Source: Cumulibacter soli
Lineage (GTDB): Bacteria; Actinomycetota; Actinomycetes; Mycobacteriales; Antricoccaceae
DNA length: 64,000 nt
Assembly (NCBI RefSeq): GCF_004382795.1
Contig: NZ_SMSG01000003.1
Location: 62,001-126,000, forward strand
Direction: 5' to 3'
In this document: in pieces, positions 1 through 64,000 of the stretch
Layout of the letters: each line of letters starts with the position of its first letter
Position numbering within the stretch: position 1 is the stretch's first letter
The notes under the pieces: generated by a model
The model's database searches: none
Seen by the model: only the letters and a program-made list of their open reading frames with translations
What the model was told of the DNA's origin: nothing
Translations under genes and position numbers: made by a program

Positions 1-853
1 CCTGCACCAGTTGCAGAAGGGCCAGGTCCGCAAGGGCGTCGTGTCCTCGATCGTCAACTTCGGTGCGTTCGTCGACCTCGGTGGCGTCGACGGGCTGGTG
101 CACGTCTCCGAACTGTCCTGGAAGCACATCGATCACCCGTCCGAGGTCGTCGAGGTTGGCAACGAGGTCACCGTTGAGGTGCTCGAAGTTGACCTGGACC
201 GCGAGCGCGTATCGCTGTCGCTGAAGGCGACTCAGGAAGATCCGTGGCGTCAGTTCGCCCGTACTCACCAGATCGGCCACGTCGTACCGGGCAAGGTCAC
301 CAAGCTCGTTCCGTTCGGCGCGTTCGTTCGCGTCGAGGACGGCATCGAGGGTCTGGTGCACATCTCCGAGTTGGCCGAGCGCCACGTCGAGATCCCGGAG
401 CAGGTCGCCCAGGTCGGCGACGAGATCATGGTCAAGGTCATCGACATCGATCTGGATCGTCGTCGGATCAGCCTCTCGCTGAAGCAGGCCAACGAGGTCG
501 AGGGCGGCGACAAGCCGGAATTCCACCCCGAGGCCTACGGCATGGAAGCCAAGTACGACGCCGAGGGCAACTACATCTACCCCGAAGGCTTCGACGCCGA
601 GACCCAGGAATGGCTGCCCGGCTACGACAAGCAGCGTGAGGACTGGGAGCGTGAGTACGCCGCGGCCCAGGCCCGTTACGAGGCTCACGTTCGCCAGATC
701 GAGGCCGCTCGTGAGGCTGACGCCCAGGCTGCGGTTGAGCAGGGTGCCGGTACCGGCGGATCGTTCTCGTCGAACAACGAGGGTGGCTCCGGTACCCTCG
801 CCTCGGACGAGGCGCTGGCCGCGCTGCGCGAGAAGCTGGCCGGTGGCGAGTAA
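1..853 (+). CDS. rpsA: 30S ribosomal protein S1, 3' part (5' end outside window)
   Basis: Ribosomal protein S1 binds mRNA on the 30S subunit and helps initiation. The reading frame is open from the left edge, so only the C-terminal part is present (about 283 residues; the full family length is about 480 to 500). Two S1 RNA-binding repeats are visible, one starting at KGVVSSIVNFGAFVDLGG (residues about 8-75) and one at VPGKVTKLVPFGAFVRV (about 95-165). Both contain the FGAFV and GLVHxSEL signatures. An acidic, Ala/Glu-rich tail follows, ending in LREKLAGGE, which is typical of actinobacterial S1. A strong hairpin starts 9 nt after the stop. coaE downstream is the usual actinobacterial neighbour. 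The identification is secure; the true start cannot be seen. Confidence 0.97.
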   Translation, partial: LHQLQKGQVRKGVVSSIVNFGAFVDLGGVDGLVHVSELSWKHIDHPSEVVEVGNEVTVEVLEVDLDRERVSLSLKATQEDPWRQFARTHQIGHVVPGKVTKLVPFGAFVRVEDGIEGLVHISELAERHVEIPEQVAQVGDEIMVKVIDIDLDRRRISLSLKQANEVEGGDKPEFHPEAYGMEAKYDAEGNYIYPEGFDAETQEWLPGYDKQREDWEREYAAAQARYEAHVRQIEAAREADAQAAVEQGAGTGGSFSSNNEGGSGTLASDEALAALREKLAGGE

Positions 854-862
854 CCGCTAGTA

Positions 863-910
863 CATATGAGTAGAGCCCCAACCCGAAAGGGTTGGGGCTC
901 TACTCATATG
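863..910. terminator. Perfect 22-bp hairpin with GAAA tetraloop after rpsA
   Basis: Positions 863-884 and 889-910 are exact reverse complements (22 bp) around a GAAA loop at 885-888. The stem core is GAGCCCCAACCC. There is no clear U-tract directly after it; a TTTT run begins a few bases later. Placed 9 nt after the rpsA stop, it is most likely an intrinsic terminator. Being symmetrical, it could also stop the small minus-strand ORF at 964-1194. Confidence 0.85.
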
Positions 911-963
911 TGGCTTTTCGTGTGAGCAGCCAATGTGGCCCGTGGGGCCAATCGGACAACTCC

Positions 964-1194
964 TCAGAGCGACATGATCAGTGCGATCGCGGGTCGGGGC
1001 TGCTGGCCTGCTTGACGCAGCCACGCGAATGAGTGACGCGAGCGCGAGAAGGTGAACATGTGCCACCAGCGGCGCTGCCGGGCGTACATCGCGTAGAAGT
1101 CACGTGCAGCAGGCAGTTCCCGACAATAGATACGGTCACCGCGACCGTACCTATGGCGGCCTGCCCGCTCGTGCGGAAGGGCGTGTCGCGACAT
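964..1194 (-). CDS. Possible small basic protein, unknown function
   Basis: This is a 76-codon minus-strand ORF starting at the ATG at 1194, with GGAG five bases upstream as a ribosome binding site. The product is rich in Arg, His and aromatic residues (it contains RRWWHMFTFSRSR near the middle) and ends in IALIMSL. I recognise no domain. In favour of a real gene are the binding site, the GC-rich third codon positions and the convergent placement toward the rpsA hairpin, which would then serve both genes. Against it are the short length, overlapping alternative frames and a basic composition that shadow frames in GC-rich DNA also show. An ATG further upstream (1233) would add 13 residues. Confidence 0.35.
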   Translation of the reverse strand: MSRHALPHERAGRHRYGRGDRIYCRELPAARDFYAMYARQRRWWHMFTFSRSRHSFAWLRQAGQQPRPAIALIMSL

Positions 1195-1402
1195 CGGAAC
1201 TCCACGTCTGCGGATGGAAATACTGGACAGCATCTAGAGTAGGCATGACGCGCGGCGCAAGCGTGCCTAACACGCCGTGTCGCCTCACTGGTTACAAACT
1301 GTTATCTTCCGTCACGCTGAGCATGTCGCGTAACACTGGCATCGTACGTCGCCTGAGTCACGCGAGTAACAGCCGTTACGGGAATGGATGCGTGGAGGAT
1401 CC

Positions 1403-2269
1403 TTGCTGACTCTGGGATTGACCGGCGGTATCGGCTCGGGCAAAAGTGCCGCGAGTACCGTGCTGAACGAACTGGGCGCGACGATCGTGGACGCCGACAA
1501 GATCGCCCGCGAGGTCGTCGAGCCGGGCACCGATGGTCTGCGGCGGGTCGCGGAGGCTTTCGGGGATCAGGTGCTTGACAGCGATGGGTCGCTGAATCGT
1601 CCGGCGCTTGCTCAGATCGTCTTTAACGATGAGCAGGCCCGGCAGACGCTGAACGGAATAGTGCATCCGTTGGTGCGCGGCCGTAGCGAGCAGATCGTGG
1701 CTGCCGCCGGGGACGATGCGATTGTCGTGCACGATATTCCGCTGCTAGCCGAAGGCACGATGGCGCCGTCCTTCCATCTCGTGCTCATCGTCGCGACGCC
1801 GCAAGAGGTCCGCCTGGAACGGCTGAGTACCCACCGCGGTATGGACCGTGCGGACGCCCTAGCTCGGATCAAGGCCCAGGCCACCGAAGAACAGCGACTG
1901 GCGATCGCTGATGTCGTGCTCGACAACGCCGGCAGTCCACAAGAACTGCGCGAGCAGATTGAGCAGGTGTACGCCGATCGGCTCACGCCGTACGCCGATG
2001 CGCTGGCCGCCGGCCGTTCGGCAGCCTCACGAGTAAATGCGAGGGACGGTGCCGTCGCGCGTGAGTACGCACGATTGGCCTGGGCGCTCGGGCAACTGGA
2101 TACCACCGTCGAGCAACACACCGGCGGTGATGCACCTGCGATCGTCCGTGGCGCAACGGCAGAGATCCGCTCAGCATTGAACCGCGCCGGCTGGTTCGGC
2201 GATGCGGAATTAGCCCCGGCCGACCCCGGCGGCGTCCTGCGTGTCAATATCGTGGACGAACCACGCTGA
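1403..2269 (+). CDS. coaE: Dephospho-CoA kinase with C-terminal extension
   Basis: CoaE phosphorylates the ribose 3'-hydroxyl of dephospho-CoA with ATP, the last step of coenzyme A synthesis, in the cytosol. The P-loop GGIGSGKS lies at residues 8-15, followed by the family motif VxDADKIAREVVEPG and by HPLVR and VxDIPLLAE. I chose the TTG at 1403 because GGAGG lies at 1394-1398 and the protein then begins MLTLGLTGG, like other CoaE proteins. An in-frame ATG at 1388 would add five residues. The product has 288 residues against about 200 for a minimal CoaE. Mycobacterial CoaE carries a C-terminal GrpB/UPF0157 domain; the tail here (about 90 residues) is too short for a complete one. It lies downstream of rpsA, the usual actinobacterial order. 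Confidence 0.95.
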   Translation: MLTLGLTGGIGSGKSAASTVLNELGATIVDADKIAREVVEPGTDGLRRVAEAFGDQVLDSDGSLNRPALAQIVFNDEQARQTLNGIVHPLVRGRSEQIVAAAGDDAIVVHDIPLLAEGTMAPSFHLVLIVATPQEVRLERLSTHRGMDRADALARIKAQATEEQRLAIADVVLDNAGSPQELREQIEQVYADRLTPYADALAAGRSAASRVNARDGAVAREYARLAWALGQLDTTVEQHTGGDAPAIVRGATAEIRSALNRAGWFGDAELAPADPGGVLRVNIVDEPR

Positions 2270-2365
2270 CCTAATGGAAAACAGATGGGTCCTAGGCGGG
2301 TACTGTTGCGTCAGAGCGCGTGAGACCGTGCAGGGCAGAGACGCAGATATCGAAGGGCAGTTCCC

Positions 2366-3016
2366 GTGACAGGAAACCTCACCACCGCTAAAAAGGTCGC
2401 TTCCGTGATCGGGATCGGCGCCGTACTGTTCGGTGGCGTCGCCTGCAGTAAGACCGTGGACGGCAAGGCGAGCGCCGCGCCGGTTGAGCAGACCTCAGAG
2501 AGTTCGTCGACCGAAAGCACCGAGTCGACGGAATCGACCGAATCCACAGAGTCGACCAGCGAGTCGACCTCGGGCACCGGAACCGATGAGAATGTTCCGG
2601 CTAAGGCGCCCGAGGAGCCGTACCTCTACGAAAACGGGGTCAGCGTCAAGATCGAGAAGATTGCAGATGATCCGAAGGCTGACGAACGCTCAACGATTGG
2701 CGATGAGGTCGCCATGATCATTCCGTTCTCGGTCGACAACAAGTCGGACACCACACTCGACTACTCATCGACCGAATACGACGCCGATATCGAATGCGAC
2801 AACGGGGATTCTCCGTACATCTTCGCGGTGGAGACGCCGGACGGATCCGATGACGACTTGACCGTTCCCGCTGGGGAGACGGCGGAGTTCATGCTCTCGT
2901 TCGCGCTTGTCCCCGATAACCAGGGACAGACCTGCACCATCGAGCTTCCATTCGAGGCCGAGGGAGTCTCGAGCGATGCGATCGACACCGCCACGTTCAC
3001 GATGGTCCTGGAATAA
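2366..3016 (+). CDS. Putative lipoprotein, DUF4352-like, Ser/Thr/Glu-rich linker
   Basis: The N-terminus has a basic start, a hydrophobic segment and a Cys at about residue 27 in GGVACSKTV, which fits lipoprotein export and lipid attachment although the -3 position is not ideal. A low-complexity linker of repeated Ser-Thr-Glu (about residues 45-70) follows, probably holding the domain away from the membrane. The remainder resembles the beta-sandwich DUF4352 type, with GDEVAMIIPFSVDNKSDTTL as its signature and three further Cys that could form disulfides. The start is a GTG with GAAGGG about nine bases upstream. The next gene is a clear paralogue, so the pair probably arose by tandem duplication. 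Ligand and function are unknown. Confidence 0.8.
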   Translation: MTGNLTTAKKVASVIGIGAVLFGGVACSKTVDGKASAAPVEQTSESSSTESTESTESTESTESTSESTSGTGTDENVPAKAPEEPYLYENGVSVKIEKIADDPKADERSTIGDEVAMIIPFSVDNKSDTTLDYSSTEYDADIECDNGDSPYIFAVETPDGSDDDLTVPAGETAEFMLSFALVPDNQGQTCTIELPFEAEGVSSDAIDTATFTMVLE

Positions 3017-3066
3017 CTGGAAAAGCAGCGAATCAGCAGTCGCATTGACGGGAACATGAGGGCGTG

Positions 3067-3627
3067 ATGACGAACATGAACCATCGGCGATCGTTCGCTG
3101 GGATCGTTGCCATCGGCGCGATCGTGCTCGCGGCCAGCGGCTGCACCAAAACGGTCGGTGGGACGGCGACCGCGGCGCCGGTGATTATCCAGTCGACCGA
3201 GGGGGAGACCGTCAAGGCTCCCGACGAGGACTACGTCTACGAGGACGGCACCACCGTGACCCTGACCGGGTACGACGCGGACCCCAACATGAGTGGACTC
3301 ATCGGCGACGAGGTCGGCTTCACGATGAAGTTCACCGTCAAGAACGAATCCGAGACTGCGCTGGATCTCAGCAGCACAGCATCGGACACGGATGTGGAAT
3401 GCCCGAACGGCGGCACCTATGTGTTCCCGAACCATGAGCTCGGCGGTCCGGAATCACTGCCCGCCGGAGACAGCGCGGACTACACCGTTGATTTGGCGCT
3501 GAAGCCGGAGAGTTTCAGTACGCCGTGCACGGTCACCTTCCCGTTCGCAACCGAGTCCGGTCCGGCGAGTTCGGTCGCGAGTTTCGAAATGGCTTTCGAC
3601 GAGAACGGCGGCAACGACGAGGAGTAA
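3067..3627 (+). CDS. Putative lipoprotein, paralogue of the preceding gene
   Basis: This is the second member of a tandem pair. The signal peptide ends in the lipobox LAASGC, a better match than in the upstream copy. Both proteins continue as C-KTVxGxAxAAPV. The Ser-Thr-Glu linker of the first copy is almost absent here. The domain shares the block GDEVGFTMKFTVKNESETAL, then SSTASDTDVEC and a late CTVTFPF. An acidic tail NGGNDEE ends the protein. The ATG at 3067 sits four bases after GAGGG; a GTG at 3064 and an ATG at 3076 are alternatives. Only 50 bases separate the genes, so they are probably co-transcribed. It is likely an envelope-anchored binding or signalling domain of unknown function. 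Confidence 0.82.
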   Translation: MTNMNHRRSFAGIVAIGAIVLAASGCTKTVGGTATAAPVIIQSTEGETVKAPDEDYVYEDGTTVTLTGYDADPNMSGLIGDEVGFTMKFTVKNESETALDLSSTASDTDVECPNGGTYVFPNHELGGPESLPAGDSADYTVDLALKPESFSTPCTVTFPFATESGPASSVASFEMAFDENGGNDEE

Positions 3628-4182
3628 GACCCGAGGGTCGCCGTCGGGAAGGTCGCACTGGCTGCGATGGTGCAGGCCCCTCGGGCCCGTTGTCGCAGCG
3701 TGGGGACTGAGTGCTGCCTTTCGATTGCGATGAGGTCGAGTTCGTCGCTCAGGTTGGGACCGGTGATGTCGCGTTCGACCAGACCCCCGGGACGATCCTG
3801 GCGATCTCCGATCGGTCTCCTGTCGGTCGCGGAATCGAACTGGGAGTCGACAGCCGAGACATGCCCGGAGCGTCCGCGGACCCGTGAGGTCGCGGCCGCG
3901 GACATCAGTGCGTTTGCGTCGGTGCCGTTGCGGCACCCACGCCATAGACGCTCCTTGGTCCGTCTACGCGGCCACGTCGGAAGTTGGGCATTAGGCTCAT
4001 CGATCGTAGTCGCGGCTGGGCGTCAGCGCTACGTTCTGGGTGTTCCGGTCTGCCGGGGCATCCGACAGGTCGACCTGGATTGACCAGCAGGGATCAGGCT
4101 AGAGGCGCAGTCGCGAGAGTCCACGCTGCGTCGGTGCTGTGTTGGTACTACCGATGGCAGCGGGGACGCATAGGAGAATTGC
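3628..4182. other. Gene-poor stretch with a possible ORF remnant (3711-3887)
   Basis: About 555 bases hold no convincing gene. A GTG-started frame at 3711-3887 (58 codons, product beginning VLPFDCDEVEFVAQVGTGDV) has protein-like composition and GC-rich third positions, but no recognisable domain and no good ribosome binding site. After its stop, coding-like sequence (EVAAADISAFASVPL) continues in another frame, which could mean a decayed, frameshifted gene. Other open frames here look like GC-driven shadows. Confidence 0.3.
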
Positions 4183-4260
4183 GTGATCCCGCAGCGAGGC
4201 GTTGGTGAGACAGAACTGTCAGTACCCCACCCTGGTCGCGAGACTCAGGTGGGGTACTGA
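4183..4260 (+). CDS. Possible 25-residue micro-ORF ending inside a hairpin
   Basis: A GTG at 4183 follows AGGAG (4172-4176) by six bases, a better ribosome binding site than many real genes here have. The frame encodes 25 residues, MIPQRGVGETELSVPHPGRE followed by TQVGY, and stops at TGA 4258-4260 within the right arm of the 4217-4262 hairpin. It could be a leader peptide, a small protein or a chance match; there is no same-strand gene directly downstream for a leader to regulate. Confidence 0.25.
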   Translation: MIPQRGVGETELSVPHPGRETQVGY

Positions 4261-4262
4261 CA
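4217..4262. terminator. 15-bp inverted repeat, likely bidirectional terminator
   Basis: Positions 4217-4231 and 4248-4262 (TGTCAGTACCCCACC and its complement) pair over 15 bp with a 16-base loop. It lies 43 bases beyond the stop of the minus-strand gene at 4306-4509 and after the plus-strand genes, so it can end transcription from both sides. Confidence 0.7.
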
Positions 4263-4305
4263 CGCACTCGCCGTTGGTGCGTGGAGCCCGTCCGGGCGGA
4301 TGAGC

Positions 4306-4509
4306 CTAATTCTGTGTAGCGCGCGCTGTCCTGCGACTGGCCCGAAACCGAACATAGAGCACTGTCGTTCCGGTCGCGACGAGCAGAATCAGGGCCAGTT
4401 CAATCGGTCCGATAAGGCCAACGGTCGCCAGCAGAACCACCCCGAGAATGGCGGTGACGACGAAGACGATCGCTGCCAAGGCCGCTTCCTTCGCTTGGGT
4501 CTTGCTCAT
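4306..4509 (-). CDS. Small membrane protein with two transmembrane segments
   Basis: A 67-residue protein starting MSKTQAKEAALAAIVFVV, with two hydrophobic segments (about residues 10-30 and 34-53) joined by a short loop at GLIGPIE, and a basic tail RFRASRRTARATQ that should face the cytoplasm. The ATG at 4509 follows GAAGAGGGC by a few bases, a convincing ribosome binding site. It lies 50 bases downstream of the secreted-protein gene on the same strand, so the two may be one transcript. I recognise no named family. A holin-like or accessory membrane role is possible but unsupported. Confidence 0.7.
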   Translation of the reverse strand: MSKTQAKEAALAAIVFVVTAILGVVLLATVGLIGPIELALILLVATGTTVLYVRFRASRRTARATQN

Positions 4510-4559
4510 AACGCGCCCTCTTCTTGATCGTGACGGTTGGTTTTAGTTGACTATCCTCG

Positions 4560-5201
4560 TTAGCCTATGCCCGTAAACCCGCCATTCCAACCCCAGATTC
4601 CGCTGGCGTTTATGCGAACCCACGGATAGTCCGATTGAATGCAGCCCTGGCTACCTACACAGTTCTCCATATGGCCCTGTGCGAATGTTTCTCCGGTAAC
4701 CTGACCCACTCCGGTGAACGTATTGGATACCAGCCCTCTGTAAAACATAAACGTAGTAACGTTGGTGACCCAACTTTGGCGATTTGTTATTGACGTAATT
4801 GAGGATCCGTTCCAGCACAGATTTGCTGAGTGATGGAAGGTGTACGCGGTCAGGCCGACGACAGTCTTCCCACTAACGGAGAACGACTGAGTCGCGCAAC
4901 CCCCCGCCATGGGCGAGACACTGCTAGGTGTGATCGGCCCGAGAGTTTCTTCGACTGTATACACGCCCGGATCCAGCACCTGAGCGGCTAGTTCGGGAAC
5001 AGCAAGCAGTGCCTCTCGCCCGGCGTCGCTGAGTTGCCCGGTGTCCTTGATTTCCTGGATCGCCGCCAGAGCATCTTGTTTCGTCGACGTCTCAGTGTCA
5101 CTCGGTGAAGCAGATGCGACCTGGACGCTCGAAAAAAGGAGGGCTGCCGCCACAACGGCAGTGAGTATGCCTCGGATCGTGGTTTTCACGTAAAGTCCCA
5201 T
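4560..5201 (-). CDS. Secreted protein of unknown function, low GC
   Basis: The product (213 residues from the ATG at 5201) has a classical Sec signal peptide: VKTTIRGILTAVVAAALLF, then cleavage near VASA-SPS. The mature part starts with a short acidic helical region (DALAAIQEIKDTGQLSDAGR) and continues into a Thr/Ser/Gly- and aromatic-rich domain with four Cys (in GGCATQ, LCWNG and ENCVGSQGC), which suggests two disulfides and a beta-rich extracellular fold. Other starts are the ATG at 5216 and the GTG at 5189. Base composition is clearly lower in GC than in neighbouring genes, with many A/T-ending codons, consistent with horizontal acquisition. No catalytic motif is recognised. Confidence 0.75.
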   Translation of the reverse strand: MGLYVKTTIRGILTAVVAAALLFSSVQVASASPSDTETSTKQDALAAIQEIKDTGQLSDAGREALLAVPELAAQVLDPGVYTVEETLGPITPSSVSPMAGGCATQSFSVSGKTVVGLTAYTFHHSANLCWNGSSITSITNRQSWVTNVTTFMFYRGLVSNTFTGVGQVTGETFAQGHMENCVGSQGCIQSDYPWVRINASGIWGWNGGFTGIG

Positions 5202-5216
5202 TTCGTCGATTCTCAT

Positions 5217-5617
5217 CAGTTTCGTTCAATTACCTACCGGGCCTCGAGGCTGCGCTGGCCGGGATTACCGCGCCGAAATGGAAGTTACCTACACGCCTTA
5301 GGTGTGTCTAATCCGCGTCACACATCGGGTGGGGCCAGGTTGCGCCCCTGTAGAAAGGGGATGGTGATTCGGATGTCCTGACTTTAGGCAGGGTCGTGAG
5401 TAGCTGATGTGGTGTTCAGGGACGTTGTTCGGACGTGACTGCGACCCATGTGCCTGGTCAGCGATGTGCACACCTGCGCCTTGTGGCGCGACCGTACAGG
5501 CACGTATGCGCACGGCGCGACAAGCTGTGTTGGGCATTCAGCGTGGACGCAACGAGGCAGGACGTGCGATTAGGCGACTGCCAGCGGCGAACTGGAGTGG
5601 TCGCCAATGGGATCGGG
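5217..5617. other. Intergenic stretch without a supported gene
   Basis: About 400 bases between the secreted-protein gene and tRNA-Val. Open frames here run into the tRNA and have no plausible start signals. A small hairpin (CCCCT/AGGGG, 5345-5360) and a weaker one (CCTG/CAGG, 5377-5392) are visible. TAGGTAAT near 5235 on the minus strand could be part of the promoter of the secreted-protein gene. Confidence 0.4.
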
Positions 5618-5689
5618 TGGGCGATACTGGGTTCGAACCAGTGACCCCTTCGGTGTGAACGAAGTGCGCTACCGCTGCGCCAATCGCCC
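5618..5689 (-). tRNA. tRNA-Val (anticodon CAC)
   Basis: On the minus strand the 72 bases fold as a tRNA: acceptor GGGCGAT pairing with ATCGCCC, D arm, anticodon stem CTTCG/CGAAG around loop TTCACAC (anticodon CAC, reading GUG valine codons), and a T loop with TTCGAAC. The discriminator is A and CCA is not encoded (CCC follows). It differs from the plus-strand tRNA-Val(GAC) at 6591 at only two positions, both in the anticodon loop. Confidence 0.97.
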
Positions 5690-5747
5690 GGGTGTCGTGC
5701 GACCTAAGACGATACCAGTCGGGGTGCGCGGGAGGTGACGTGGGTCG

Positions 5748-6242
5748 TTAACGCCACATTGGTATCCAGGAGGGAATCCAGTCCGGCACGCCAGTGAAGT
5801 GCAAGGCAACGACCACGACGCCGTAGACGAACGCTGCGGTCAGCAGGCCGACGAGAATCCGTACCCACAATGCCTGCCGCCCGATCCAATGCATCCAGGC
5901 GAACACGTGCTTCTTCGTGAATTTCAGCAGGCGGTCGGCCCATGCGAACTCGGTCGCCAAAATCGCCAGTCCGGCGATCACCACGAGCCAGCCGGGCCCG
6001 GGGAACGGAATCATCACGATGCCGGCGCACAGGACGACGAAGCCCACCACGCCGACGCCGACCTTGTAGGTGTGTTTGAACTTCGGGTGGCTCCGTAGCC
6101 GATGACGTAAGCCGGTCTTCTCACCGGCAGGGGGAGCTGGCTCCACATTCTCGTCCGCTGCGGCGCTCAGGTTCTGGGGCACCGGCTGCTGGGGTGGCGT
6201 GTTGATGTCGTGGCTCCTCGTCGGCGGCGAATCGGGTCTCAC
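5748..6242 (-). CDS. PGPGW (TIGR02611-like) membrane protein
   Basis: The product carries the signature PFPGPGWLVVIAGLAILATE of a small actinobacterial membrane family (TIGR02611/PGPGW) of unknown function. After a hydrophilic Pro-rich N-terminus and a basic stretch (RHRLRSHPKFKHTYK) come two adjacent hydrophobic segments around the PGPGW turn, a polar part (RLLKFTKKHVFAW) and a final hydrophobic segment before PSWIPMWR. The start is unclear. I give the GTG at 6242, but it has no ribosome binding site. GAGGAG lies seven bases before an ATC at 6206, which would give a protein starting INTPPQQPV. A GTG at 6182 is a third choice. The gene sits between two inverted tRNA-Val genes. Confidence 0.8.
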   Translation of the reverse strand: MRPDSPPTRSHDINTPPQQPVPQNLSAAADENVEPAPPAGEKTGLRHRLRSHPKFKHTYKVGVGVVGFVVLCAGIVMIPFPGPGWLVVIAGLAILATEFAWADRLLKFTKKHVFAWMHWIGRQALWVRILVGLLTAAFVYGVVVVALHFTGVPDWIPSWIPMWR

Positions 6243-6320
6243 TATCTGTAACGTTGCAGGAGCCAGCCACGCACCGCAACGTGCGAAAAGTGATCTAGAT
6301 CCAAAACTAGACCCCGAACT

Positions 6321-6348
6321 TTGATGCGTCGTCTGAGTCGTGTAACGT
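6321..6348 (+). promoter_or_regulatory. Promoter for the tRNA Gly-Cys-Val cluster
   Basis: TTGATG (6321-6326) and TAACGT (6343-6348) are spaced by 16 bases and resemble a housekeeping sigma -35/-10 pair. Transcription would start near 6355, about 25 bases before tRNA-Gly. The leader can form a GCTGCT/AGCAGC hairpin just upstream of the tRNA. Confidence 0.6.
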
Positions 6349-6380
6349 TTCTTCTCGCTGCTGAAATACCGAGCAGCAAC

Positions 6381-6453
6381 GCGGACGTGGCTCAGTTGGT
6401 AGAGCATCACCTTGCCAAGGTGAGGGTCGCGGGTTCGAATCCCGTCGTCCGCT
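6381..6453 (+). tRNA. tRNA-Gly (anticodon GCC)
   Basis: A complete cloverleaf of 73 bases: acceptor GCGGACG/CGTCCGC, anticodon stem TCACC/GGTGA around loop TTGCCAA (anticodon GCC), T loop TTCGAAT, discriminator T. CCA is not encoded. It is the first gene of a three-tRNA cluster. Confidence 0.97.
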
Positions 6454-6487
6454 CGCAAGACGCCGAGAACTTTTCAGCGTCGCACGC

Positions 6488-6558
6488 GGTGGCGTGGCCG
6501 AGAGGCGAGGCAACGGCCTGCAAAGCCGTGTACACGGGTTCAAATCCCGTCGCCACCT
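6488..6558 (+). tRNA. tRNA-Cys (anticodon GCA)
   Basis: A 71-base cloverleaf: acceptor GGTGGCG/CGCCACC, anticodon stem ACGGC/GCCGT around CTGCAAA (anticodon GCA), T loop TTCAAAT, discriminator T. CCA is not encoded. It lies 34 bases after tRNA-Gly and was probably processed from the same precursor. Confidence 0.96.
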
Positions 6559-6590
6559 CCACGGCGAGATCGATAATTTCACATGGACTT

Positions 6591-6662
6591 GGGCGATTGG
6601 CGCAGCGGTAGCGCACTTCGTTGACATCGAAGGGGTCACTGGTTCGAACCCAGTATCGCCCA
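6591..6662 (+). tRNA. tRNA-Val (anticodon GAC)
   Basis: The 72-base cloverleaf has acceptor GGGCGAT/ATCGCCC and anticodon stem CTTCG/CGAAG around TTGACAT (anticodon GAC). Here the 3' CCA follows directly in the DNA (6663-6665), unlike in the other three tRNA genes of the window. It is nearly identical to the inverted tRNA-Val(CAC) at 5618-5689. Confidence 0.97.
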
Positions 6663-6688
6663 CCAAGTAAGTAGCAGAACGATCCATC

Positions 6689-6715
6689 AAGGACCCGGCC
6701 CGAGGCCGGGTCCTT
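6689..6715 (+). terminator. Terminator after the tRNA cluster
   Basis: A 12-bp stem (AAGGACCCGGCC, 6689-6700, pairing with 6704-6715) with a CGA loop, followed by a pyrimidine-rich TTTCGCTTTCG. It is placed 24 bases after the encoded CCA of tRNA-Val. Confidence 0.85.
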
Positions 6716-6806
6716 TCGCTTTCGCCTACATGGCGGCACAATCGCACGCAGCGGCCGGCGTCCGACGCCGACATCACGAGCGGTACGCCGCGTGCGAGGA
6801 GATGGA

Positions 6807-7601
6807 ATGAAAATCGGTGGGATCACGATTGACCCGGTGCTGGATGGACATGGCATCGAGAACGGTGCACGGATTCTGGATCGTCCGGGAGTCGAGGACC
6901 CCTGGGCATGTCACCCGGACGTGCTCGATGCGCACGGCCGCATTGAAATGCCGATGGGCGGATTCCTGGTACGCACCGGTGACCGAGTTGTCTTGGTTGA
7001 CACCGGCGTCGGTGCACTCGAACGCGAGGACCTCTTTGGCGGTGGACTGCTGAACTCGTTGGCCGACCTCGGCGTCCAACCCGGCGATATCACCGACGTG
7101 CTGTTCACCCACCTGCATTACGACCATGTCGGCTGGGCAGCCTCCAAAGGCAAGGTCGTCTTCGAGAACGCGACCTACCGCGCGCATGCCGCCGATTGGT
7201 CGTATTTCGTCACCGCCGATGATGCCGTGCCAGGCGCCGTCCGTAAGCTGTCGCCGATCGAGAACCAACTGGAGACGTTCGACTCCGAGCACACCGTCGC
7301 CCCCGGAATCGACGCGCGCCCAGCGGCGGGACACACCCCAGGGTCGACCGTGTTCATCATCTCGAGTGAAGGAGAACGCGCCCTGTTGATCGGCGATATC
7401 GCACATTCGGTGGTCGAACTGGCCGAACCGGACTGGGAAGCGGTGTACGACGTCGACAAGGAAGCCGCCAAAGCGGTACGCAACGCCGTCGCCAACGAGG
7501 CCCTCGACACCGACACGTACGTCGTCCCCGCACACTTCCCGAAGATGGCGTTCGGCCGGATCATCACCACGCCAGAAGGGCGCCGCTGGCGAGCCATCTA
7601 G
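6807..7601 (+). CDS. MBL-fold metallo-hydrolase
   Basis: A zinc-dependent hydrolase of the metallo-beta-lactamase superfamily (264 residues). The metal-binding motif [10 protein letters not shown] (HxHxDH) is complete, and further ligands are seen in [15 protein letters not shown] and VPAHFP. The N-terminal layout, with [20 protein letters not shown] before the motif, resembles the lactonase-like/hydroxyacyl hydrolase subgroup, but the substrate cannot be read from sequence. The ATG at 6807 is chosen because GAGGAG lies six bases upstream; a GTG at 6792 would overlap that site. The gene stands between the tRNA terminator and thrS, apparently as its own unit. Confidence 0.9.
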
Positions 7602-7696
7602 CGCGGGGCGCAAACTGTGTGGCTGCGGTCGGTACGATCGGATGCGTTCCTATCGCGGCGTACGCCGCACACCGATCCTGCGCTACGGAGCCTTTC

Positions 7697-9781
7697 GTGT
7701 CATCTGCCGTCTTCTCGTCCCAGCCAGCCCCTCGCGTGAAGGTGCCTGCCGGGACATCGGCGCAGACCGTGGTGAACGAGGCGGGCTTCGATCAGAAGGG
7801 CGCGAAGGCCGCGATCGTCGTACGTGACGGTGCGGTACTGCGCGATCTGGCCTGGGTGCCGGAAGCCGACGCGGACGTCGAAGTGGTCCTCGCCGACACG
7901 CCCGACGGGCGCAACGTGATTCGGCATTCGACCGCGCATATCCTCGCGCAAGCCGTTCAGGCGATCAACCCGGACGCGAAACTCGGTATCGGTCCGCCGA
8001 TCACCGACGGGTTCTACTACGACTTCTCGGTCGCCGAGCCGATCACGCCTGAGGACCTTCAGGCGATCGAGAAGCAGATGAAGAAGATCATCAAGTCGGG
8101 GCAGCGGTTCTCCCGGCGCAAGTTCGCCAGCCTTGCCGAGGCTCAGGCCGAACTCGCCGGCGAACCGTTCAAGATCGAGTTGATCACCGATAAGGGCACC
8201 GGTACCGATGCTGATGATGAAGTCATGGAAGTCGATGCCTCGGGCGAGTTGACGATCTATGACAACATCGCGATGCGCGGTGGTGAATGCGTCTGGGGCG
8301 ATCTATGCCGCGGCCCGCACGTGCCGAGCACCCGCTACCTCGGATCCTTCAAGATCACCCGCTCCTCGGCGGCGTACTGGCGCGGGCAGGAGGGCAATGC
8401 CCAGTTGCAGCGGATCTACGGCACCGCATGGGAAAGCGCCGAAGCCCTCGCCGACTACCTGCATCGACTCGAGGAGGCCGAGAAGCGCGACCATCGTCGC
8501 GTCGGGGCCGAACTCGACCTGTTCTCCTTCCCCGACGAACTCGGGTCAGGGCTGCCGGTATTTCACCCCAAGGGCGGCGTGATTAAGCGCGAGATGGAGG
8601 ACTATGTCCGCGCGCGCCACATTGAGGAAGGCTTCCAGTACGTCGGTACGCCGCACATCTCCAAGGACGGCCTTTTTCACACGTCCGGCCACCTGCCGTA
8701 CTACGCCGACACGATGTTCCCGCCGCTGATTGTCGATGAGGAAATCGACGACGAAGGCAACGTCACCAAAGCGGGGCACGAGTATCGCCTGAAGGCGATG
8801 AACTGCCCGATGCACAATCTCATCTACCGCTCGCGCGGCCGTTCCTACCGTGAGCTACCGCTGCGGTTGTTCGAGTTCGGACACGTATATCGGTACGAGA
8901 AGTCCGGCGTCGTGCACGGTCTGACGCGTGTCCGCGGGTTTGCCCAGGACGACTCGCACTCATACGTAATGCCCGAGCAGGCGGCGGACGAAGTACGTCA
9001 TTTGCTGGACTTCATCCTCGGGCTGCTGCGTGACTTCGGTCTGGACGACTTCTACCTGGAACTGTCGACGCGCGACGATTCCGATAAGTTCATCGGCTCG
9101 CAAGAGCAGTGGTCTGTCGCCACGACCGTGCTGGAGGACGTCGCGGGTGAGACCGGCCTCGAACTGGTCCCGGACCCCGGTGGTGCGGCGTACTACGGGC
9201 CAAAAATCTCGGTGCAAGCCCGCGACGCTATCGGCCGCTCATGGCAGATGTCCACGATCCAATACGACTTCAACCAGCCGGCCCGGTTCGAGTTGGAATA
9301 CCAGGCGCCAGATGGCACGCGTCAACAGCCGGTGATGATCCACGCCGCAAAGTTCGGGTCGATCGAACGGTTCATGGGCGTGCTCGTCGAGCACTACGCC
9401 GGCGCATTCCCGGCTTGGCTGGCGCCGGTACAGGTCGTCGGCATTCCCATCTCAGGTGAGCAGGGCGACTACATACAGGACATCGTTAACCGGCTCGCGC
9501 GGGAAGGAATCCGGGCCGAGGCCGACCATTCCGATGACCGGATGCAGAAGAAGGTGCGCAACCACACGCTGCAGAAGATCCCGTTCATGCTGCTGGCCGG
9601 AGCGAAGGACGTCGACGCGAACGCGGTATCGTTCCGCTTCCGCGACGGTACGCAGCGCAACGGCGTACCGGTCGACGAAGCGATCGCCGACATCGTCGAG
9701 TGGGTGCGTTCGCGCCGCAACGCCGCACCGACCGCCGATACGCGCCGTGACCGTTCAGCCGATGCCGGCGCTGGTGGCTGA
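7697..9781 (+). CDS. thrS: Threonine-tRNA ligase
   Basis: ThrRS charges tRNA-Thr and removes mischarged serine. The 694-residue protein shows an N-terminal TGS domain (about 1-70), the editing domain with [11 protein letters not shown], and the class II core with [12 protein letters not shown] (zinc Cys), [11 protein letters not shown] (motif 2 region) and [17 protein letters not shown]-terminal anticodon-binding domain follows near [15 protein letters not shown]. The GTG at 7697 is chosen because GGAG lies six bases upstream; a longer TTG-started frame from 7619 has no such site. It heads the conserved actinobacterial set thrS-HIT-pgsA-patA-pimA, and the next ATG follows the stop by two bases. 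A short non-conserved C-terminal tail is present. Confidence 0.98.
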
Positions 9782-9783
9782 CG

Positions 9784-10332
9784 ATGCCTGAGATCCACGA
9801 TCCGCAATCGGACGGCTTCGACCGGCTCTGGACCCCCTACCGGATGGCATACATCAAGGGTGAAGGTAAACCGAAGCATGCCGAGGACCTCGCGGGCTGC
9901 CCGTTCTGCGTGATCCCAGGCAAGACCGATACGGACGGTCTGGTCGTCGCGCGCGGTCGGTACGTGTACGCCGTACTCAACCTGTATCCGTACAACGCCG
10001 GGCATTTGCTCGTCGTCCCGTACCGACACGTGCCCGATTACACCGATATCGATGCCGACGAGACGGCCGAGTTCAGTGCGTTCACCCAGCACGCGATGCG
10101 CACCATCCGGGCCGTATCGGCACCGCACGGATTCAACCTCGGCATGAACCAGGGTGAGGTCAGTGGTGCCGGTATTGCGGCGCATTTGCACCAGCACGTC
10201 ATCCCGCGGTGGGGCGGCGACACGAACTTCATGCCGGTCATCGCTTCGACCCGGGTCCTGCCGCAATTGCTCTCGGACACTCGCGAATTGCTCGCCGAGG
10301 CCTGGGTCGCCGAGCCGTACGCTGGCGGCTGA
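9784..10332 (+). CDS. HIT-family protein, likely Ap4A phosphorylase/hydrolase
   Basis: The histidine triad motif HLHQHVIPRW is at residues 134-143 and the zinc-binding pair C39-x2-C42 (GCPFC) near the N-terminus; NAGHLLVVPYRH is also family-typical. The position directly between thrS and pgsA matches mycobacterial Rv2613c, shown to be an Ap4A phosphorylase. Since aminoacyl-tRNA synthetases make Ap4A as a by-product, the pairing with thrS is sensible. The 182-residue length is normal. The stop overlaps the pgsA start by one base, indicating translational coupling. Exact activity (phosphorolysis or hydrolysis) is inferred from the neighbourhood. Confidence 0.93.
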   Translation: MPEIHDPQSDGFDRLWTPYRMAYIKGEGKPKHAEDLAGCPFCVIPGKTDTDGLVVARGRYVYAVLNLYPYNAGHLLVVPYRHVPDYTDIDADETAEFSAFTQHAMRTIRAVSAPHGFNLGMNQGEVSGAGIAAHLHQHVIPRWGGDTNFMPVIASTRVLPQLLSDTRELLAEAWVAEPYAGG

Positions 10333-10979
10333 TGCTCAACGACTCTCCGGCGCGCGACTTTTTCGGGCGCATCTTCAAGCCCATAGGTGAGGCACTCGGT
10401 TCGGCCGGTGTCCATCCGAACGTCGTCACTATCGTCGGCACGCTCGGCACCATCGCCGGCTCGGTGCTGCTGGTCGGCAACGGACACCTGTTCGCCGGCT
10501 GCATGGCCATCACCTTCTTCGTGTTCCTGGACCTGCTTGATGGTGCGATGGCACGCGCCACCGGCAAGGTCTCTAAGTTCGGCGCAGTGCTGGATGCGAC
10601 CGGTGACCGTCTGTCGGACGCCGCGATCTTCGGCGCGCTCGCCTTCTGGTTTGGCCTCAGCCATCCGGACGGGTGGATGATTGCCGCCTCGTTGCTCGCG
10701 CTCGTACTGGGCCAGGCGACGTCGTACGTCAAGGCTCGCGCCGAGGGCGTCGGGCTGACCAGCAACGTCGGCATCGCCGAGCGTGCGGAGCGACTGATCA
10801 TCGTGTTGGTGGGGATCGGTTTGGATGGCCTGGGCGTGCCGTACGTGCTCGCCGTCGCCCTGTGGGTGCTGGTGGTGATCTCGGCGTACACGGTGTGGCA
10901 GCGCCTGCGCACCGTCTATGTTCAGTCGGCCGCCGAACTCATGACCGATAGCCGGGACGAATCGGCGGGTGCGGCGTGA
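10332..10979 (+). CDS. pgsA: Phosphatidylinositol phosphate synthase (CDP-alcohol phosphotransferase)
   Basis: This integral membrane enzyme transfers a diacylglycerol-phosphate group from CDP-diacylglycerol to inositol 1-phosphate, the first step to PI and PIMs. The catalytic CDP-alcohol phosphotransferase motif is complete: D67, D70-G71, A74-R75, G84, D88 and D92. About six hydrophobic helices are visible in 215 residues. It could instead be read as a phosphatidylglycerophosphate synthase, but the position between the HIT gene and the PatA and PimA homologues identifies the actinobacterial PIP synthase. The ATG at 10332 overlaps the previous stop by one base (TGATG), and the gene's own stop overlaps the next GTG by four. 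Confidence 0.94.
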   Translation: MLNDSPARDFFGRIFKPIGEALGSAGVHPNVVTIVGTLGTIAGSVLLVGNGHLFAGCMAITFFVFLDLLDGAMARATGKVSKFGAVLDATGDRLSDAAIFGALAFWFGLSHPDGWMIAASLLALVLGQATSYVKARAEGVGLTSNVGIAERAERLIIVLVGIGLDGLGVPYVLAVALWVLVVISAYTVWQRLRTVYVQSAAELMTDSRDESAGAA

Positions 10980-11929
10980 CGGAGCTGCCGCAGGCCGGCA
11001 CCCCGACCGCCGGAGTGCAATCAACACTGAGTGCGCGGTGGGCCGCGATCAGACCGCGGATAATCGACAGGGCCTTTGCGGCGGGTTGGTCTGTGCTACC
11101 TAGGGTCCCCGAACGGGTCGCGGGTGCCGCATTCGATGCGGTGGGCACAGTCAGCGCAATGTGGCCGGGTGCGTACGCCCAGTTGCGCGCGAATCTGCGC
11201 GAGGTCGTCGGACCGTCGTACTCGGCAAAACAACTCGATGCGCTGACTCGCCGATCGGTACGTTCCTACACGCGCTACTGGCGCGAGGTCTTTCAGTTGC
11301 CGGGAATGGATCCGGCCGACGTCGGGCGACGAACGGAGTACCTCGGCGGTGAGCACGTCGACCGTGCGATGCACGGCGGACGTGGCGTGGTGATCGCGCT
11401 GACACACTCGGGAAACTGGGACGCTGCCGCCGTGCAGTTGTGTCAGGTGCGCGGATATGCGATGACGTCCGTGGCCGAGCGGTTGAAACCGGAATCGCTG
11501 TACGAGCGGTTCAAGCGCTTTCGGGAGTCGTTGGGGATGACCGTCGTGCCGTTGACCGGGGGACCCGAGCCGTCGGTCGTCGCGTTGAAGCGCGCGCTGA
11601 ACGAGGGACAGCAGGTGACCCTGCTCGCCGATCGTGACTTGCAGGCCAACGGTATTCCCGTGCAGTTGTGCGGGCGGCGTACCACGATGCCGACCGGGCC
11701 GGGCCTGATGGCTTTGCAGACCGGATCGGCATTGTTGCCGCTGGAGCTGGGGTACACCGAGACCGGGTGGCGGATGAGATTCCATCCCGAGATCGAGATG
11801 CCTACCGACGGACGGTTGCGCGAGCGCGTGACTCACGGGATGACCGCCCTGGCGGAGATCTTCACCGACGTGATCCGGCGAAATCCGCAGGACTGGCACA
11901 TGTTGCAGAAGATCTGGCCGGACGTATGA
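10976..11929 (+). CDS. PIM acyltransferase (PatA-like, LpxL/HtrB family)
   Basis: The acyltransferase signature HX4D is present as H144-SGNW-D149 in ALTHSGNWDAA, with later conserved parts LLADRDL and MPTGPGLMALQTGSALLP. Proteins of this family in this position (Rv2611c of mycobacteria) acylate the mannose of phosphatidylinositol mannosides at the inner membrane face. It is 317 residues, normal length. The GTG at 10976 overlaps the pgsA stop by four bases and the stop overlaps the next ATG by four, so the three genes are tightly coupled. The PIM role is inferred from family and context. Confidence 0.9.
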   Translation: MTELPQAGTPTAGVQSTLSARWAAIRPRIIDRAFAAGWSVLPRVPERVAGAAFDAVGTVSAMWPGAYAQLRANLREVVGPSYSAKQLDALTRRSVRSYTRYWREVFQLPGMDPADVGRRTEYLGGEHVDRAMHGGRGVVIALTHSGNWDAAAVQLCQVRGYAMTSVAERLKPESLYERFKRFRESLGMTVVPLTGGPEPSVVALKRALNEGQQVTLLADRDLQANGIPVQLCGRRTTMPTGPGLMALQTGSALLPLELGYTETGWRMRFHPEIEMPTDGRLRERVTHGMTALAEIFTDVIRRNPQDWHMLQKIWPDV

Positions 11930-13044
11930 GTGATGCGCCGCTACGTATCGGCATGGTCTCGCCGTATTCCTGGGATGTGCCAGGCGGCGTTCAGTTCCAC
12001 ATTCGCGACCTCGCGCAGACGCTGCTACGACAGGGCCATTATGTATCGGTACTGACACCGGTGCAGCGTGCGCGCGATCTGCCACCGTACGTCGTCGACG
12101 CGGGCAGGGCAGTACCGATCCGCTACAACGGATCGGTGGCGCGGATCCAGTTCGGCCCGGTCTCCGGAGCGCGGGTCCGGTCGTGGCTCGCCGACGGAGC
12201 GTTCGACGTCGTGCACGTGCACGAACCGCAGACGCCGAGTTTGTCGCTGTTGACGTGCATGATGGCAACGACACCCATCGTGTGCACGGTGCACGCGGCG
12301 ACGGAGCGTTCGCGTTGGCTGGCGGCTACCCAAGCGCTGCTCCAGCCATTCCTGGAACGCATTTCAGGGCGGATCGCGGTCTCGGAGTTGGCGCGGCGCC
12401 TGCAGGTTGAGCATCTCGGCGGAGATGCGGTGTTGATTCCGAACGGCGTTTTCGTGGACGATTTCGCGCAGGCGACCTGTTTGACGGAGTACGCCGACGC
12501 GCACCCGGCGGTGGGGTTCCTGGGACGTTTCGACGAACCGCGGAAGGGACTGCAGGTACTGATCCCGGCGATGGAGCGCGTCGTTGAAGCGGTGCCTGAG
12601 GTGCGGTTACTGATCGCTGGGCGCGGAAACGAACAGCAACTGCGTGACGAATTACCACTGACCCTCATCGATCGCGTCGAAGTCCTCGGTCCGCTTTCCG
12701 AGGAGGACAAAGCACGGTTCTTGCGGAGCCTGGACGTGTACTGCGCCCCGAACACCGGCGGCGAGTCGTTCGGCATCATCCTCACCGAGGCGATGGCGGC
12801 GCAGGCCCCCGTCGTCGCCAGCGATATCGATGCCTTTCGGCGGGTGCTGGCCGACGGTGCTGCCGGAGTGCTGACCGCAGTCGGCGATTCGCGTTCGCTC
12901 GCCGACGGCATCATCCACGCGCTGACAGATAGCGACGCAACGGCGGCGCGTCGACGTAGCGCGTCGCGCATCGTGCGGCAGTACGACTGGTCGGTGGTCG
13001 CCGAGCGCGTGCTCGGCGTCTACCACGCGGTCATTGCTTCGTAG
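11926..13044 (+). CDS. pimA: Phosphatidylinositol alpha-mannosyltransferase (PimA-like, GT4)
   Basis: A GT-B glycosyltransferase of family GT4 that adds the first mannose from GDP-mannose to phosphatidylinositol. The N-terminal GSP(Y)SWDVPGGVQFHI loop with the double glycine and the C-terminal GGESFGIILTEAMA (EX7E region), GFLGRFDEPRKGL and LIAGRGNE are characteristic. At 372 residues it matches PimA. The ATG at 11926 overlaps the acyltransferase stop (ATGA). Its place after pgsA and the acyltransferase is the conserved PIM biosynthesis order, which makes this assignment better than a generic glycosyltransferase. Confidence 0.94.
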   Translation: MSDAPLRIGMVSPYSWDVPGGVQFHIRDLAQTLLRQGHYVSVLTPVQRARDLPPYVVDAGRAVPIRYNGSVARIQFGPVSGARVRSWLADGAFDVVHVHEPQTPSLSLLTCMMATTPIVCTVHAATERSRWLAATQALLQPFLERISGRIAVSELARRLQVEHLGGDAVLIPNGVFVDDFAQATCLTEYADAHPAVGFLGRFDEPRKGLQVLIPAMERVVEAVPEVRLLIAGRGNEQQLRDELPLTLIDRVEVLGPLSEEDKARFLRSLDVYCAPNTGGESFGIILTEAMAAQAPVVASDIDAFRRVLADGAAGVLTAVGDSRSLADGIIHALTDSDATAARRRSASRIVRQYDWSVVAERVLGVYHAVIAS

Positions 13045-13085
13045 CCGCGCAGCGCTGCGTCACCGATGTCCGGCGTCGACTCGCG

Positions 13086-13091
13086 TACCGT
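13086..13091 (+). promoter_or_regulatory. -10 element TACCGT, predicts leaderless mRNA
   Basis: TACCGT is followed by exactly six bases and then the GTG start at 13098, so transcription should begin at or beside the start codon. No ribosome binding site is seen. Confidence 0.5.
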
Positions 13092-13097
13092 GAAACT

Positions 13098-13697
13098 GTG
13101 CTGTGGTTGATACTCGGACTCGTCGTCCTCGTACTGCTCGCGGTCTGGGTCACCTGGACAGCGATGCGAATCGACCGTCTGCATGCCCGCGTGACGGCGG
13201 CCTGGCGAAGCCTAGACGCACAGTTGGTGCAACGCTCGAGCGAATTAATGGCCATTCAGGCCGGCGGCGATCCGGATCCGCCCGATATCGCCACCGGATT
13301 CATTGCTCCGTCGGCACACAGTCCCATCGACGCCGCGGCGGCGTTGAAAGACAAAGAACTCCCCGCCACCCGTCCGATCTCCGCGAGCGAGGTGGAGGCT
13401 GCCGCACAGCGGGATGGGATCGCCTCGGACGTGGCCAGTTACGAGCGCGCCGCACGCGAGAACCGGATCGGTGCCGAGATTGCCGCATTGCCCGAGGCCG
13501 AGACGCATGATCAACTGCGGCGCGCCTGTACACAGGTGCAGACCGCCCGCACGTTCTACAACGACGCGGTACGGGCGTACGGCTCGTTGCGCGCGCAGCG
13601 GCTGCCCCGGCTGTTTCGGATGGGCGCATCGGACCCCGTTCCGCCGTACTTCGATATCGACGACAGTCCCGGGACCGGGCACGTGCCGGGGGACTAG
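13098..13697 (+). CDS. Single-pass membrane protein, Rv2609c-N-terminus-like
   Basis: The 199-residue protein has one N-terminal transmembrane segment (LWLILGLVVLVLLAVWVTW, residues 2-20). A LemA-like helical cytoplasmic part follows, with RIDRLHARVTAAWRSLDAQL and later AREN-RIGAEI and ARTFYNDAVRAYGSL. The ending PYFDIDD is short. In other actinobacteria a protein of this type lies directly after pimA, sometimes fused to a Nudix domain; no Nudix box is present here. The GTG start at 13098 has a -10-like hexamer six bases upstream and no ribosome binding site, so a leaderless message is likely. Function is unknown. Confidence 0.8.
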   Translation: MLWLILGLVVLVLLAVWVTWTAMRIDRLHARVTAAWRSLDAQLVQRSSELMAIQAGGDPDPPDIATGFIAPSAHSPIDAAAALKDKELPATRPISASEVEAAAQRDGIASDVASYERAARENRIGAEIAALPEAETHDQLRRACTQVQTARTFYNDAVRAYGSLRAQRLPRLFRMGASDPVPPYFDIDDSPGTGHVPGD

Positions 13698-13700
13698 AAT
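13695..13700 (+). promoter_or_regulatory. -10 element TAGAAT for pdxS
   Basis: TAGAAT overlaps the stop codon of the upstream gene. Transcription would start near 13707, giving a leader of about 33 bases that contains GAGGA (13731-13735) before the GTG at 13740. Confidence 0.5.
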
Positions 13701-13739
13701 TACCGGCACACCATCAACTTTCGTCCCGATGAGGAACCT

Positions 13740-14660
13740 GTGTCCAACAACGATTCCGAGAACGTGCAGACCACCGCGAGCGAAACCGGCACCGACCGGG
13801 TGAAGCGCGGTATGGCGCAGATGCTCAAGGGCGGCGTCATCATGGACGTTGTCACCCCCGAGCAGGCGAAGATCGCCGAGGACGCCGGCGCCGTCGCAGT
13901 AATGGCGCTCGAGCGCGTTCCGGCGGACATTCGCGCGCAGGGCGGAGTGTCACGGATGAGCGACCCGGACATGATCGACGGCATCATCGAGGCCGTCTCG
14001 ATCCCGGTGATGGCGAAGGCGCGCATCGGTCATTTCGTTGAGGCGCAGGTGTTGCAGGCCCTCGGCGTCGATTACATCGATGAGTCGGAGGTCCTCACCC
14101 CAGCCGATTACACCAACCACATCGACAAGTGGCAGTTCACCGTGCCCTTCGTGTGCGGCGCGACCAACCTGGGCGAGGCGCTGCGTCGCATCACCGAGGG
14201 TGCGGCGATGATCCGTTCCAAAGGCGAGGCCGGCACCGGCGATGTGTCGAACGCGACGACCCACATGCGCACGATCAGCGGTGAGATCCGTCGGCTCTCC
14301 TCGATGCGGGAGGACGAACTGTACGTCGCCGCGAAGGAACTCCAAGCGCCGTACGAGTTGGTTGCAGAGGTCGCGCGCGCCGGAAAGCTGCCCGTCGTTA
14401 TGTTCACCGCCGGCGGGATTGCCACCCCCGCGGATGCCGCGATGATGATGCAACTCGGCGCGGACGGCGTGTTCGTCGGTTCGGGCATCTTCAAGTCGGG
14501 CAACCCGGCGCAGCGCGCGGAGGCCATCGTCAAGGCGACGACGTTCTTCGACGATCCGGACACGCTCGCGAACGTGTCCCGCGGGCTCGGGGAAGCGATG
14601 GTCGGCATCAACGTCGAGGAGATCCCGCAGCCGCACCGGCTCGCCGAACGCGGCTGGTAA
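13740..14660 (+). CDS. pdxS: Pyridoxal 5'-phosphate synthase, PdxS subunit
   Basis: PdxS builds pyridoxal phosphate from ribose 5-phosphate, glyceraldehyde 3-phosphate and ammonia supplied by PdxT. The barrel motifs are intact: D36 in [11 protein letters not shown]93 in [10 protein letters not shown] (Schiff-base lysine), and [20 protein letters not shown]. The second lysine region and the phosphate loop [30 protein letters not shown] (described here by its start FTAGGI and end VGSGIF) are present. It has 306 residues, typical. The start is a GTG with GAGGA five bases upstream. The partner pdxT is about 4 kb downstream rather than adjacent. Confidence 0.98.
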
Positions 14661-14690
14661 CCCGGCAGCGGGGACGGCGCTCCCGAGCCG

Positions 14691-14766
14691 TTCTCGGCAT
14701 CCAGAGCGGTTCTCGGCATCCAGAGTGGTTCTCGGCATCCAGAGTGGTTCTCGGCATCCAGAGTGG
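14691..14766. repeat. Four tandem copies of a 19-bp repeat
   Basis: The unit TTCTCGGCATCCAGAGTGG occurs at 14691-14709 (one substitution, C for T), 14710-14728, 14729-14747 and 14748-14766, head to tail without spacers. The last unit forms the left arm of the palindrome at 14755-14788. Found 30 bases after pdxS. Confidence 0.97.
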
Positions 14767-14788
14767 GGAAATTTCCCCACTCTGGATG
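14755..14788. terminator. Perfect 34-base palindrome closing the repeat cluster
   Basis: 14755-14771 and 14772-14788 are exact reverse complements around the centre GGGAAATTTCCC. The left arm comes from the fourth 19-bp repeat. It could be a terminator for pdxS (without a U-tract) or a protein-binding or recombination site; each upstream repeat could also pair with the right arm. Confidence 0.6.
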
Positions 14789-14947
14789 GCTTTCTCCGCC
14801 GTCGCCGGCTTGGCCCACTTTCGGCGGCCGGCGGCTGGGCGCGACCGGTGCGGCCTCGAGCCCAATTCCCACAACGCCGACCGCGAACCATCGAACCCAT
14901 CCGCGCAGGCGGACCGAAGATGCTAACCGGGCAGCGATAGAACTAGT

Positions 14948-16936
14948 GTGGGCCTCGTGTCCTCCCCAGCGCTGACGTCCAGCACGACCCCGACCCACAC
15001 TCGCGCGTTCGCGCTGTTTTCTCGCGTGATCGCCTGCACCATAGCGATGGCGGCCATCATCGTGTTTCCCTCGCCACCGGCGGCACACGCCGAGACAGGC
15101 GATCGGATCACGTCGTACGACATTCAGTACGTCGTGGACGCCGACGGATCGGTGCACGTCACCGAGACCATCGATTACCAATTCGCCAGCTACGGGCGGC
15201 ACGGCATCTTCCGTTGGTTGCAGTATCGCGGCGCCGCTGGCGAAGAGCAGGACCGGCTGTACGACATCAGCGAGTTCTCCGTGAGCAGCCCGACCGGGGC
15301 CTCGACGCGCACGCAACTCGAACAGCAGGTGGGTGAGGACGGCCGCAGCAGGTACGACGTGTATCAGATCGGGTCATCCAATGAGACCGTCGATGAATCC
15401 GAAACCTACGTCCTGACGTACACCATCGACGGCGCATTGAATCCCCAGGACGGCGAGGACACCGAGTTCTACTGGAACGCGACCGGAAACGAGTGGGACG
15501 CCGCGATCGATCAGGTCACCATCAGCGTCGAGGTACCCGACGGGCCTACCAAAGTCGCGTGCTGGGCGGGTCCGGCCGGCACCTCTGACCTCTGTGACAA
15601 CGCGAGTATCGAGGGCGGTGCGGCCATCTTCGAGCACACATCGAGTAGTTACGGCAGCAACTGGGGCGTCACCATCGACGTGGGTATCAATGCCGACGCG
15701 GTCGATGCCGCCCCGGTTTTCGTCGATCGGCCCACCTGGGCGAATCAGAACGGGTTTACGCCATTGCCGATGACGCTCGGCGGCGTTGCGCTGATCGGCC
15801 TGTCAGTATTCGGCTGGCGCCTGCGGTTACGTAGCCGTGATCGTCGGTTCGCGAATGTGCCGCCCGGGGTCATCCCGGACAACCCGGGCACCCGCGTCGC
15901 CGGAATCGGTTCGGGCGCGAAGGTCGTTGCCGACGATCTCTCCATCGAACCGCCGGTCGCGTTCTCGCCGCCACGCGGTATCAGCCCGGCACAGGCGAGT
16001 TATCTACGTCGCCCTGGCCACGACCCCGATCAACTGGCAGCCACAATCTTGGACCTCGCGCACCGTGGAGTGTTGCGCATCGTGGGCGACGAGTACGGCG
16101 ACAGCCGCCGAGTCGAGCTGCAATCGCGCGGTCGGCTGGAGCATCCGCATGAGCAGGCATTCGTGGATAACCTGTTCGCCGACGGTACGTCGGTCTCGCT
16201 GACCAAAGATGTGCCGCCGGGCGTCACACCGCCGCTGCACCGGCCGAACGATCGGTTGCGGGCCGCGCTGGCCAGTGATGTCAAACGACGTAAGTGGTTC
16301 GTCGCAGAACTCGGTGGCGCTCGCAAGAGCCTGCGCGCGCTCGGCTGGCTTCTGGCCATCGGTGGAATCGCTGTACTGCTGTACACGACGTATCAGTTCG
16401 AAACCGAGTCCACCGGCTCCGGGTTCGGCATCTGGGGTCTGGTCGCGCTACTTGCCGGCCCCATCCTGATCTGGATGTCGAAGCGCGGTCGTGGCCAGGG
16501 ACGCACGGCGATGGGGCGTGCGGTCATGGATCAGGTCGATGGTTTCGAGACATATCTGCGGACTGCTGAGGCCGACCAGTTGCGCTTCGAGGAAGGCGAA
16601 GACATCTTCTCGAAGTATCTGCCGTGGGCGGTCGCATTCGACGTCACCGAACGCTGGAGCCGGATCTGCGCTGACCTGAGCGCGCGAGGGCTGATTCCAG
16701 CCCAACCCGTGTGGTATTCGGGCAGATGGGACGGTCTGCATACCTACCTGTGGGTCTCATCCTTCAACCACCACATCAACTCCGCGGCGAGTGCACCCGC
16801 ACCGACGCCGTCCACCCTTGGATCCAGCGGTGGTTTCTCCGGCGGCGGGTTCGGTGGTTTCTCCGGTGGCAGCGGATTCGGCGGTGGCGGTTTCTCCGGC
16901 GGCGGTGGCGGCGGCGGGGGAGGCGGCTCCTGGTGA
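14948..16936 (+). CDS. DUF2207 membrane protein with Gly-rich C-terminus
   Basis: The 662-residue protein has a signal peptide (residues about 18-49, ending PPAAHA-ETG). An extracellular DUF2207 domain follows (ITSYDIQYVVDADGSVHVTE, then YGRHGIFRWL and VLTYTIDGAL). Then come a transmembrane helix (about 272-295), a cytoplasmic region, a pair of hydrophobic helices around LGWLLAIGGIAVLLYTTY and GIWGLVALLAGPILIW, and a further soluble part. The last 35 residues are almost only Gly, Phe and Ser, ending GGGGGSW, typical of this family. Function is unknown. It lies between pdxS and pdxT on the same strand. GTG codons at 14948 and 14957 are both possible starts. Confidence 0.88.
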   Translation: MGLVSSPALTSSTTPTHTRAFALFSRVIACTIAMAAIIVFPSPPAAHAETGDRITSYDIQYVVDADGSVHVTETIDYQFASYGRHGIFRWLQYRGAAGEEQDRLYDISEFSVSSPTGASTRTQLEQQVGEDGRSRYDVYQIGSSNETVDESETYVLTYTIDGALNPQDGEDTEFYWNATGNEWDAAIDQVTISVEVPDGPTKVACWAGPAGTSDLCDNASIEGGAAIFEHTSSSYGSNWGVTIDVGINADAVDAAPVFVDRPTWANQNGFTPLPMTLGGVALIGLSVFGWRLRLRSRDRRFANVPPGVIPDNPGTRVAGIGSGAKVVADDLSIEPPVAFSPPRGISPAQASYLRRPGHDPDQLAATILDLAHRGVLRIVGDEYGDSRRVELQSRGRLEHPHEQAFVDNLFADGTSVSLTKDVPPGVTPPLHRPNDRLRAALASDVKRRKWFVAELGGARKSLRALGWLLAIGGIAVLLYTTYQFETESTGSGFGIWGLVALLAGPILIWMSKRGRGQGRTAMGRAVMDQVDGFETYLRTAEADQLRFEEGEDIFSKYLPWAVAFDVTERWSRICADLSARGLIPAQPVWYSGRWDGLHTYLWVSSFNHHINSAASAPAPTPSTLGSSGGFSGGGFGGFSGGSGFGGGGFSGGGGGGGGGGSW

Positions 16937-17004
16937 TCGGGTCAGCCCGCGTCGAGTCGTAGGATCGGCGCACACCCCTATCGTCGTTGGAAGGCGTCTC
17001 ACCC

Positions 17005-18546
17005 ATGACCGAGCAGATCATTCCCGCCGAACGTGGCCACAGCCCGTGGGACTATTCAGGCGTGACGCGGGGCCCGGACGGGATCGCCCGGTACGACGAT
17101 CTGCCGCTCTCGCTCGTGCATATGCTGCAGAACGTCACGCGAGCCACTCCCGACGTCGAGGCGCTGGTCGAGGTTGGCGGCGAACGCTTGACCTACCGCG
17201 ACCTGTGGGACCGATCCGCCCGGGTAGCCGGCGGACTGCGCGCGGCCGGTGTGAAGCGCGGCGATCGCGCCGCGATCCTCAAGCCCGCCGGCAACGAGTG
17301 GGTGATCGCATTCTGGGGCACGCTGATGGCCGGCGCGGTCGTCGTTCCGGTGAACACTCGATTCGCTCCACCAGAGGTCGAGTACGTCGTGAACGACAGC
17401 GGCGCGGCGTACATCTTTGACGCTGAGGGCGCGCTGCCGGACGGCGAGGCATATCTGGCCGATGGGATCGAACAGCAGGATCTGGCCGCGATCTTTTACA
17501 CCAGTGGTACCACCGGACGTCCGAAGGGAGCCCTCACCTCGCATGAGGCGTTCCTGACCAACTGCGAGAACATGTGCCGTTGCACCGGGTTGGACCGCAA
17601 CGCCGGTGAAGAGTTCCGCACCCTCATCTCCGTACCGTTGTTCCACGTCACCGGCTGCAACAGCCAACTACTGATCGCGGCGTACGTCGGCGGCGCCAGC
17701 GTGATCCTGCCCAAGCTGGACGTCAAGCAACTACTGGGTTTGATTAGCGAAGAGCGGATCAGCAGCATGACGACCGTTCCGGCCATCTACAAACTGATCA
17801 TGCTCAACCCGGATCGGACGAACTACGACCTCTCGGGCGTGCGATGGGTCGGGTACGGCGGCGCGGCGATTCCCCCCTCGCTGGTGCATGAGTTGCAAGC
17901 GACGTTCCCGAAGGCCGTGTTGAAGAACGGCTTCGGAATGACGGAGTCCGCGTCCTTGATGACCGTCTTGTCGGGCGAGTACGCGGCCAAGCATGCTGAC
18001 TCGGTCGGCTTCGCATGCCCAGTGATCGATCTGGCGATCGACCTTCCCGATGAGGTCAGCGGCGTCGGCGAACTGCTCGCGCGCGGCCCGAACATCACCT
18101 CGGGCTACTGGAACAAACCGGACGCGACGCTCGACGCGTTCGAGGACGAGTGGTTACGCACCGGCGATCTCGCGCGCATCGACGAGAAGACAGGTCTGGT
18201 GTACCTCGCCGATCGCGCCAAGGACATGATCAACCGTGGTGGCGAAAACGTGTACAGCGTCGAAGTTGAGAACGCGCTCGCCGCGATCGACGGCATTGCC
18301 GAATCCGCTGTCGTCGCCGTTCCGGACAACGTGATGGGCGAGAAGGTCGGTGCGGTGATCGTGCCGACACCGGGGGCCGATCTTGATCCCGAGCACATTG
18401 TCGAGCAGTTGCAGGGCAAGCTCGCAGACTTCAAGATCCCGCAATTCATCCACCTGACGACCGATGCGTTGCCGAGGAACCCAGGAGGCAAGGTGCTCAA
18501 GCCGGCGCTACGCGCCGAGACTCAATGGGGCGCCCCGCTTCGGTAG
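17005..18546 (+). CDS. Acyl-CoA synthetase (AMP-forming, fatty acid-CoA ligase-like)
   Basis: An ANL-superfamily ligase that activates a carboxylic acid as an acyl-adenylate and transfers it to CoA. Visible motifs are the phosphate loop YTSGTTGRPKGAL, GFGMTESASLM, RTGDLARID, the hinge DRAKDMINRGGENVYSVEVE, and the C-terminal catalytic lysine in LPRNPGGKVLKPAL. It has 513 residues, normal for a stand-alone ligase. The ATG at 17005 is preferred over an in-frame TTG at 16987, because GGAAGG lies upstream of it. TAGGAT near 16961 could be its -10. The acid substrate cannot be told; medium- or long-chain fatty acids are the family default. Confidence 0.9.
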   Translation: MTEQIIPAERGHSPWDYSGVTRGPDGIARYDDLPLSLVHMLQNVTRATPDVEALVEVGGERLTYRDLWDRSARVAGGLRAAGVKRGDRAAILKPAGNEWVIAFWGTLMAGAVVVPVNTRFAPPEVEYVVNDSGAAYIFDAEGALPDGEAYLADGIEQQDLAAIFYTSGTTGRPKGALTSHEAFLTNCENMCRCTGLDRNAGEEFRTLISVPLFHVTGCNSQLLIAAYVGGASVILPKLDVKQLLGLISEERISSMTTVPAIYKLIMLNPDRTNYDLSGVRWVGYGGAAIPPSLVHELQATFPKAVLKNGFGMTESASLMTVLSGEYAAKHADSVGFACPVIDLAIDLPDEVSGVGELLARGPNITSGYWNKPDATLDAFEDEWLRTGDLARIDEKTGLVYLADRAKDMINRGGENVYSVEVENALAAIDGIAESAVVAVPDNVMGEKVGAVIVPTPGADLDPEHIVEQLQGKLADFKIPQFIHLTTDALPRNPGGKVLKPALRAETQWGAPLR

Positions 18547-18586
18547 GTGCGTAGCAATCGCTGCTATACAACAGAATTGAGAACTC

Positions 18587-19198
18587 ATGAGTTCACCGAC
18601 TATTGGTGTTCTTGCCCTGCAAGGTGACGTTGCCGAGCACCGCGGGGCGCTGCAGCGGGCAGGTGCCCAGGTTGTTGCCGTACGACGCCCGAACCAACTC
18701 GCCGGACTTGATGGAATCTTGCTGCCGGGTGGTGAGTCGACCACGATCGACAAATTGCTGAGGGCCTTCGGGCTGATGGATCCGCTGCGCACGGCTATCC
18801 GGGGCGGTTTGCCGGCGTACGGCTCGTGTGCCGGAATGATTCTGCTGGCCGATCGTCTCGTCGACGGACGATCGGATCAGCAGACGATTGGCGGGATCGA
18901 TATGACCGTGCGTCGCAACGCGTTCGGCAGGCAGGTCGACTCGTTCGAGTCGACGGTGCATATGCCGCTCGTGGGCGATTCGCCGATGCGGGCAGTGTTC
19001 ATTCGCGCGCCGTGGGTGGAGGCGACCGGCGAGGGGGTCGAGATCCTCGGTCGTGTCGAAGATGGCCCGGCAGCCGGTAGAATCGTCGCCGTACGGCAGG
19101 GCAACATCATCGCGACGTCATTTCACCCGGAGGTCACCGCTGACTTTCGGGTGCATGACGCATTTGTCGACCTCGTCAGGTTGAGCGCGGCGTCGTAG
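18587..19198 (+). CDS. pdxT: Pyridoxal 5'-phosphate synthase, glutaminase subunit PdxT
   Basis: PdxT hydrolyses glutamine and channels ammonia to PdxS. The class I glutaminase triad is visible: C81 in YGSCAGMI, H180 and E182 in [19 protein letters not shown] and LPGGEST are PdxT-typical. It has 203 residues, normal length. The ATG at 18587 has only a weak purine stretch upstream (GAGAAC). TATACA at about 18564 may be a -10 element, so it may be transcribed on its own rather than with the acyl-CoA ligase 40 bases upstream. Confidence 0.97.
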
Positions 19199-19246
19199 TC
19201 TGGTCGCCAGATCACAGCGCAGTACGAAGGAAAGAGGACGTATCGA

Positions 19247-20002
19247 ATGAGTGGGCATTCCAAATGGGCCACCACCAAGCACAAGAAGGCGGTGATCGAC
19301 GCCAAGCGCGGCAAGTTGTTTGCCAAGCTCGTCAAGAACGTTGAAGTCGCAGCACGCACTGGCGGCGGCGACCCTGATGGAAACCCGACGCTCTACGATG
19401 CGATCACCAAGGCCAAGAAGAACTCGGTCCCGAACGACAACATCGAACGCGCTCGCAAGCGCGGTGCCGGCGAAGAAGCAGGCGGCGCCGACTGGCAGAC
19501 CATCATGTACGAGGGTTACGGCCCCAATGGTGTCGCGATGATGATCGAGTGTCTTACCGACAACAAGAACCGCGCGGCGATGGAAGTGCGCACCACGATG
19601 ACCCGCAACGGTGGCCAGATGGCCGACCCGGGGTCAGTTGCGTACATGTTCGCCCGCAAGGGCGTAGTGATCGTGCCGAAGAACGAGCTCAGCGAGGACG
19701 ACGTCCTCGAGGTCGTACTCGAGTCGGGTGCCGAAGAAGTCAATGACCTCGGCGAGTCCTTCGAAGTTGTCAGCGAGGCCACCGACCTGGTGAACGTGCG
19801 TTCGTCGCTGCAGGCAGCGGGATACGACTACGATTCGGCCGAATCTAGCTTCCTACCGAGCGTCAACGTGCCGTTGGACGCCGAGGCCGCGCAGAAAGTG
19901 TTCAAACTCGTCGACGCGCTCGAGGACTGCGATGACGTACAGAACATCTGGGCCAACTTCGATGTCTCCGACGAGATCATGGCCGAGCTCGACGCGTCAT
20001 AG
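19247..20002 (+). CDS. yebC: YebC/PmpR family protein
   Basis: The product begins [20 protein letters not shown], the hallmark of the YebC/PmpR family, with later [19 protein letters not shown] and [16 protein letters not shown]. Proteins of this family act as DNA-binding regulators in some bacteria and, by recent work, help ribosomes through proline stretches. It has 251 residues, normal length. A clear ribosome binding site (AAGGAAAGAGGA) precedes the ATG. The position directly before ruvC is widely conserved in actinobacteria. Confidence 0.97.
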
Positions 20003-20098
20003 ATCCACCCCCGATCGCCCGGCGTGTGCTGTCAGCGCATGACCGGGCGATCGCCTACTCTCGACCTCGAACAGGTGTGCGAGGGTTGAGGGGCGCGG

Positions 20099-20626
20099 AT
20101 GAGGGTACTCGGGGTCGACCCTGGACTGACCAGGTGCGGATTCGGGGTCGTGGAAGGACGACCTGGTAAGCCGCTCATCCATCTGTACCACTCGGTGGAG
20201 CGAACCCCGACCACGCTGGAAGTCGCCGAGCGACTCCTACTGTTATCGCGCGCCATTCAGCACCACATCGAGGTCTATCGGCCAGCGGCGGTGGCGGTCG
20301 AGCGAGTCTTCAGCCAACACAACACGCGGACCGTGATGGGCGTCGCCCAGGCCGCAGGCGTAGCGATGCTGCGCGCCGCAGAAGCCGACATCCCGGTAGC
20401 GCTCTACACGCCCTCCGAGGTCAAGGCCGCCGTCACCGGCTCTGGGCGCGCCGATAAGGCCCAGGTGCAGCTGATGATTACCCGCATCCTGCGACTCCAA
20501 ACCGCGCCGAAACCCGCCGACGCCGCCGATGCATTAGCTATCGCGAGCTGCCACATTTGGCGCGGCGGCACCGCTGACAAACTTGCCGCCGCCGTGGCGT
20601 CGGCCCACCGAAAGGTGACCCGATGA
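20099..20626 (+). CDS. ruvC: Holliday junction endodeoxyribonuclease RuvC
   Basis: RuvC cuts Holliday junctions as the nuclease of the RuvABC resolvasome. The acidic catalytic set is visible: D7 in [10 protein letters not shown], a Glu at about 68 in VAVERVFSQ, and the Asp pair in [15 protein letters not shown]. It has 175 residues, normal length. The ATG at 20099 is chosen from the MRVLGVDPG start typical of the family. It overlaps ruvA by four bases. Confidence 0.98.
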
Positions 20627-21249
20627 TCGCGAGCGTGCATGGCCTCGTGCGCAGTCTCGGACCCAGTTCAGCAGTCGTTGAGGTCGGCGGGGTGGGAATG
20701 CTGGTGCAGTGCACACCAGGCACGCTGGCGCGACTGCAGGTGGGGGAGCAGGCCAACATCTCCACCAGCCTGGTCGTCCGCGAAGATTCGCTCACGCTCT
20801 TCGGCTTCGCTACCGACGACGAACGGGAATTGTTCGAGTTGTTGCAGACCGCCAGCGGTATCGGCCCCAAGGTCGCGCAGGCCGTGCTGGGAACACTCTC
20901 GCCACGGGATGTGCGCGCGGCGATCGCGCTCGCTGATATCGCGGTCCTGACCAGAGTGCCGGGGATCGGCAAGAAGGGCGCCGAGCGAATGGTGCTGGAC
21001 CTTCGCGACAAGGTCAGCATGCTGCCGGAATCCGGCGACCCTCTGGTGCCGCTGCCGGCCGAGGTCGCGCCGGTGGCGCCGTGGCGCGATCAGTTGCTGG
21101 GAGCGCTGACGGGGCTCGGATGGTCTTCCGCCGAGGCTGAGGACGCGATCGCGGTGGTTGAACCAACCGCCGACGCTGCGATGGAAACTGAAGGCAGGGT
21201 GGAGGTCAGCGCGCTGCTGCGACTCGCGCTTCGAGCACTGAGCAAATGA
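20623..21249 (+). CDS. ruvA: Holliday junction branch migration protein RuvA
   Basis: RuvA binds four-way junctions and loads RuvB. Visible are the N-terminal OB-fold start [14 protein letters not shown], the two helix-hairpin-helix segments [15 protein letters not shown] and [17 protein letters not shown], and a C-terminal domain ([16 protein letters not shown]) that contacts RuvB. It has 208 residues. The ATG at 20623 overlaps the ruvC stop (ATGA). Confidence 0.98.
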
Positions 21250-21288
21250 CAACGTCGAAGGACCGACAACTAGGCATACTGGACTCTG

Positions 21289-22323
21289 ATGACTGATCAC
21301 CCCGATGAGCTGCCGCAGCTCGTATCGCCGTACGCCGACATCGACGAACGTGATGTCGAGACGTCGCTTCGACCGGCGGTCCTGCAAGAGTTCATCGGTC
21401 AGGTCCGCGTTCGCGAACAACTTGGCGTCGTACTAGATAGCGCGAAGGCGCGTAACCAACCGCCGGATCACATCCTGCTGTCCGGCCCACCAGGGCTGGG
21501 CAAGACCAGTCTGGCGATGATCATCGCCGCCGAACTAGGTGCGGCGATCCGGGTAACCAGCGGGCCGGCGATTCAGCGTGCTGGTGACCTCGCTGCGATG
21601 CTGTCGACGTTGGAGCCCGGCGATGTGCTGTTCATCGACGAGATCCATCGAATCGCTCGACCCGCTGAGGAGATGCTCTATATCGCGATGGAGGATTTCC
21701 GGGTCGATGTAGTTGTCGGTAAAGGGCCCGGCGCCACCGCGATCCCGCTGGACGTCGCACCGTTCACCCTCGTGGGCGCCACGACCCGCTCCGGCCTGTT
21801 GACCGGTCCATTACGAGACCGCTTCGGCTTCGTCGGACATATGGACTTCTACGAGGACGACGAACTCGAACGGGTGATCACCCGCAGCGCGGACCTGCTA
21901 CAGATCCCGATGGAGTCCGCCGGCGCCGCCGAAATTGCCCGGCGGAGCCGCGGCACGCCGCGTATCGCCAATCGGTTGTTGCGCCGCGCGCGCGACTTCG
22001 CGCAGGTCCGCGCGGACGGGCACCTCACCCGCGAGGTGGCGCGCGCCGCACTCGATGTGTACGACGTGGACGAAATAGGGCTCGACCGGCTTGACCGGAT
22101 GGTGATCGAGGCATTGGTACGTCAGTTCAACGGTGGCCCGGTCGGCGTCTCAACCCTTGCGCTGGCAGTAGGCGAGGAGATGCAGACCGTCGAGGAGGTC
22201 GCCGAGCCATTTTTGGTCCGCGCTGGCCTGCTGGCTCGAACCCCACGAGGGCGGATCGCGACCCGTTCGGGGTGGGAACATGTGGGGGTCGCCATGCCGA
22301 ATGATGAATCCGCGCTGTTCTAG
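21289..22323 (+). CDS. ruvB: Holliday junction branch migration ATPase RuvB
   Basis: RuvB is the hexameric AAA+ motor of branch migration. Walker A GPPGLGKT is at residues 66-73, Walker B in VLFIDEIHR, sensor 1 in [10 protein letters not shown], and the arginine-finger region in RDRFGF. The C-terminal winged helix contains [14 protein letters not shown]. It has 344 residues. It starts 39 bases after ruvA. TACTGG lies six bases before the ATG and no ribosome binding site is seen, so a second, leaderless transcript within the ruv operon is possible. Confidence 0.98.
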
Positions 22324-22426
22324 CTGTTACCGATGTGGCTTAGACTAGGAAATCGGCGCATCCTGGCCTGGGCGGTTCTCCCAGATGGATGCCGCCAACG
22401 TAGACCATCCACGCTAGGAAGCTCCT

Positions 22427-22783
22427 GTGTATCTCGCCGCCGACGGACAGTCCGGACTCGCTTCGAACCTGACTCTGCTCCTGCCCCTCCTGCTCATCGC
22501 CGGAATGATCTTTCTGATGATGCGCGGCCGAAAGAAGCAGGCTGCACAGCAGGCCGCGATGGTGACTCAGCTGGTCCCCGGTACGCGGGTACTGCTGGGC
22601 AGCGGTTTCTTCGGCACAATCCAGTCCGTTGACGACGATCGCGCTGACGTAGAAATCGCCCCCGGCGTCGTCACCACGGTGCTCACCCGCGCGATCTTGC
22701 GAATCGACCGTAGCGAGTCGCTGCCCGGCGACGATGTTATTGGCCGTGACGAACCACCGGCCTCCCCAATCGACGAGCGCTGA
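22427..22783 (+). CDS. yajC: Preprotein translocase subunit YajC
   Basis: YajC is the small single-pass partner of the SecDF complex. One transmembrane helix (LTLLLPLLLIAGMIFLMM, about residues 15-32) is followed by the basic RGRKKQAAQQ and the family motif LVPGTRVLLGSGFFGTIQSV. It has 118 residues. The start is a GTG with AGGAAG upstream. TAGACT near 22349 may be its -10. It heads the yajC-secD-secF set. Confidence 0.95.
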   Translation: MYLAADGQSGLASNLTLLLPLLLIAGMIFLMMRGRKKQAAQQAAMVTQLVPGTRVLLGSGFFGTIQSVDDDRADVEIAPGVVTTVLTRAILRIDRSESLPGDDVIGRDEPPASPIDER

Positions 22784-22813
22784 GCCCTGACCTAACGAAA
22801 GGGCACCAGTCTC

Positions 22814-24589
22814 TTGGCACGACCACACGGTTATATGCCGGTGGCGCGATACTTCCTCGCGCTGATGGCTCTTCTCGCTGCGCTGTACGCCGGTGTGTTT
22901 CTCGGCGGCGATAGCAACACGCCCAAACTAGGCCTGGACCTACGCGGCGGCACCACCGTCACCCTGCGGGCACTGACCGAGGACGGCGATGCGCCGCGCT
23001 CGGAAGATCTCGAGGTCGCTCGCGGCATTATCGAAGACCGCGTGAATGGGCTGGGCGTCGCGTCAGCCGAGGTGACCACCGAAGGCGATCGCAATATCGT
23101 GATCTCGGTCCCCGGTGCCGGCGGCGAACAGGTGCAACAGCTCGGCGCTACCGCGCTGCTGGAGATGCGCTCCGTCGTGCAGGTCTTGGCGCCTGATTCG
23201 ACCGAACAGAGCGACGAATCCGATGCCGCTGCAACCGCATCGGGCTCTGAGGCTTCCGCATCCGATGAATCGGCGTCCAACGAATCGGAGGCCGCATCCT
23301 CCGAACCGTCGCAGGCCGACGCCTCTTCCTCGCCGGCGCCCGAATCGTCAGAGGCACCCTCCTCCGAGGCGCCCGCGTCGGGCAGCGCCGACGACGTCCC
23401 CGACGCAGGTGACGTCGTCGACGAGGACAGCAACACTCAGACGATCAACCAGGGTGCCGACACGCAGGAGGGTGCGCTGGCCATCGCGCCGGAACTCGAC
23501 TGCGCGAAGGTGAACGTCGACGCGACTCGTCCGAAGGCCGACCAGTTCATGGTCGCGTGTGGTGATTCCGGCGAGAAGTACATCCTGGGGCCGGTAATTT
23601 TCGAAGGCACCCAGATCACTGACGCTGGCGCGGGGTACGACACCCAAACCGGTCAGGGATGGGTCGTATCGCTCGACCTCAACAATGAAGCGCGCGGAAC
23701 GTGGGCCGACTACACCGGCGCCAACATCGGCAAGCAGACCGCGTTCGTGCTTGACCAGCGTGTGCTCACCGCGCCGACGATCAACAACCGGATCGACGGC
23801 ACGACCCAGATCACTGGCCAGTTCAATCAGGAGTCGGCGACCAACCTCGCTAATTCGTTGAAGTATGGCGCGTTGCCACTGAGCTTCACCCAGTCCGAGG
23901 CGCGACAGGTGTCGGCCACGCTGGGTCTAGAACAGCTCGAGGCCGGTCTGTTGGCCGGCGGTATCGGACTCGCGCTGGTCGTGGTCTTCTGTCTGGCCTA
24001 CTACCGCCTGCTCGGATTACTGACCGTCGCGAGCCTGGTCGTCTCCGGTGTCCTGGTGTACGCCGTACTGGTGTTGCTCTCGCGGGGTATAGGGCTCACC
24101 CTGACGTTGTCGGGAATCGCCGGCTTTATCGTCGCAATCGGCATCACGGCGGACTCGTTCGTCGTGTACTTCGAGAGACTTAAGGACGAGGTACGCGAGG
24201 GCAGAACCATGCGCTCCGCGGTCCCGCGGGCGTGGGCGCGTGCTCGTAAGACGATTCTGTCCGCCGACGCCGTCAGCTTCCTGGCAGCGCTGATCCTGTA
24301 TCTGATGACCGTGGGCGAGGTGCGTGGCTTCGCCTTCACGCTCGGCCTGTCGACGATCCTCGACCTGCTGGTTGTCTTCCTCTTCACGCATCCGTTGATG
24401 TCGTGGCTGTCGAGATTCTCGATCTTCTCCTCGCCGATCATTTCCGGACTCGGGCATGCCGTGCCTAGCGGCCGTGTCGCCACTGAGCACCGCACCAGCA
24501 AGGACGCCGCCAAGGAGCGCGCTGCCGCCCGCCGGGCCGCCGCGCGTGAGAAACAAGAAGCTGACGCGGCGACCGAGGAGCCGACATGA
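22814..24589 (+). CDS. secD: Protein translocase subunit SecD
   Basis: SecD uses the proton gradient to pull exported proteins across the membrane. After the first helix (about 10-28) comes LGLDLRGGTTVTLRA, the family signature. A long periplasmic region is interrupted at about residues 135-205 by a low-complexity Ser/Glu/Ala stretch. The C-terminal five helices begin near LLAGGIGLALVVVFCLAYY and include the functional GITADSFVVYFERLKDE. The total is 591 residues. The start is a TTG with GAAAGGG upstream, and the stop overlaps the secF ATG. Acidic inserts of this kind are common in actinobacterial SecD. Confidence 0.97.
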   Translation: MARPHGYMPVARYFLALMALLAALYAGVFLGGDSNTPKLGLDLRGGTTVTLRALTEDGDAPRSEDLEVARGIIEDRVNGLGVASAEVTTEGDRNIVISVPGAGGEQVQQLGATALLEMRSVVQVLAPDSTEQSDESDAAATASGSEASASDESASNESEAASSEPSQADASSSPAPESSEAPSSEAPASGSADDVPDAGDVVDEDSNTQTINQGADTQEGALAIAPELDCAKVNVDATRPKADQFMVACGDSGEKYILGPVIFEGTQITDAGAGYDTQTGQGWVVSLDLNNEARGTWADYTGANIGKQTAFVLDQRVLTAPTINNRIDGTTQITGQFNQESATNLANSLKYGALPLSFTQSEARQVSATLGLEQLEAGLLAGGIGLALVVVFCLAYYRLLGLLTVASLVVSGVLVYAVLVLLSRGIGLTLTLSGIAGFIVAIGITADSFVVYFERLKDEVREGRTMRSAVPRAWARARKTILSADAVSFLAALILYLMTVGEVRGFAFTLGLSTILDLLVVFLFTHPLMSWLSRFSIFSSPIISGLGHAVPSGRVATEHRTSKDAAKERAAARRAAAREKQEADAATEEPT

Positions 24590-25875
24590 GCGACGCGCAA
24601 TCAACGCGGGACGACGGCGCCGTGACGTCGAAAGCCAGGAACAGTTTCTCGCACCGGCTGTACACCGGCGAGTCTGGGTACGACTTCGTCGGTAAGCGCA
24701 AGATCTCCTATGTGGTCTCGATCCTGCTCGTGGTCGCGACGTTCGGGTTGCTGTTTACCAAGGGCCTCACCTTCGGTATCGACTTCGCCGGCGGCAATAC
24801 TTTCGAGGTGCCCGCGCCGGCGGACGAACAGGATGAGGCCGAGGATGTCGTCCAGCAGGGTCTTGACGAGGCCAACGCGGACCGCTCCAGCAGCGATGAG
24901 CAGGCCGAAATCGCCACTACGCAGGTCGTCGGTTCCGGTAGCAGCACCTCGATCCTGGTTAAGACGAGTGCGATTGATCCCGAATACACCTCAGCGATCC
25001 GAGTGTCCCTGGCCGAGGAGTTCCGGCCAGAGATCGAGAACCGGCTGACCGCCAACGGCACCGAAATAACGGACGAGTCAGTCCTCGCTCAGGTCAGCGC
25101 GCAGTCGATCGCGCCCACCTGGGGAGACGACGTCTCGCGACAGGCGATCATCGCTCTTATCGTCTTCCTCATCGTGGTGTCGGTGTTCTTGAGGTTCAGG
25201 TATCAATGGGGTCTGGTCGTTGGAGCAATGGCCGCACTGCTGCACGATCTGGTGATCAGTGCCGGTGTGTACGCGCTGGTGGGATTCGAAGTCACACCGG
25301 CAACCGTGATCGGCCTGCTGACGATCCTTGGTTTCTCGCTGTACGACACGGTGGTGGTCTTCGACAAAGTCGACGAGAACACCCGGCCCCTGCTGGCCGG
25401 GAGCAGGATGACGTTCTCGGAAGCGGCTAATCTCGCCATCAATCAGACGCTGATGCGCTCGATCAACACCTCCGTGATCTCGCTGCTACCGGTGGCGGCG
25501 TTGCTGTTCGTCGGTGCCGGGCTCCTGGGTGCCGGCACCCTCAAAGACCTCGCGCTCGTGCTGCTGATCGGTATGGCGGCCGGTATCTACTCGTCGGTGT
25601 TCCTCGCCGCACCGATCGCGGCTGAGTTCGCCGAGCGCAAGCCGGAGTACATCGAACTTGCTCGCAAGGTGAAGGCGCGGCGCGCACGTAAGGCGAAGCC
25701 TGCTGCGCCGGGCGCCGGTGCCGACGCTGAGGCCGGCGAGGCTGAGCCCAGCGCCGCTCAGTCCAGCACGGCTGAGTCCAGCGCCGCGGCGCCGCGCTCG
25801 GTCGTCAAGCGGACGGCAGGCTCCGCGCCCAAGCCCGGCGCGAAACCACAGCGGGACCGGAAGAAGGGGCGATGA
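24586..25875 (+). CDS. secF: Protein translocase subunit SecF
   Basis: SecF pairs with SecD. Motifs include FGIDFAGGNTFEV near the N-terminus, the P1-type periplasmic domain, and the C-terminal helices with GFSLYDTVVVFDKVDEN and RSINTSVISLLPVAALLF. It has 429 residues; the last 75 or so form a low-complexity Ala/Ser/Glu tail ending in a very basic stretch (QRDRKKGR). The ATG overlaps secD by four bases and the stop overlaps apt by four bases. Confidence 0.97.
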   Translation: MSDAQSTRDDGAVTSKARNSFSHRLYTGESGYDFVGKRKISYVVSILLVVATFGLLFTKGLTFGIDFAGGNTFEVPAPADEQDEAEDVVQQGLDEANADRSSSDEQAEIATTQVVGSGSSTSILVKTSAIDPEYTSAIRVSLAEEFRPEIENRLTANGTEITDESVLAQVSAQSIAPTWGDDVSRQAIIALIVFLIVVSVFLRFRYQWGLVVGAMAALLHDLVISAGVYALVGFEVTPATVIGLLTILGFSLYDTVVVFDKVDENTRPLLAGSRMTFSEAANLAINQTLMRSINTSVISLLPVAALLFVGAGLLGAGTLKDLALVLLIGMAAGIYSSVFLAAPIAAEFAERKPEYIELARKVKARRARKAKPAAPGAGADAEAGEAEPSAAQSSTAESSAAAPRSVVKRTAGSAPKPGAKPQRDRKKGR

Positions 25876-26414
25876 CCGCACGCCGGTTGGAGCAGGTAGT
25901 TCGCGAGAACTGCACCGAGACGCTTAACTTCCCATCCGAGGGTGTGCTGTTTCGCGACTTCACCGACTTGTTTGCCAACGGGCCCGCGTTCGCCGAAACC
26001 GTCGATCTGATGTGTTCGGTGATCGAGGAGAAGGGCGGAATTGATCTCGTCGCCGGGATCGAGGCACGCGGATTTCTGTTGTGTGCTGCGCTGGGGTATC
26101 GCCTGGGTGCTGGCGTGTTGCCGATTCGCAAAGCCGGCAAGTTGCCGTCGCCGACGGTGACGCAGTCCTACTCGCTGGAGTACGGCGAGGCGACGATCGA
26201 AATTCGCGAAGGAATGGTGCATCCCGGATCGCGGATCCTGCTGGTCGATGACGTGCTCGCGACCGGCGGAACAATGGTCGCGGCGGCGACGTTATTACGT
26301 GGTCTGGGCGCCGAGATCGTCGACTCGTGGGTGTTGCTGGAGATCGCTGCTTTGGGCGGGGCAACATTCCTGCGTGAGCACGGCGTGCCTTTCAACGCGG
26401 CCTGGAGAGCATAG
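25872..26414 (+). CDS. apt: Adenine phosphoribosyltransferase
   Basis: Apt salvages adenine to AMP using PRPP. The PRPP-binding loop ILLVDDVLATGGTMVAA is intact, and FPSEGVLFRDFTDLFAN and GIEARGFLLCAAL are Apt motifs. It has 180 residues, normal length. The ATG at 25872 overlaps the secF stop (ATGA). The secF-apt-relA order is standard in actinobacteria and links purine salvage to the (p)ppGpp enzyme downstream. Confidence 0.96.
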   Translation: MTARRLEQVVRENCTETLNFPSEGVLFRDFTDLFANGPAFAETVDLMCSVIEEKGGIDLVAGIEARGFLLCAALGYRLGAGVLPIRKAGKLPSPTVTQSYSLEYGEATIEIREGMVHPGSRILLVDDVLATGGTMVAAATLLRGLGAEIVDSWVLLEIAALGGATFLREHGVPFNAAWRA

Positions 26415-26418
26415 GTCG

Positions 26419-26424
26419 TAGACT
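26419..26424 (+). promoter_or_regulatory. -10 element TAGACT for relA
   Basis: TAGACT lies just after the apt stop. A start of transcription near 26431 would give a leader of about 26 bases with the site GGGCGAGGA before the ATG at 26457. Confidence 0.4.
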
Positions 26425-26456
26425 GATCCCCCAGCAACACGGGCGAGGATGTGACC

Positions 26457-28739
26457 ATGAGCGATATGAGCACGCACGCGGAGGCATCTGCCGACGTACC
26501 GCCGACTCGTCGTCGCCGAGTGCGCTATCGGTTGGCGCGCGCGTTCTCCCCGGGCCCTCGCGGCTACGGCGTTCAATCGGTCCTCGAACCGCTGGTCCGG
26601 GCGCACCTGACCCATCATTCGGACGCCGATCTGCAGTTGCTGGAGCGCGCGTACACCACCGCCGAGCATTACCACCGCGACCAAACCCGACGCTCGGGTG
26701 ACCCGTACATCACCCACCCGCTGGCCGTCAGCGTCATCCTCGCCGACCTCGGTATGGACACCACCACGCTCGTGGCCGCTCTGCTGCACGACACGGTCGA
26801 GGACACCGAATACACACTCGAGCAGCTGATTGACGAATTCGGGCAGGAAGTCGCTCACCTCGTCGACGGTGTGACCAAGCTCGACAAGGTGCAGTACGGG
26901 GACGCGGCGCAGGCCGAGACGATCCGCAAGATGCTCCTGGCGATGGCCAAGGACCCCCGGGTGCTGGTCATCAAGTTAGGGGACCGGCTGCACAACATGC
27001 GCACGTTGCGGCACCTGCCGCCGGCGAAGCAGGCCAAGAAGGCCCGCGAGACCCTCGAGGTGTTGGCGCCGCTGGCACACCGCCTCGGTATGAACACGGT
27101 GAAATGGGAGTTGGAGGATCTCGCCTTCGCGACCCTGCACCCGAAGCGGTACGACGAAATCGCGCGCCTTGTCGCGGATCGAACGCCATCGCGCGATAGC
27201 TTCTTGAGCACCTTCATGAATGACATCCGGCAGAAACTCTCGGACAACGGGATCACCGCTGCGGTAACCGGCCGCCCGAAGCATTACTACTCGATCTATC
27301 AAAAAATGGTTGTACGCGGGCGCGAGTTCGACGACATCTACGACCTGGTCGGCGTACGGGTCATGGTCGACTCGGTGAACGATTGCTACGCGACGCTCGG
27401 TCTGATGCATTCGTTGTGGACACCGATGCCCGGGCGTTTCAAGGACTACATCGCGACACCGAAGTACAACCTGTACCAGTCGCTGCACACCACGCTGATC
27501 GGCCCGAAGGGTCGCCCGGTAGAGATCCAGATCCGAACCCATGAGATGCACCGACTCGCCGAGTACGGTATCGCCGCACATTGGCGGTATAAGTCGCATC
27601 GGAAGAACGGCTCTGGCCCGGACGATATGCAGTGGGTCCGGCAGATGCTGGAGTGGCAGAGCGATACCAAGGAATCCGGCGACTTCATCTCGACGCTGAA
27701 AGATGACCTGAACGCCGGCGAGGTATTCGCATTCACTCCTAAGGGCACCGTCATTCACCTACCCGGTGGCGCGACCCCGGTGGACTTCGCCTATTCGGTG
27801 CACACCGAAGTCGGGCATCGGTGTATCGGTGCCCGCGTGAACGGGTCGCTCGTTCCGCTGGACTCCACCCTCAGCAATGGCGATGTCGTTGAGATCCTGA
27901 CCTCGAAGTCCGACACGGCCGGACCGTCGCGTGACTGGCTGAACTTCGTGGTGGCACCACGCGCCCGCACGAAGATCCGGCACTGGTTCGCGCGCGAACG
28001 GCGCGAGGACGCGATCGAGAACGGCCGCGAATCGCTCAGCAAGGCGATGCGCAAGGCGAGCGTGTCAACCAAGCGGGTGGCGCGCGGAAATGTGCTGGAT
28101 ACCGTCGCCAAGAAACTGTCCTATGACAATGCGAACGCGCTGTATGCGGCCATCGGCGAGAATCATGTGTCCGCGACCAGCGTGACCGCGAAGATCGTCG
28201 CCCAGATCGCGAACGACGATCAGGCCACCGAACCTGCGCCCGCTGAGGAAACTGATCTTGTCGCGACTCGTCGACCGCGACGCGACACGGGCAGTTCGGG
28301 TGTTATCGTTCGCGGCCACTCGGATATCTGGGTGAAGTTGGCGCGTTGCTGCACGCCGGTACCGGGCGATCAGATCCTCGGGTTCGTGACGCGTGGCGGC
28401 GCGGTGAGCGTGCACCGTGTCGATTGCAGCAATACCAAGGCTCTGCGGAACGAACCCGAACGACTCATCGACGTCGAGTGGGACTCCGGTTCACAGGCGG
28501 TGTTCCTGGTCGCGATCCAGGTCGAGGCCCTGGATCGGCAAGGCCTCCTGACGGACATGACCCGGGTTATCTCGGACGAGAAGGTCAATATCTTGTCGGC
28601 GCACATGCAGACCGGTAAGGACCGGATCGCCACCAGCCGTTTCACGTTCGAACTCGCAGACGCCAAGCACCTCGTGCATGTGCTGCGCAATGTGCGCTCG
28701 GTCAACGGCGTGTACGACGCCTACCGGGTCACCGAATAG
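26457..28739 (+). CDS. relA: Bifunctional (p)ppGpp synthetase/hydrolase (RelA/SpoT)
   Basis: A long RSH protein of 760 residues controlling the stringent response. The HD hydrolase domain keeps the metal motif [11 protein letters not shown], so hydrolysis should work. The synthetase domain has [15 protein letters not shown] and [20 protein letters not shown] domain ([20 protein letters not shown]), a helical/zinc-finger region ([20 protein letters not shown]) and a C-terminal ACT domain ([19 protein letters not shown]) follow. The ATG at 26457 is chosen since GGGCGAGGA lies seven bases before it; a GTG at 26451 is too close. The last 11 bases overlap the opposite response-regulator gene. Confidence 0.97.
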
Positions 28740-29397
28740 GAATCTTGGCGGTGTGGATAAGCACCGCGAGTTGCACGCGATTCTCGGCGGCGGTTTTGCT
28801 CAGGATGGTGCTGATGTAGCTCTTGATGGTCGGGACGGTAAGGCTGAGGTCAATCGCAATCTCCGCGTTCGACTTGCCTTGTGCCACTGCGCGCGCGACC
28901 TGGAGTTCACGTGCGCTGAGGTGCTCCAGGCGGTGGCGGGCGGTGGATTGCTCGGAGAGATCATGGGTGCTGTTGGCGACGAGGGTGACGAGTTGGGAAG
29001 CGATCTCCGGGGAGAGGAGACTCTCGCCACGACGCGCGGACACGATCGCGCGCACGATGTCTTCTGGTGGGGCGTGCTTGAGCAGGAACCCGATGGCGCC
29101 TGCTCTGATGGCGCGGGTGACGAGTTCCTTGTCATCGAAGGTGGTCAGGACGATGACTGCCGGGACCTCGGCTGTGCCCTGCAGGCGTCCGGTCGCGGTG
29201 ATGCCGTCGACGCGTTTCATCCGCAGATCCATCAGGATGACGTGCGGGCGATGACGGGCGACGGCGGCTGGCACTTCATCACCGTCGGCAGCTTCCGCGA
29301 CTATGCGTATACCGTCCAGACCGTCCAGCATCGCCCGCAGGCCCATCCGCACCAGCGCGTCATCGTCGACCAGGACAACCCGCGTCTCACTATTCAC
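28729..29397 (-). CDS. Response regulator, NarL/LuxR type
   Basis: The receiver domain shows the acidic pair in [11 protein letters not shown], the phosphoacceptor D57 in [13 protein letters not shown], Thr in VLTTFDD and Lys in [11 protein letters not shown]. The C-terminal LuxR-type helix-turn-helix is [20 protein letters not shown] followed by [16 protein letters not shown]. It has 222 residues. I choose the GTG at 29397 because it overlaps the kinase stop by four bases (GTGA); the ATG at 29406 is an alternative. It is the partner of the adjacent kinase and faces relA tail to tail with an 11-base overlap. Confidence 0.93.
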
Positions 29398-30629
29398 GTG
29401 GTCCATGGAAGCCTGCCGCTGATCACGAACTGGTTGCCCTCGGTAGTGGAGCTAAACGTTCCCCCCAGTAGCGAGACTCGTTCGGCGAGTCCACGTAAAC
29501 CTGTGCCGGTGCCCGGGATGGCTGGATCCGTGCTGGACTGCGGATCGCGGAAGGTGCTCACACTCACCATGATCTCGTGCGGAGCTGCCTGTTGAATCAC
29601 GACCTTGACCGCAGAATGCGGTGCATGTTTTCGCGCATTGGTCAGGCCCTCTTGGACGATCCGATATGCCGTGGTCGCGGCTGCGTGGCCTTTGCTGCCG
29701 GAGGTTTCGCATCGGGCATTCTGGACGAACTCCACCTGTGTACCGGCGCGGCGAGCCTCCGCGATGAGGTCGGGCAGTTCGTCCAGACCGCGGTGCGGTT
29801 CCAGCAGGGTCGATCCGTGACTGGAGCCGTCACGAAGCAGCCCGATCACCTCCTGAAGATCCTCGAGCGCGTCGTGGCTGGTGTCTCGGATGACGCCTGC
29901 CATCGTGCGGGTTTGTTCTGGCGTTAGATCGGCACGAAGTTGTAGTGCCCCGGCATGCACACTCAGTAGTGACAGTCGGTGCCCGAGCGCATCGTGCATC
30001 TCCCGAGCGATCCGGCGACGTTCCTGCTCGCGTGCGTGCGCGGCAAGGATCTCTTGCCGGGCCTCAAGGTCACGGGCGCGTGCAACGACCGTACGTAGGT
30101 AGTTCCGTTGCGCGCGAACCATAAGTCCCCAGCCCACCACAGCCAGATTCAGCAGGCTCCCGATCGTGACCTGGACGAGGTAACTGAAGTCCCCGGCGCC
30201 CGGATACAGCAGCGGAAAGCAGAACACCGCGGCCAGCTCGCCGAGCGTGAGCACGGCGAGTACCCGGAGGCGTACCCGTATCGCCGCATTGAACAGCGCC
30301 ACGAGTGACGCACCTGCGGCGAAGGCAGAGACCGCTGATAGGACGACGGCGAAAGCTGCGACGTGCGTGGGAAATCGCCGACGTACGACCAGCGATCCAC
30401 ACGCGGCAAGTCCGAGGCAGATGTCGGCAATCAACGCCGGAGGGCTGTGCATCTCAGCGGTCGGGATCAGCATGAACAGACCCACTAAGAGCGCGCTGAT
30501 GATCAGCGCTACGTCCACCAGCCGTTGGCGTCGCAGGGCTGTTCGGCCCGCTGAGCGGGCAGCGGGATAGGTGAGTAGATGCCAACGCCGCCCGGTCGGC
30601 GGCGCCTGTGAACTGCCCACCGTCGTCAT
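29394..30629 (-). CDS. Sensor histidine kinase (HisKA_3, NarL-partner type)
   Basis: A membrane kinase of 411 residues. About five hydrophobic segments lie between residues 38 and 170 without a large extracellular loop, as in kinases that sense within the membrane or via a transporter. The phosphoacceptor H212 is in RRRIAREMHDALGHRLSLL. The ATPase domain has EGLTNARKHAPHSAVKVVI and GTGTGLRGLAERVSLLGGTF. The ATG at 30629 is preferred to a longer frame from 30827; TACCGT lies eight bases upstream and no ribosome binding site is seen, so the message may be nearly leaderless. It is divergent from an ABC exporter, a typical arrangement for antimicrobial peptide or envelope stress response. Confidence 0.92.
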   Translation of the reverse strand: MTTVGSSQAPPTGRRWHLLTYPAARSAGRTALRRQRLVDVALIISALLVGLFMLIPTAEMHSPPALIADICLGLAACGSLVVRRRFPTHVAAFAVVLSAVSAFAAGASLVALFNAAIRVRLRVLAVLTLGELAAVFCFPLLYPGAGDFSYLVQVTIGSLLNLAVVGWGLMVRAQRNYLRTVVARARDLEARQEILAAHAREQERRRIAREMHDALGHRLSLLSVHAGALQLRADLTPEQTRTMAGVIRDTSHDALEDLQEVIGLLRDGSSHGSTLLEPHRGLDELPDLIAEARRAGTQVEFVQNARCETSGSKGHAAATTAYRIVQEGLTNARKHAPHSAVKVVIQQAAPHEIMVSVSTFRDPQSSTDPAIPGTGTGLRGLAERVSLLGGTFSSTTEGNQFVISGRLPWTT

Positions 30630-30674
30630 GGTTATCCACGGTACTGGCGGTTCACCGATGCGCACACCGTCAAA

Positions 30675-30690
30675 GGTCGATCGATCGACC
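30675..30690. promoter_or_regulatory. 16-bp perfect palindrome between TCS and ABC genes, possible operator
   Basis: GGTCGATCGATCGACC is a perfect palindrome located between the divergent kinase and ABC transporter genes, 46 bases upstream of the kinase start. Response regulators of the LuxR type bind inverted repeats, so it may be the site through which the neighbouring regulator controls both operons. The binding is inferred. Confidence 0.4.
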
Positions 30691-30785
30691 CCGCCGAAAG
30701 TCGGTCTGATCGTCCACCGGGTGACGGTGTCGCAATCGGTTGCACCGCACCGATGCTGGAGCCGACTTATTCGCACGACGATTGG

Positions 30786-31583
30786 ATGGACATTGTGGCC
30801 AGCTATCAGCCGCTGGAAACCAGACACTCACCGCTGAGCGTAAGCGGCCTGACCAAGACCTACGGGACCGCCGCGAACGCGGTGACGGCACTCGATAACG
30901 TGACGGTGTCCTTCCCCGGGGGCAGGTTCACCGCCGTGATGGGGCCGTCCGGATCGGGAAAGAGCACCCTGCTGCAATGCGCGTCCGGGCTGGATCGCCC
31001 GAGCACCGGAGTCGTGTACGTCGATGGTCGTGAACTGAAACAGGGCAGCGAAGCCGATGTCACCCGCTTTCGACGTACCCGGATCGGGTTCATCTTCCAG
31101 CAGTACAACTTATTGCCGACGCTCTCTGTGCTGCAGAACGTGGTCTTACCGATGCGCCTCGCCGGCGCCAAAGTTGACCGCGCGCGGTGCATCGCTTTGC
31201 TTAAGGAAGTGGGGCTAGGAGGTCAACTTGATAAGCGGCCGCATGAGTTGTCGGGAGGCCAGCAGCAGCGCGTCGCGATTGCACGTGCGCTTGCATCCAG
31301 GCCGTCCATCGTGGTCGCGGACGAGCCGACCGGCGCATTGGACAGCACCAGTGCCGCCGGAGTGCTGAGGCTGCTACGGACAGCGGTGGATGAGCATCAG
31401 CAGACCGTCGTCATGGTGACCCACGATCCCATCGCCGCCGCGTATGCCGATTCGGTGATTTTTCTGGCCGACGGTCACATCGTAGGCACGCTGAAGAAAC
31501 CCACCGCGGCAAAGGTCTCCGAGCAGATGCTGCAGTTGGAAGCAGCGCGCGAGAAGTCCGGGGCGAAAGGGGGTCAGTCGTGA
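30786..31583 (+). CDS. ABC transporter ATP-binding protein (MacB/LolD type)
   Basis: All ABC ATPase motifs are present: Walker A GPSGSGKST, Q-loop FIFQQYNLLPTLS, signature LSGGQQQRVAIARAL, Walker B IVVADEPTGALDS and the switch His in VMVTHDP. The FQQYNLLP and DEPTGALDS sequences are typical of the MacB/LolD group that works with FtsX-like permeases. The start is uncertain: ATG at 30786 is given, ATG at 30753 and GTG at 30795 are possible. The stop overlaps the permease GTG by four bases. Confidence 0.93.
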   Translation: MDIVASYQPLETRHSPLSVSGLTKTYGTAANAVTALDNVTVSFPGGRFTAVMGPSGSGKSTLLQCASGLDRPSTGVVYVDGRELKQGSEADVTRFRRTRIGFIFQQYNLLPTLSVLQNVVLPMRLAGAKVDRARCIALLKEVGLGGQLDKRPHELSGGQQQRVAIARALASRPSIVVADEPTGALDSTSAAGVLRLLRTAVDEHQQTVVMVTHDPIAAAYADSVIFLADGHIVGTLKKPTAAKVSEQMLQLEAAREKSGAKGGQS

Positions 31584-32941
31584 TCATGCTGGGCCTTGCA
31601 ATGAACTCATTGCGTTTTCAATGGAGCAGATTCACCGCGACCTTCATCAATGTATTCCTCGGCGCGGTCATTCTCACCGCGTTCGCCTCGCTGTTCGACA
31701 CCGCAGCCGGATCTGGCGTCTCGGCGTCAGACGCATCGTCGCTGAACACGATCGCCGCTGCAGTGGGCGGGTGGGGTCTGCTGATTGTCGTCTTCGGGTT
31801 GGCCTCGACGATGCGTCTGTCGAACAGCCAGCGCCAGGGTGATTTGGCGCTGCTCAAGGCTGCGGGCGCCACGCCAGCGCAGATTGGGCGGCTGATCGTC
31901 GGAGAAGCCATCGTCGTCGCGCTGATCGCTGCCCTTCTGGCGGTCGGCCCCGCAGTGCTGATCGGTCGCGGCATCCTCAGCGCGCTCCAGTCCACCGGCC
32001 AGATCGCCGGGTCGGTTGACTACACGTTCGGTCTGATCGCCACAGCTGCTGGGCCCTCGATCACCATGCTCGCCATGATCGCGGCCGCCGTCATCACTGT
32101 GCGGCGAACCCGACACCTCAGCGCCAAGGACGCGTTGAGCCAACCTGTCGCCGACGGCTCGAAGATCACCAAGACCCGGGTGGTCGTGGGGGTCGCGATC
32201 CTTCTCGTCGGTATCAGTTGCGCCGCGGTGACCGCGACCGTGCTCGAGGGGGAGGGCTTCCTGGCGCTGAGTGTCGCCGGGCAGGCCGGGATCGCCTGCG
32301 CGATCGGATTGGCGCTGCTGTCACCTGTCTTCTTGCGCGCGGTCATCGGCCCGCTCGACTTCCTCACCCGTCGAGTAAGTGGAGCGTCCGGATACCTAGC
32401 CGCATCCAATATTCGACGCCGTACGGACCAGACCGCGGCGATCACGATGCCGGTCATCATCTTCACCGCTCTGGCCACCGTCTCGCTGTACACCCTCAAA
32501 GTCCAGAACAGCGCCAACGTTGCTGATGGTCTCGTCCTGAGCGCCGACGACGAGGGCGTGCAGACCCTCACCTTTATCATCGTCGGCATGATCGCCGTCT
32601 TTGCCGCGATCGTGGTCATCAACAACTGTGTCGCCACCATGCTCGGGCGGCGCGCTGAATTCGCCCTAGCGCGCAAGATCGGCGCAACGCCGGCCCAGTT
32701 GCGAGGCTCGACCATGCTGGAATCGGTGTGCGCGGTAGTCGTCGGAATCGTGCTGGGCACCGTTGCGGCCGCGGTCGGGATTGCTGGGTTCGCCTACAGT
32801 CGAACCGGATCGCTGGCGATAGAGCCCGGCCCGCTCACCTACGTGCTCATCCTCGTCATCATCGCGGTACTCACGTTGGCGGCCGGGCGGATCAGTACGG
32901 CGCGCGCGCTGGCCAAACCCATGCTCGCCGAGATCACGTGA
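31580..32941 (+). CDS. ABC transporter permease with two FtsX-like domains
   Basis: A 453-residue membrane protein with about eight transmembrane helices in two FtsX repeats. The first repeat is recognised by NSQRQGDLALLKAAGATPAQIGRLI and the second by RRAEFALARKIGATPAQLRGS; the conserved LxxAxGATPxQ motif occurs in both. No large extracytoplasmic MacB domain is present, unlike in lipoprotein exporters. With the ATPase, the kinase and the regulator it forms a four-gene module that probably detects and removes a membrane-active compound; the compound is unknown. The GTG at 31580 overlaps the ATPase stop. Confidence 0.9.
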   Translation: MIMLGLAMNSLRFQWSRFTATFINVFLGAVILTAFASLFDTAAGSGVSASDASSLNTIAAAVGGWGLLIVVFGLASTMRLSNSQRQGDLALLKAAGATPAQIGRLIVGEAIVVALIAALLAVGPAVLIGRGILSALQSTGQIAGSVDYTFGLIATAAGPSITMLAMIAAAVITVRRTRHLSAKDALSQPVADGSKITKTRVVVGVAILLVGISCAAVTATVLEGEGFLALSVAGQAGIACAIGLALLSPVFLRAVIGPLDFLTRRVSGASGYLAASNIRRRTDQTAAITMPVIIFTALATVSLYTLKVQNSANVADGLVLSADDEGVQTLTFIIVGMIAVFAAIVVINNCVATMLGRRAEFALARKIGATPAQLRGSTMLESVCAVVVGIVLGTVAAAVGIAGFAYSRTGSLAIEPGPLTYVLILVIIAVLTLAAGRISTARALAKPMLAEIT

Positions 32942-33031
32942 GGTGCGAGCAAACTTCGCCGCCGCACGGCAGCACGTTGGCGAACCTGAGCGATGCCCGC
33001 CGACCGCCGGCTACAAAGCGATCGAGAACCT

Positions 33032-33781
33032 TTAGGCGAGGGCGAGGGAGGTGATGCTGACCTCTTCGGCCGGCGCGCCGTCATCGGTGCCGTTGTCGGT
33101 CCCGTCGGCGCCGATCGCCTCGACGACATCGAGTCCGCCAGTCACCTTGCCCACCTTCGAGTAGTCCGGTGGCAGCGTGGAGCATGACGTGTAGCAGATG
33201 AAGAACTGCGAGCCGGTGCTGTTCTCCTGGCCGCTGTTCGCCATGGCCACCGTGCCGGCGGGGTAGGGGTCATCACCGGTCGGCGGTTCCTGCTTGAAGT
33301 GGTACCCCGGGCCGCCAGTGCCGGTACCGGTCGGGTCGCCACACTGCAGGACCCCGAAGCTCCCGGTCGTGAGCCGGTGGCAGACGGTGCTGTCGAAGAA
33401 CCCGGCGGCGGCCAGGTGCGCGAAACTCTCGACTGCACACGGTGCGCCGGAGCGATCGAGTTGCATCTCGACGGTGCCGCGGTTGGTCTCCATCGACAGG
33501 TTGACGGTGCCCGTAGAGGCGATCTCACCGTCGTCCTCGGCGGGCATGCCGACGGTCGACGATCCGCCATCAGAGGTGTAGTTGCAGTCCGCCGCCGCAA
33601 CCTCGTCGCCGTCCGAACTGGCGATAGCGAACCAGAGCACCAGCCCGATCACGAGCACGACAGCGACAAGGCTCAGCACGATGCCTTGCTGTTTGCGCTG
33701 CCGCTCGAGTTCCTGGCGACGCTCAAGCTGCTTTTCCAGCTTGCGATGGGCTGCGGCACGTCGTTGCTTGGCTGTCGACAC
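33032..33781 (-). CDS. Membrane-anchored cyclophilin-type peptidyl-prolyl isomerase
   Basis: The 249-residue protein has a basic, coiled-coil-like cytoplasmic N-terminus (KLEKQLERRQELERQRKQQG), one transmembrane helix (IVLSLVAVVLVIGLVLWFAI) and an extracytoplasmic cyclophilin domain. The isomerase motifs appear as CAVESFAHLAAAGFFDSTVCH, QCGDPTGTGTGGPGYHFK, GTVAMAN and NSTGSQFFICY. The catalytic Arg of the FHR motif is kept (in VCHRL), although the preceding residue is His rather than Phe. The GTG at 33781 follows AGGAG by eight bases. Such proteins often lie near hisS and relA in actinobacteria. Confidence 0.93.
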   Translation of the reverse strand: MSTAKQRRAAAHRKLEKQLERRQELERQRKQQGIVLSLVAVVLVIGLVLWFAIASSDGDEVAAADCNYTSDGGSSTVGMPAEDDGEIASTGTVNLSMETNRGTVEMQLDRSGAPCAVESFAHLAAAGFFDSTVCHRLTTGSFGVLQCGDPTGTGTGGPGYHFKQEPPTGDDPYPAGTVAMANSGQENSTGSQFFICYTSCSTLPPDYSKVGKVTGGLDVVEAIGADGTDNGTDDGAPAEEVSITSLALA

Positions 33782-33889
33782 TCGGCGATCTCCTGGTCCG
33801 GGCACAAAACAACGTCAGTCTACGACCTGCATCTGCAGCGGCCGCCGGTGGACGCGCGGGGCACGGCGTCGTTCCTGGTGTCACGCCGG

Positions 33890-33895
33890 TAGCCT
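33890..33895 (+). promoter_or_regulatory. -10 element TAGCCT, predicts leaderless mRNA
   Basis: TAGCCT, then exactly six bases, then the GTG start at 33902. No ribosome binding site can be found between them. Confidence 0.5.
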
Positions 33896-33901
33896 GGACT
33901 G

Positions 33902-34576
33902 GTGTTAGTGACCGGATTTCCCGCAGGCGTATTCCAAACCAACTGCTACGTGCTCGCCAGTGAGCCGGGCGCGGAGTGCATCGTCGTCGATCCTGGGATG
34001 GAAGCGGTACCGACGCTCACCCAGGTACTCGAGGAACATCGACTCAAGCCGGTCGCGATCGCGCTGACTCATGGACACCTCGATCACACCTGGTCCGTGA
34101 CGCCGTTGGTCGACGGATACGACATCCCGGCGTATCTGCACGGCGACGATGAGGACATGGTCCGCGATCCGCTCGGGTGGCACAGTTCGGGTATCGCGCA
34201 GTTGGTCGGTGGCGACATCAAGAAAATTCCGACCATCGATGATGTACGCAAACTCAGCGATGGCGAGAAGATCAGCATCGTCGGCGTGGAACTCACCGCG
34301 CGGCACACTCCTGGGCATACCCAGGGCTCGGTGATCTTCTCGTTCGATCATCCGCAGGCGCCGGTCATGCTCGCGGGAGACACGCTGTTCAATCAAGGAA
34401 TCGGACGCACCGACCTCGCCGGTGGCTCGTACGAGGCGATCATGCATTCGATCGAGAACGTGTGCCTGACCTACCCCGACGAGACGGTCGTGCTGCCAGG
34501 TCACGGCGCGCAGACCACGATCGGCGCCGAACGCGCGATGAACCCCTTTATCCTGGAGTACTTGCGCGGCAAATAG
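33902..34576 (+). CDS. MBL-fold hydrolase, glyoxalase II-like
   Basis: A 224-residue metallo-beta-lactamase-fold protein with the motif LTHGHLDHTWSV, a later His in RHTPGHTQGS, a metal-bridging Asp in LAGDTLFNQGIGRTD and the last His in VLPGHGAQT. The layout matches hydroxyacylglutathione hydrolase-like proteins that lie before hisS in actinobacteria; since actinobacteria use mycothiol instead of glutathione, the thioester substrate is probably different. The GTG start is preceded by a -10-like element and no ribosome binding site. hisS starts 20 bases after the stop. Confidence 0.92.
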   Translation: MLVTGFPAGVFQTNCYVLASEPGAECIVVDPGMEAVPTLTQVLEEHRLKPVAIALTHGHLDHTWSVTPLVDGYDIPAYLHGDDEDMVRDPLGWHSSGIAQLVGGDIKKIPTIDDVRKLSDGEKISIVGVELTARHTPGHTQGSVIFSFDHPQAPVMLAGDTLFNQGIGRTDLAGGSYEAIMHSIENVCLTYPDETVVLPGHGAQTTIGAERAMNPFILEYLRGK

Positions 34577-34596
34577 TCGCGTTTCGAAAGGTCTAC

Positions 34597-35919
34597 ATGT
34601 CCCGCATCACCCCGCTCACCGGTTTCCCCGAGTGGCTACCGCGCGAGCGAATCGTCGAGCAGCGTTTCCTCGATGTCCTCCGTGATTCGTTCGAATTGCA
34701 CGGCTTCGCCGGCATCGAAACCCGCGCCGTCGAACCGGTCGATTTCCTGCTGCGCAAGGGCGAGATCGACAAAGAGGTCTACGGCGTCAGTCGCATTCAC
34801 GCCGATGAGGCCGAGAAGCACCCGATGGCGCTGCATTACGACATGACGGTGCCGTTCTCGCGGTACGTGCTGGAGAACGCCGGCAAACTCGAGTTCCCAT
34901 TCAGGCGCTATCAGATGCAGAAGGCGTGGCGTGGCGAGCGCCCGCAATTCGGTCGCTTTCGTGAGTTCATTCAGGCGGACGCCGACATCGTCGACCGCGA
35001 CAGCCTCGCACCGCACTTCGATGCCGAAATCGTATCGCTGATCGTCGATATTTTTCGCCGGCTGGATTTCGGTGTCGCCACGGTGCGGGTGAATACCCGA
35101 AAGATTCCGGAAGGCTTCTACCGAGGGTTGGGGATCGCGGACACGGCCGCGGTGCTTCGCGCGGTCGACAAGCTCGACAAGATCGGACCCGATAAGGTGC
35201 GCGCGCTGTTACCCGATGAGGTGGACGACGAGGCCGCGCGGAAGGTGCTGGCACTCGCGGCGATTCGCACCGGCGATACCTCGTTCGTCGATCTCGTCCG
35301 CGCGCTCGATGTACAGCACGAACTCCTCGATGAAGGCCTCGCCGAACTCTCCGAGCTGATCGCCGCGGTGACGGCCCGCCCAGACGCAGGCGTGGTCGCC
35401 GACCTGAGTATCGCTCGCGGGCTCGACTACTACACCGGGACCGTATTCGAGACCAATCTCGAAGGTTTCGCTGAGTTGGGCTCCGTCTGCTCGGGGGGAC
35501 GCTACGAGAAACTCGCCGACGACGGTAAGACGACCTACCCGGGCGTCGGCATGTCGGTAGGGGTATCGCGCATCATGGCGGTGCTGGTGCGTGACGGCAT
35601 CGCTACGGCATCCCGCGCCGTGCCCACCTGCGTGCTGGTGGCTGTGGCCGACGAGCAGCGCCGCGCCGAGGCCAGCCAGGTCGCCGATTCCTTGCGTCAC
35701 AGGGGGATCGCGGCCGAGGTATCGCCATCGGCAGCCAAGTTCGGCAAGCAAATCAAGTACGCCGATCGGCGTGGCATTCCGTTCGTATGGTTCACCGACG
35801 CCGACGGCAGTCACCAGATCAAAGACATTCGCAGTGGCGAGCAGGTCGACGTCGACCCGCAGACCTGGACGCCGAGCGAGGACGACAAGACGCCTCGCCT
35901 CATTCGCAAGGAGCAGTAA
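34597..35919 (+). CDS. hisS: Histidine-tRNA ligase
   Basis: A class II synthetase of 440 residues charging tRNA-His. The HisRS-specific RGLDYYTGTVFE is present, along with motif 2 (MQKAWRGERPQFGRFREFIQ), the QADADIVD segment and motif 3 (YPGVGMSVGVSRIMAVL). The C-terminal anticodon-binding domain begins near VPTCVLVAVADEQ. The ATG at 34597 is chosen from the binding site CGAAAGG upstream and the family start SRITPLTGFPEW; a longer frame from 34462 would lie within the previous gene. aspS starts at the very next base after the stop. Confidence 0.97.
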   Translation: MSRITPLTGFPEWLPRERIVEQRFLDVLRDSFELHGFAGIETRAVEPVDFLLRKGEIDKEVYGVSRIHADEAEKHPMALHYDMTVPFSRYVLENAGKLEFPFRRYQMQKAWRGERPQFGRFREFIQADADIVDRDSLAPHFDAEIVSLIVDIFRRLDFGVATVRVNTRKIPEGFYRGLGIADTAAVLRAVDKLDKIGPDKVRALLPDEVDDEAARKVLALAAIRTGDTSFVDLVRALDVQHELLDEGLAELSELIAAVTARPDAGVVADLSIARGLDYYTGTVFETNLEGFAELGSVCSGGRYEKLADDGKTTYPGVGMSVGVSRIMAVLVRDGIATASRAVPTCVLVAVADEQRRAEASQVADSLRHRGIAAEVSPSAAKFGKQIKYADRRGIPFVWFTDADGSHQIKDIRSGEQVDVDPQTWTPSEDDKTPRLIRKEQ

Positions 35920-37737
35920 GTGATCCGAACACATCTCGCGTCGAGCCTCAGCGCAGCGAATGCGGGGCAGACCGTCACGCTCGCCGGATGGGTAGCGCGG
36001 CGCCGAGACCACGGCGGCGTGATTTTCGTGGATCTGCGCGATTCCAGTGGCGTTGCCCAGGTGGTATTTCGCGAGGGGGAGATGGCGCAGGCCGCACACC
36101 GACTGCGTTCGGAGTTCTGTATCGCGATCACCGGCAAGGTTGAGATCCGCCCCGAGGGCAACGAAAACCCGAACCTGCCCTCCGGCGAGATCGAGGTGTA
36201 CGTCGACAGCCTGGACGTGCTGAGCGAATCGGCGGCGCTGCCGTTCCAGATCGACGCGCAAGGCACCGGTGAGATCGGCGAGGAAACCCGCCTCCGACAC
36301 CGCTACCTGGACCTGCGTCGCGAGCGGTCCGGTGACGCGCTTCGCTTGCGTAGCAAGGCAAACGCTGCTGCCCGCGCCGTTCTCGCCGACCGCGACTTCG
36401 TCGAGATCGAGACGCCGACGCTCACCCGATCCACGCCGGAAGGCGCTCGCGACTTCCTGGTCCCGGCGCGCTTGGCTCCCGGGTCCTGGTACGCGCTTCC
36501 ACAGTCGCCGCAGCTGTTCAAGCAACTGCTTATGGTCTCCGGGATGGAGCGGTACTACCAACTCGCTCGCTGCTACCGCGATGAAGACTTCCGCGCCGAC
36601 CGGCAGCCCGAGTTCACCCAGCTCGACATCGAAATGTCGTTCGTGGATCAGGAAGACGTGATCGAGCTCGGCGAATCGATCATCACCGCGCTGTGGAAAC
36701 TGATCGGTTACGACATCCCCAAGCCGATCCCGCGGCTGAGTTACGAAGATGCGATGCGTCGCTACGGCTCCGACAAGCCGGACCTGCGCACCGACCTCGA
36801 ACTTGTCGAATGCACCGAGTACTTCGCCGATACCCCGTTCCGGGTCTTCCAGGCGCCGTACGTCGGCGCGGTCGTGATGCCCGGCGGCGCGTCTCAGCCG
36901 CGACGCACCCTGGATGCGTGGCAGGAGTGGGCAAAGCAGCGCGGCGCGAAAGGCCTGGCCTACGTGCTCGTCGGTGATGACGGCGAACTATCCGGTCCAG
37001 TCGCGAAGAATCTCTCCGAAGCAGAGCGGCAGGGACTGGCGGCACACGTCGGCGCACAGCCGGGGGACTGCGTCTTCTTCGGCGCGGGTGCAATCAAGTC
37101 GACTCGCGAGTTGCTCGGCGCCGCACGCGTCGAGGTTGCGCGCCGATGCGGACTCATCGACGAGGACGCGTGGTCGTTCCTGTGGGTCGTCGATGCACCG
37201 ATGTTCGAGCTCGCCGCCGAGACCGACGACGTCGCCGTGGGCTCCGGCAAGTGGACTGCCGTCCATCACGCGTTCACTGCGCCGAAGCCGGCGTTTCTGG
37301 ACACCTTCGACACCGATCCCGCCCCGGCCTTGTCGAATGCCTACGACATCGTGTGCAACGGCAACGAGATCGGTGGCGGGTCGATTCGTATCCACCGCCA
37401 GGATGTGCAGCAGCGCGTATTCGAACTGATGGGACTCTCGCCGGAAGACGCGGAGGAGAAGTTCGGGTTCCTGCTGGAGGCATTCGCCTACGGCGCGCCG
37501 CCGCACGGCGGAATCGCGTTCGGCTGGGATCGGATCGTCGCTCTGCTGCATGGTTCGGACTCGATCCGCGACGTGATCGCGTTCCCGAAGACCGGTAACG
37601 GCTACGACCCGCTGACGGCGGCGCCGGCGCCCATCACCATTCAACAGCGCCGCGAGGCCGGCGTGGACGCCAAGCCGAAAAAGGCGGACAAGGCGGACAC
37701 GTCGGAAAAGCCGGAGAAGGCCACCGCCGACCAGTGA
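35920..37737 (+). CDS. aspS: Aspartate-tRNA ligase
   Basis: A class IIb synthetase of 605 residues. An N-terminal OB-fold anticodon domain ([20 protein letters not shown]), motif 1 near [20 protein letters not shown], motif 2 [19 protein letters not shown], a bacterial GAD insert and motif 3 ([14 protein letters not shown]) are visible. The last 25 residues form a Lys-rich tail ([16 protein letters not shown]). Starts with GTG immediately after the hisS stop. Whether it also charges tRNA-Asn cannot be decided here. Confidence 0.97.
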
Positions 37738-37748
37738 TCAGTAGGTCC

Positions 37749-37778
37749 GATCCCGCCTGGAGATGCTCAGGCGGGATC
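37749..37778. terminator. Bidirectional terminator between aspS and antiporter gene
   Basis: GATCCCGCCTG (37749-37759) pairs with 37768-37778 over 11 bp with an 8-base loop. It lies 11 bases after aspS. The stop codon of the opposite gene (37767-37769) is at the edge of the loop, so the minus-strand coding region ends inside the hairpin. Confidence 0.75.
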
Positions 37779-39389
37779 ACCGCGCATCTCCAGGGCGATC
37801 TGGGCTGCATCGAGGTTGTACAAGGCGTGGGTCAGCATGTCGGCATCCACGGCGCCCTTGTCACGCTCGTCCAGCAGCGCAGATCGTTGAGCGTTGAGGA
37901 CGGCGATCTTGTGCTGTCGCGGCGTGTCCGCGTCATCGGAGTCGACCTCATCGGCGGCGGACTGCAGAATTGCCAGGATGGCGGCGCGCTCGGTCAACTG
38001 CGAACTAGCTCCTTGCCCAGTGGTCAGCCTGGAGACGAGTGGCTTGATCGTCCCGCCCTGCAGCAACAAGGACATCGTCGCCACAGCGAAGGCGATGAAG
38101 ACCAGTAACGCGCGGTGCGGCGTATCGGGCGGGAGCGTCTGCGCGGCCGCGACGGTGATCGCGCCGCGCATGCCGGCCCATACGACGACGACACCGTCCT
38201 TTGCGGTCAGCGGATTGCGTACGAAGTAGTCGATATCGGACTTCACCCGAGTGACGCGGTGCGTGACCGCCTCGTGGTCGAGGCGTCGCAGCGCTCGTCG
38301 GTGGCCGGCGGTCGCGGGCGCATTCGGCCATGGTTGGCCGTCGGTCAGCGCCGCGTGGATGGCGTCCACCCGCGGTTGAATCGCGCGGTGTCGTCGGTTG
38401 CGCCGACCGGTGCGCCACAGCATCAAGGCGACGTACGCCGTCCGCACGAGCAGGACGACGAACAAACCCACGCACGCGAGCCCGAGTGCGTAAGGGATCC
38501 CGGCGTGCTCGCGGTGCACGGTGTCGAGGACCGAGGAGATCTGGAGTCCCATCGTCAGGAAGATCGCGCCTTCGGCGACTAACTCGATGCTGGCCCAGTT
38601 CTGCGAGTCGGACATGCGGTGCTGAGGCGGCAATACCCGTGGGGCGCGGTAGCCGGTGATCAAGCCCGCTACGACGGCCGCGACCAGCCCGGAAGCACCG
38701 AGTAACTCCGTGGGTACGGAGGCGAGGAATGGGACCGTGAACGACAGGATGGTGTTGACGGTCGGTTCGAGTACGCGGCGACGTACTACGAGGTTCCCCC
38801 AGCCCACGACGGCGCCGATGACGACGGCGACGATGACGGCGTACGCGAACGTCCCGACCGCACTCCACAGGTTGAACGAAGCGCCCGCGGCGATGATCGC
38901 GGTGCGCAGCACGACGAGCGCACTCGCATCGTTGAGCATGCTCTCACCGTCCAACATCACCAGGACGCGGCGTGAGACGGGCGTCTGCTTCACGATCGAG
39001 GTGGCAACCGCGTCCGTCGGACTCAGGATTGCGCCGAGAGCCACACCCCAGCCGAACCCGAGGTCGGGTATCAGCCAGAGAAACAGCAGCCCGAGGGCCA
39101 GCGAGCTACTCACCACGAGCAAGACCGACAGCCCGCTGATGCCGCGTATCTCCCGGCGGAAATTCATCGTCGGAATCGATACCGCTGAGGCGTATAGCAA
39201 CGGCGGAAGTAGCCCGGCCAGGATGAGTTCGGGGTCGATGTTGATGTCCGGGACCCAGGGCGTGAAACTCGCGGCCACGCCCAGCAGCACGAGTAGCAGT
39301 GGCGCTGCGACGCCGAGCCGTGGCGAGATCACGGCCGAGCCCGCTACGACGAGTACGCCGACTACGACGATCGCGATGGTCTCGACCAT
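37767..39389 (-). CDS. Na+/H+ antiporter (CPA1 family)
   Basis: A membrane protein of 540 residues with about twelve hydrophobic helices in the N-terminal 400 residues. The CPA1 signature GAILSPTDAVATSIVK (ion-binding Asp in TDA) and LMLNDASALV-type sequence (DGESMLNDASALVVLR), plus ELVAEGAIFLTMGLQ, are clear. The cytoplasmic C-terminus contains a helical tail (LNAQRSALLDERDKGAVD). It exports sodium or potassium in exchange for protons at the plasma membrane. The start ATG at 39389 has a G-rich stretch just upstream and TAGGGG as possible -10. Confidence 0.93.
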   Translation of the reverse strand: MVETIAIVVVGVLVVAGSAVISPRLGVAAPLLLVLLGVAASFTPWVPDINIDPELILAGLLPPLLYASAVSIPTMNFRREIRGISGLSVLLVVSSSLALGLLFLWLIPDLGFGWGVALGAILSPTDAVATSIVKQTPVSRRVLVMLDGESMLNDASALVVLRTAIIAAGASFNLWSAVGTFAYAVIVAVVIGAVVGWGNLVVRRRVLEPTVNTILSFTVPFLASVPTELLGASGLVAAVVAGLITGYRAPRVLPPQHRMSDSQNWASIELVAEGAIFLTMGLQISSVLDTVHREHAGIPYALGLACVGLFVVLLVRTAYVALMLWRTGRRNRRHRAIQPRVDAIHAALTDGQPWPNAPATAGHRRALRRLDHEAVTHRVTRVKSDIDYFVRNPLTAKDGVVVVWAGMRGAITVAAAQTLPPDTPHRALLVFIAFAVATMSLLLQGGTIKPLVSRLTTGQGASSQLTERAAILAILQSAADEVDSDDADTPRQHKIAVLNAQRSALLDERDKGAVDADMLTHALYNLDAAQIALEMRGDPA

Positions 39390-39491
39390 GCCGCCCCCTA
39401 GCGAAGTAGTGCGTGCGCGTTCCTCGAACGACGATATTCCTCGCGCAACGATCGACTATCGACCCGTCGGCGCTACGCGGAATACCACCGA

Positions 39492-39497
39492 TACATT
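39492..39497 (+). promoter_or_regulatory. -10 element TACATT before the aminotransferase gene
   Basis: TACATT followed by six bases and the ATG at 39504. The six bases (GGAAGC) could serve as a weak ribosome binding site, so the leaderless reading is less certain here. Confidence 0.45.
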
Positions 39498-39503
39498 GGA
39501 AGC

Positions 39504-40619
39504 ATGACGAGCCTTCCTTCTGCCTCTGACATCGTGCTCGACCGCAGGTTGTTCGGTCCTGGGCCCACGAACGCTTATCCCGAGGCCACTGCTGCGCTCG
39601 GGTTGCCGCTGCTGGGGCACCTGGACCCGCGGTTCATCGAAATCATGGACGAGGCGTGCGAACACCTGCGCACGGTGTGGGGGACCGACAACGCTCGTAC
39701 CTTGCCGCTATCGGCGACCGGCTCGGCCGGTATGGAAGCCGCGTTCGTCAACACCGTCGGCGAAGGCGACGTGGCGGTTATTGCCGTTAACGGACTATTC
39801 GGTGAGCGGATGTGTGACGTCGCGGCGCGCACCGGAGCCGAGGTCATTCGGGTCGATCATCAGTGGGGTACCCCGATCGATGCCGAGCGGGTACTGGCTG
39901 CGCACCCGTCACCGAAAGTGATCGCCGCCGTACACGCCGAAACTTCTACCGGCGTCCGTTCGGATATCGCCGCGCTCGGTGCCGGTAAAGGGGATGCGCT
40001 GTTACTCGTGGACGCCGTGACGTCGATCGGCGGAATCGAACTCGAGGCCGATGACTGGGGCATCGACGTCGGATACGCCGGCACCCAAAAGTGCCTCGGC
40101 GTCGCGCCTGGTCTTGCGCCGTTCACGATCAACGATCGCGCGTTCGAGCGACGCATCACCAAGCCGCAGTCCTGGTACCTCGACCTTGGCATGCTCGGTG
40201 GATACACCGGCGGGGCAACGGGCAAGCGCACCTACCATCACACCGCGCCGGTCGCCATGGTCGCCAGTCTGCACGCCGGATTGCGGCGGGTGCTCGCAGA
40301 GGGCCTGCCCACCGTGTGGGCGCGGCATCAGGCAGCTGGTGACGCGTTGCAGACCGGATTGCAGGAAATGGGTCTGGAACTGTTCGCCCAGGAGGGCTAC
40401 CGACTGCCAGAACTGACGACCGTGAAGGTGCCCGAGGGCGTGGACTCGGCGAAGGTGCGTGGCTACCTGCTGGAGACCTATGACATCGAGATCGGTGCCG
40501 GGGTCGGGGAGTTCGCGTCCACGGTGTGGCGGATCGGTTTGATGGGGCCGAACGCGAACCAAGCCAGCGTGGATCTCATCCTCGCCGCGTTGCGCGATGC
40601 GATCGACGCGACGAAGTAA
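39504..40619 (+). CDS. Class V aminotransferase (alanine-glyoxylate/serine type)
   Basis: A PLP-dependent fold-type I enzyme of 371 residues related to alanine-glyoxylate and serine-glyoxylate aminotransferases. FGPGPTNAYPEATAALGLPL and LGHLDPRFIEIMDE are the family N-terminus, SATGSAGMEAAFVN and DAVTSIGGIELEAD bind the cofactor, and the Schiff-base lysine is in YAGTQKCLGVAPG (about residue 196). WYLDLGMLGGY and the HHTAPVAM segment also match. The amino donor is unknown. It is divergent from the antiporter gene and 133 bases before the thiolase. Confidence 0.92.
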   Translation: MTSLPSASDIVLDRRLFGPGPTNAYPEATAALGLPLLGHLDPRFIEIMDEACEHLRTVWGTDNARTLPLSATGSAGMEAAFVNTVGEGDVAVIAVNGLFGERMCDVAARTGAEVIRVDHQWGTPIDAERVLAAHPSPKVIAAVHAETSTGVRSDIAALGAGKGDALLLVDAVTSIGGIELEADDWGIDVGYAGTQKCLGVAPGLAPFTINDRAFERRITKPQSWYLDLGMLGGYTGGATGKRTYHHTAPVAMVASLHAGLRRVLAEGLPTVWARHQAAGDALQTGLQEMGLELFAQEGYRLPELTTVKVPEGVDSAKVRGYLLETYDIEIGAGVGEFASTVWRIGLMGPNANQASVDLILAALRDAIDATK

Positions 40620-40713
40620 GCGGCGGCCCACACGCGCCAACCACGCAGGGTTAGCCTAGGAGCGACGGTTAACCGCCGTCACGTCGCACTCGTTGGCGGT
40701 GCGAAGTATTCTT

Positions 40714-40735
40714 AAGTTGACTCATCTATCAACTT
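40714..40735. promoter_or_regulatory. Inverted repeat AAGTTGA-N8-TCAACTT, possible operator of the thiolase gene
   Basis: AAGTTGA (40714-40720) and TCAACTT (40729-40735) form a 7-bp inverted repeat, 17 bases before the thiolase ATG. TATTCT (40707-40712) is a good -10, so the repeat would cover the transcription start. It looks like the binding site of a dimeric regulator such as a TetR or MarR type repressor; the regulator is not identified. Confidence 0.5.
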
Positions 40736-40752
40736 CTAGCTGGGAGAGACAC

Positions 40753-42018
40753 ATGGGAGACGCCTACATCATCGACGCGGTTCGCACTCCGCGCGGTATC
40801 GGCAAGGTCGGCAAGGGTTCGCTCGCGCACCTGCACCCGCAGCACCTCGCGCGCACGGTGCTCGGCGCGATCCGCGACCGCAACAACATCGACACCAAGG
40901 ATGTCCAGGACGTCATCTGGTCGACCTCGACCCAGGAAGGCAAGCAGGGCGGCGACATGGGCCGCATGGCTGCCCTCGACGCCGGCTTCGATATCACGGT
41001 CAGCGGCACCACCCTTGACCGCTTCTGTGGCGGTGGCATCACCAGCGTCGCGCTTGCCTCGGCGCAGGTCATGTCCGGGATGGAAGACCTCGTCATCGCT
41101 GGTGGCACTGAGATGATGAGCCTCACCGGCACCATGGCTGCCGAAAAGCGCGAGGCTGGCCTGCCGGCCAACCTGATGGGTTCGAACAACCCGCACCTGG
41201 ATGCGGTGCACCCGCAGTCGCACCAGGGTGTGTGTGGCGACGCGATCGCTTCGATGGAGGGCATCTCCCGCGAGGCGCTCGATGCCTTGGGTCTGGAAAG
41301 CCAGCGCCGCGCTGCGATCGCGATCGAGGAGGGTCGTTTCGACGGTTCGATCATTCCGGTCATCAACGACGACGGTTCGGTGGCGCTCGATCACGACGAG
41401 TACCCGCGTCCCAACACGACCGCGGAATCGCTCGCTGGGCTGAAGCCGGCATTCACCGCGTTGATGGATGCACCGATTGACGATGAAGGAACCACCTTCC
41501 GCAAGCAGATCAATCGCAAGTTCCCCGACGTCGACATCGTTCCGGTACACCATGCCGGTAACTCCTCGGGTGTCGTCGACGGCGCGGCCGCCCTGCTGCT
41601 GTCCTCGAAGGAGTACGCCGAGAAGCACGGTCTGAAGCCGCGTGCGCGCATCGTCGCCACCGTCAACATGGGCGACGACCCGACGCTGATGCTGAACGCG
41701 CCGGTCCCGGCCGCGAAGAAGGTTCTGGCGAAGGCCGGCCTGTCGAAGGACGACATCGACGTGTATGAGGTCAACGAGGCCTTCGCCGTGGTGACCGAGA
41801 AGTTCATCCGCGATATGGATGTCCCGCGCGAGAAGGTCAACCCGAACGGTGGCTCGATCGCTCTGGGCCACCCGATCGGTGCGACCGGTTCGATGCTGAT
41901 CGGCACTGCCCTCGACGAACTCGAGCGCACCGGTGGCCGCTACGGCTTGATCACCATGTGCGCTGCCGGTGGCATGGCTCCGGCCATCATCATCGAGCGT
42001 GTGGACTCGGCGGCGTAG
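40753..42018 (+). CDS. Acetyl-CoA C-acyltransferase (thiolase)
   Basis: A 421-residue thiolase that cleaves 3-ketoacyl-CoA in beta-oxidation or condenses two acyl-CoA molecules. The acylated C92 is in TLDRFCGGGITSV; the other active residues are in VNEAFAVV, GHPIGATGS and MCAAGGMAP. The ATG at 40753 is chosen for the site GGGAGAG upstream and the family start GDAYIIDAVRTPRG. No hydratase/dehydrogenase partner lies alongside, but an acyl-CoA ligase is found at 17-18.5 kb and a PHA synthase at 54.5 kb, so a supply of acetoacetyl-CoA for polyhydroxyalkanoate is one possible role. Confidence 0.95.
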   Translation: MGDAYIIDAVRTPRGIGKVGKGSLAHLHPQHLARTVLGAIRDRNNIDTKDVQDVIWSTSTQEGKQGGDMGRMAALDAGFDITVSGTTLDRFCGGGITSVALASAQVMSGMEDLVIAGGTEMMSLTGTMAAEKREAGLPANLMGSNNPHLDAVHPQSHQGVCGDAIASMEGISREALDALGLESQRRAAIAIEEGRFDGSIIPVINDDGSVALDHDEYPRPNTTAESLAGLKPAFTALMDAPIDDEGTTFRKQINRKFPDVDIVPVHHAGNSSGVVDGAAALLLSSKEYAEKHGLKPRARIVATVNMGDDPTLMLNAPVPAAKKVLAKAGLSKDDIDVYEVNEAFAVVTEKFIRDMDVPREKVNPNGGSIALGHPIGATGSMLIGTALDELERTGGRYGLITMCAAGGMAPAIIIERVDSAA

Positions 42019-42095
42019 TCGCTTTTGTCATTGATCCGTTGAGTTAGCCGCCGGCTGTCGAGCTGGCAGCGAGTGCTAACGATGACGGAATTCAG

Positions 42096-42131
42096 AGGTC
42101 CGGTTGGGCGGGTTACCGCCTGACCGGACCT
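42096..42131 (+). terminator. Terminator after the thiolase gene
   Basis: AGGTCCGGT (42096-42104) pairs with 42123-42131, and an inner stem GGCGG/CCGCC (42107-42111, 42116-42120) sits inside. A short T-rich TTGTCGTC follows. It lies 78 bases beyond the thiolase stop. Confidence 0.8.
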
Positions 42132-42148
42132 TTGTCGTCGAGCGGACC

Positions 42149-42154
42149 TAGGAT
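42149..42154 (+). promoter_or_regulatory. -10 element TAGGAT, predicts leaderless rarA mRNA
   Basis: TAGGAT, seven bases, then the GTG at 42162; no ribosome binding site is present. Confidence 0.5.
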
Positions 42155-42161
42155 CGACGCC

Positions 42162-43505
42162 GTGGCCTCACTGTTCGACATCCATGACGAGCTCGATCAA
42201 CCCGACGACCCGATGCAGGTCGATCCGGGTGCGCCGTTGGCGGTCAGGATGCGGCCGCAGTCGCTGGACGAGGTGGTGGGGCAGAGCAAGCTGATTGGCC
42301 CGGGTACGGCGCTGCGCCGGGTCGTGGAGGGGGACACCGCTATGTCGGTGATTCTCTACGGCCCTCCGGGCACCGGTAAGACGACCCTCGCGCACGTGAT
42401 CGGCCGGGCCACCAACCGCCGATTCGTCGAACTGTCCGCGTTGAACGCGGGTGTGAAGGATGTCCGAGCGGTTATCGAGGATGCGAAGAAGCGGCGCCGT
42501 CGCGGCGACGAGCAGACGGTGCTCTTCATCGATGAGGTACATCGCTTCAGTAAGACGCAACAGGACTCGCTGCTGGCGGCGGTCGAGCAGCGCACCGTTG
42601 CGCTGATTGCCGCGACTACCGAGAATCCATTCTTCGCGCTCGTGTCACCGCTGCTGTCGCGTTCGCTGTTGCTCACTCTCGAATCCCTTGAGGACGCCGA
42701 TATCCGTTCGGTCGTCGAACGAGCGCTGAGTGACGATCGTGGCCTCGGCGGCCGATTTTCTATCGCTGCCGACGCCCTCAATCACGTGGTGCGTACCGCC
42801 AACGGCGATGCGCGGCGCGCATTAACGGGGCTGGAGGCAGCAGCGGAGATCGCCGACGGCGCCGGGGTGGACAGCATCGATGCGGACACCGTTGCCCGTG
42901 CCGTGGACGTCGCGGCGGTGCGCTACGACCGTGACGGCGACCAGCACTACGACGTCGCCAGCGCGCTGATCAAGTCGATTCGAGGATCGGACGTCGACGC
43001 GGCCCTGCACTACCTCGCCCGGATGATCACGGCGGGGGAGGACCCGCGATTCATCGCACGTCGGTTGGTGATCTCCGCGAGCGAAGACATCGGGATGGCC
43101 GATCCGTCGGCCCTACAGACCGCCATCGCGGCGATGCAGGCCGTGCAGTTCATCGGTATGCCCGAGGGCCGCATCCCGCTGGCGCAGGCCGTCGTACACC
43201 TCGCCAGCGCACCGAAATCGAATGCCGCGTACGCCGCGATCAACGCCGCGATGGCCGATGTCAGCGCTGGGAAGATAGGTACCGTCCCAGTGCATCTACG
43301 CGATGGTCACTACGCGGGCGCGAAGAAACTCGGTCATGCCCAGGAGTACATCTATCCGCATGCCCTTGATGAGGGCATCGCTGCTCAGCAGTACGCGCCT
43401 GATGTGATCGACGGTAAGGACTATTACGAACCGACGTCGCGGGGTGTGGAGAATGCCATCGGGCAGCGCCTGAAGAAGATCCGCGCCATCCTCCGTGACC
43501 GCTGA
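42162..43505 (+). CDS. rarA: Replication-associated recombination protein A (RarA/MgsA)
   Basis: A clamp-loader-like AAA+ ATPase that acts at stalled forks, 447 residues. [17 protein letters not shown] is the RarA N-terminal signature; Walker A is [11 protein letters not shown], Walker [13 protein letters not shown], with [10 protein letters not shown] as sensor 1. The C-terminal tetramerisation part has [19 protein letters not shown] and [15 protein letters not shown]. The GTG at 42162 is preferred over an upstream GTG at 42132, because a -10 hexamer stands seven bases before it. Confidence 0.96.
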
Positions 43506-43531
43506 CTTCTGCTGACGCTGCGAGTTTCCGC

Positions 43532-43569
43532 GGGGACGCCGAAGTGCGCGAGTTCTGCTTGGCGTCTCC
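43532..43569. terminator. Possible terminator between convergent genes
   Basis: GGGGACGCC (43532-43540) pairs with GGCGTCTCC (43561-43569), with one G-U pair and a 20-base loop whose ends can extend the stem. It lies between rarA and the convergent phosphoesterase gene. No U-tract follows. Confidence 0.4.
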
Positions 43570-43601
43570 TACCAGGTAGCGACTTTGCTACTGAACGGGT
43601 G

Positions 43602-44741
43602 CTACGCGGCGTGCAGCGTGATGACCGGGATCTCGGCGGGCGCGCCGACGCGCACCGGCGGCCCCCATTGCGCAGCGCCTCGTGAGGTGATCACCGGGAC
43701 GTCGCCAACGTCGGCCTGGCCATCGAGCATCGGCTGGCTCGCGGCGACGACGTAGTGCATCGGCCACAACTGGCCGCCGTGGGTGTGCCCGGACACTTGC
43801 AGATCGATCCCGAATCCTTGCGCGTCATAGGCCTGCGACGGTTGATGAGCCACGTAAAGGATGAACGTATCGGGATCCACGCCTGCGAGCGCGGCTTGCG
43901 GATCGGCGGCTAAGTCACCATCGCCGCTGGCGTCGTGTACGCCGGCGATGGTGATGCTCGCGTCGCCGCGCTCGATCGACAGCGATTCGTTCTGCAGTAC
44001 CGTCACGCCGAGGTCATCCCACAGTTGCATCCACGCCTCCGGTTCACCGCTGATGAACTCGTGGTTACCGGTGACTGCATACACGCCGTCAGCGGCCTGC
44101 AGGTCTTTCAACGGTGCGAGTTGGTAGCCGTACCGCTCCGACGAGCCTTCGATGAGATCACCGGCGAGGATGACGATGTCGGGGTCCGCGGCGTTCGCCA
44201 TGTCCACCGCGCGCTGAGCGAGGCGATCGGAGTTCACCGCTCCGATATGCAGATCGCTGATCAGTACGACGCGGGTTCCATCGAACTCGGCGGGCAGATC
44301 GGCGGCGGTGACATCGAACGATGTCTCGTCCACGGTTTCGGCCTCCACGATGCCCCAGCTTGTGGTCGCCGCGGCAACCGCGACGCTGAGCACGACGCCG
44401 ATGCGATTGATCCGCAGCCGAAGCGGACGTGATTGCGGCCCGCCTCGCCATGCCACGAGCGCGGCGACGATCGCAACGACCAAGAGCCCAAGAGCCAGGT
44501 ATAAACCGAAAGCGAGCCAGATCACGCCTACCCAAGCGAACGGGCGGGCTCCGTCCGGCGACAGCACGGGAGCCCACGCCGACGATTCGGCGCCGATCAG
44601 CAATAAGCCGAGGACCCCCAACGTGATCGCGATACCAATGCGTACCCGGCGGGGCCAGTGTGGCGCGAGCGCGAGTCGGCGGTAGAACCAGAAATGAAGG
44701 GCGGCGATGATGGTCAAGGCGATCACGATGAAGAGTGACAC
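43602..44741 (-). CDS. Membrane-bound metallophosphoesterase (YkuE-like)
   Basis: The N-terminal half has about four to five transmembrane helices (starting LFIVIALTIIAALHFWF). The C-terminal half is a calcineurin-like phosphoesterase with complete metal motifs: VLISDLHIGAVNSDR, ILAGDLIEGSS, YAVTGNHEFISG, and SGHTHGGQLWP. Members with this layout have been linked to lipid-pyrophosphate or nucleotide hydrolysis outside the cytoplasm; the substrate is not evident. The GTG start at 44741 has CAAGAT six bases upstream and no ribosome binding site. It has 379 residues. Confidence 0.92.
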   Translation of the reverse strand: MSLFIVIALTIIAALHFWFYRRLALAPHWPRRVRIGIAITLGVLGLLLIGAESSAWAPVLSPDGARPFAWVGVIWLAFGLYLALGLLVVAIVAALVAWRGGPQSRPLRLRINRIGVVLSVAVAAATTSWGIVEAETVDETSFDVTAADLPAEFDGTRVVLISDLHIGAVNSDRLAQRAVDMANAADPDIVILAGDLIEGSSERYGYQLAPLKDLQAADGVYAVTGNHEFISGEPEAWMQLWDDLGVTVLQNESLSIERGDASITIAGVHDASGDGDLAADPQAALAGVDPDTFILYVAHQPSQAYDAQGFGIDLQVSGHTHGGQLWPMHYVVAASQPMLDGQADVGDVPVITSRGAAQWGPPVRVGAPAEIPVITLHAA

Positions 44742-44828
44742 CCCGCGATCTTGCCACCGGTGGGGCGCTCGCGCTCACGCGGTAGTGTGGGACGCCGACA
44801 ATGCCGTCGTACGACGAAGGAGTTCACC

Positions 44829-45185
44829 GTGTCCGGTGGAGAGATCGCAGCGCTAATCGCCGCAGGTGCGTTCCTGCTGCTGGTGCTCCTGTTAGCCGTG
44901 CCGATCCTGAAGCTCGGCCGTACTCTCGACGAGACGACCCTGGCGGTGCGGATCGCCCATGAGGGAGCGACGCCGTTGCTGCAGAACGCCGTCGACACGG
45001 TGAAACACGTCAACACGAACCTCGGCCGGGTGGACGGGATCACCGCGAACGCCGAGAACATCTCGCAGAACGCGGCGGCGGTGACATCGCTGGTCTCCAG
45101 CACCATTGGCAGCCCACTGGTCAAGGTCGCGTCGTTTACCTACGGGGTCCGCAGGGCCACCGCGAAGCGGTCCGGGAGGAACTAG
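44829..45185 (+). CDS. DUF948 small membrane protein
   Basis: A 118-residue protein with one N-terminal transmembrane helix (EIAALIAAGAFLLLVLLLAV) followed by a helical domain of the DUF948 type (LDETTLAVRIAHEGATPLLQ and VNTNLGRVDGITANAENIS). The GTG at 44829 has GAAGGAG as binding site. Its stop is directly followed by the next gene. DUF948 proteins just upstream of alaS are conserved in actinobacteria; the function is unknown. Confidence 0.88.
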   Translation: MSGGEIAALIAAGAFLLLVLLLAVPILKLGRTLDETTLAVRIAHEGATPLLQNAVDTVKHVNTNLGRVDGITANAENISQNAAAVTSLVSSTIGSPLVKVASFTYGVRRATAKRSGRN

Positions 45186-45437
45186 ATGCGTCGACTCTTT
45201 TGGCTGTCGATGGGGATCACCATCGGAGTGCTCGTGGTGCGCCGGCTGAATGCGGCCGCGGAAGCGATGAAGCCGAATGCCCTGGCGCAACGCACCGGTC
45301 GCGGCGCGGCCGACCTGATGGAGCAGGCGCGCCTGTTCGCCCGCGATGTGAAGTCCGGAATGCAACAGCGCGAGGTAGAACTCCGCGAGGGCGCCGGACT
45401 CGACGTCACCGGCAACGATCCAATCAAGGAAATCTAA
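45186..45437 (+). CDS. Small conserved actinobacterial protein (DUF6167-like) before alaS
   Basis: An 83-residue protein with one N-terminal hydrophobic helix (LFWLSMGITIGVLVVRRLN) and a helical, charged rest (AADLMEQARLFARDVKSGMQ). It starts at the base following the stop of the DUF948 gene, and alaS begins nine bases after its own stop, so all three are surely co-transcribed. The family name is from memory of the conserved neighbourhood; function unknown. Confidence 0.82.
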   Translation: MRRLFWLSMGITIGVLVVRRLNAAAEAMKPNALAQRTGRGAADLMEQARLFARDVKSGMQQREVELREGAGLDVTGNDPIKEI

Positions 45438-45446
45438 GTAACCAGC

Positions 45447-48140
45447 ATGCAAACCTCCCAGATACGTTCTCGGTTCCTCAACTACTTCGAGAACAACGGC
45501 CACACCATCGTGCCCAGCGCGAGTCTGATCAGCGATGATCCGACGCTGCTGCTGGTAAATGCCGGCATGGTGCCGTTCAAGCCTTATTTCCTCGGTGAGC
45601 AGACCGCGCCGTACGCTCGCGCCACGAGCGTCCAGAAGTGCGTGCGCACGCTCGATATCGAGGAGGTCGGCAAGACGAGTCGACACGGCTCGTTCTTCCA
45701 GATGTGCGGCAACTTCTCCTTTGGGGACTACTTCAAGGCTGGGGCGATCTCATTCGCCTGGGAGCTGATGACCAAGCCGCAATCCGAGGGCGGGCTGGGG
45801 TTCGCCGAGCGGGATCTGTGGGTCACCGTGCACACCTCGGACGATGAGGCCGCCGATATTTGGACTCGCGAAGTCGGCGTGGACCCGTCGCGAGTGCAAC
45901 GCCTGGGCAAGGACAATTTCTGGGACATGGGCGTGCCCGGTCCGTGCGGTCCCAGCTCGGAGATCTTCGTCGATCGTGGTCCCGAGCACGGTGCGGACGG
46001 CGGTCCGGCACACGGCGGCGATGAGCGGTTCATTGAGCTGTGGAACCTGGTGTTCATGGAGTCGCTGCGCGGGCCGTCGGCACAGGGCCTGGGCAAAGGC
46101 AACGAGTTCGAGATCGTCGGTGCGTTGCCGCAGAAGAATATCGATACCGGCGCCGGCCTGGAACGGATCGCCACCCAGTTGCAGGGCGTGGACAACCTCT
46201 ACGAGATCGACGAGGTGTACCCGATCCTCGATAAGGCCGCCGAACTCACCGGAAAGCGGTACGGCGTCGGGCACCAGGACGACGTACGGTTGCGGGTCGT
46301 CGCCGATCACATCCGCACTGGCCTGATGCTGATGTCGGATGGCGTGACGCCGACGAACGATGGCCGCGGGTACGTTCTACGCCGGATGCTGCGGAGGGCT
46401 GTCCGCGCGATGCGTCTGCTGGGATACCAGGACGACGCCTTCCCCGAGTTGTTCGCCACCGCGCGCGACTGCATGAAGTTGTCGTACTCGGAGGTAGCCA
46501 CCGACTACGAGCGGATCACCAATTACGCGTTCGCCGAGGAGCAGCAGTTCGCCTCCACCCTGCGTCAGGGCACCACGATCCTCGACACCGCGGTCAGCGC
46601 CGCGAAGAAGAGTGGTAGCAGCCAGATTTCCGGCGACCAGGCCTTCACCCTGCACGATACGTACGGATTCCCGATCGATCTGACCCTGGAAATGGCCGCT
46701 GAGCAGGGCCTTCAGGTCGATGAAGCAGGCTTCCGTGAATTAATGTCGCAACAGCGTGGCCGGGCGAAGGCCGATGCGGCCGGACGCAAACTCGGCACGG
46801 TCGATCAGACCGCGTACCGAAAACTGCTCGACACCCTCGGCGCGAGTGAGTTCAGCGGATACGAGCAGATCGCCCGAGAATCGCGGATTGCGGCACTGAT
46901 CCGCGATGGCGCCGAGAGCGAGCGCGCGAAACAGGGCGACGAGGTTGAAATCGTCCTGGAAGGCACGCCGTTCTACGCCGAAGGCGGCGGTCAGCAGCCC
47001 GATTACGGCGTGATCGAGGTGGACGGCGGGCACATCCAGATCACCGACGTGCAGAAGCCGCTCGGCGGGCTGATCGTGCACCGCGGCCGGGTCACCGACG
47101 GCGAGATCGCGCGAGGGGCGAGCGCGCACGCGATCGTCGACGTGACCCGTCGCCGCGCGATTTCACGCGCGCACACCGCTACGCACCTGATCCACCGTGC
47201 GCTGCGCGGCGAACTGGGGGAATCGGCAACCCAGGCCGGTTCGCTGAACGCGCCGGGCCGGCTGCGTTTCGATTTCAAGACACCGAACGCCGTGTCCGAG
47301 CAGTCGCTGGAGACCATTGAGCACGAGGTGAACTCGATGCTGATGGACGATCTGGAAGTTGGCGCGTTTCTGACGTCGCTGGATGAGGCTCGCAAGATGG
47401 GCGCGATGGCGCTGTTCGGTGAGAAGTACGGCGACGTGGTGCGAGTCGTGGAGATCGGCGGGGCATACTCCCGAGAGCTCTGCGGCGGAACGCATGCCGC
47501 CCGCGCCGGTCAACTGGGCATGGTCAAGGTCGTCTCGGAATCGTCCATCGGCTCTGGAGTTCGCCGCGTTGAGGCGCTGGTCGGCATCGACGCATATCAG
47601 TTCCTGGCAAAGGAGCACCTGATGGTGTCCCAGCTCGCCGAGAGTTTCAAGGCACCTCGCGAGGAGTTGCCTGAGCGCATCAACGGCGTACTCGAGCGAC
47701 TGCGCGCAGCCGAGAAGGAGATCGCCAAACTCAAGTCCGAAGCTGTTTTGGGCAACGCCGCCGAACTGGCGAATGCGGCCAAGAACGTCTTCGGCGTCTC
47801 GTTCGTCGGAGTGGAGGCTCCGGCGGGGCTCGGCGGTAACGATTTGCGAGCGCTCGTACAGGACATCCGCGGCCGTATCTCGGCAGATCGGCCGGTCGTG
47901 GTCGCCGCGACGTCCAGCAACGACAAGGGCGCCTCGTTCGTGGTGGCGACGAACGAGAAGGCCCGGGACTGGCAACTCGCGGCCGGCGACATCATCAAGG
48001 TGCTCGCCGAGCCGATGGGCGGTCGTGGCGGCGGCAAACCCGATATGGCTCAGGGCGGCGGAACTGACCCGTCTGGCGCAGCTGCCGGTCTGGCGGCCGC
48101 CGAACACTACGTTGGCCAGCGAGTCACCGGATCCGCGTGA
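45447..48140 (+). CDS. alaS: Alanine-tRNA ligase
   Basis: AlaRS charges tRNA-Ala and edits Ser and Gly errors. The catalytic core begins [20 protein letters not shown] and includes [15 protein letters not shown] and GCGPSSEI-type sequence ([13 protein letters not shown]). The editing domain has [11 protein letters not shown] (HxxxH) and [13 protein letters not shown] with the zinc Cys. A C-terminal coiled coil and DHHA1-like domain follow ([29 protein letters not shown]). It has 897 residues, normal length. The ATG at 45447 has no good ribosome binding site, so translation may depend on the upstream genes. The stop overlaps ruvX. Confidence 0.98.
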
Positions 48141-48595
48141 GTGATCGGGGCGCAGACACTGTGCCGCTGAGCCGGGGACGTCGGCTCGGTGTGGATCCCG
48201 GCGCGGTACGGGTCGGAATCGCGGTCTGCGATCCGGAAGGTCTGTTGGCAACCGGGCTCACCACGCTCAAGCGTGATAAGCGTGGACGCTCCGACATCAC
48301 TGAGCTCGCCGCGCTGGTGAGTGAGTATGAGGCCGTCGAGGTCGTGATCGGCCGCCCGACGAGTCTGTCCGGTGGCGCGGGACGCGCCGTGCAGGTGGCC
48401 GACGAGTACGCCGATCAGGTTGCCGCCGCGATCGCGCCGGTGCCGGTCAGTCGCGTTGACGAGCGTTTCACTACGGTGTCCGCGGCCGGCGCATTGCAGC
48501 GTGCGGGAATGAACACGCGGCAGCAACGATCGGTAATTGATCAGACCGCTGCGGCGGTGATGCTTCAAGCCTGGCTCGATGAGCGCCGTGGGTAA
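48137..48595 (+). CDS. ruvX: Holliday junction resolvase-like protein (RuvX/YqgF)
   Basis: A 152-residue RNase H-fold protein. [44 protein letters not shown] and [14 protein letters not shown] are the YqgF signatures with the acidic catalytic residues. Implicated in rRNA processing and possibly junction resolution. The GTG at 48137 overlaps the alaS stop (GTGA). The alaS-ruvX-mltG-aroE order is standard. Confidence 0.95.
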
Positions 48596-48714
48596 GCGCG
48601 ACGAGCACGCGGCCATATCCGGTGGTGGCGTCAGGTCAGTTGCTAGTGTTACGCACCGGCCTCTGAATGCCCGGCCCACCACGGTCCGATATCCGAAAGC
48701 ACGGTGATCAGCAC

Positions 48715-49899
48715 GTGGCACGACATGCGTACGACGAGCCATCCGACGCGGACGGCGTCGATTCCGGCTCTGAGGTCGACGACCTTGGTGCGCTGATCCG
48801 TGGCGAGATCGACGACGGAAAGCACCCGCGATCCGGGCGGCCGCCGCGCAAGAAGCGTCGGCACATCTTGCCCATTCTCGCGGCGCTGATCGCGATTGCC
48901 ATCGCGGCGGGTGCTGTGTACCTGGCCAAGGATCTCTTTTCCGGAATAGGTGAGGTTGAGGACTACGCCGGTGCCGGTACCGACGCGGTGACGGTCCGCG
49001 TCATGGAAGGCGACACGGTCTCGGACATCGCCGGCACGCTGCAGGAGGCCGGTGTCGTCAAGTCCAAACGGGCCTTCCTTGACGCGGCGGAAGATAACAC
49101 CGCGTCGCAGGCGTTGCAGCCTGGCTTGTACGCCCTGAAGAAGGAGATGAAGGCCAGCCTGGCGCTTGAGGCGATGCTCGATCCCACCTCTATCCAGACG
49201 CTCAAGGTCACGCTGCCGGAGGGATTGACGGTCGAGCAGACCCTCGCCACCCTCGAAGAAGCTACGGGGATCACCACAGAGGAGTTCGAGGCCGCGATCG
49301 AGGAAGACCGCGCGAACCTGGGTCTTCCCGAGTGGGCGCCGGAGAAAGGCCGCGTCGAGGGTTTCCTGCAGCCGGGGACCTATAACTTCGACCCCGAGGA
49401 CACGCCGCTGAGCATCCTGCAGACGCTCGTCGCTCAGTTCAATGCGGTCGCGTCACAGGTCGGGCTCGTCGAGGGCGCGAAGGCCGTCGGCCAGTCGCCG
49501 TACGAACTGCTCACGATCGCATCGCTGATCGAGCGGGAGGCGTATTGGGACGACGAGCGGCCAAAGATCGCTCGAGTGATCTACAACCGACTGAAGAAGC
49601 CGATGCCGCTGCAGATCGACGCGGCCACCGCATACAGCCTGGACAAGCCGGGCAACGAACTCACCCAGGCCGATTTGGACGACGAGAGCAACCCGTACAA
49701 CCTGCGCGTGGTGTCCGGCCTGCCGCCGACGCCGATCGCCACGGTCGGGCTGCCGTCGCTGGACGGCGCGTTGAATCCGGCCGACGGGTCGTGGCTGTAC
49801 TACGTGGTGAACTCCGATGACCAGCACCATGCCTTCGTGACCACGGCCGAGGAGTTCGAAGAGGCAGCGCAGGTCTGTCAGCAGAAGGGTTGGTGCTGA
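48715..49899 (+). CDS. mltG: Endolytic murein transglycosylase MltG
   Basis: A membrane-anchored YceG-family enzyme that cuts nascent glycan strands and sets their length. A hydrophilic N-terminus ending in RKKRRHILP precedes one transmembrane helix (ILAALIAIAIAAGAVYLA). Outside lie a LysM-like part (RVMEGDTVSDIAGTLQEAGV) and the catalytic domain with the Glu in TIASLIEREAYWDDERPKIA and VIYNRLKKPMPLQID, then SPYNLRVVSGLPPTPI-like sequence. I chose the GTG at 48715; an ATG at 48667 would add 16 residues. Confidence 0.95.
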   Translation: MARHAYDEPSDADGVDSGSEVDDLGALIRGEIDDGKHPRSGRPPRKKRRHILPILAALIAIAIAAGAVYLAKDLFSGIGEVEDYAGAGTDAVTVRVMEGDTVSDIAGTLQEAGVVKSKRAFLDAAEDNTASQALQPGLYALKKEMKASLALEAMLDPTSIQTLKVTLPEGLTVEQTLATLEEATGITTEEFEAAIEEDRANLGLPEWAPEKGRVEGFLQPGTYNFDPEDTPLSILQTLVAQFNAVASQVGLVEGAKAVGQSPYELLTIASLIEREAYWDDERPKIARVIYNRLKKPMPLQIDAATAYSLDKPGNELTQADLDDESNPYNLRVVSGLPPTPIATVGLPSLDGALNPADGSWLYYVVNSDDQHHAFVTTAEEFEEAAQVCQQKGWC

Positions 49900-49905
49900 T
49901 TCGGC

Positions 49906-50745
49906 ATGCAGCCTCGGGTGTGTGCGGTGATCGGCTCACCGATCGATCATTCGCTGTCGCCGGCCCTGCACACGGCGGCGTACGCCGACCTTGGGCTGCC
50001 ATGGCGTTACACGCGTCGCGACGTTCCGGCCGGCGAACTAGGGCGGTTCGTTGATGCGCTCAGCGTCGACGGAATCGACGACCTGGCGTGCGGCGGTCTG
50101 TCGGTCACGATGCCCGGCAAAGCCGAAGCGCTAGCGCGCGCAGATGAGCGTGATCCGCGTGCCGTGGTGCTCGGCGCGGCAAACACGCTCGTGCCCCGTT
50201 TCGACAACGAGACGGTCGTGGGGTGGAGCGCCTACAACACGGACGTCGACGGCATCATCGGCGCGTTCGCTCAGCACGGGCTCACGCAGGCCGCCTCGAA
50301 GCGATGCGTCATCATCGGCGCCGGCGGCACCGCGGCGGCCGCCCTGGCAGCGCTGCGCGCGATGGGGGCACAGTCTGTCGCGGTGGTGGCTCGCAACCTC
50401 GCGAAAGCGGCCGGGTTGTCGGCGACCGGCGAGCAGTTGGACATTCGGGTTGATCTGGTCTCGTTCGCCGCCGCGGCCGCGGCGATACGCCAGGCCGATG
50501 TCATTACCTCCACCGTTCCGCCGGGTGTCGCCGATGCCATCGCTCGGCATGGTCTGCGCGCCGGTCAGATGGTGCTGGATGCGGTATACGCCGGCGGCGA
50601 GACGGCGCTGTTACGCCAGGCGCGGACCGACGGCGCTACGGCGGTCGGTGGCGTGCATATGTTGCTGCATCAGGCCGTCGAGCAGGTCCGACTGATGACC
50701 GGACTCCGTCCGTCCGTTGAGGCGATGCGGGCCGCCCTGCCGTGA
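49906..50745 (+). CDS. aroE: Shikimate dehydrogenase (AroE family)
   Basis: Reduces 3-dehydroshikimate to shikimate with NADPH. Substrate-binding GSPIDHSLSPALHTAAYAD, the catalytic Lys in LSVTMPGKAEAL, GAANTLV, the Rossmann loop IIGAGGTAAAALAAL and the closing GVHMLLHQAVEQVRLMTG are visible. It has 279 residues. The ATG follows the mltG stop by six bases and the stop overlaps the prepilin peptidase by four. It is the first gene of the aromatic pathway block. Confidence 0.95.
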   Translation: MQPRVCAVIGSPIDHSLSPALHTAAYADLGLPWRYTRRDVPAGELGRFVDALSVDGIDDLACGGLSVTMPGKAEALARADERDPRAVVLGAANTLVPRFDNETVVGWSAYNTDVDGIIGAFAQHGLTQAASKRCVIIGAGGTAAAALAALRAMGAQSVAVVARNLAKAAGLSATGEQLDIRVDLVSFAAAAAAIRQADVITSTVPPGVADAIARHGLRAGQMVLDAVYAGGETALLRQARTDGATAVGGVHMLLHQAVEQVRLMTGLRPSVEAMRAALP

Positions 50746-51248
50746 GCGCCGCCGATGTGGCGATGTTCGGCGTTGCGGTCGCCTGCGGCATCCCGCTGAT
50801 CGTGTACGACGTGCGTGAGCACCGGCTGCCCAATCGCCTGACCGGTGCTGCCGCCGCGCTGATCCTGCTGGTCGCGTTCATCGCGGCGCTCGTTTCGGGG
50901 TCATGGCAGCGGTGGTGGCCGATGCTGCTGACCGGTGCGGTGATGTTGCTGGGCGGCTACCTGTTAGCGGTGCTGGCACCGACGGGACTGGGCCTGGGGG
51001 ACGTGAAACTGTTCGGCGTACTCGGGCTCGGACTCGGCCACTTGGATCCGACGAGCGTGGTGCTATTCCTGCTTGCGCTGGCGTTGGCGAGCTTGCTGTG
51101 GCTAGTGCTCGCGCCGAGGCTGGATCGCGCCACCGATCCGGAGGTCCCGTGGCTAAAACGCCACATCGCTTTCGGTCCGCCGATCATTCTCGCGTGGTGG
51201 ACCGTGTACATCACGATGATGGTGGCCGCGGCCGCCGGTGGGCGCTGA
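50742..51248 (+). CDS. Prepilin peptidase, A24 family
   Basis: A 168-residue membrane protein with about five helices. The two catalytic aspartates of type IV prepilin peptidases are in IVYDVREHRLPN and LGLGDVKLFG (GxGD). The N-terminal methyltransferase domain of classical PilD is absent, as in Flp/tad and archaeal-like forms. No pilin or pilus-assembly gene is visible in the window. The GTG overlaps aroE, so it is embedded in the aro operon, an arrangement also met in other actinobacteria. Confidence 0.92.
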   Translation: MSAADVAMFGVAVACGIPLIVYDVREHRLPNRLTGAAAALILLVAFIAALVSGSWQRWWPMLLTGAVMLLGGYLLAVLAPTGLGLGDVKLFGVLGLGLGHLDPTSVVLFLLALALASLLWLVLAPRLDRATDPEVPWLKRHIAFGPPIILAWWTVYITMMVAAAAGGR

Positions 51249-51290
51249 CCCTGCACGACGCGTCGCGTCGGTAAATGGGAGAATGCCCTA

Positions 51291-52469
51291 ATGCTGCGTT
51301 GGCTTACCGCTGGTGAATCCCATGGCCCCATCCTCACGGCAATTATCGAGGGGATGCCGGCCGACGTGCCAATCACGACGTCCGCGATTCAGGACGAACT
51401 CGCGCGGCGCCGACTGGGCTACGGCCGCGGCGCCCGGATGAAGTTTGAGCAGGACGAAGTCACGATCGCCGGTGGTGTCCGGCACGGTCGTACTCTTGGC
51501 TCCCCGATCGCGGTACACGTGGCGAACACCGAATGGCCCAAGTGGGAAACGGTGATGGCGGCCGATCCGGTTGACGCCGACGTGCTCGCCGCTCAAGCCC
51601 GAAATGCTCCGCTGACTCGCCCGCGACCCGGCCACGCCGACCTCGCGGGGATCCAAAAGTACGGGTTCGACGACGCCCGTCCGGTGCTCGAACGAGCGAG
51701 CGCGCGCGAGACCGCGGCCCGGGTGGCGCTGGGAACCGTCGCTAAGTCGTTCCTGCGCGCTGTTGCCGACGTCGAGGTGATCAGCCACGTGGTCGAGTTG
51801 GGCACGGTGAAGGCGCCCGACGGGTTGATTCCGCAGCCGTCGGAACTGGCGAAGGTCGATGCGAGCCCGGCTCGCTGCCTGGACGACGACACCAGCGATC
51901 GGATGGTCGCCGAAATCGATGACACCCGTAAGGCCGGCGACACCATCGGTGGCGTCGTGGAGGTCGTCGTCAGCGGCCTGCCGATCGGGATCGGGTCATA
52001 TGTGCACTGGGATCGCCGACTGGATGCGCGCCTGGCAGCAGCGCTGATGGGCATTCAGGCGATCAAGGGCGTCGAGGTCGGGGACGGCTTCGAGACTGCG
52101 CGCCGCCGAGGTTCGGCCGCACACGATGAGATCGAGTCGCCCGATGGGCACATCGCGCGCCGCACGAACCGCGCCGGCGGTATCGAGGGCGGGATGACCA
52201 ATGGCGAGCCACTGCGGGTGCGCGCCGCGATGAAGCCGATCTCGACGGTCCCGCGCGCATTGGACACCGTCGACATCTCCACCGGTGAGAAGGCCGTCGC
52301 GATTAATCAGCGGTCTGACGTGTGCGCGGTGCCCGCCGCCGGTGTCGTGGCCGAGGCGATGGTGGCGATCGAGTTAGCGAACGCGATCGTGGAGAAGTTC
52401 GGCGGCGACAGCGTGGGCGAAACGCGCCGCAACATCACCACGTACCTGGCGAACATGGACGTCGTGTGA
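51291..52469 (+). CDS. aroC: Chorismate synthase
   Basis: Converts EPSP to chorismate with reduced FMN as catalyst, the last common step of aromatic synthesis. The signatures [40 protein letters not shown] and the block from [18 protein letters not shown] to the N-terminal half of the R-A-M-K-P-I-S-T motif are visible. It has 392 residues. It follows the prepilin peptidase by 42 bases and its stop overlaps aroK. Confidence 0.98.
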
Positions 52470-52975
52470 GCGGGCTCGTCGTACTCGTCGGGGCGCCCGG
52501 CTCGGGCAAGACCACCGTGGGATTGAAGTTGGCCCAGCGACTTGGCGTTGCGTTCCGCGATGTCGACCACGATATCGAGGCAGCGCAGGGCAAACCGATC
52601 AGCGACATCTTCGTGGACGACGGTGAGCCGTACTTCCGCGAATTGGAGCACCAGGGCGTGCTCGACGCGTTGGCCGAACACTCCGGCGTACTGTCGCTCG
52701 GCGGCGGCGCGGTGCTGGACGAGCGCACCCGCGAGGCATTGCGTGGGCACACCGTGGTGTGGCTGGTGGTCTCGGCCGCCGACGCAGCGAGCCGGGTCGG
52801 CTTGGGTGCTAACCGTCCCGTCCTGGCGATGAACCCGCGCGCCACGATGAAATTCCTGCTGGATCAGCGCACACCGTTGTACGACGAAGTGAGCACCATC
52901 GAGGTCGACACGGCCGGGCGGTCGGCGGACGAAATCGCCGAAGGCTTGGCCGATTTCCTGGAGGCGCGATCGTGA
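52466..52975 (+). CDS. aroK: Shikimate kinase
   Basis: A 169-residue P-loop kinase phosphorylating shikimate. [19 protein letters not shown] is the Walker A loop; [20 protein letters not shown] and [10 protein letters not shown] bind the substrate, and [17 protein letters not shown] is family-typical. The GTG at 52466 overlaps the aroC stop, and its own stop overlaps aroB. Confidence 0.96.
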
Positions 52976-54054
52976 GCGTTCGAGTGACGGTTGATGGAGC
53001 TTCTCCGTACGACGTAGTCATCGGCGACGGCCTGATGCGCGAGTTGCCGCAGATGCTCAGCGGCGCCGACCGCGTCGCCGTCGTGCACACCGACTCGCTG
53101 GCGGCGTACGCCTCGGGTGTGTTCGACACGTTACGCAGCAGTGGTTTCCAGGTGCTCCCGATCGTCGTCCCGGACGCCGAGGCCGGTAAGCAACTGTCGG
53201 TAGCGGGCGAGTGCTGGGAGGCGCTGGGCGCCGCCGGGTTCACGCGCAATGATGCCGTGGTGACCGTCGGTGGCGGCGCAGTGACGGACCTCGGCGGATG
53301 GGTCGCTGCGGCATGGCTGCGCGGCGTACGGGTCGTGCATGTGCCGACGACACTGCTGGGGATGGTCGATGCTGCAGTCGGCGGGAAGACCGCAATCAAT
53401 ACGTCGGCCGGAAAGAATCTGGTCGGCGCGTTCTATCCGCCGGTCGGTGTGCTGTGTGAGTTGGCGGTGCTCGAGACCCTGCCGCGCGCGGACTACATCG
53501 CCGGTTTGGCGGAGGTCGTCAAGGCCGGGTTCATCGCTGACCCGGTAATTCTGGACCTGATCGAGAGCGACCTTGCTGCCGCCGGAACCCCGAGGGCGCC
53601 GTTCACCCAGGAGATCATTCAACGCGCTGTAGCAGTCAAGGCTCGCGTGGTCGGGGCAGACCTCACCGAGCAGGGCCTGCGTGAGATCTTGAACTACGGG
53701 CACACGCTCGGTCACGCGATCGAGAAGTCCGAGAATTACACCTGGCGGCACGGGGACGCCGTGGCGGTCGGGATGTTGTTCGCCGCGGAACTCGGCCGTC
53801 TCGCCGGCTCGTTGGACGATGTGACGGCCGATCGACACCGCCGCGTGATTGCCGGTGTGGGGCTTCCCACGTCGTACGACGGAGTCGATTGGGAGCACCT
53901 GCGTGCGACGATGGCCGTCGACAAGAAGTCGCGTGGCTCGCGGCTGCGATTCGTCGTCCTGGATGAACTCGCAGTGCCGCGGATCATGGACAGCCCACCG
54001 GAAGATGCCCTGATTGCGGCATTCTCCACCGTCAGCGGAAAGGCAACGCAGTGA
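52972..54054 (+). CDS. aroB: 3-dehydroquinate synthase
   Basis: Makes 3-dehydroquinate from DAHP using NAD and a divalent metal. [52 protein letters not shown] and the metal-binding [12 protein letters not shown] with [11 protein letters not shown] are present. It has 360 residues. GTG start overlapping aroK, stop overlapping aroQ. Confidence 0.98.
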
Positions 54055-54485
54055 GCGAGATCCTGGTCCTCAACGGCCCCAATCTGAACCGGCTTGGAGT
54101 GCGCGAGCCTTCCATCTACGGCAAGGGGACGTACGAGGATCTCGTCGAATACTGCATGGACGTCGGGGAGGCCGTCGGCCGCACGATCGAAGTTCGGCAG
54201 ACCAACGACGAGGCGGAGATGATCGACTGGCTGCACGAAGCCGCCGATCTCGAGACGCCGGTGGTGCTGAACCCGGCCGCGTGGGGGCATTACTCGTACG
54301 CGCTGCGCGATGCCTGTGAGATGCTCACCGCGCCGTTGGTCGAGGTGCATATCAGCAACATCCACGCCCGCGAGGAGTTTCGGCATACGTCGGTGATCAG
54401 CCCGGTCGCCCGTGGCGTCATCGCTGGGCTCGGCGTTGAAGGGTACGCGGACGCGATCCAGGCGATCGTTCGATTCACCGCCTAG
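54051..54485 (+). CDS. aroQ: 3-dehydroquinate dehydratase, type II
   Basis: A 144-residue type II dehydroquinase. [20 protein letters not shown] holds the catalytic Arg and Tyr region, [15 protein letters not shown] and [19 protein letters not shown] hold the active-site His and substrate contacts. GTG start overlapping aroB by four bases. It ends the aro block; the next gene faces it. Confidence 0.97.
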
Positions 54486-54514
54486 CACCTCAGCGGTTAC
54501 CCATCCGCAGCGAG

Positions 54515-56248
54515 CTACTTCTCGTGGACGTAAGTTCCTGGCGCGTCCTGGATCGGTGGGTAGTCGCGGTTGCCGAGATCCGTCGCCGCACGACGCATCG
54601 GACCCGAGCGGGCGGTGATCCACTCGCTCCACTTGGGCCACCACGAGCCATCGACCTGTTCGGCGTTCGATAGCCACTGATCGGGGTCCCCGCCGCTGCC
54701 TGCTGCGGTCCAGTACTTGTATCGCGATCCCGCCACCGGATTGACGAACGTCTGGATGTGGCCGCTATTGACGATCACGACTTCGCTGGTGCCTCCGATC
54801 AGACCCGAGGTGGAATAGCACGGGCGCCAGGTGGTGATGTGGTCGCGCTGACCGGCAACGATGAACGCGTCCGTCTTGACAGCGCTCATATCGATCGGAC
54901 GATCGAGCAGATCCATCGAGCCGGGCCGGGTGAACGCCCCGCCACTGAGCAACGTGTTGGTGTCGCGCGAGAAGGTGGAGGACACGTTCGTCCCGTCGCA
55001 GTTCCACGCCAAGACATCGAACGCCGGACTGGTCTTACCCATCAGCCAATTGTTGATGACGTAGTTGAAGACGAGGTCTTTCGGCCGTATCCACGCGAAG
55101 TTGGCAGCCATGTCCTTGGAATCGATCACCTTCGCCTTGGCTGAACGCTGATCGAGCTGATCGCGCGACTCATCGGTGGCCAGGCCAGTGACCATATTGG
55201 GTTTGCGTGGGTCCAGCATCGTGACGATGTAGGTCGCGTTCTGGATCGACGTGTCCCCGCCCGCGTTGAGATATGACTGGGCGAGTGCGGTGGTCATCCC
55301 ACCGGCGCACAGCCCGACGGCGTTCAGGTCGGCCGAGCCACTGACTGACTTGACTATTTCGGTGGCCCGAAGGAGCGCGTCGGTGTAGTCGGCTACACCC
55401 CAGGCGCCGTGCCGTAACGCGGGATCCTTGCGGGGGTTGCGCCAGATGAGCATGAAGGTGTTCAGGCCCTGCGAGACGGCGTACTCGACCATGGATCGGC
55501 CCGGGGCGAGGTCGAGCACGTAGAACTTATTGACCTGTGGCGGGACGAACAGCAGCGGTCGGGCATGTACCTCGGGGGTCTGCGGCTGGTAATGGATAAG
55601 TTCGAAGATCTCCTCGCGATAAATCACCTTGCCGGGGGTGCAGGCGAGGTTCTCGCCCACGGTGTACGGCGTCGAATCGACCATCGACGGTAGGCCCTTG
55701 TTGTCGCTGACGTCCTTCAGGAAATTCCGCATACCGCGGATCACCGACGCGCCACGGGTGTCGATTGCTTCGCGGAGCGCGACGGGGTTCGTTGGTAGGA
55801 AGTTGGCGGGGGAGAGCGCGCCGGTGACGATCGCCCCGACGAACGCCGCTCGCTCGGAATCGCTCCAGTCATCGCCTGAGGGTGCAGTAACCGACTCGAA
55901 CGCATCGACAAAAGCCAGATGCGCCTGTGCAATCCGCCGGTACAGCGCGTTGCTGTGCCAGAGTTTGTCACCGTAGAACACGTCCTTGCTGGGAAGTTCG
56001 ATGTCCGAGATGCCGATGGCGACTTTGAGCCATTCGCCGAGCAGTTTCGGATATCCCTCAGCGAAGGCCCGCTTCGATGCGAGCAACCTCAGTACGTCGC
56101 GGCTGCGGATCGGATCGAGGGCGACGGTGATCCCTGAGCCCAACGCCTCCTCAGCGATCTCCTCGGCGGCCGCACGCGCGTGGGCAGCGCTCGCGGCAGC
56201 GGCATTCGTGATCTCGGACGGGTGGATGTATTCCGGCTGCGCAGACAT
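54515..56248 (-). CDS. phaC: Poly(3-hydroxyalkanoate) synthase, class I-like
   Basis: Polymerises 3-hydroxyacyl-CoA into storage polyester. The lipase-like box is GLCAGGMTTAL, with Cys as nucleophile; the catalytic Asp region is YSTSGLIGG-near and the His is in NSGHIQTFVNP. Earlier KDVFYGDKLWHSNALYRR and TPYTVGENLACTPGKVIY are PhaC N-terminal motifs; LLFVPPQVNKFYVLDLAPG and SWWPKWSEWI also match. It has 577 residues, class I length. The ATG at 56248 follows GGAGGA; a longer frame exists but lacks a site. It faces the aro operon and is divergent from pepQ, so it interrupts the usual aroQ-pepQ link. Confidence 0.94.
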   Translation of the reverse strand: MSAQPEYIHPSEITNAAAASAAHARAAAEEIAEEALGSGITVALDPIRSRDVLRLLASKRAFAEGYPKLLGEWLKVAIGISDIELPSKDVFYGDKLWHSNALYRRIAQAHLAFVDAFESVTAPSGDDWSDSERAAFVGAIVTGALSPANFLPTNPVALREAIDTRGASVIRGMRNFLKDVSDNKGLPSMVDSTPYTVGENLACTPGKVIYREEIFELIHYQPQTPEVHARPLLFVPPQVNKFYVLDLAPGRSMVEYAVSQGLNTFMLIWRNPRKDPALRHGAWGVADYTDALLRATEIVKSVSGSADLNAVGLCAGGMTTALAQSYLNAGGDTSIQNATYIVTMLDPRKPNMVTGLATDESRDQLDQRSAKAKVIDSKDMAANFAWIRPKDLVFNYVINNWLMGKTSPAFDVLAWNCDGTNVSSTFSRDTNTLLSGGAFTRPGSMDLLDRPIDMSAVKTDAFIVAGQRDHITTWRPCYSTSGLIGGTSEVVIVNSGHIQTFVNPVAGSRYKYWTAAGSGGDPDQWLSNAEQVDGSWWPKWSEWITARSGPMRRAATDLGNRDYPPIQDAPGTYVHEK

Positions 56249-56409
56249 GGAATCCTCCGTGAACCTCGTGATCCTGGCCGTCGGTCCGGCGCTGAGCGCA
56301 TGGCCAACCGTCATGTGGGTGAGATCACCGTAGCGCGAGTTCAGTGACGTGCGTCACCGACCCCCGGACGGTTGGTGAATGCGGAGCCGGAAGTGCCCGG
56401 TCACCCGGA

Positions 56410-56415
56410 TAGCAT
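56410..56415 (+). promoter_or_regulatory. -10 element TAGCAT, predicts leaderless pepQ mRNA
   Basis: TAGCAT, exactly six bases, then the ATG at 56422; no ribosome binding site in between. Confidence 0.5.
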
Positions 56416-56421
56416 CGACTA

Positions 56422-57531
56422 ATGCCTGAGATGAACACTGCGCGCCGCCGTGACCTGCTGCGGGAAGAAATCCGCTCCCTGGGCGTTGAAGCAGCGCTGA
56501 TCACCAACCTCGTGAACGTTCGTTACCTCACCGGGTTTACCGGTTCGAATGCGGCGCTCGTCATCGGCGCAGAGCCCGCCAACGACCTGTTCAGCACTGA
56601 TGGTCGATATGTAGAACAGTCCAAGACCCAGGTCCCGGACCTACCTCACCTGATCGGCCGCGCCTCGGCCCAGGCGGTCATGGCCGAGCTACACCCCAAG
56701 GTGGGTTCGGTGGCCTATGAGACACATGTGGTGACCGTGGACGAGGCCCAGGCGCTTGCCGACGCTGCGGACGGAGTCCAGCTCAGCAGCATCGCCGGTG
56801 CGGTGGAACGCCTCCGCGCGATCAAAGACGATGCCGAGATCGAACTGCTACGACAGGCCTCCGCTATCGCCGATCAGGCGCTCGCGGACCTCATCGCTGC
56901 AGGCGGCATAGCCGCTGGCCGCACCGAGCGCGAGATCGCTATCGACCTGGACTTTCGAATGCTCCGGCTGGGCGCGGAGGAAGTGTCCTTCGAAACCATC
57001 GTGGCCAGCGGCCCTAACTCCGCCATTCCGCACCACAGCCCGAGCGAGCGAGTGTTGCAGCGCGGTGATCTGGTCAAGTTCGACTTCGGTGCTACATACC
57101 GCGGGTACCACTCGGACATGACTCGCACCTTCGGCCTGGGCGCGCTGGCGGACTGGCAGCGCGAGATCTATGAGGTCGTTGCGCAGTCGCAGCGGGCGGG
57201 TGCTCAGGCGCTTCGCGTCGGGCGCACCGGTAAGGAGGTCGATACCGTCAGCCGCGACATCATCGTGGCGGCGGGGTACGGCGACACGTTTGCGCACAGC
57301 CTCGGCCATGGTGTCGGGCTTGAGGTCCACGAGGCGCCTAATCTCAGCCAGCTGGCGGAGACTAAACTGGAGGATCGGGTGTGCGTCACCGTCGAGCCAG
57401 GGGTTTATCTCTCGGAACGTGGCGGCGTACGGATCGAGGACACTTTGGTGCTCCACGAGGACGCGTCCGCCGAGGGCGGGACCCGAACCGACTTGCTGAC
57501 GATGACGAGCAAAGAACTCGTCATCCTCTAG
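56422..57531 (+). CDS. pepQ: M24 aminopeptidase (Xaa-Pro type)
   Basis: A 369-residue creatinase-fold peptidase cleaving X-Pro bonds. The metal ligands are in [20 protein letters not shown] (two Asp), [14 protein letters not shown] (His), VTVEPGVYL (Glu) and [12 protein letters not shown] (Glu). The N-terminal domain begins [19 protein letters not shown]. It precedes efp by 25 bases, the usual actinobacterial pairing, possibly linked to proline-rich protein turnover. The exact enzyme name (PepQ or PepP) is uncertain. Confidence 0.93.
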
Positions 57532-57556
57532 CGACACACAACGAGAGGATTTGGCA

Positions 57557-58120
57557 GTGGCCACGACGAACGACCTGAAGAACGGAATGGTGCTCAATCT
57601 CGACGGAAACCTGTGGTCCGTCGTTGAGTTCCAGCACGTCAAGCCCGGCAAGGGTGGAGCGTTCGTGCGCACCAAGCTCAAGAATGTGCTCTCGGGCAAA
57701 GTTGTCGACAAGACGTTCAACGCCGGCACCAAGGTCGAGACAGCCAACGTCGACCGGCGCGATATGGAGTACCTCTACAACGACGGTACGGATTACGTGT
57801 TCATGGACGGCGATACCTATGACCAGCTGAACGTCAGTTCGGAGATCGTCGGTGACGCGGCGAACTACATGTTGGAGAACACCAAGGCGACCGTAGCGAC
57901 GCACGACGGTGTCCCGTTGTACATCGAGTTGTCGCCGTCCGTGGAGTTGCTGGTGAAGCACACCGATCCAGGACTGCAGGGCGATCGCTCCACCGGTGGC
58001 ACCAAGCCGGCCGAGATGGAGACCGGTGCGCAGATCCAGGTTCCGCTGTTCATCAATACCGGCGACAAGCTGAAGGTCGACACCCGTGATGGCTCCTACC
58101 TAGGTCGAGTCAACAGCTAG
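57557..58120 (+). CDS. efp: Elongation factor P
   Basis: EF-P frees ribosomes stalled at polyproline. The 187-residue protein starts [16 protein letters not shown] and has the tip loop [16 protein letters not shown] with an unmodified-type Lys, the middle OB domain ([19 protein letters not shown]) and the C-terminal domain with [11 protein letters not shown]. The GTG at 57557 is chosen because AGAGGA lies seven bases upstream; a TTG at 57551 is too close. The stop overlaps nusB by one base. Confidence 0.97.
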
Positions 58121-58530
58121 TGTCCGCACGCACTAAGGCGCGCAAGCGCGCGATCGACATCTTGTTCGAGGCCGACCTGCGTGGCGCCGACCCGGTCGCC
58201 ACGGCGGCGGACCGCCTCGTCGATGATGAGCGGCCAATCCAGCCGTACGCGTTGACGTTGATCGAAGGGGTGGCGGCGCGGCGCGAGCGGATCGACGAGC
58301 TCGTCTCGACGTACGCCGACGGCTGGAGTCTCGACCGGATGCCGGGCGTCGACCGCGCGATCATCCGTACGGCTGTCTACGAACTGCTGTGGGCTGACGA
58401 TGTCCCGGATGTCGTCGTTATCGACGAAGCGGTGGAACTGGCCAAACTGCTGTCCACGGATGATTCACCGAAGTTTGTGAACGGACTGCTGGGCCGGCTC
58501 ATGCAGGTTAAACCCGATCTAGCAATCTGA
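58120..58530 (+). CDS. nusB: Transcription antitermination protein NusB
   Basis: NusB with NusE promotes rRNA antitermination. KARKRAIDILFEADLRG, RIDELVSTYADGWSLDRMPG and VDRAIIRTAVYELLW are the family motifs, and VINEAVELAK-like sequence (VVIDEAVELAKLLST) and FVNGLLGRL close the fold. It has 136 residues. GTG start overlapping efp by one base. Its last 12 bases overlap thiE on the other strand. Confidence 0.96.
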   Translation: MSARTKARKRAIDILFEADLRGADPVATAADRLVDDERPIQPYALTLIEGVAARRERIDELVSTYADGWSLDRMPGVDRAIIRTAVYELLWADDVPDVVVIDEAVELAKLLSTDDSPKFVNGLLGRLMQVKPDLAI

Positions 58531-59181
58531 GCGCGCTCCTCGATCCCAGGCGCGGAGGCATTCGGTTGCCGCCGCGCCGGGATCGGCAGCGTGCATGATC
58601 TCGCGGACCACAGCCACGCCGGCGAGGCCGGTGCGCGCGAGGTAACCGATATCGTCTTGGCGTACATCGCCGATCGCGATCACCGGGAGATCGGTGGCCG
58701 CCACACGCGCAGGGTATCCGTACAGTCCGATCGGCGTACGACCGACGTTCTTGGTCGGTGTGGGGCGAAAAGGACCGCTACCTAAGTAATCCGGACGTGC
58801 GGCGCCGGTGCGTGACTGGGCCTCCTTGATCATCTCGACCGTTCCGGCCGTAAGCCCGATGAGTGCGTCGCTGCCGAGGATCGCGCGGGCATCGGCGACC
58901 GGTAAGTCGTCCTGACCCAAGTGCACGCCATGCACTGGTGCACCTCGTAGCCGGGCCGCATGGGCCACATCGACCCGGTCGTTCACCAGTACGCGGGTCG
59001 ACGGTGACGTCGCGTTGACGACCTCAGCCACCGCGAGCACCAGGGCGAGTAGTTCGGTGGCTGGGGCCGACTTGCAGCGCACTTGGATGAGCCCGGCTCC
59101 AGCGCCTGCCGCGGCCTGTGCGGTGGCGACCACTTCCGGACCGGACCCGGACGTGACAAGGTACAGGCGCCAGTCGATCAT
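58519..59181 (-). CDS. thiE: Thiamine phosphate synthase
   Basis: Couples HMP diphosphate with thiazole phosphate to thiamine phosphate. The TIM-barrel motifs are LIQVRCKS, VLVNDRVDVA, GVHLGQDDLP and the phosphate loops YLGSGPFRPTPTK and VIAIGDV near the end. It has 220 residues from the ATG at 59181, which overlaps the thiM stop by four bases (ATGA); an ATG at 59187 is also possible. It is the last gene of the thiC operon and overlaps nusB tail to tail. Confidence 0.95.
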   Translation of the reverse strand: MIDWRLYLVTSGSGPEVVATAQAAAGAGAGLIQVRCKSAPATELLALVLAVAEVVNATSPSTRVLVNDRVDVAHAARLRGAPVHGVHLGQDDLPVADARAILGSDALIGLTAGTVEMIKEAQSRTGAARPDYLGSGPFRPTPTKNVGRTPIGLYGYPARVAATDLPVIAIGDVRQDDIGYLARTGLAGVAVVREIMHAADPGAAATECLRAWDRGARSDC

Positions 59182-59990
59182 GCCCATCGCAGCGACACTT
59201 CTTTGCTGATATCACTGGGATTGGATTCATACAGCGCATCCAGGAGCGCGATGCGAAAGCTGCCCGGCCCACGTCCGCCGCAGCGCTCGGACGCCACGGT
59301 CAACAGGGCCGTGGCGGCGAGGACCGCACCGAACGCCGACGTGTGGGGTGCGACGGCTACGCACGCGGCGGTCAGTGCGCCCAACAGGCAACCTGTGCCG
59401 ATCACCCGGGTCAGCATCGGCAGGCCGCTAGCGATGTGCACGGTCTGAGCTCCGTCGGTGATGACATCAACGGCCCCGGAGACAGCAAGAACGCAGTGAT
59501 ACCGGTCGGCGAGTTGGCGAGCCGCACCGTCAGCGGACTGTGCGCTGACGGTGCTGTCCGCGCCACTACCGCCGGGCCCGCCGTCGGCCAGGGCGAGCAC
59601 CTCGGAGCCGTTGCCGCGTACGGCAGCCGGTCCGAGGGTGAGGAGCTCGCGGGCCAATGGTGTGCGCACCGGAGCGCGACCGATCGCTGCGGGGTCGAGG
59701 ATCCACGGGATAGCTGCGCGTTGTGCCGCGCGGAGGGTGGGGCGGATCCCGGCTGCGGCGTCACTACTGAGGCAGCCGACATTGATCAGCAGTGCATCGG
59801 CAGCGTCGGTCACGGTGGGCGCTTCCGTCGCGGTGTCTGTCATCATCGGTCGCGCGCCGGCGGCTAGTAGGCCGTCGGCAACGATGGGCGCGGTCACAGC
59901 TGCGCTGAAGGCATGTACCAAGGGACGTCGTTCCCGAACCGCGTTGATGATTGCGGCGATGTCGTCTCGGGCGACTCGATCGTTGGTCAT
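59178..59990 (-). CDS. thiM: Hydroxyethylthiazole kinase
   Basis: Salvages 4-methyl-5-hydroxyethylthiazole by phosphorylation. The ribokinase-like motifs are AVTAPIVADGLLAAGARPMM, ALLINVGCL, WILDPAAIG, RGNGSEVLAL (NGSE) and the anion hole VIGTGCLLGALTAAC. It has 270 residues. The ATG overlaps the MFS stop by four bases. Its presence beside thiC and thiE, with no thiazole biosynthesis gene nearby, points to salvage of the thiazole part. Confidence 0.95.
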   Translation of the reverse strand: MTNDRVARDDIAAIINAVRERRPLVHAFSAAVTAPIVADGLLAAGARPMMTDTATEAPTVTDAADALLINVGCLSSDAAAGIRPTLRAAQRAAIPWILDPAAIGRAPVRTPLARELLTLGPAAVRGNGSEVLALADGGPGGSGADSTVSAQSADGAARQLADRYHCVLAVSGAVDVITDGAQTVHIASGLPMLTRVIGTGCLLGALTAACVAVAPHTSAFGAVLAATALLTVASERCGGRGPGSFRIALLDALYESNPSDISKEVSLRWA

Positions 59991-61339
59991 GACTGCACGC
60001 TAACGGGTTTGTGCTCTCGCTGGGGCATCCGCGCCACGGCTTCGACATCCCGGTCGAGGTCATCTGGAGACAATCGAGGTCCAAGTGCGCCGCATCCCGC
60101 GACCAGCAGACCGGCGACCGCTAGCACCGTGATGACGGACCCGTTTCGTCCCAGGATGTCTTCCAGAATTGGCAACCACCATGGCCACAGCGCGGGGAGC
60201 ACGATCGACAACGAGTACGCCGTCCCGTAGCCGGTGGAGCGTACATGGGCTTCAAACCGTTCGGATAGGTACGCGCCGACCGGTCCGTACCCGCACACAG
60301 TAACGATCTGTAGCAGCGCGATTCCATATATCGCGGGTATTGCCTCTGTCGCGAGCGTCAACGTCCAGACCAGCGGACCAGCGACGGCGGCGAGAAGGCC
60401 CCAACCGATGAAGAACCGGCGGCGACCCAGCCGGCTCGACAGGTGCCCGGTCGTGGCCATGACGACTGCTTGGGCGATGGATGCGACCCCCATCATCAGC
60501 GCCACATTGTCGGAGTCGAGACTCAGGTCGGTCTCCAGCCGCCCAGTCACCGCGATGACCACCATGTTGGTCATCAACCATAAGCCGCTCATCAAGGCGA
60601 ATACCTGCCAGAACGCGCCCGCGTACTGACCGATCAACACTGCGCGTAGTCCAGCGCGAGCGCCGGTGCGCGCGCGGTCGGCGATCGCCCGTTCGGCGGT
60701 GACCTGCGGAGCATCTGCGACTTGCTTTGAGTAGTAGGCCAGTAGCAGCAGACTGGCTATACCGCCGGCCGCGAACGCGAAGCGCCACCCGTAGTCGGCG
60801 TACGCCCCGATTCCTAGCAGCGCGATCAGACCTATCGTGGCGAACGCGATCGCTGATTGCGCCCATGCTGCCATCGACATGATCAAGCCGGAAACCAGGC
60901 CGCGACGTCGCGGCACCGACCACTCCATCGCCAGCGGGATCGCTGAGGTGTATTCGCCGGCGAGGAACGCGCCGCCGACGAAACGTAACGCGATGACCGC
61001 GGTGATCGCCCACACCCCGATGTGCTGATGTCCCGGCACAGCGGCGATTGCGAGGCTACACGCGGCTGTACCGGCGATCGCGATCTTGGTCGTTCTGGTG
61101 CGACCGATCCGGTCGGCAATACGGCCGAAGATCATCGCGCCGATCGGTCTGCCCAACAGCGTGGCGACGATAACCACCGCGCCGGCCGTGACGCCAGCGT
61201 GCGGACCAGCCAGTGTCGCCAACGCAGGTGCGAGGGCCACCACGGGGAGGAAGATGTTGATTTGATCGACGAAGTTGCCGACGACTCCAGCGCGAACGGC
61301 GGCGCGTCCGGGCGCGGGGAGACCGGGGACAAGGCTCAT
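59987..61339 (-). CDS. MFS transporter (metabolite:H+ symporter type) in the thiamine operon
   Basis: A 450-residue membrane protein with twelve expected helices. GRPIGAMIFGRIADRIGRTRTT is the MFS loop 2-3 signature, and FVGGAFLAGEYTSAIPLAME with RRRGLVSGLIM matches the MHS/sugar-transporter-like group. The ATG at 61339 follows the thiC stop by four bases; a longer frame from 61603 would lie inside thiC. It is co-transcribed with thiC, thiM and thiE under the TPP riboswitch, so a role in taking up thiamine, HMP or hydroxyethylthiazole is likely. The substrate is inferred from context only. Confidence 0.9.
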   Translation of the reverse strand: MSLVPGLPAPGRAAVRAGVVGNFVDQINIFLPVVALAPALATLAGPHAGVTAGAVVIVATLLGRPIGAMIFGRIADRIGRTRTTKIAIAGTAACSLAIAAVPGHQHIGVWAITAVIALRFVGGAFLAGEYTSAIPLAMEWSVPRRRGLVSGLIMSMAAWAQSAIAFATIGLIALLGIGAYADYGWRFAFAAGGIASLLLLAYYSKQVADAPQVTAERAIADRARTGARAGLRAVLIGQYAGAFWQVFALMSGLWLMTNMVVIAVTGRLETDLSLDSDNVALMMGVASIAQAVVMATTGHLSSRLGRRRFFIGWGLLAAVAGPLVWTLTLATEAIPAIYGIALLQIVTVCGYGPVGAYLSERFEAHVRSTGYGTAYSLSIVLPALWPWWLPILEDILGRNGSVITVLAVAGLLVAGCGALGPRLSPDDLDRDVEAVARMPQREHKPVSVQS

Positions 61340-61343
61340 CGGG

Positions 61344-63177
<1,834 letters not shown>

Positions 63178-63184
63178 TCGATGG

Positions 63185-63199
63185 TAACCACTGTGGTTA
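63185..63199. promoter_or_regulatory. 15-base palindrome in the thiC/thiD divergent promoter region
   Basis: TAACCAC-T-GTGGTTA is a perfect inverted repeat with a single central base. Its right end overlaps the -10 element of thiD (TAGAGT), and on the other strand TTACCAT next to it could be the -10 of thiC. It may be an operator shared by both promoters, or simply a symmetrical promoter arrangement. Confidence 0.4.
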
Positions 63200-63203
63200 G
63201 AGT
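63198..63203 (+). promoter_or_regulatory. -10 element TAGAGT, predicts leaderless thiD mRNA
   Basis: TAGAGT, exactly six bases, then the ATG at 63210; no ribosome binding site is present. Confidence 0.5.
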
Positions 63204-63209
63204 GCGGAC

Positions 63210-64000
63210 ATGGCCCCCGCTGATCACGCACTCAACGCCCCACTGCCCAAGCCGCCGATCGCCTTGTCGATCGCCGGATCCGACCCGTCTGGCGGGGCGG
63301 GTATTCAGGCCGACCTCAAGACCTTCAGCGCGCTCGGCGCGTACGGCACCTGTGTGATCACGGCGTTGACGGCGCAGTCGACCCAAGGGGTGCGTCTGGT
63401 GCATGAGATCCCGGTCGGAGTGGTGCGTGCGCAACTCGAGACGCTCGTTGCTGATGTGCGCGTGGACGTCGTGAAGATCGGCATGTTGGCATCGGCCTCG
63501 ATCGCCTCTGTCGTAGGGGATCTGCTCTATGACGGACCGCTCGCGCGGGTGCCGGTGGTGCTTGATCCGGTGATGGTGTCGACGACCGGGTCCAAACTAC
63601 TTGCCGACGATGCGATCGACGCCGTTCGGGCGTTGGTGCCGCGGGCCGCTGTCATTACGCCGAACATTCCCGAGGCCGGCGTGCTTCTCGATCGACCGAT
63701 GGCCACTTCCGTTGCAGAGATGGAGAATCAGGCGCTAATGCTCCTTGAGAGCGGCGCATCGCGAGTATTGCTGAAAGGTGGACACCTGGATGCTCCGGAG
63801 TGCACGGACATCTGGGCAGATTCGTCGCGAATGGATTCTTCGGGGCTCGCGCGACTGGACGCTGTTCGCATCGAGTCAACCGCAACGCATGGGACAGGCT
63901 GCACACTGAGCTCAGCGATCGCCGCATTGCGAGGGCGCCACCCGGAATGGTTGCCAGCGGTCCGTGAGGCGAAGGCGTGGCTGACCGAGGCATTACGACA
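63210..64000 (+). CDS. thiD: Hydroxymethylpyrimidine/phosphomethylpyrimidine kinase (3' end outside window)
   Basis: The open frame from the ATG at 63210 runs to the window edge (about 263 residues seen). ThiD phosphorylates HMP and HMP phosphate to the diphosphate used by ThiE. SIAGSDPSGGAGIQADLKTF, the GAYGTCVITALTAQST segment, VKIGMLAS, VVLDPVMVSTTGSKLL, TPNIPEAGVLL and the anion hole THGTGCTLSSAIAA are all present. Nearly the full kinase domain is inside the window. It is divergent from thiC and lies outside the riboswitch, 32 bases from its 5' edge. Confidence 0.96.
   Translation, partial: MAPADHALNAPLPKPPIALSIAGSDPSGGAGIQADLKTFSALGAYGTCVITALTAQSTQGVRLVHEIPVGVVRAQLETLVADVRVDVVKIGMLASASIASVVGDLLYDGPLARVPVVLDPVMVSTTGSKLLADDAIDAVRALVPRAAVITPNIPEAGVLLDRPMATSVAEMENQALMLLESGASRVLLKGGHLDAPECTDIWADSSRMDSSGLARLDAVRIESTATHGTGCTLSSAIAALRGRHPEWLPAVREAKAWLTEALR

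Follow-up and report, generated by a model that had tools for sequence, protein, structure and literature searches.

A 19-bp module array and palindrome after pdxS in Cumulibacter soli: probable solo element of a dispersed repeat family with copies beside a nuclease gene

To our knowledge, Y1 HUH transposases are the only enzymes established as partners of dispersed bacterial palindromes. In the REP/REPIN and RAYT systems, extragenic palindromes are dispersed through the genome; each of several single-copy enzyme genes has its own family next to it, and solo copies lie elsewhere (PMC3116915, PMC8266576). AbiEi-type antitoxins, the second group relevant here, bind 23-bp inverted repeats (PMC7319586). 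The repeats described below are like REPINs in being palindromic, extragenic and dispersed, with copies adjoining a putative cognate enzyme gene, but they consist of 19-bp modules stacked around a centre, their copy number is in the tens rather than the hundreds, and the enzyme beside them has an AbiEi-like wHTH and a putative PD-(D/E)XK domain in place of Y1 HUH. In genome organisation the system therefore resembles REPIN/RAYT; with an enzyme of another superfamily, however, it is not a member. With the autoregulatory antitoxins AbiEi and Rv2827c it shares a putative N-terminal AbiEi_4-like wHTH and inverted repeats near the gene (PMC7319586), although a C-terminal nuclease replaces the antitoxin domain, and the repeats are two-sided and dispersed at gene ends.

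The locus lies in a 64,000-nucleotide stretch of Cumulibacter soli DNA, which we refer to as the window. The element is preceded by the 3' end of a plus-strand gene at 13740–14660 that we take to be pdxS, following the first-pass annotation, and for which each of the five family genomes has a close homolog; the next gene downstream, called at 14948–16936 on the plus strand, presumably encodes a DUF2207-like membrane protein. Four 19-bp units stand head to tail on the plus strand at 14691–14766, with one mismatch in all: unit 1 (14691–14709), which carries it (GAGCGG), is TTCTCGGCATCCAGAGCGG, and units 2 to 4 (14710–14728, 14729–14747 and 14748–14766) are TTCTCGGCATCCAGAGTGG. The array scores 147 in TRF, and a mismatch search finds the 19-mer four times in the window at up to three mismatches, against 0.01 expected from shuffled sequence. 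A perfect 34-bp inverted repeat, with 17-nt arms, a spacer of zero and the centre GGGGAAATTTCCCC, lies at 14755–14788, and its left arm overlaps unit 4. The units and the palindrome overlapping the last of them are thus as the first-pass annotation had described them, apart from the mismatch in unit 1, but the single right arm it had proposed is not what we observe. The right side (14789–14829) contains further inverted modules on the minus strand, a degenerate one at 14799 and AAAGTGGG at 14818, both in the same 19-bp phase. Upstream of unit 1, weaker plus-strand modules within 14661–14690 keep this phase as well, with AGCGGGG at 14668 and a degenerate CCGAGCCG at 14687, amounting to a partial fifth copy. 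Since weaker in-phase modules are present on both sides, the whole element spans approximately 14661–14829.

One earlier proposal was that any of the four units might pair with the right arm and so provide a slippage-prone termination switch. The predicted pairing of the right arm with unit 4 has an energy of −35.2 kcal/mol with no spacer, and with units 1–3 it is −25.1 kcal/mol or weaker, across 29–67 nt. Alternative hairpins at least 10 kcal/mol weaker and with such large loops should not compete, and a switch acting through them is unlikely on these folding energies. Elsewhere in the window, at 862–911, there is a perfect 23-bp hairpin with a 4-nt loop followed by GGCTTTTCG; from its sequence, which is unrelated to the palindrome family, it is an ordinary strong terminator candidate.

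Searches with the unit itself return little. The exact 19-mer has no second locus in the 3.94-Mb genome and is absent from its relatives in the genus, the palindrome arm was found in neither of the genus's other two species, and a search of 257 Gb of genome contigs with the 17-mer gave 31 matches, which equals chance expectation. Rfam returned only chance-level matches for the element, none reaching the gathering score. A blastn search with the pdxS intergenic region gave no matches in plasmid and phage collections and, in genomes of the order, chiefly GC-rich noise that lay beyond the repeat, but it picked up another palindrome of this genome (G000), at C6:58980–59010. This palindrome and one near C2:37.5k are also preceded by tandem units of period 19, with sequences differing from the unit in the window.

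What recurs is the architecture. The centre GGGGAANNTTCCCC is found repeatedly in the genome and not at all in reversed controls, and GYGGG doublets 19 bp apart give 47 matches compared to 10 in the control. GYGGG modules occur every 19 bp on the two arms around a GGGGAA-NN-TTCCCC centre, towards which they point; in 16 G000 elements aligned at the centre the left arm has them at −8, −27, −46 and −65 and the right arm at −8, −27 and −46, with 23 of 32 distal left-arm sites in one phase of 19. There are 16–17 loci in G000, about 36 in the sister species G001 and few in G002, the third species of the genus, and a covariance model trained on 15 G000 elements detects about 36 elements in G001, none of which was in the training set, at E-values down to 1.5e-9. 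A two-tier module pattern matches 11 times in G000, 35 times in G001 and once in G002, with no matches in controls or in 246 further genomes from the order; the palindrome family is genus-restricted at the sensitivity of this pattern. Each species of the genus has its own element consensus; in G001 it is roughly 66 bp long and almost perfectly palindromic, and each arm has two modules (AAAGCGGGCTTCGNCGGCGAAAGCGGGGAANNTTCCCC and its mirror). The suggestion that the repeats belong to a dispersed family therefore holds for the module architecture and the centre and fails for the 19-mer, and the uniqueness of the unit, previously offered as a sign of chance duplication, is a misleading criterion here because the architecture is dispersed even though the 19-mer is unique.

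The pdxS copy differs from the rest of the family in its additional left-arm modules and, judged by its module pattern, is an unusual member of this genus-specific family, with an expanded left arm. The gap between pdxS and the DUF2207-like gene is 287 bp in G000 and only about 43 bp in G003, which is without the element, so that the pdxS site looks like a lineage-specific gain. Two other G000 loci have distinctive arrangements. The largest array (C2:37506–37740) has at least eight identical TGTCCGGCGTGGGCTTGGG units of period 19 together with degenerate ones, and precedes a GGGGAAAGTTCCCC palindrome; it lies upstream of an infC-like gene and is antisense to its neighbours. A near-identical pair of elements, at C1:576412 and C1:576572, is separated by 160 bp between rhodanese-like and topA-like genes.

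When the immediate neighbours of elements in G000 and G001 are compared, none is orthologous except one, a gene whose product combines an AbiEi-like wHTH with a DUF559/MTES_1575 nuclease domain. The G000 gene (C6:59355–60311) has element copies on both sides, as does its counterpart on contig C27 of G001; in G002, G003 and G004 the homologs also lie between palindromes, with sequences that differ from these elements. We aligned the 450-bp flanks of each gene in the five family genomes (five species in three genera, 3.3–4.7 Mb) and counted scores of at least 17 as matching repeats. Matching flanks are present at 13 of 16 nuclease homologs, two of them marginal (17.0 and 18.5) and barely above the best controls, compared to three of 224 control genes, or 2/223 once one that is itself the nuclease gene is set aside. 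At orthologous nuclease loci the repeats are different, both 3' of asnB in G000 and G001 and at a second locus shared by G000 and G002, indicating that gene and repeat diverge together. The second locus is on contig C4 of G000 and contig C2 of G002 (L251 and L248), and the differing flanking palindromes there offer a natural test case for whether protein and site diverge together. At two G003 loci (L253 and L255), multi-unit direct arrays on one side of the nuclease gene face inverted arrays on the other, with periods of about 22 and 21, compared to 19 in the G000 family; the repeat unit length seems, from these arrays, to be specific to each nuclease.

The protein itself is consistent with a DNA-cutting enzyme. 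E205, D237, E248 and D250, within E...D...ExDG motifs, are invariant in 15 nuclease homologs, and these residues fit a PD-(D/E)XK nuclease. The nuclease profile matches 3hrl (3e-5) and, weakly, 3r3p (E 0.039), which we take to be I-Bth0305I, a Vsr-like homing-type endonuclease. It is like the enzymes of that group in this weak profile similarity and in being encoded by a stand-alone gene beside its presumed target, but unlike them has no intron or intein host that we could see, and its presumed targets are dispersed palindromes. In the domain search the flanked gene product matches AbiEi_4, DUF559 and MTES_1575 and not Y1_Tnp. The C6 nuclease scores below the Pfam gathering cut-offs for AbiEi_4 and DUF559; among 15 homologs, 10 have a DUF559 match at E<0.1 and 11 have AbiEi wHTH similarity. 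A search of the phage collection found no copy of the nuclease.

The link between repeats and nuclease was noticed post hoc, and then held in an independent set of named records from Tsukamurella tyrosinosolvens (six homologs), Arthrobacter (three), Collinsella (one) and Nonomuraea (one). Two-sided matching repeats are present at nine of these 11 homologs, with a repeat sequence private to each gene. Two of 53 Tsukamurella control genes reach 17 and none reaches 20; Arthrobacter and Collinsella are without controls. Pooling the family and replication sets gives p=7e-25, with clear flanking repeats absent from five of the 27 homologs. Three Tsukamurella repeats are dispersed as solo copies (B in six records, D in nine and E in seven) and occur in no other organism of the record collection; repeat C is confined to the record holding its own nuclease gene. 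All inspected solo copies of E (6/6) and D (4/4) adjoin the 3' end of a gene, most of them in convergent gaps, but two of three inspected B copies are in divergent gaps, so the 3'-end preference is strong and not universal. An unflanked nuclease homolog (L262, in the Tsukamurella record NZ_LR134463.1) lies two genes from pdxS, which may be coincidence. The many T. tyrosinosolvens NCTC13231 records listed as plasmids in PLSDB (NZ_LR1344xx) carry the core genes ftsH, pdxS, nrdEF and gatA, and have the appearance of mislabelled pieces of chromosome.

These flanking repeats bear on the proposition that a conventional RAYT or IS200/605 transposase encoded elsewhere spreads REP-like repeats into which the nuclease gene inserted as a passenger. 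Dispersed extragenic palindromes are typical of REP sequences (PMC3116915), but matching, locus-specific repeats accompany the nuclease gene in several genera. We regard this as the least probable of the explanations weighed here.

The positions of the elements relative to genes were determined using gene calls from a codon-usage caller; 52 elements were examined, of which 46 were classifiable, the six inside called ORFs, whose starts are probably over-extended, being excluded from the count. At least one gene ends towards the element in 45 of the 46, and the sole exception seems, on visual inspection, to lie next to a tRNA gene. Convergent gaps are enriched (20/46 compared to 26/150 in the background) and divergent gaps depleted (1/46 compared to 36/150), counts that are not fully independent because a few loci hold two elements. 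Covariation between variable arm positions is mostly absent in G001, where the excess over shuffling is clear only at positions −12 to −14, and we rejected hairpin pairing as the main constraint since most variable positions there do not covary. This sparse covariation argues for conserved recognition modules over pairing alone, a pattern that recent common descent could also produce. Together with the fixed spacing and the conserved modules, it makes the protein-binding cluster envisaged in the first-pass annotation plausible.

An operator role would account for modules conserved as sequence more than as pairing: an AbiEi-like wHTH protein would regulate itself and a regulon through inverted repeats, without any mobility, on the model of AbiEi and Rv2827c, each of which binds its own promoter at multiple inverted repeats (PMC7319586). 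The copies, however, are downstream of genes and seldom in gaps holding only promoters (the single divergent case above), and they flank the nuclease gene on both sides, which makes this explanation improbable.

The same placement invites a simpler interpretation, that these are lineage-specific, ordinary bidirectional intrinsic terminators at gene ends, with the nuclease gene flanked because it too needs terminators and the tandem units arising from neutral slippage. The elements do have GC-rich hairpins right after stop codons and a convergent bias, and the hairpin after the pdxS stop codon is very stable (z-score −5.1), such that a predicted terminator at pdxS is plausible. Intrinsic terminators would not be expected to have a conserved family sequence with 19-bp modules, a weak T-tract or one-sided tandem arrays; a simple terminator scan lists no U-tract site at the pdxS element, where the tail is GCTTTCT. 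A hairpin does not need fixed module spacing, its variable paired positions would be expected to covary, and the gene-specific two-sided repeats at nuclease genes in several genera, unlike controls, would be left unexplained. Terminators alone are thus an unlikely explanation, if a better one than operators.

We favor instead, with a probability of roughly 60%, the interpretation that the pdxS feature is a solo element of a nuclease-repeat system with proposed spreading, incidentally usable as a bidirectional terminator. The wHTH part of the nuclease would recognise the GYGGG modules and the nuclease would cut at or near the elements, with break repair or integration spreading the elements and occasionally the nuclease gene too. 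Elements would settle at sites that tolerate insertion, chiefly those right behind stop codons, and the palindrome, once in place, could terminate transcription in both directions. The additional modules on the left arm at pdxS would reflect tandem expansion of one module, probably through slippage beside the palindrome.

We propose more tentatively, at somewhat less than even odds, that AbiEi-wHTH/DUF559 nucleases and their palindromic module arrays constitute a class of repeat-spreading or homing systems that is widespread in actinobacteria and has no mechanistic relation to HUH transposases, with a private palindrome family at gene ends for each nuclease lineage. Our searches of titles and abstracts (DUF559 with AbiEi, palindromes, mobile elements) found no published account of such a repeat-nuclease pairing. 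If the proposal is correct, the partnership of palindrome and enzyme would have arisen more than once, with a second, unrelated enzyme, and a function would be suggested for a family of uncharacterised DUF559 proteins. It would also provide a tractable pair of protein and DNA site whose specificity has diverged between sister-species orthologs, and the nuclease-repeat system could explain the origin of some of the lineage-specific 'terminator' hairpins of actinobacteria.
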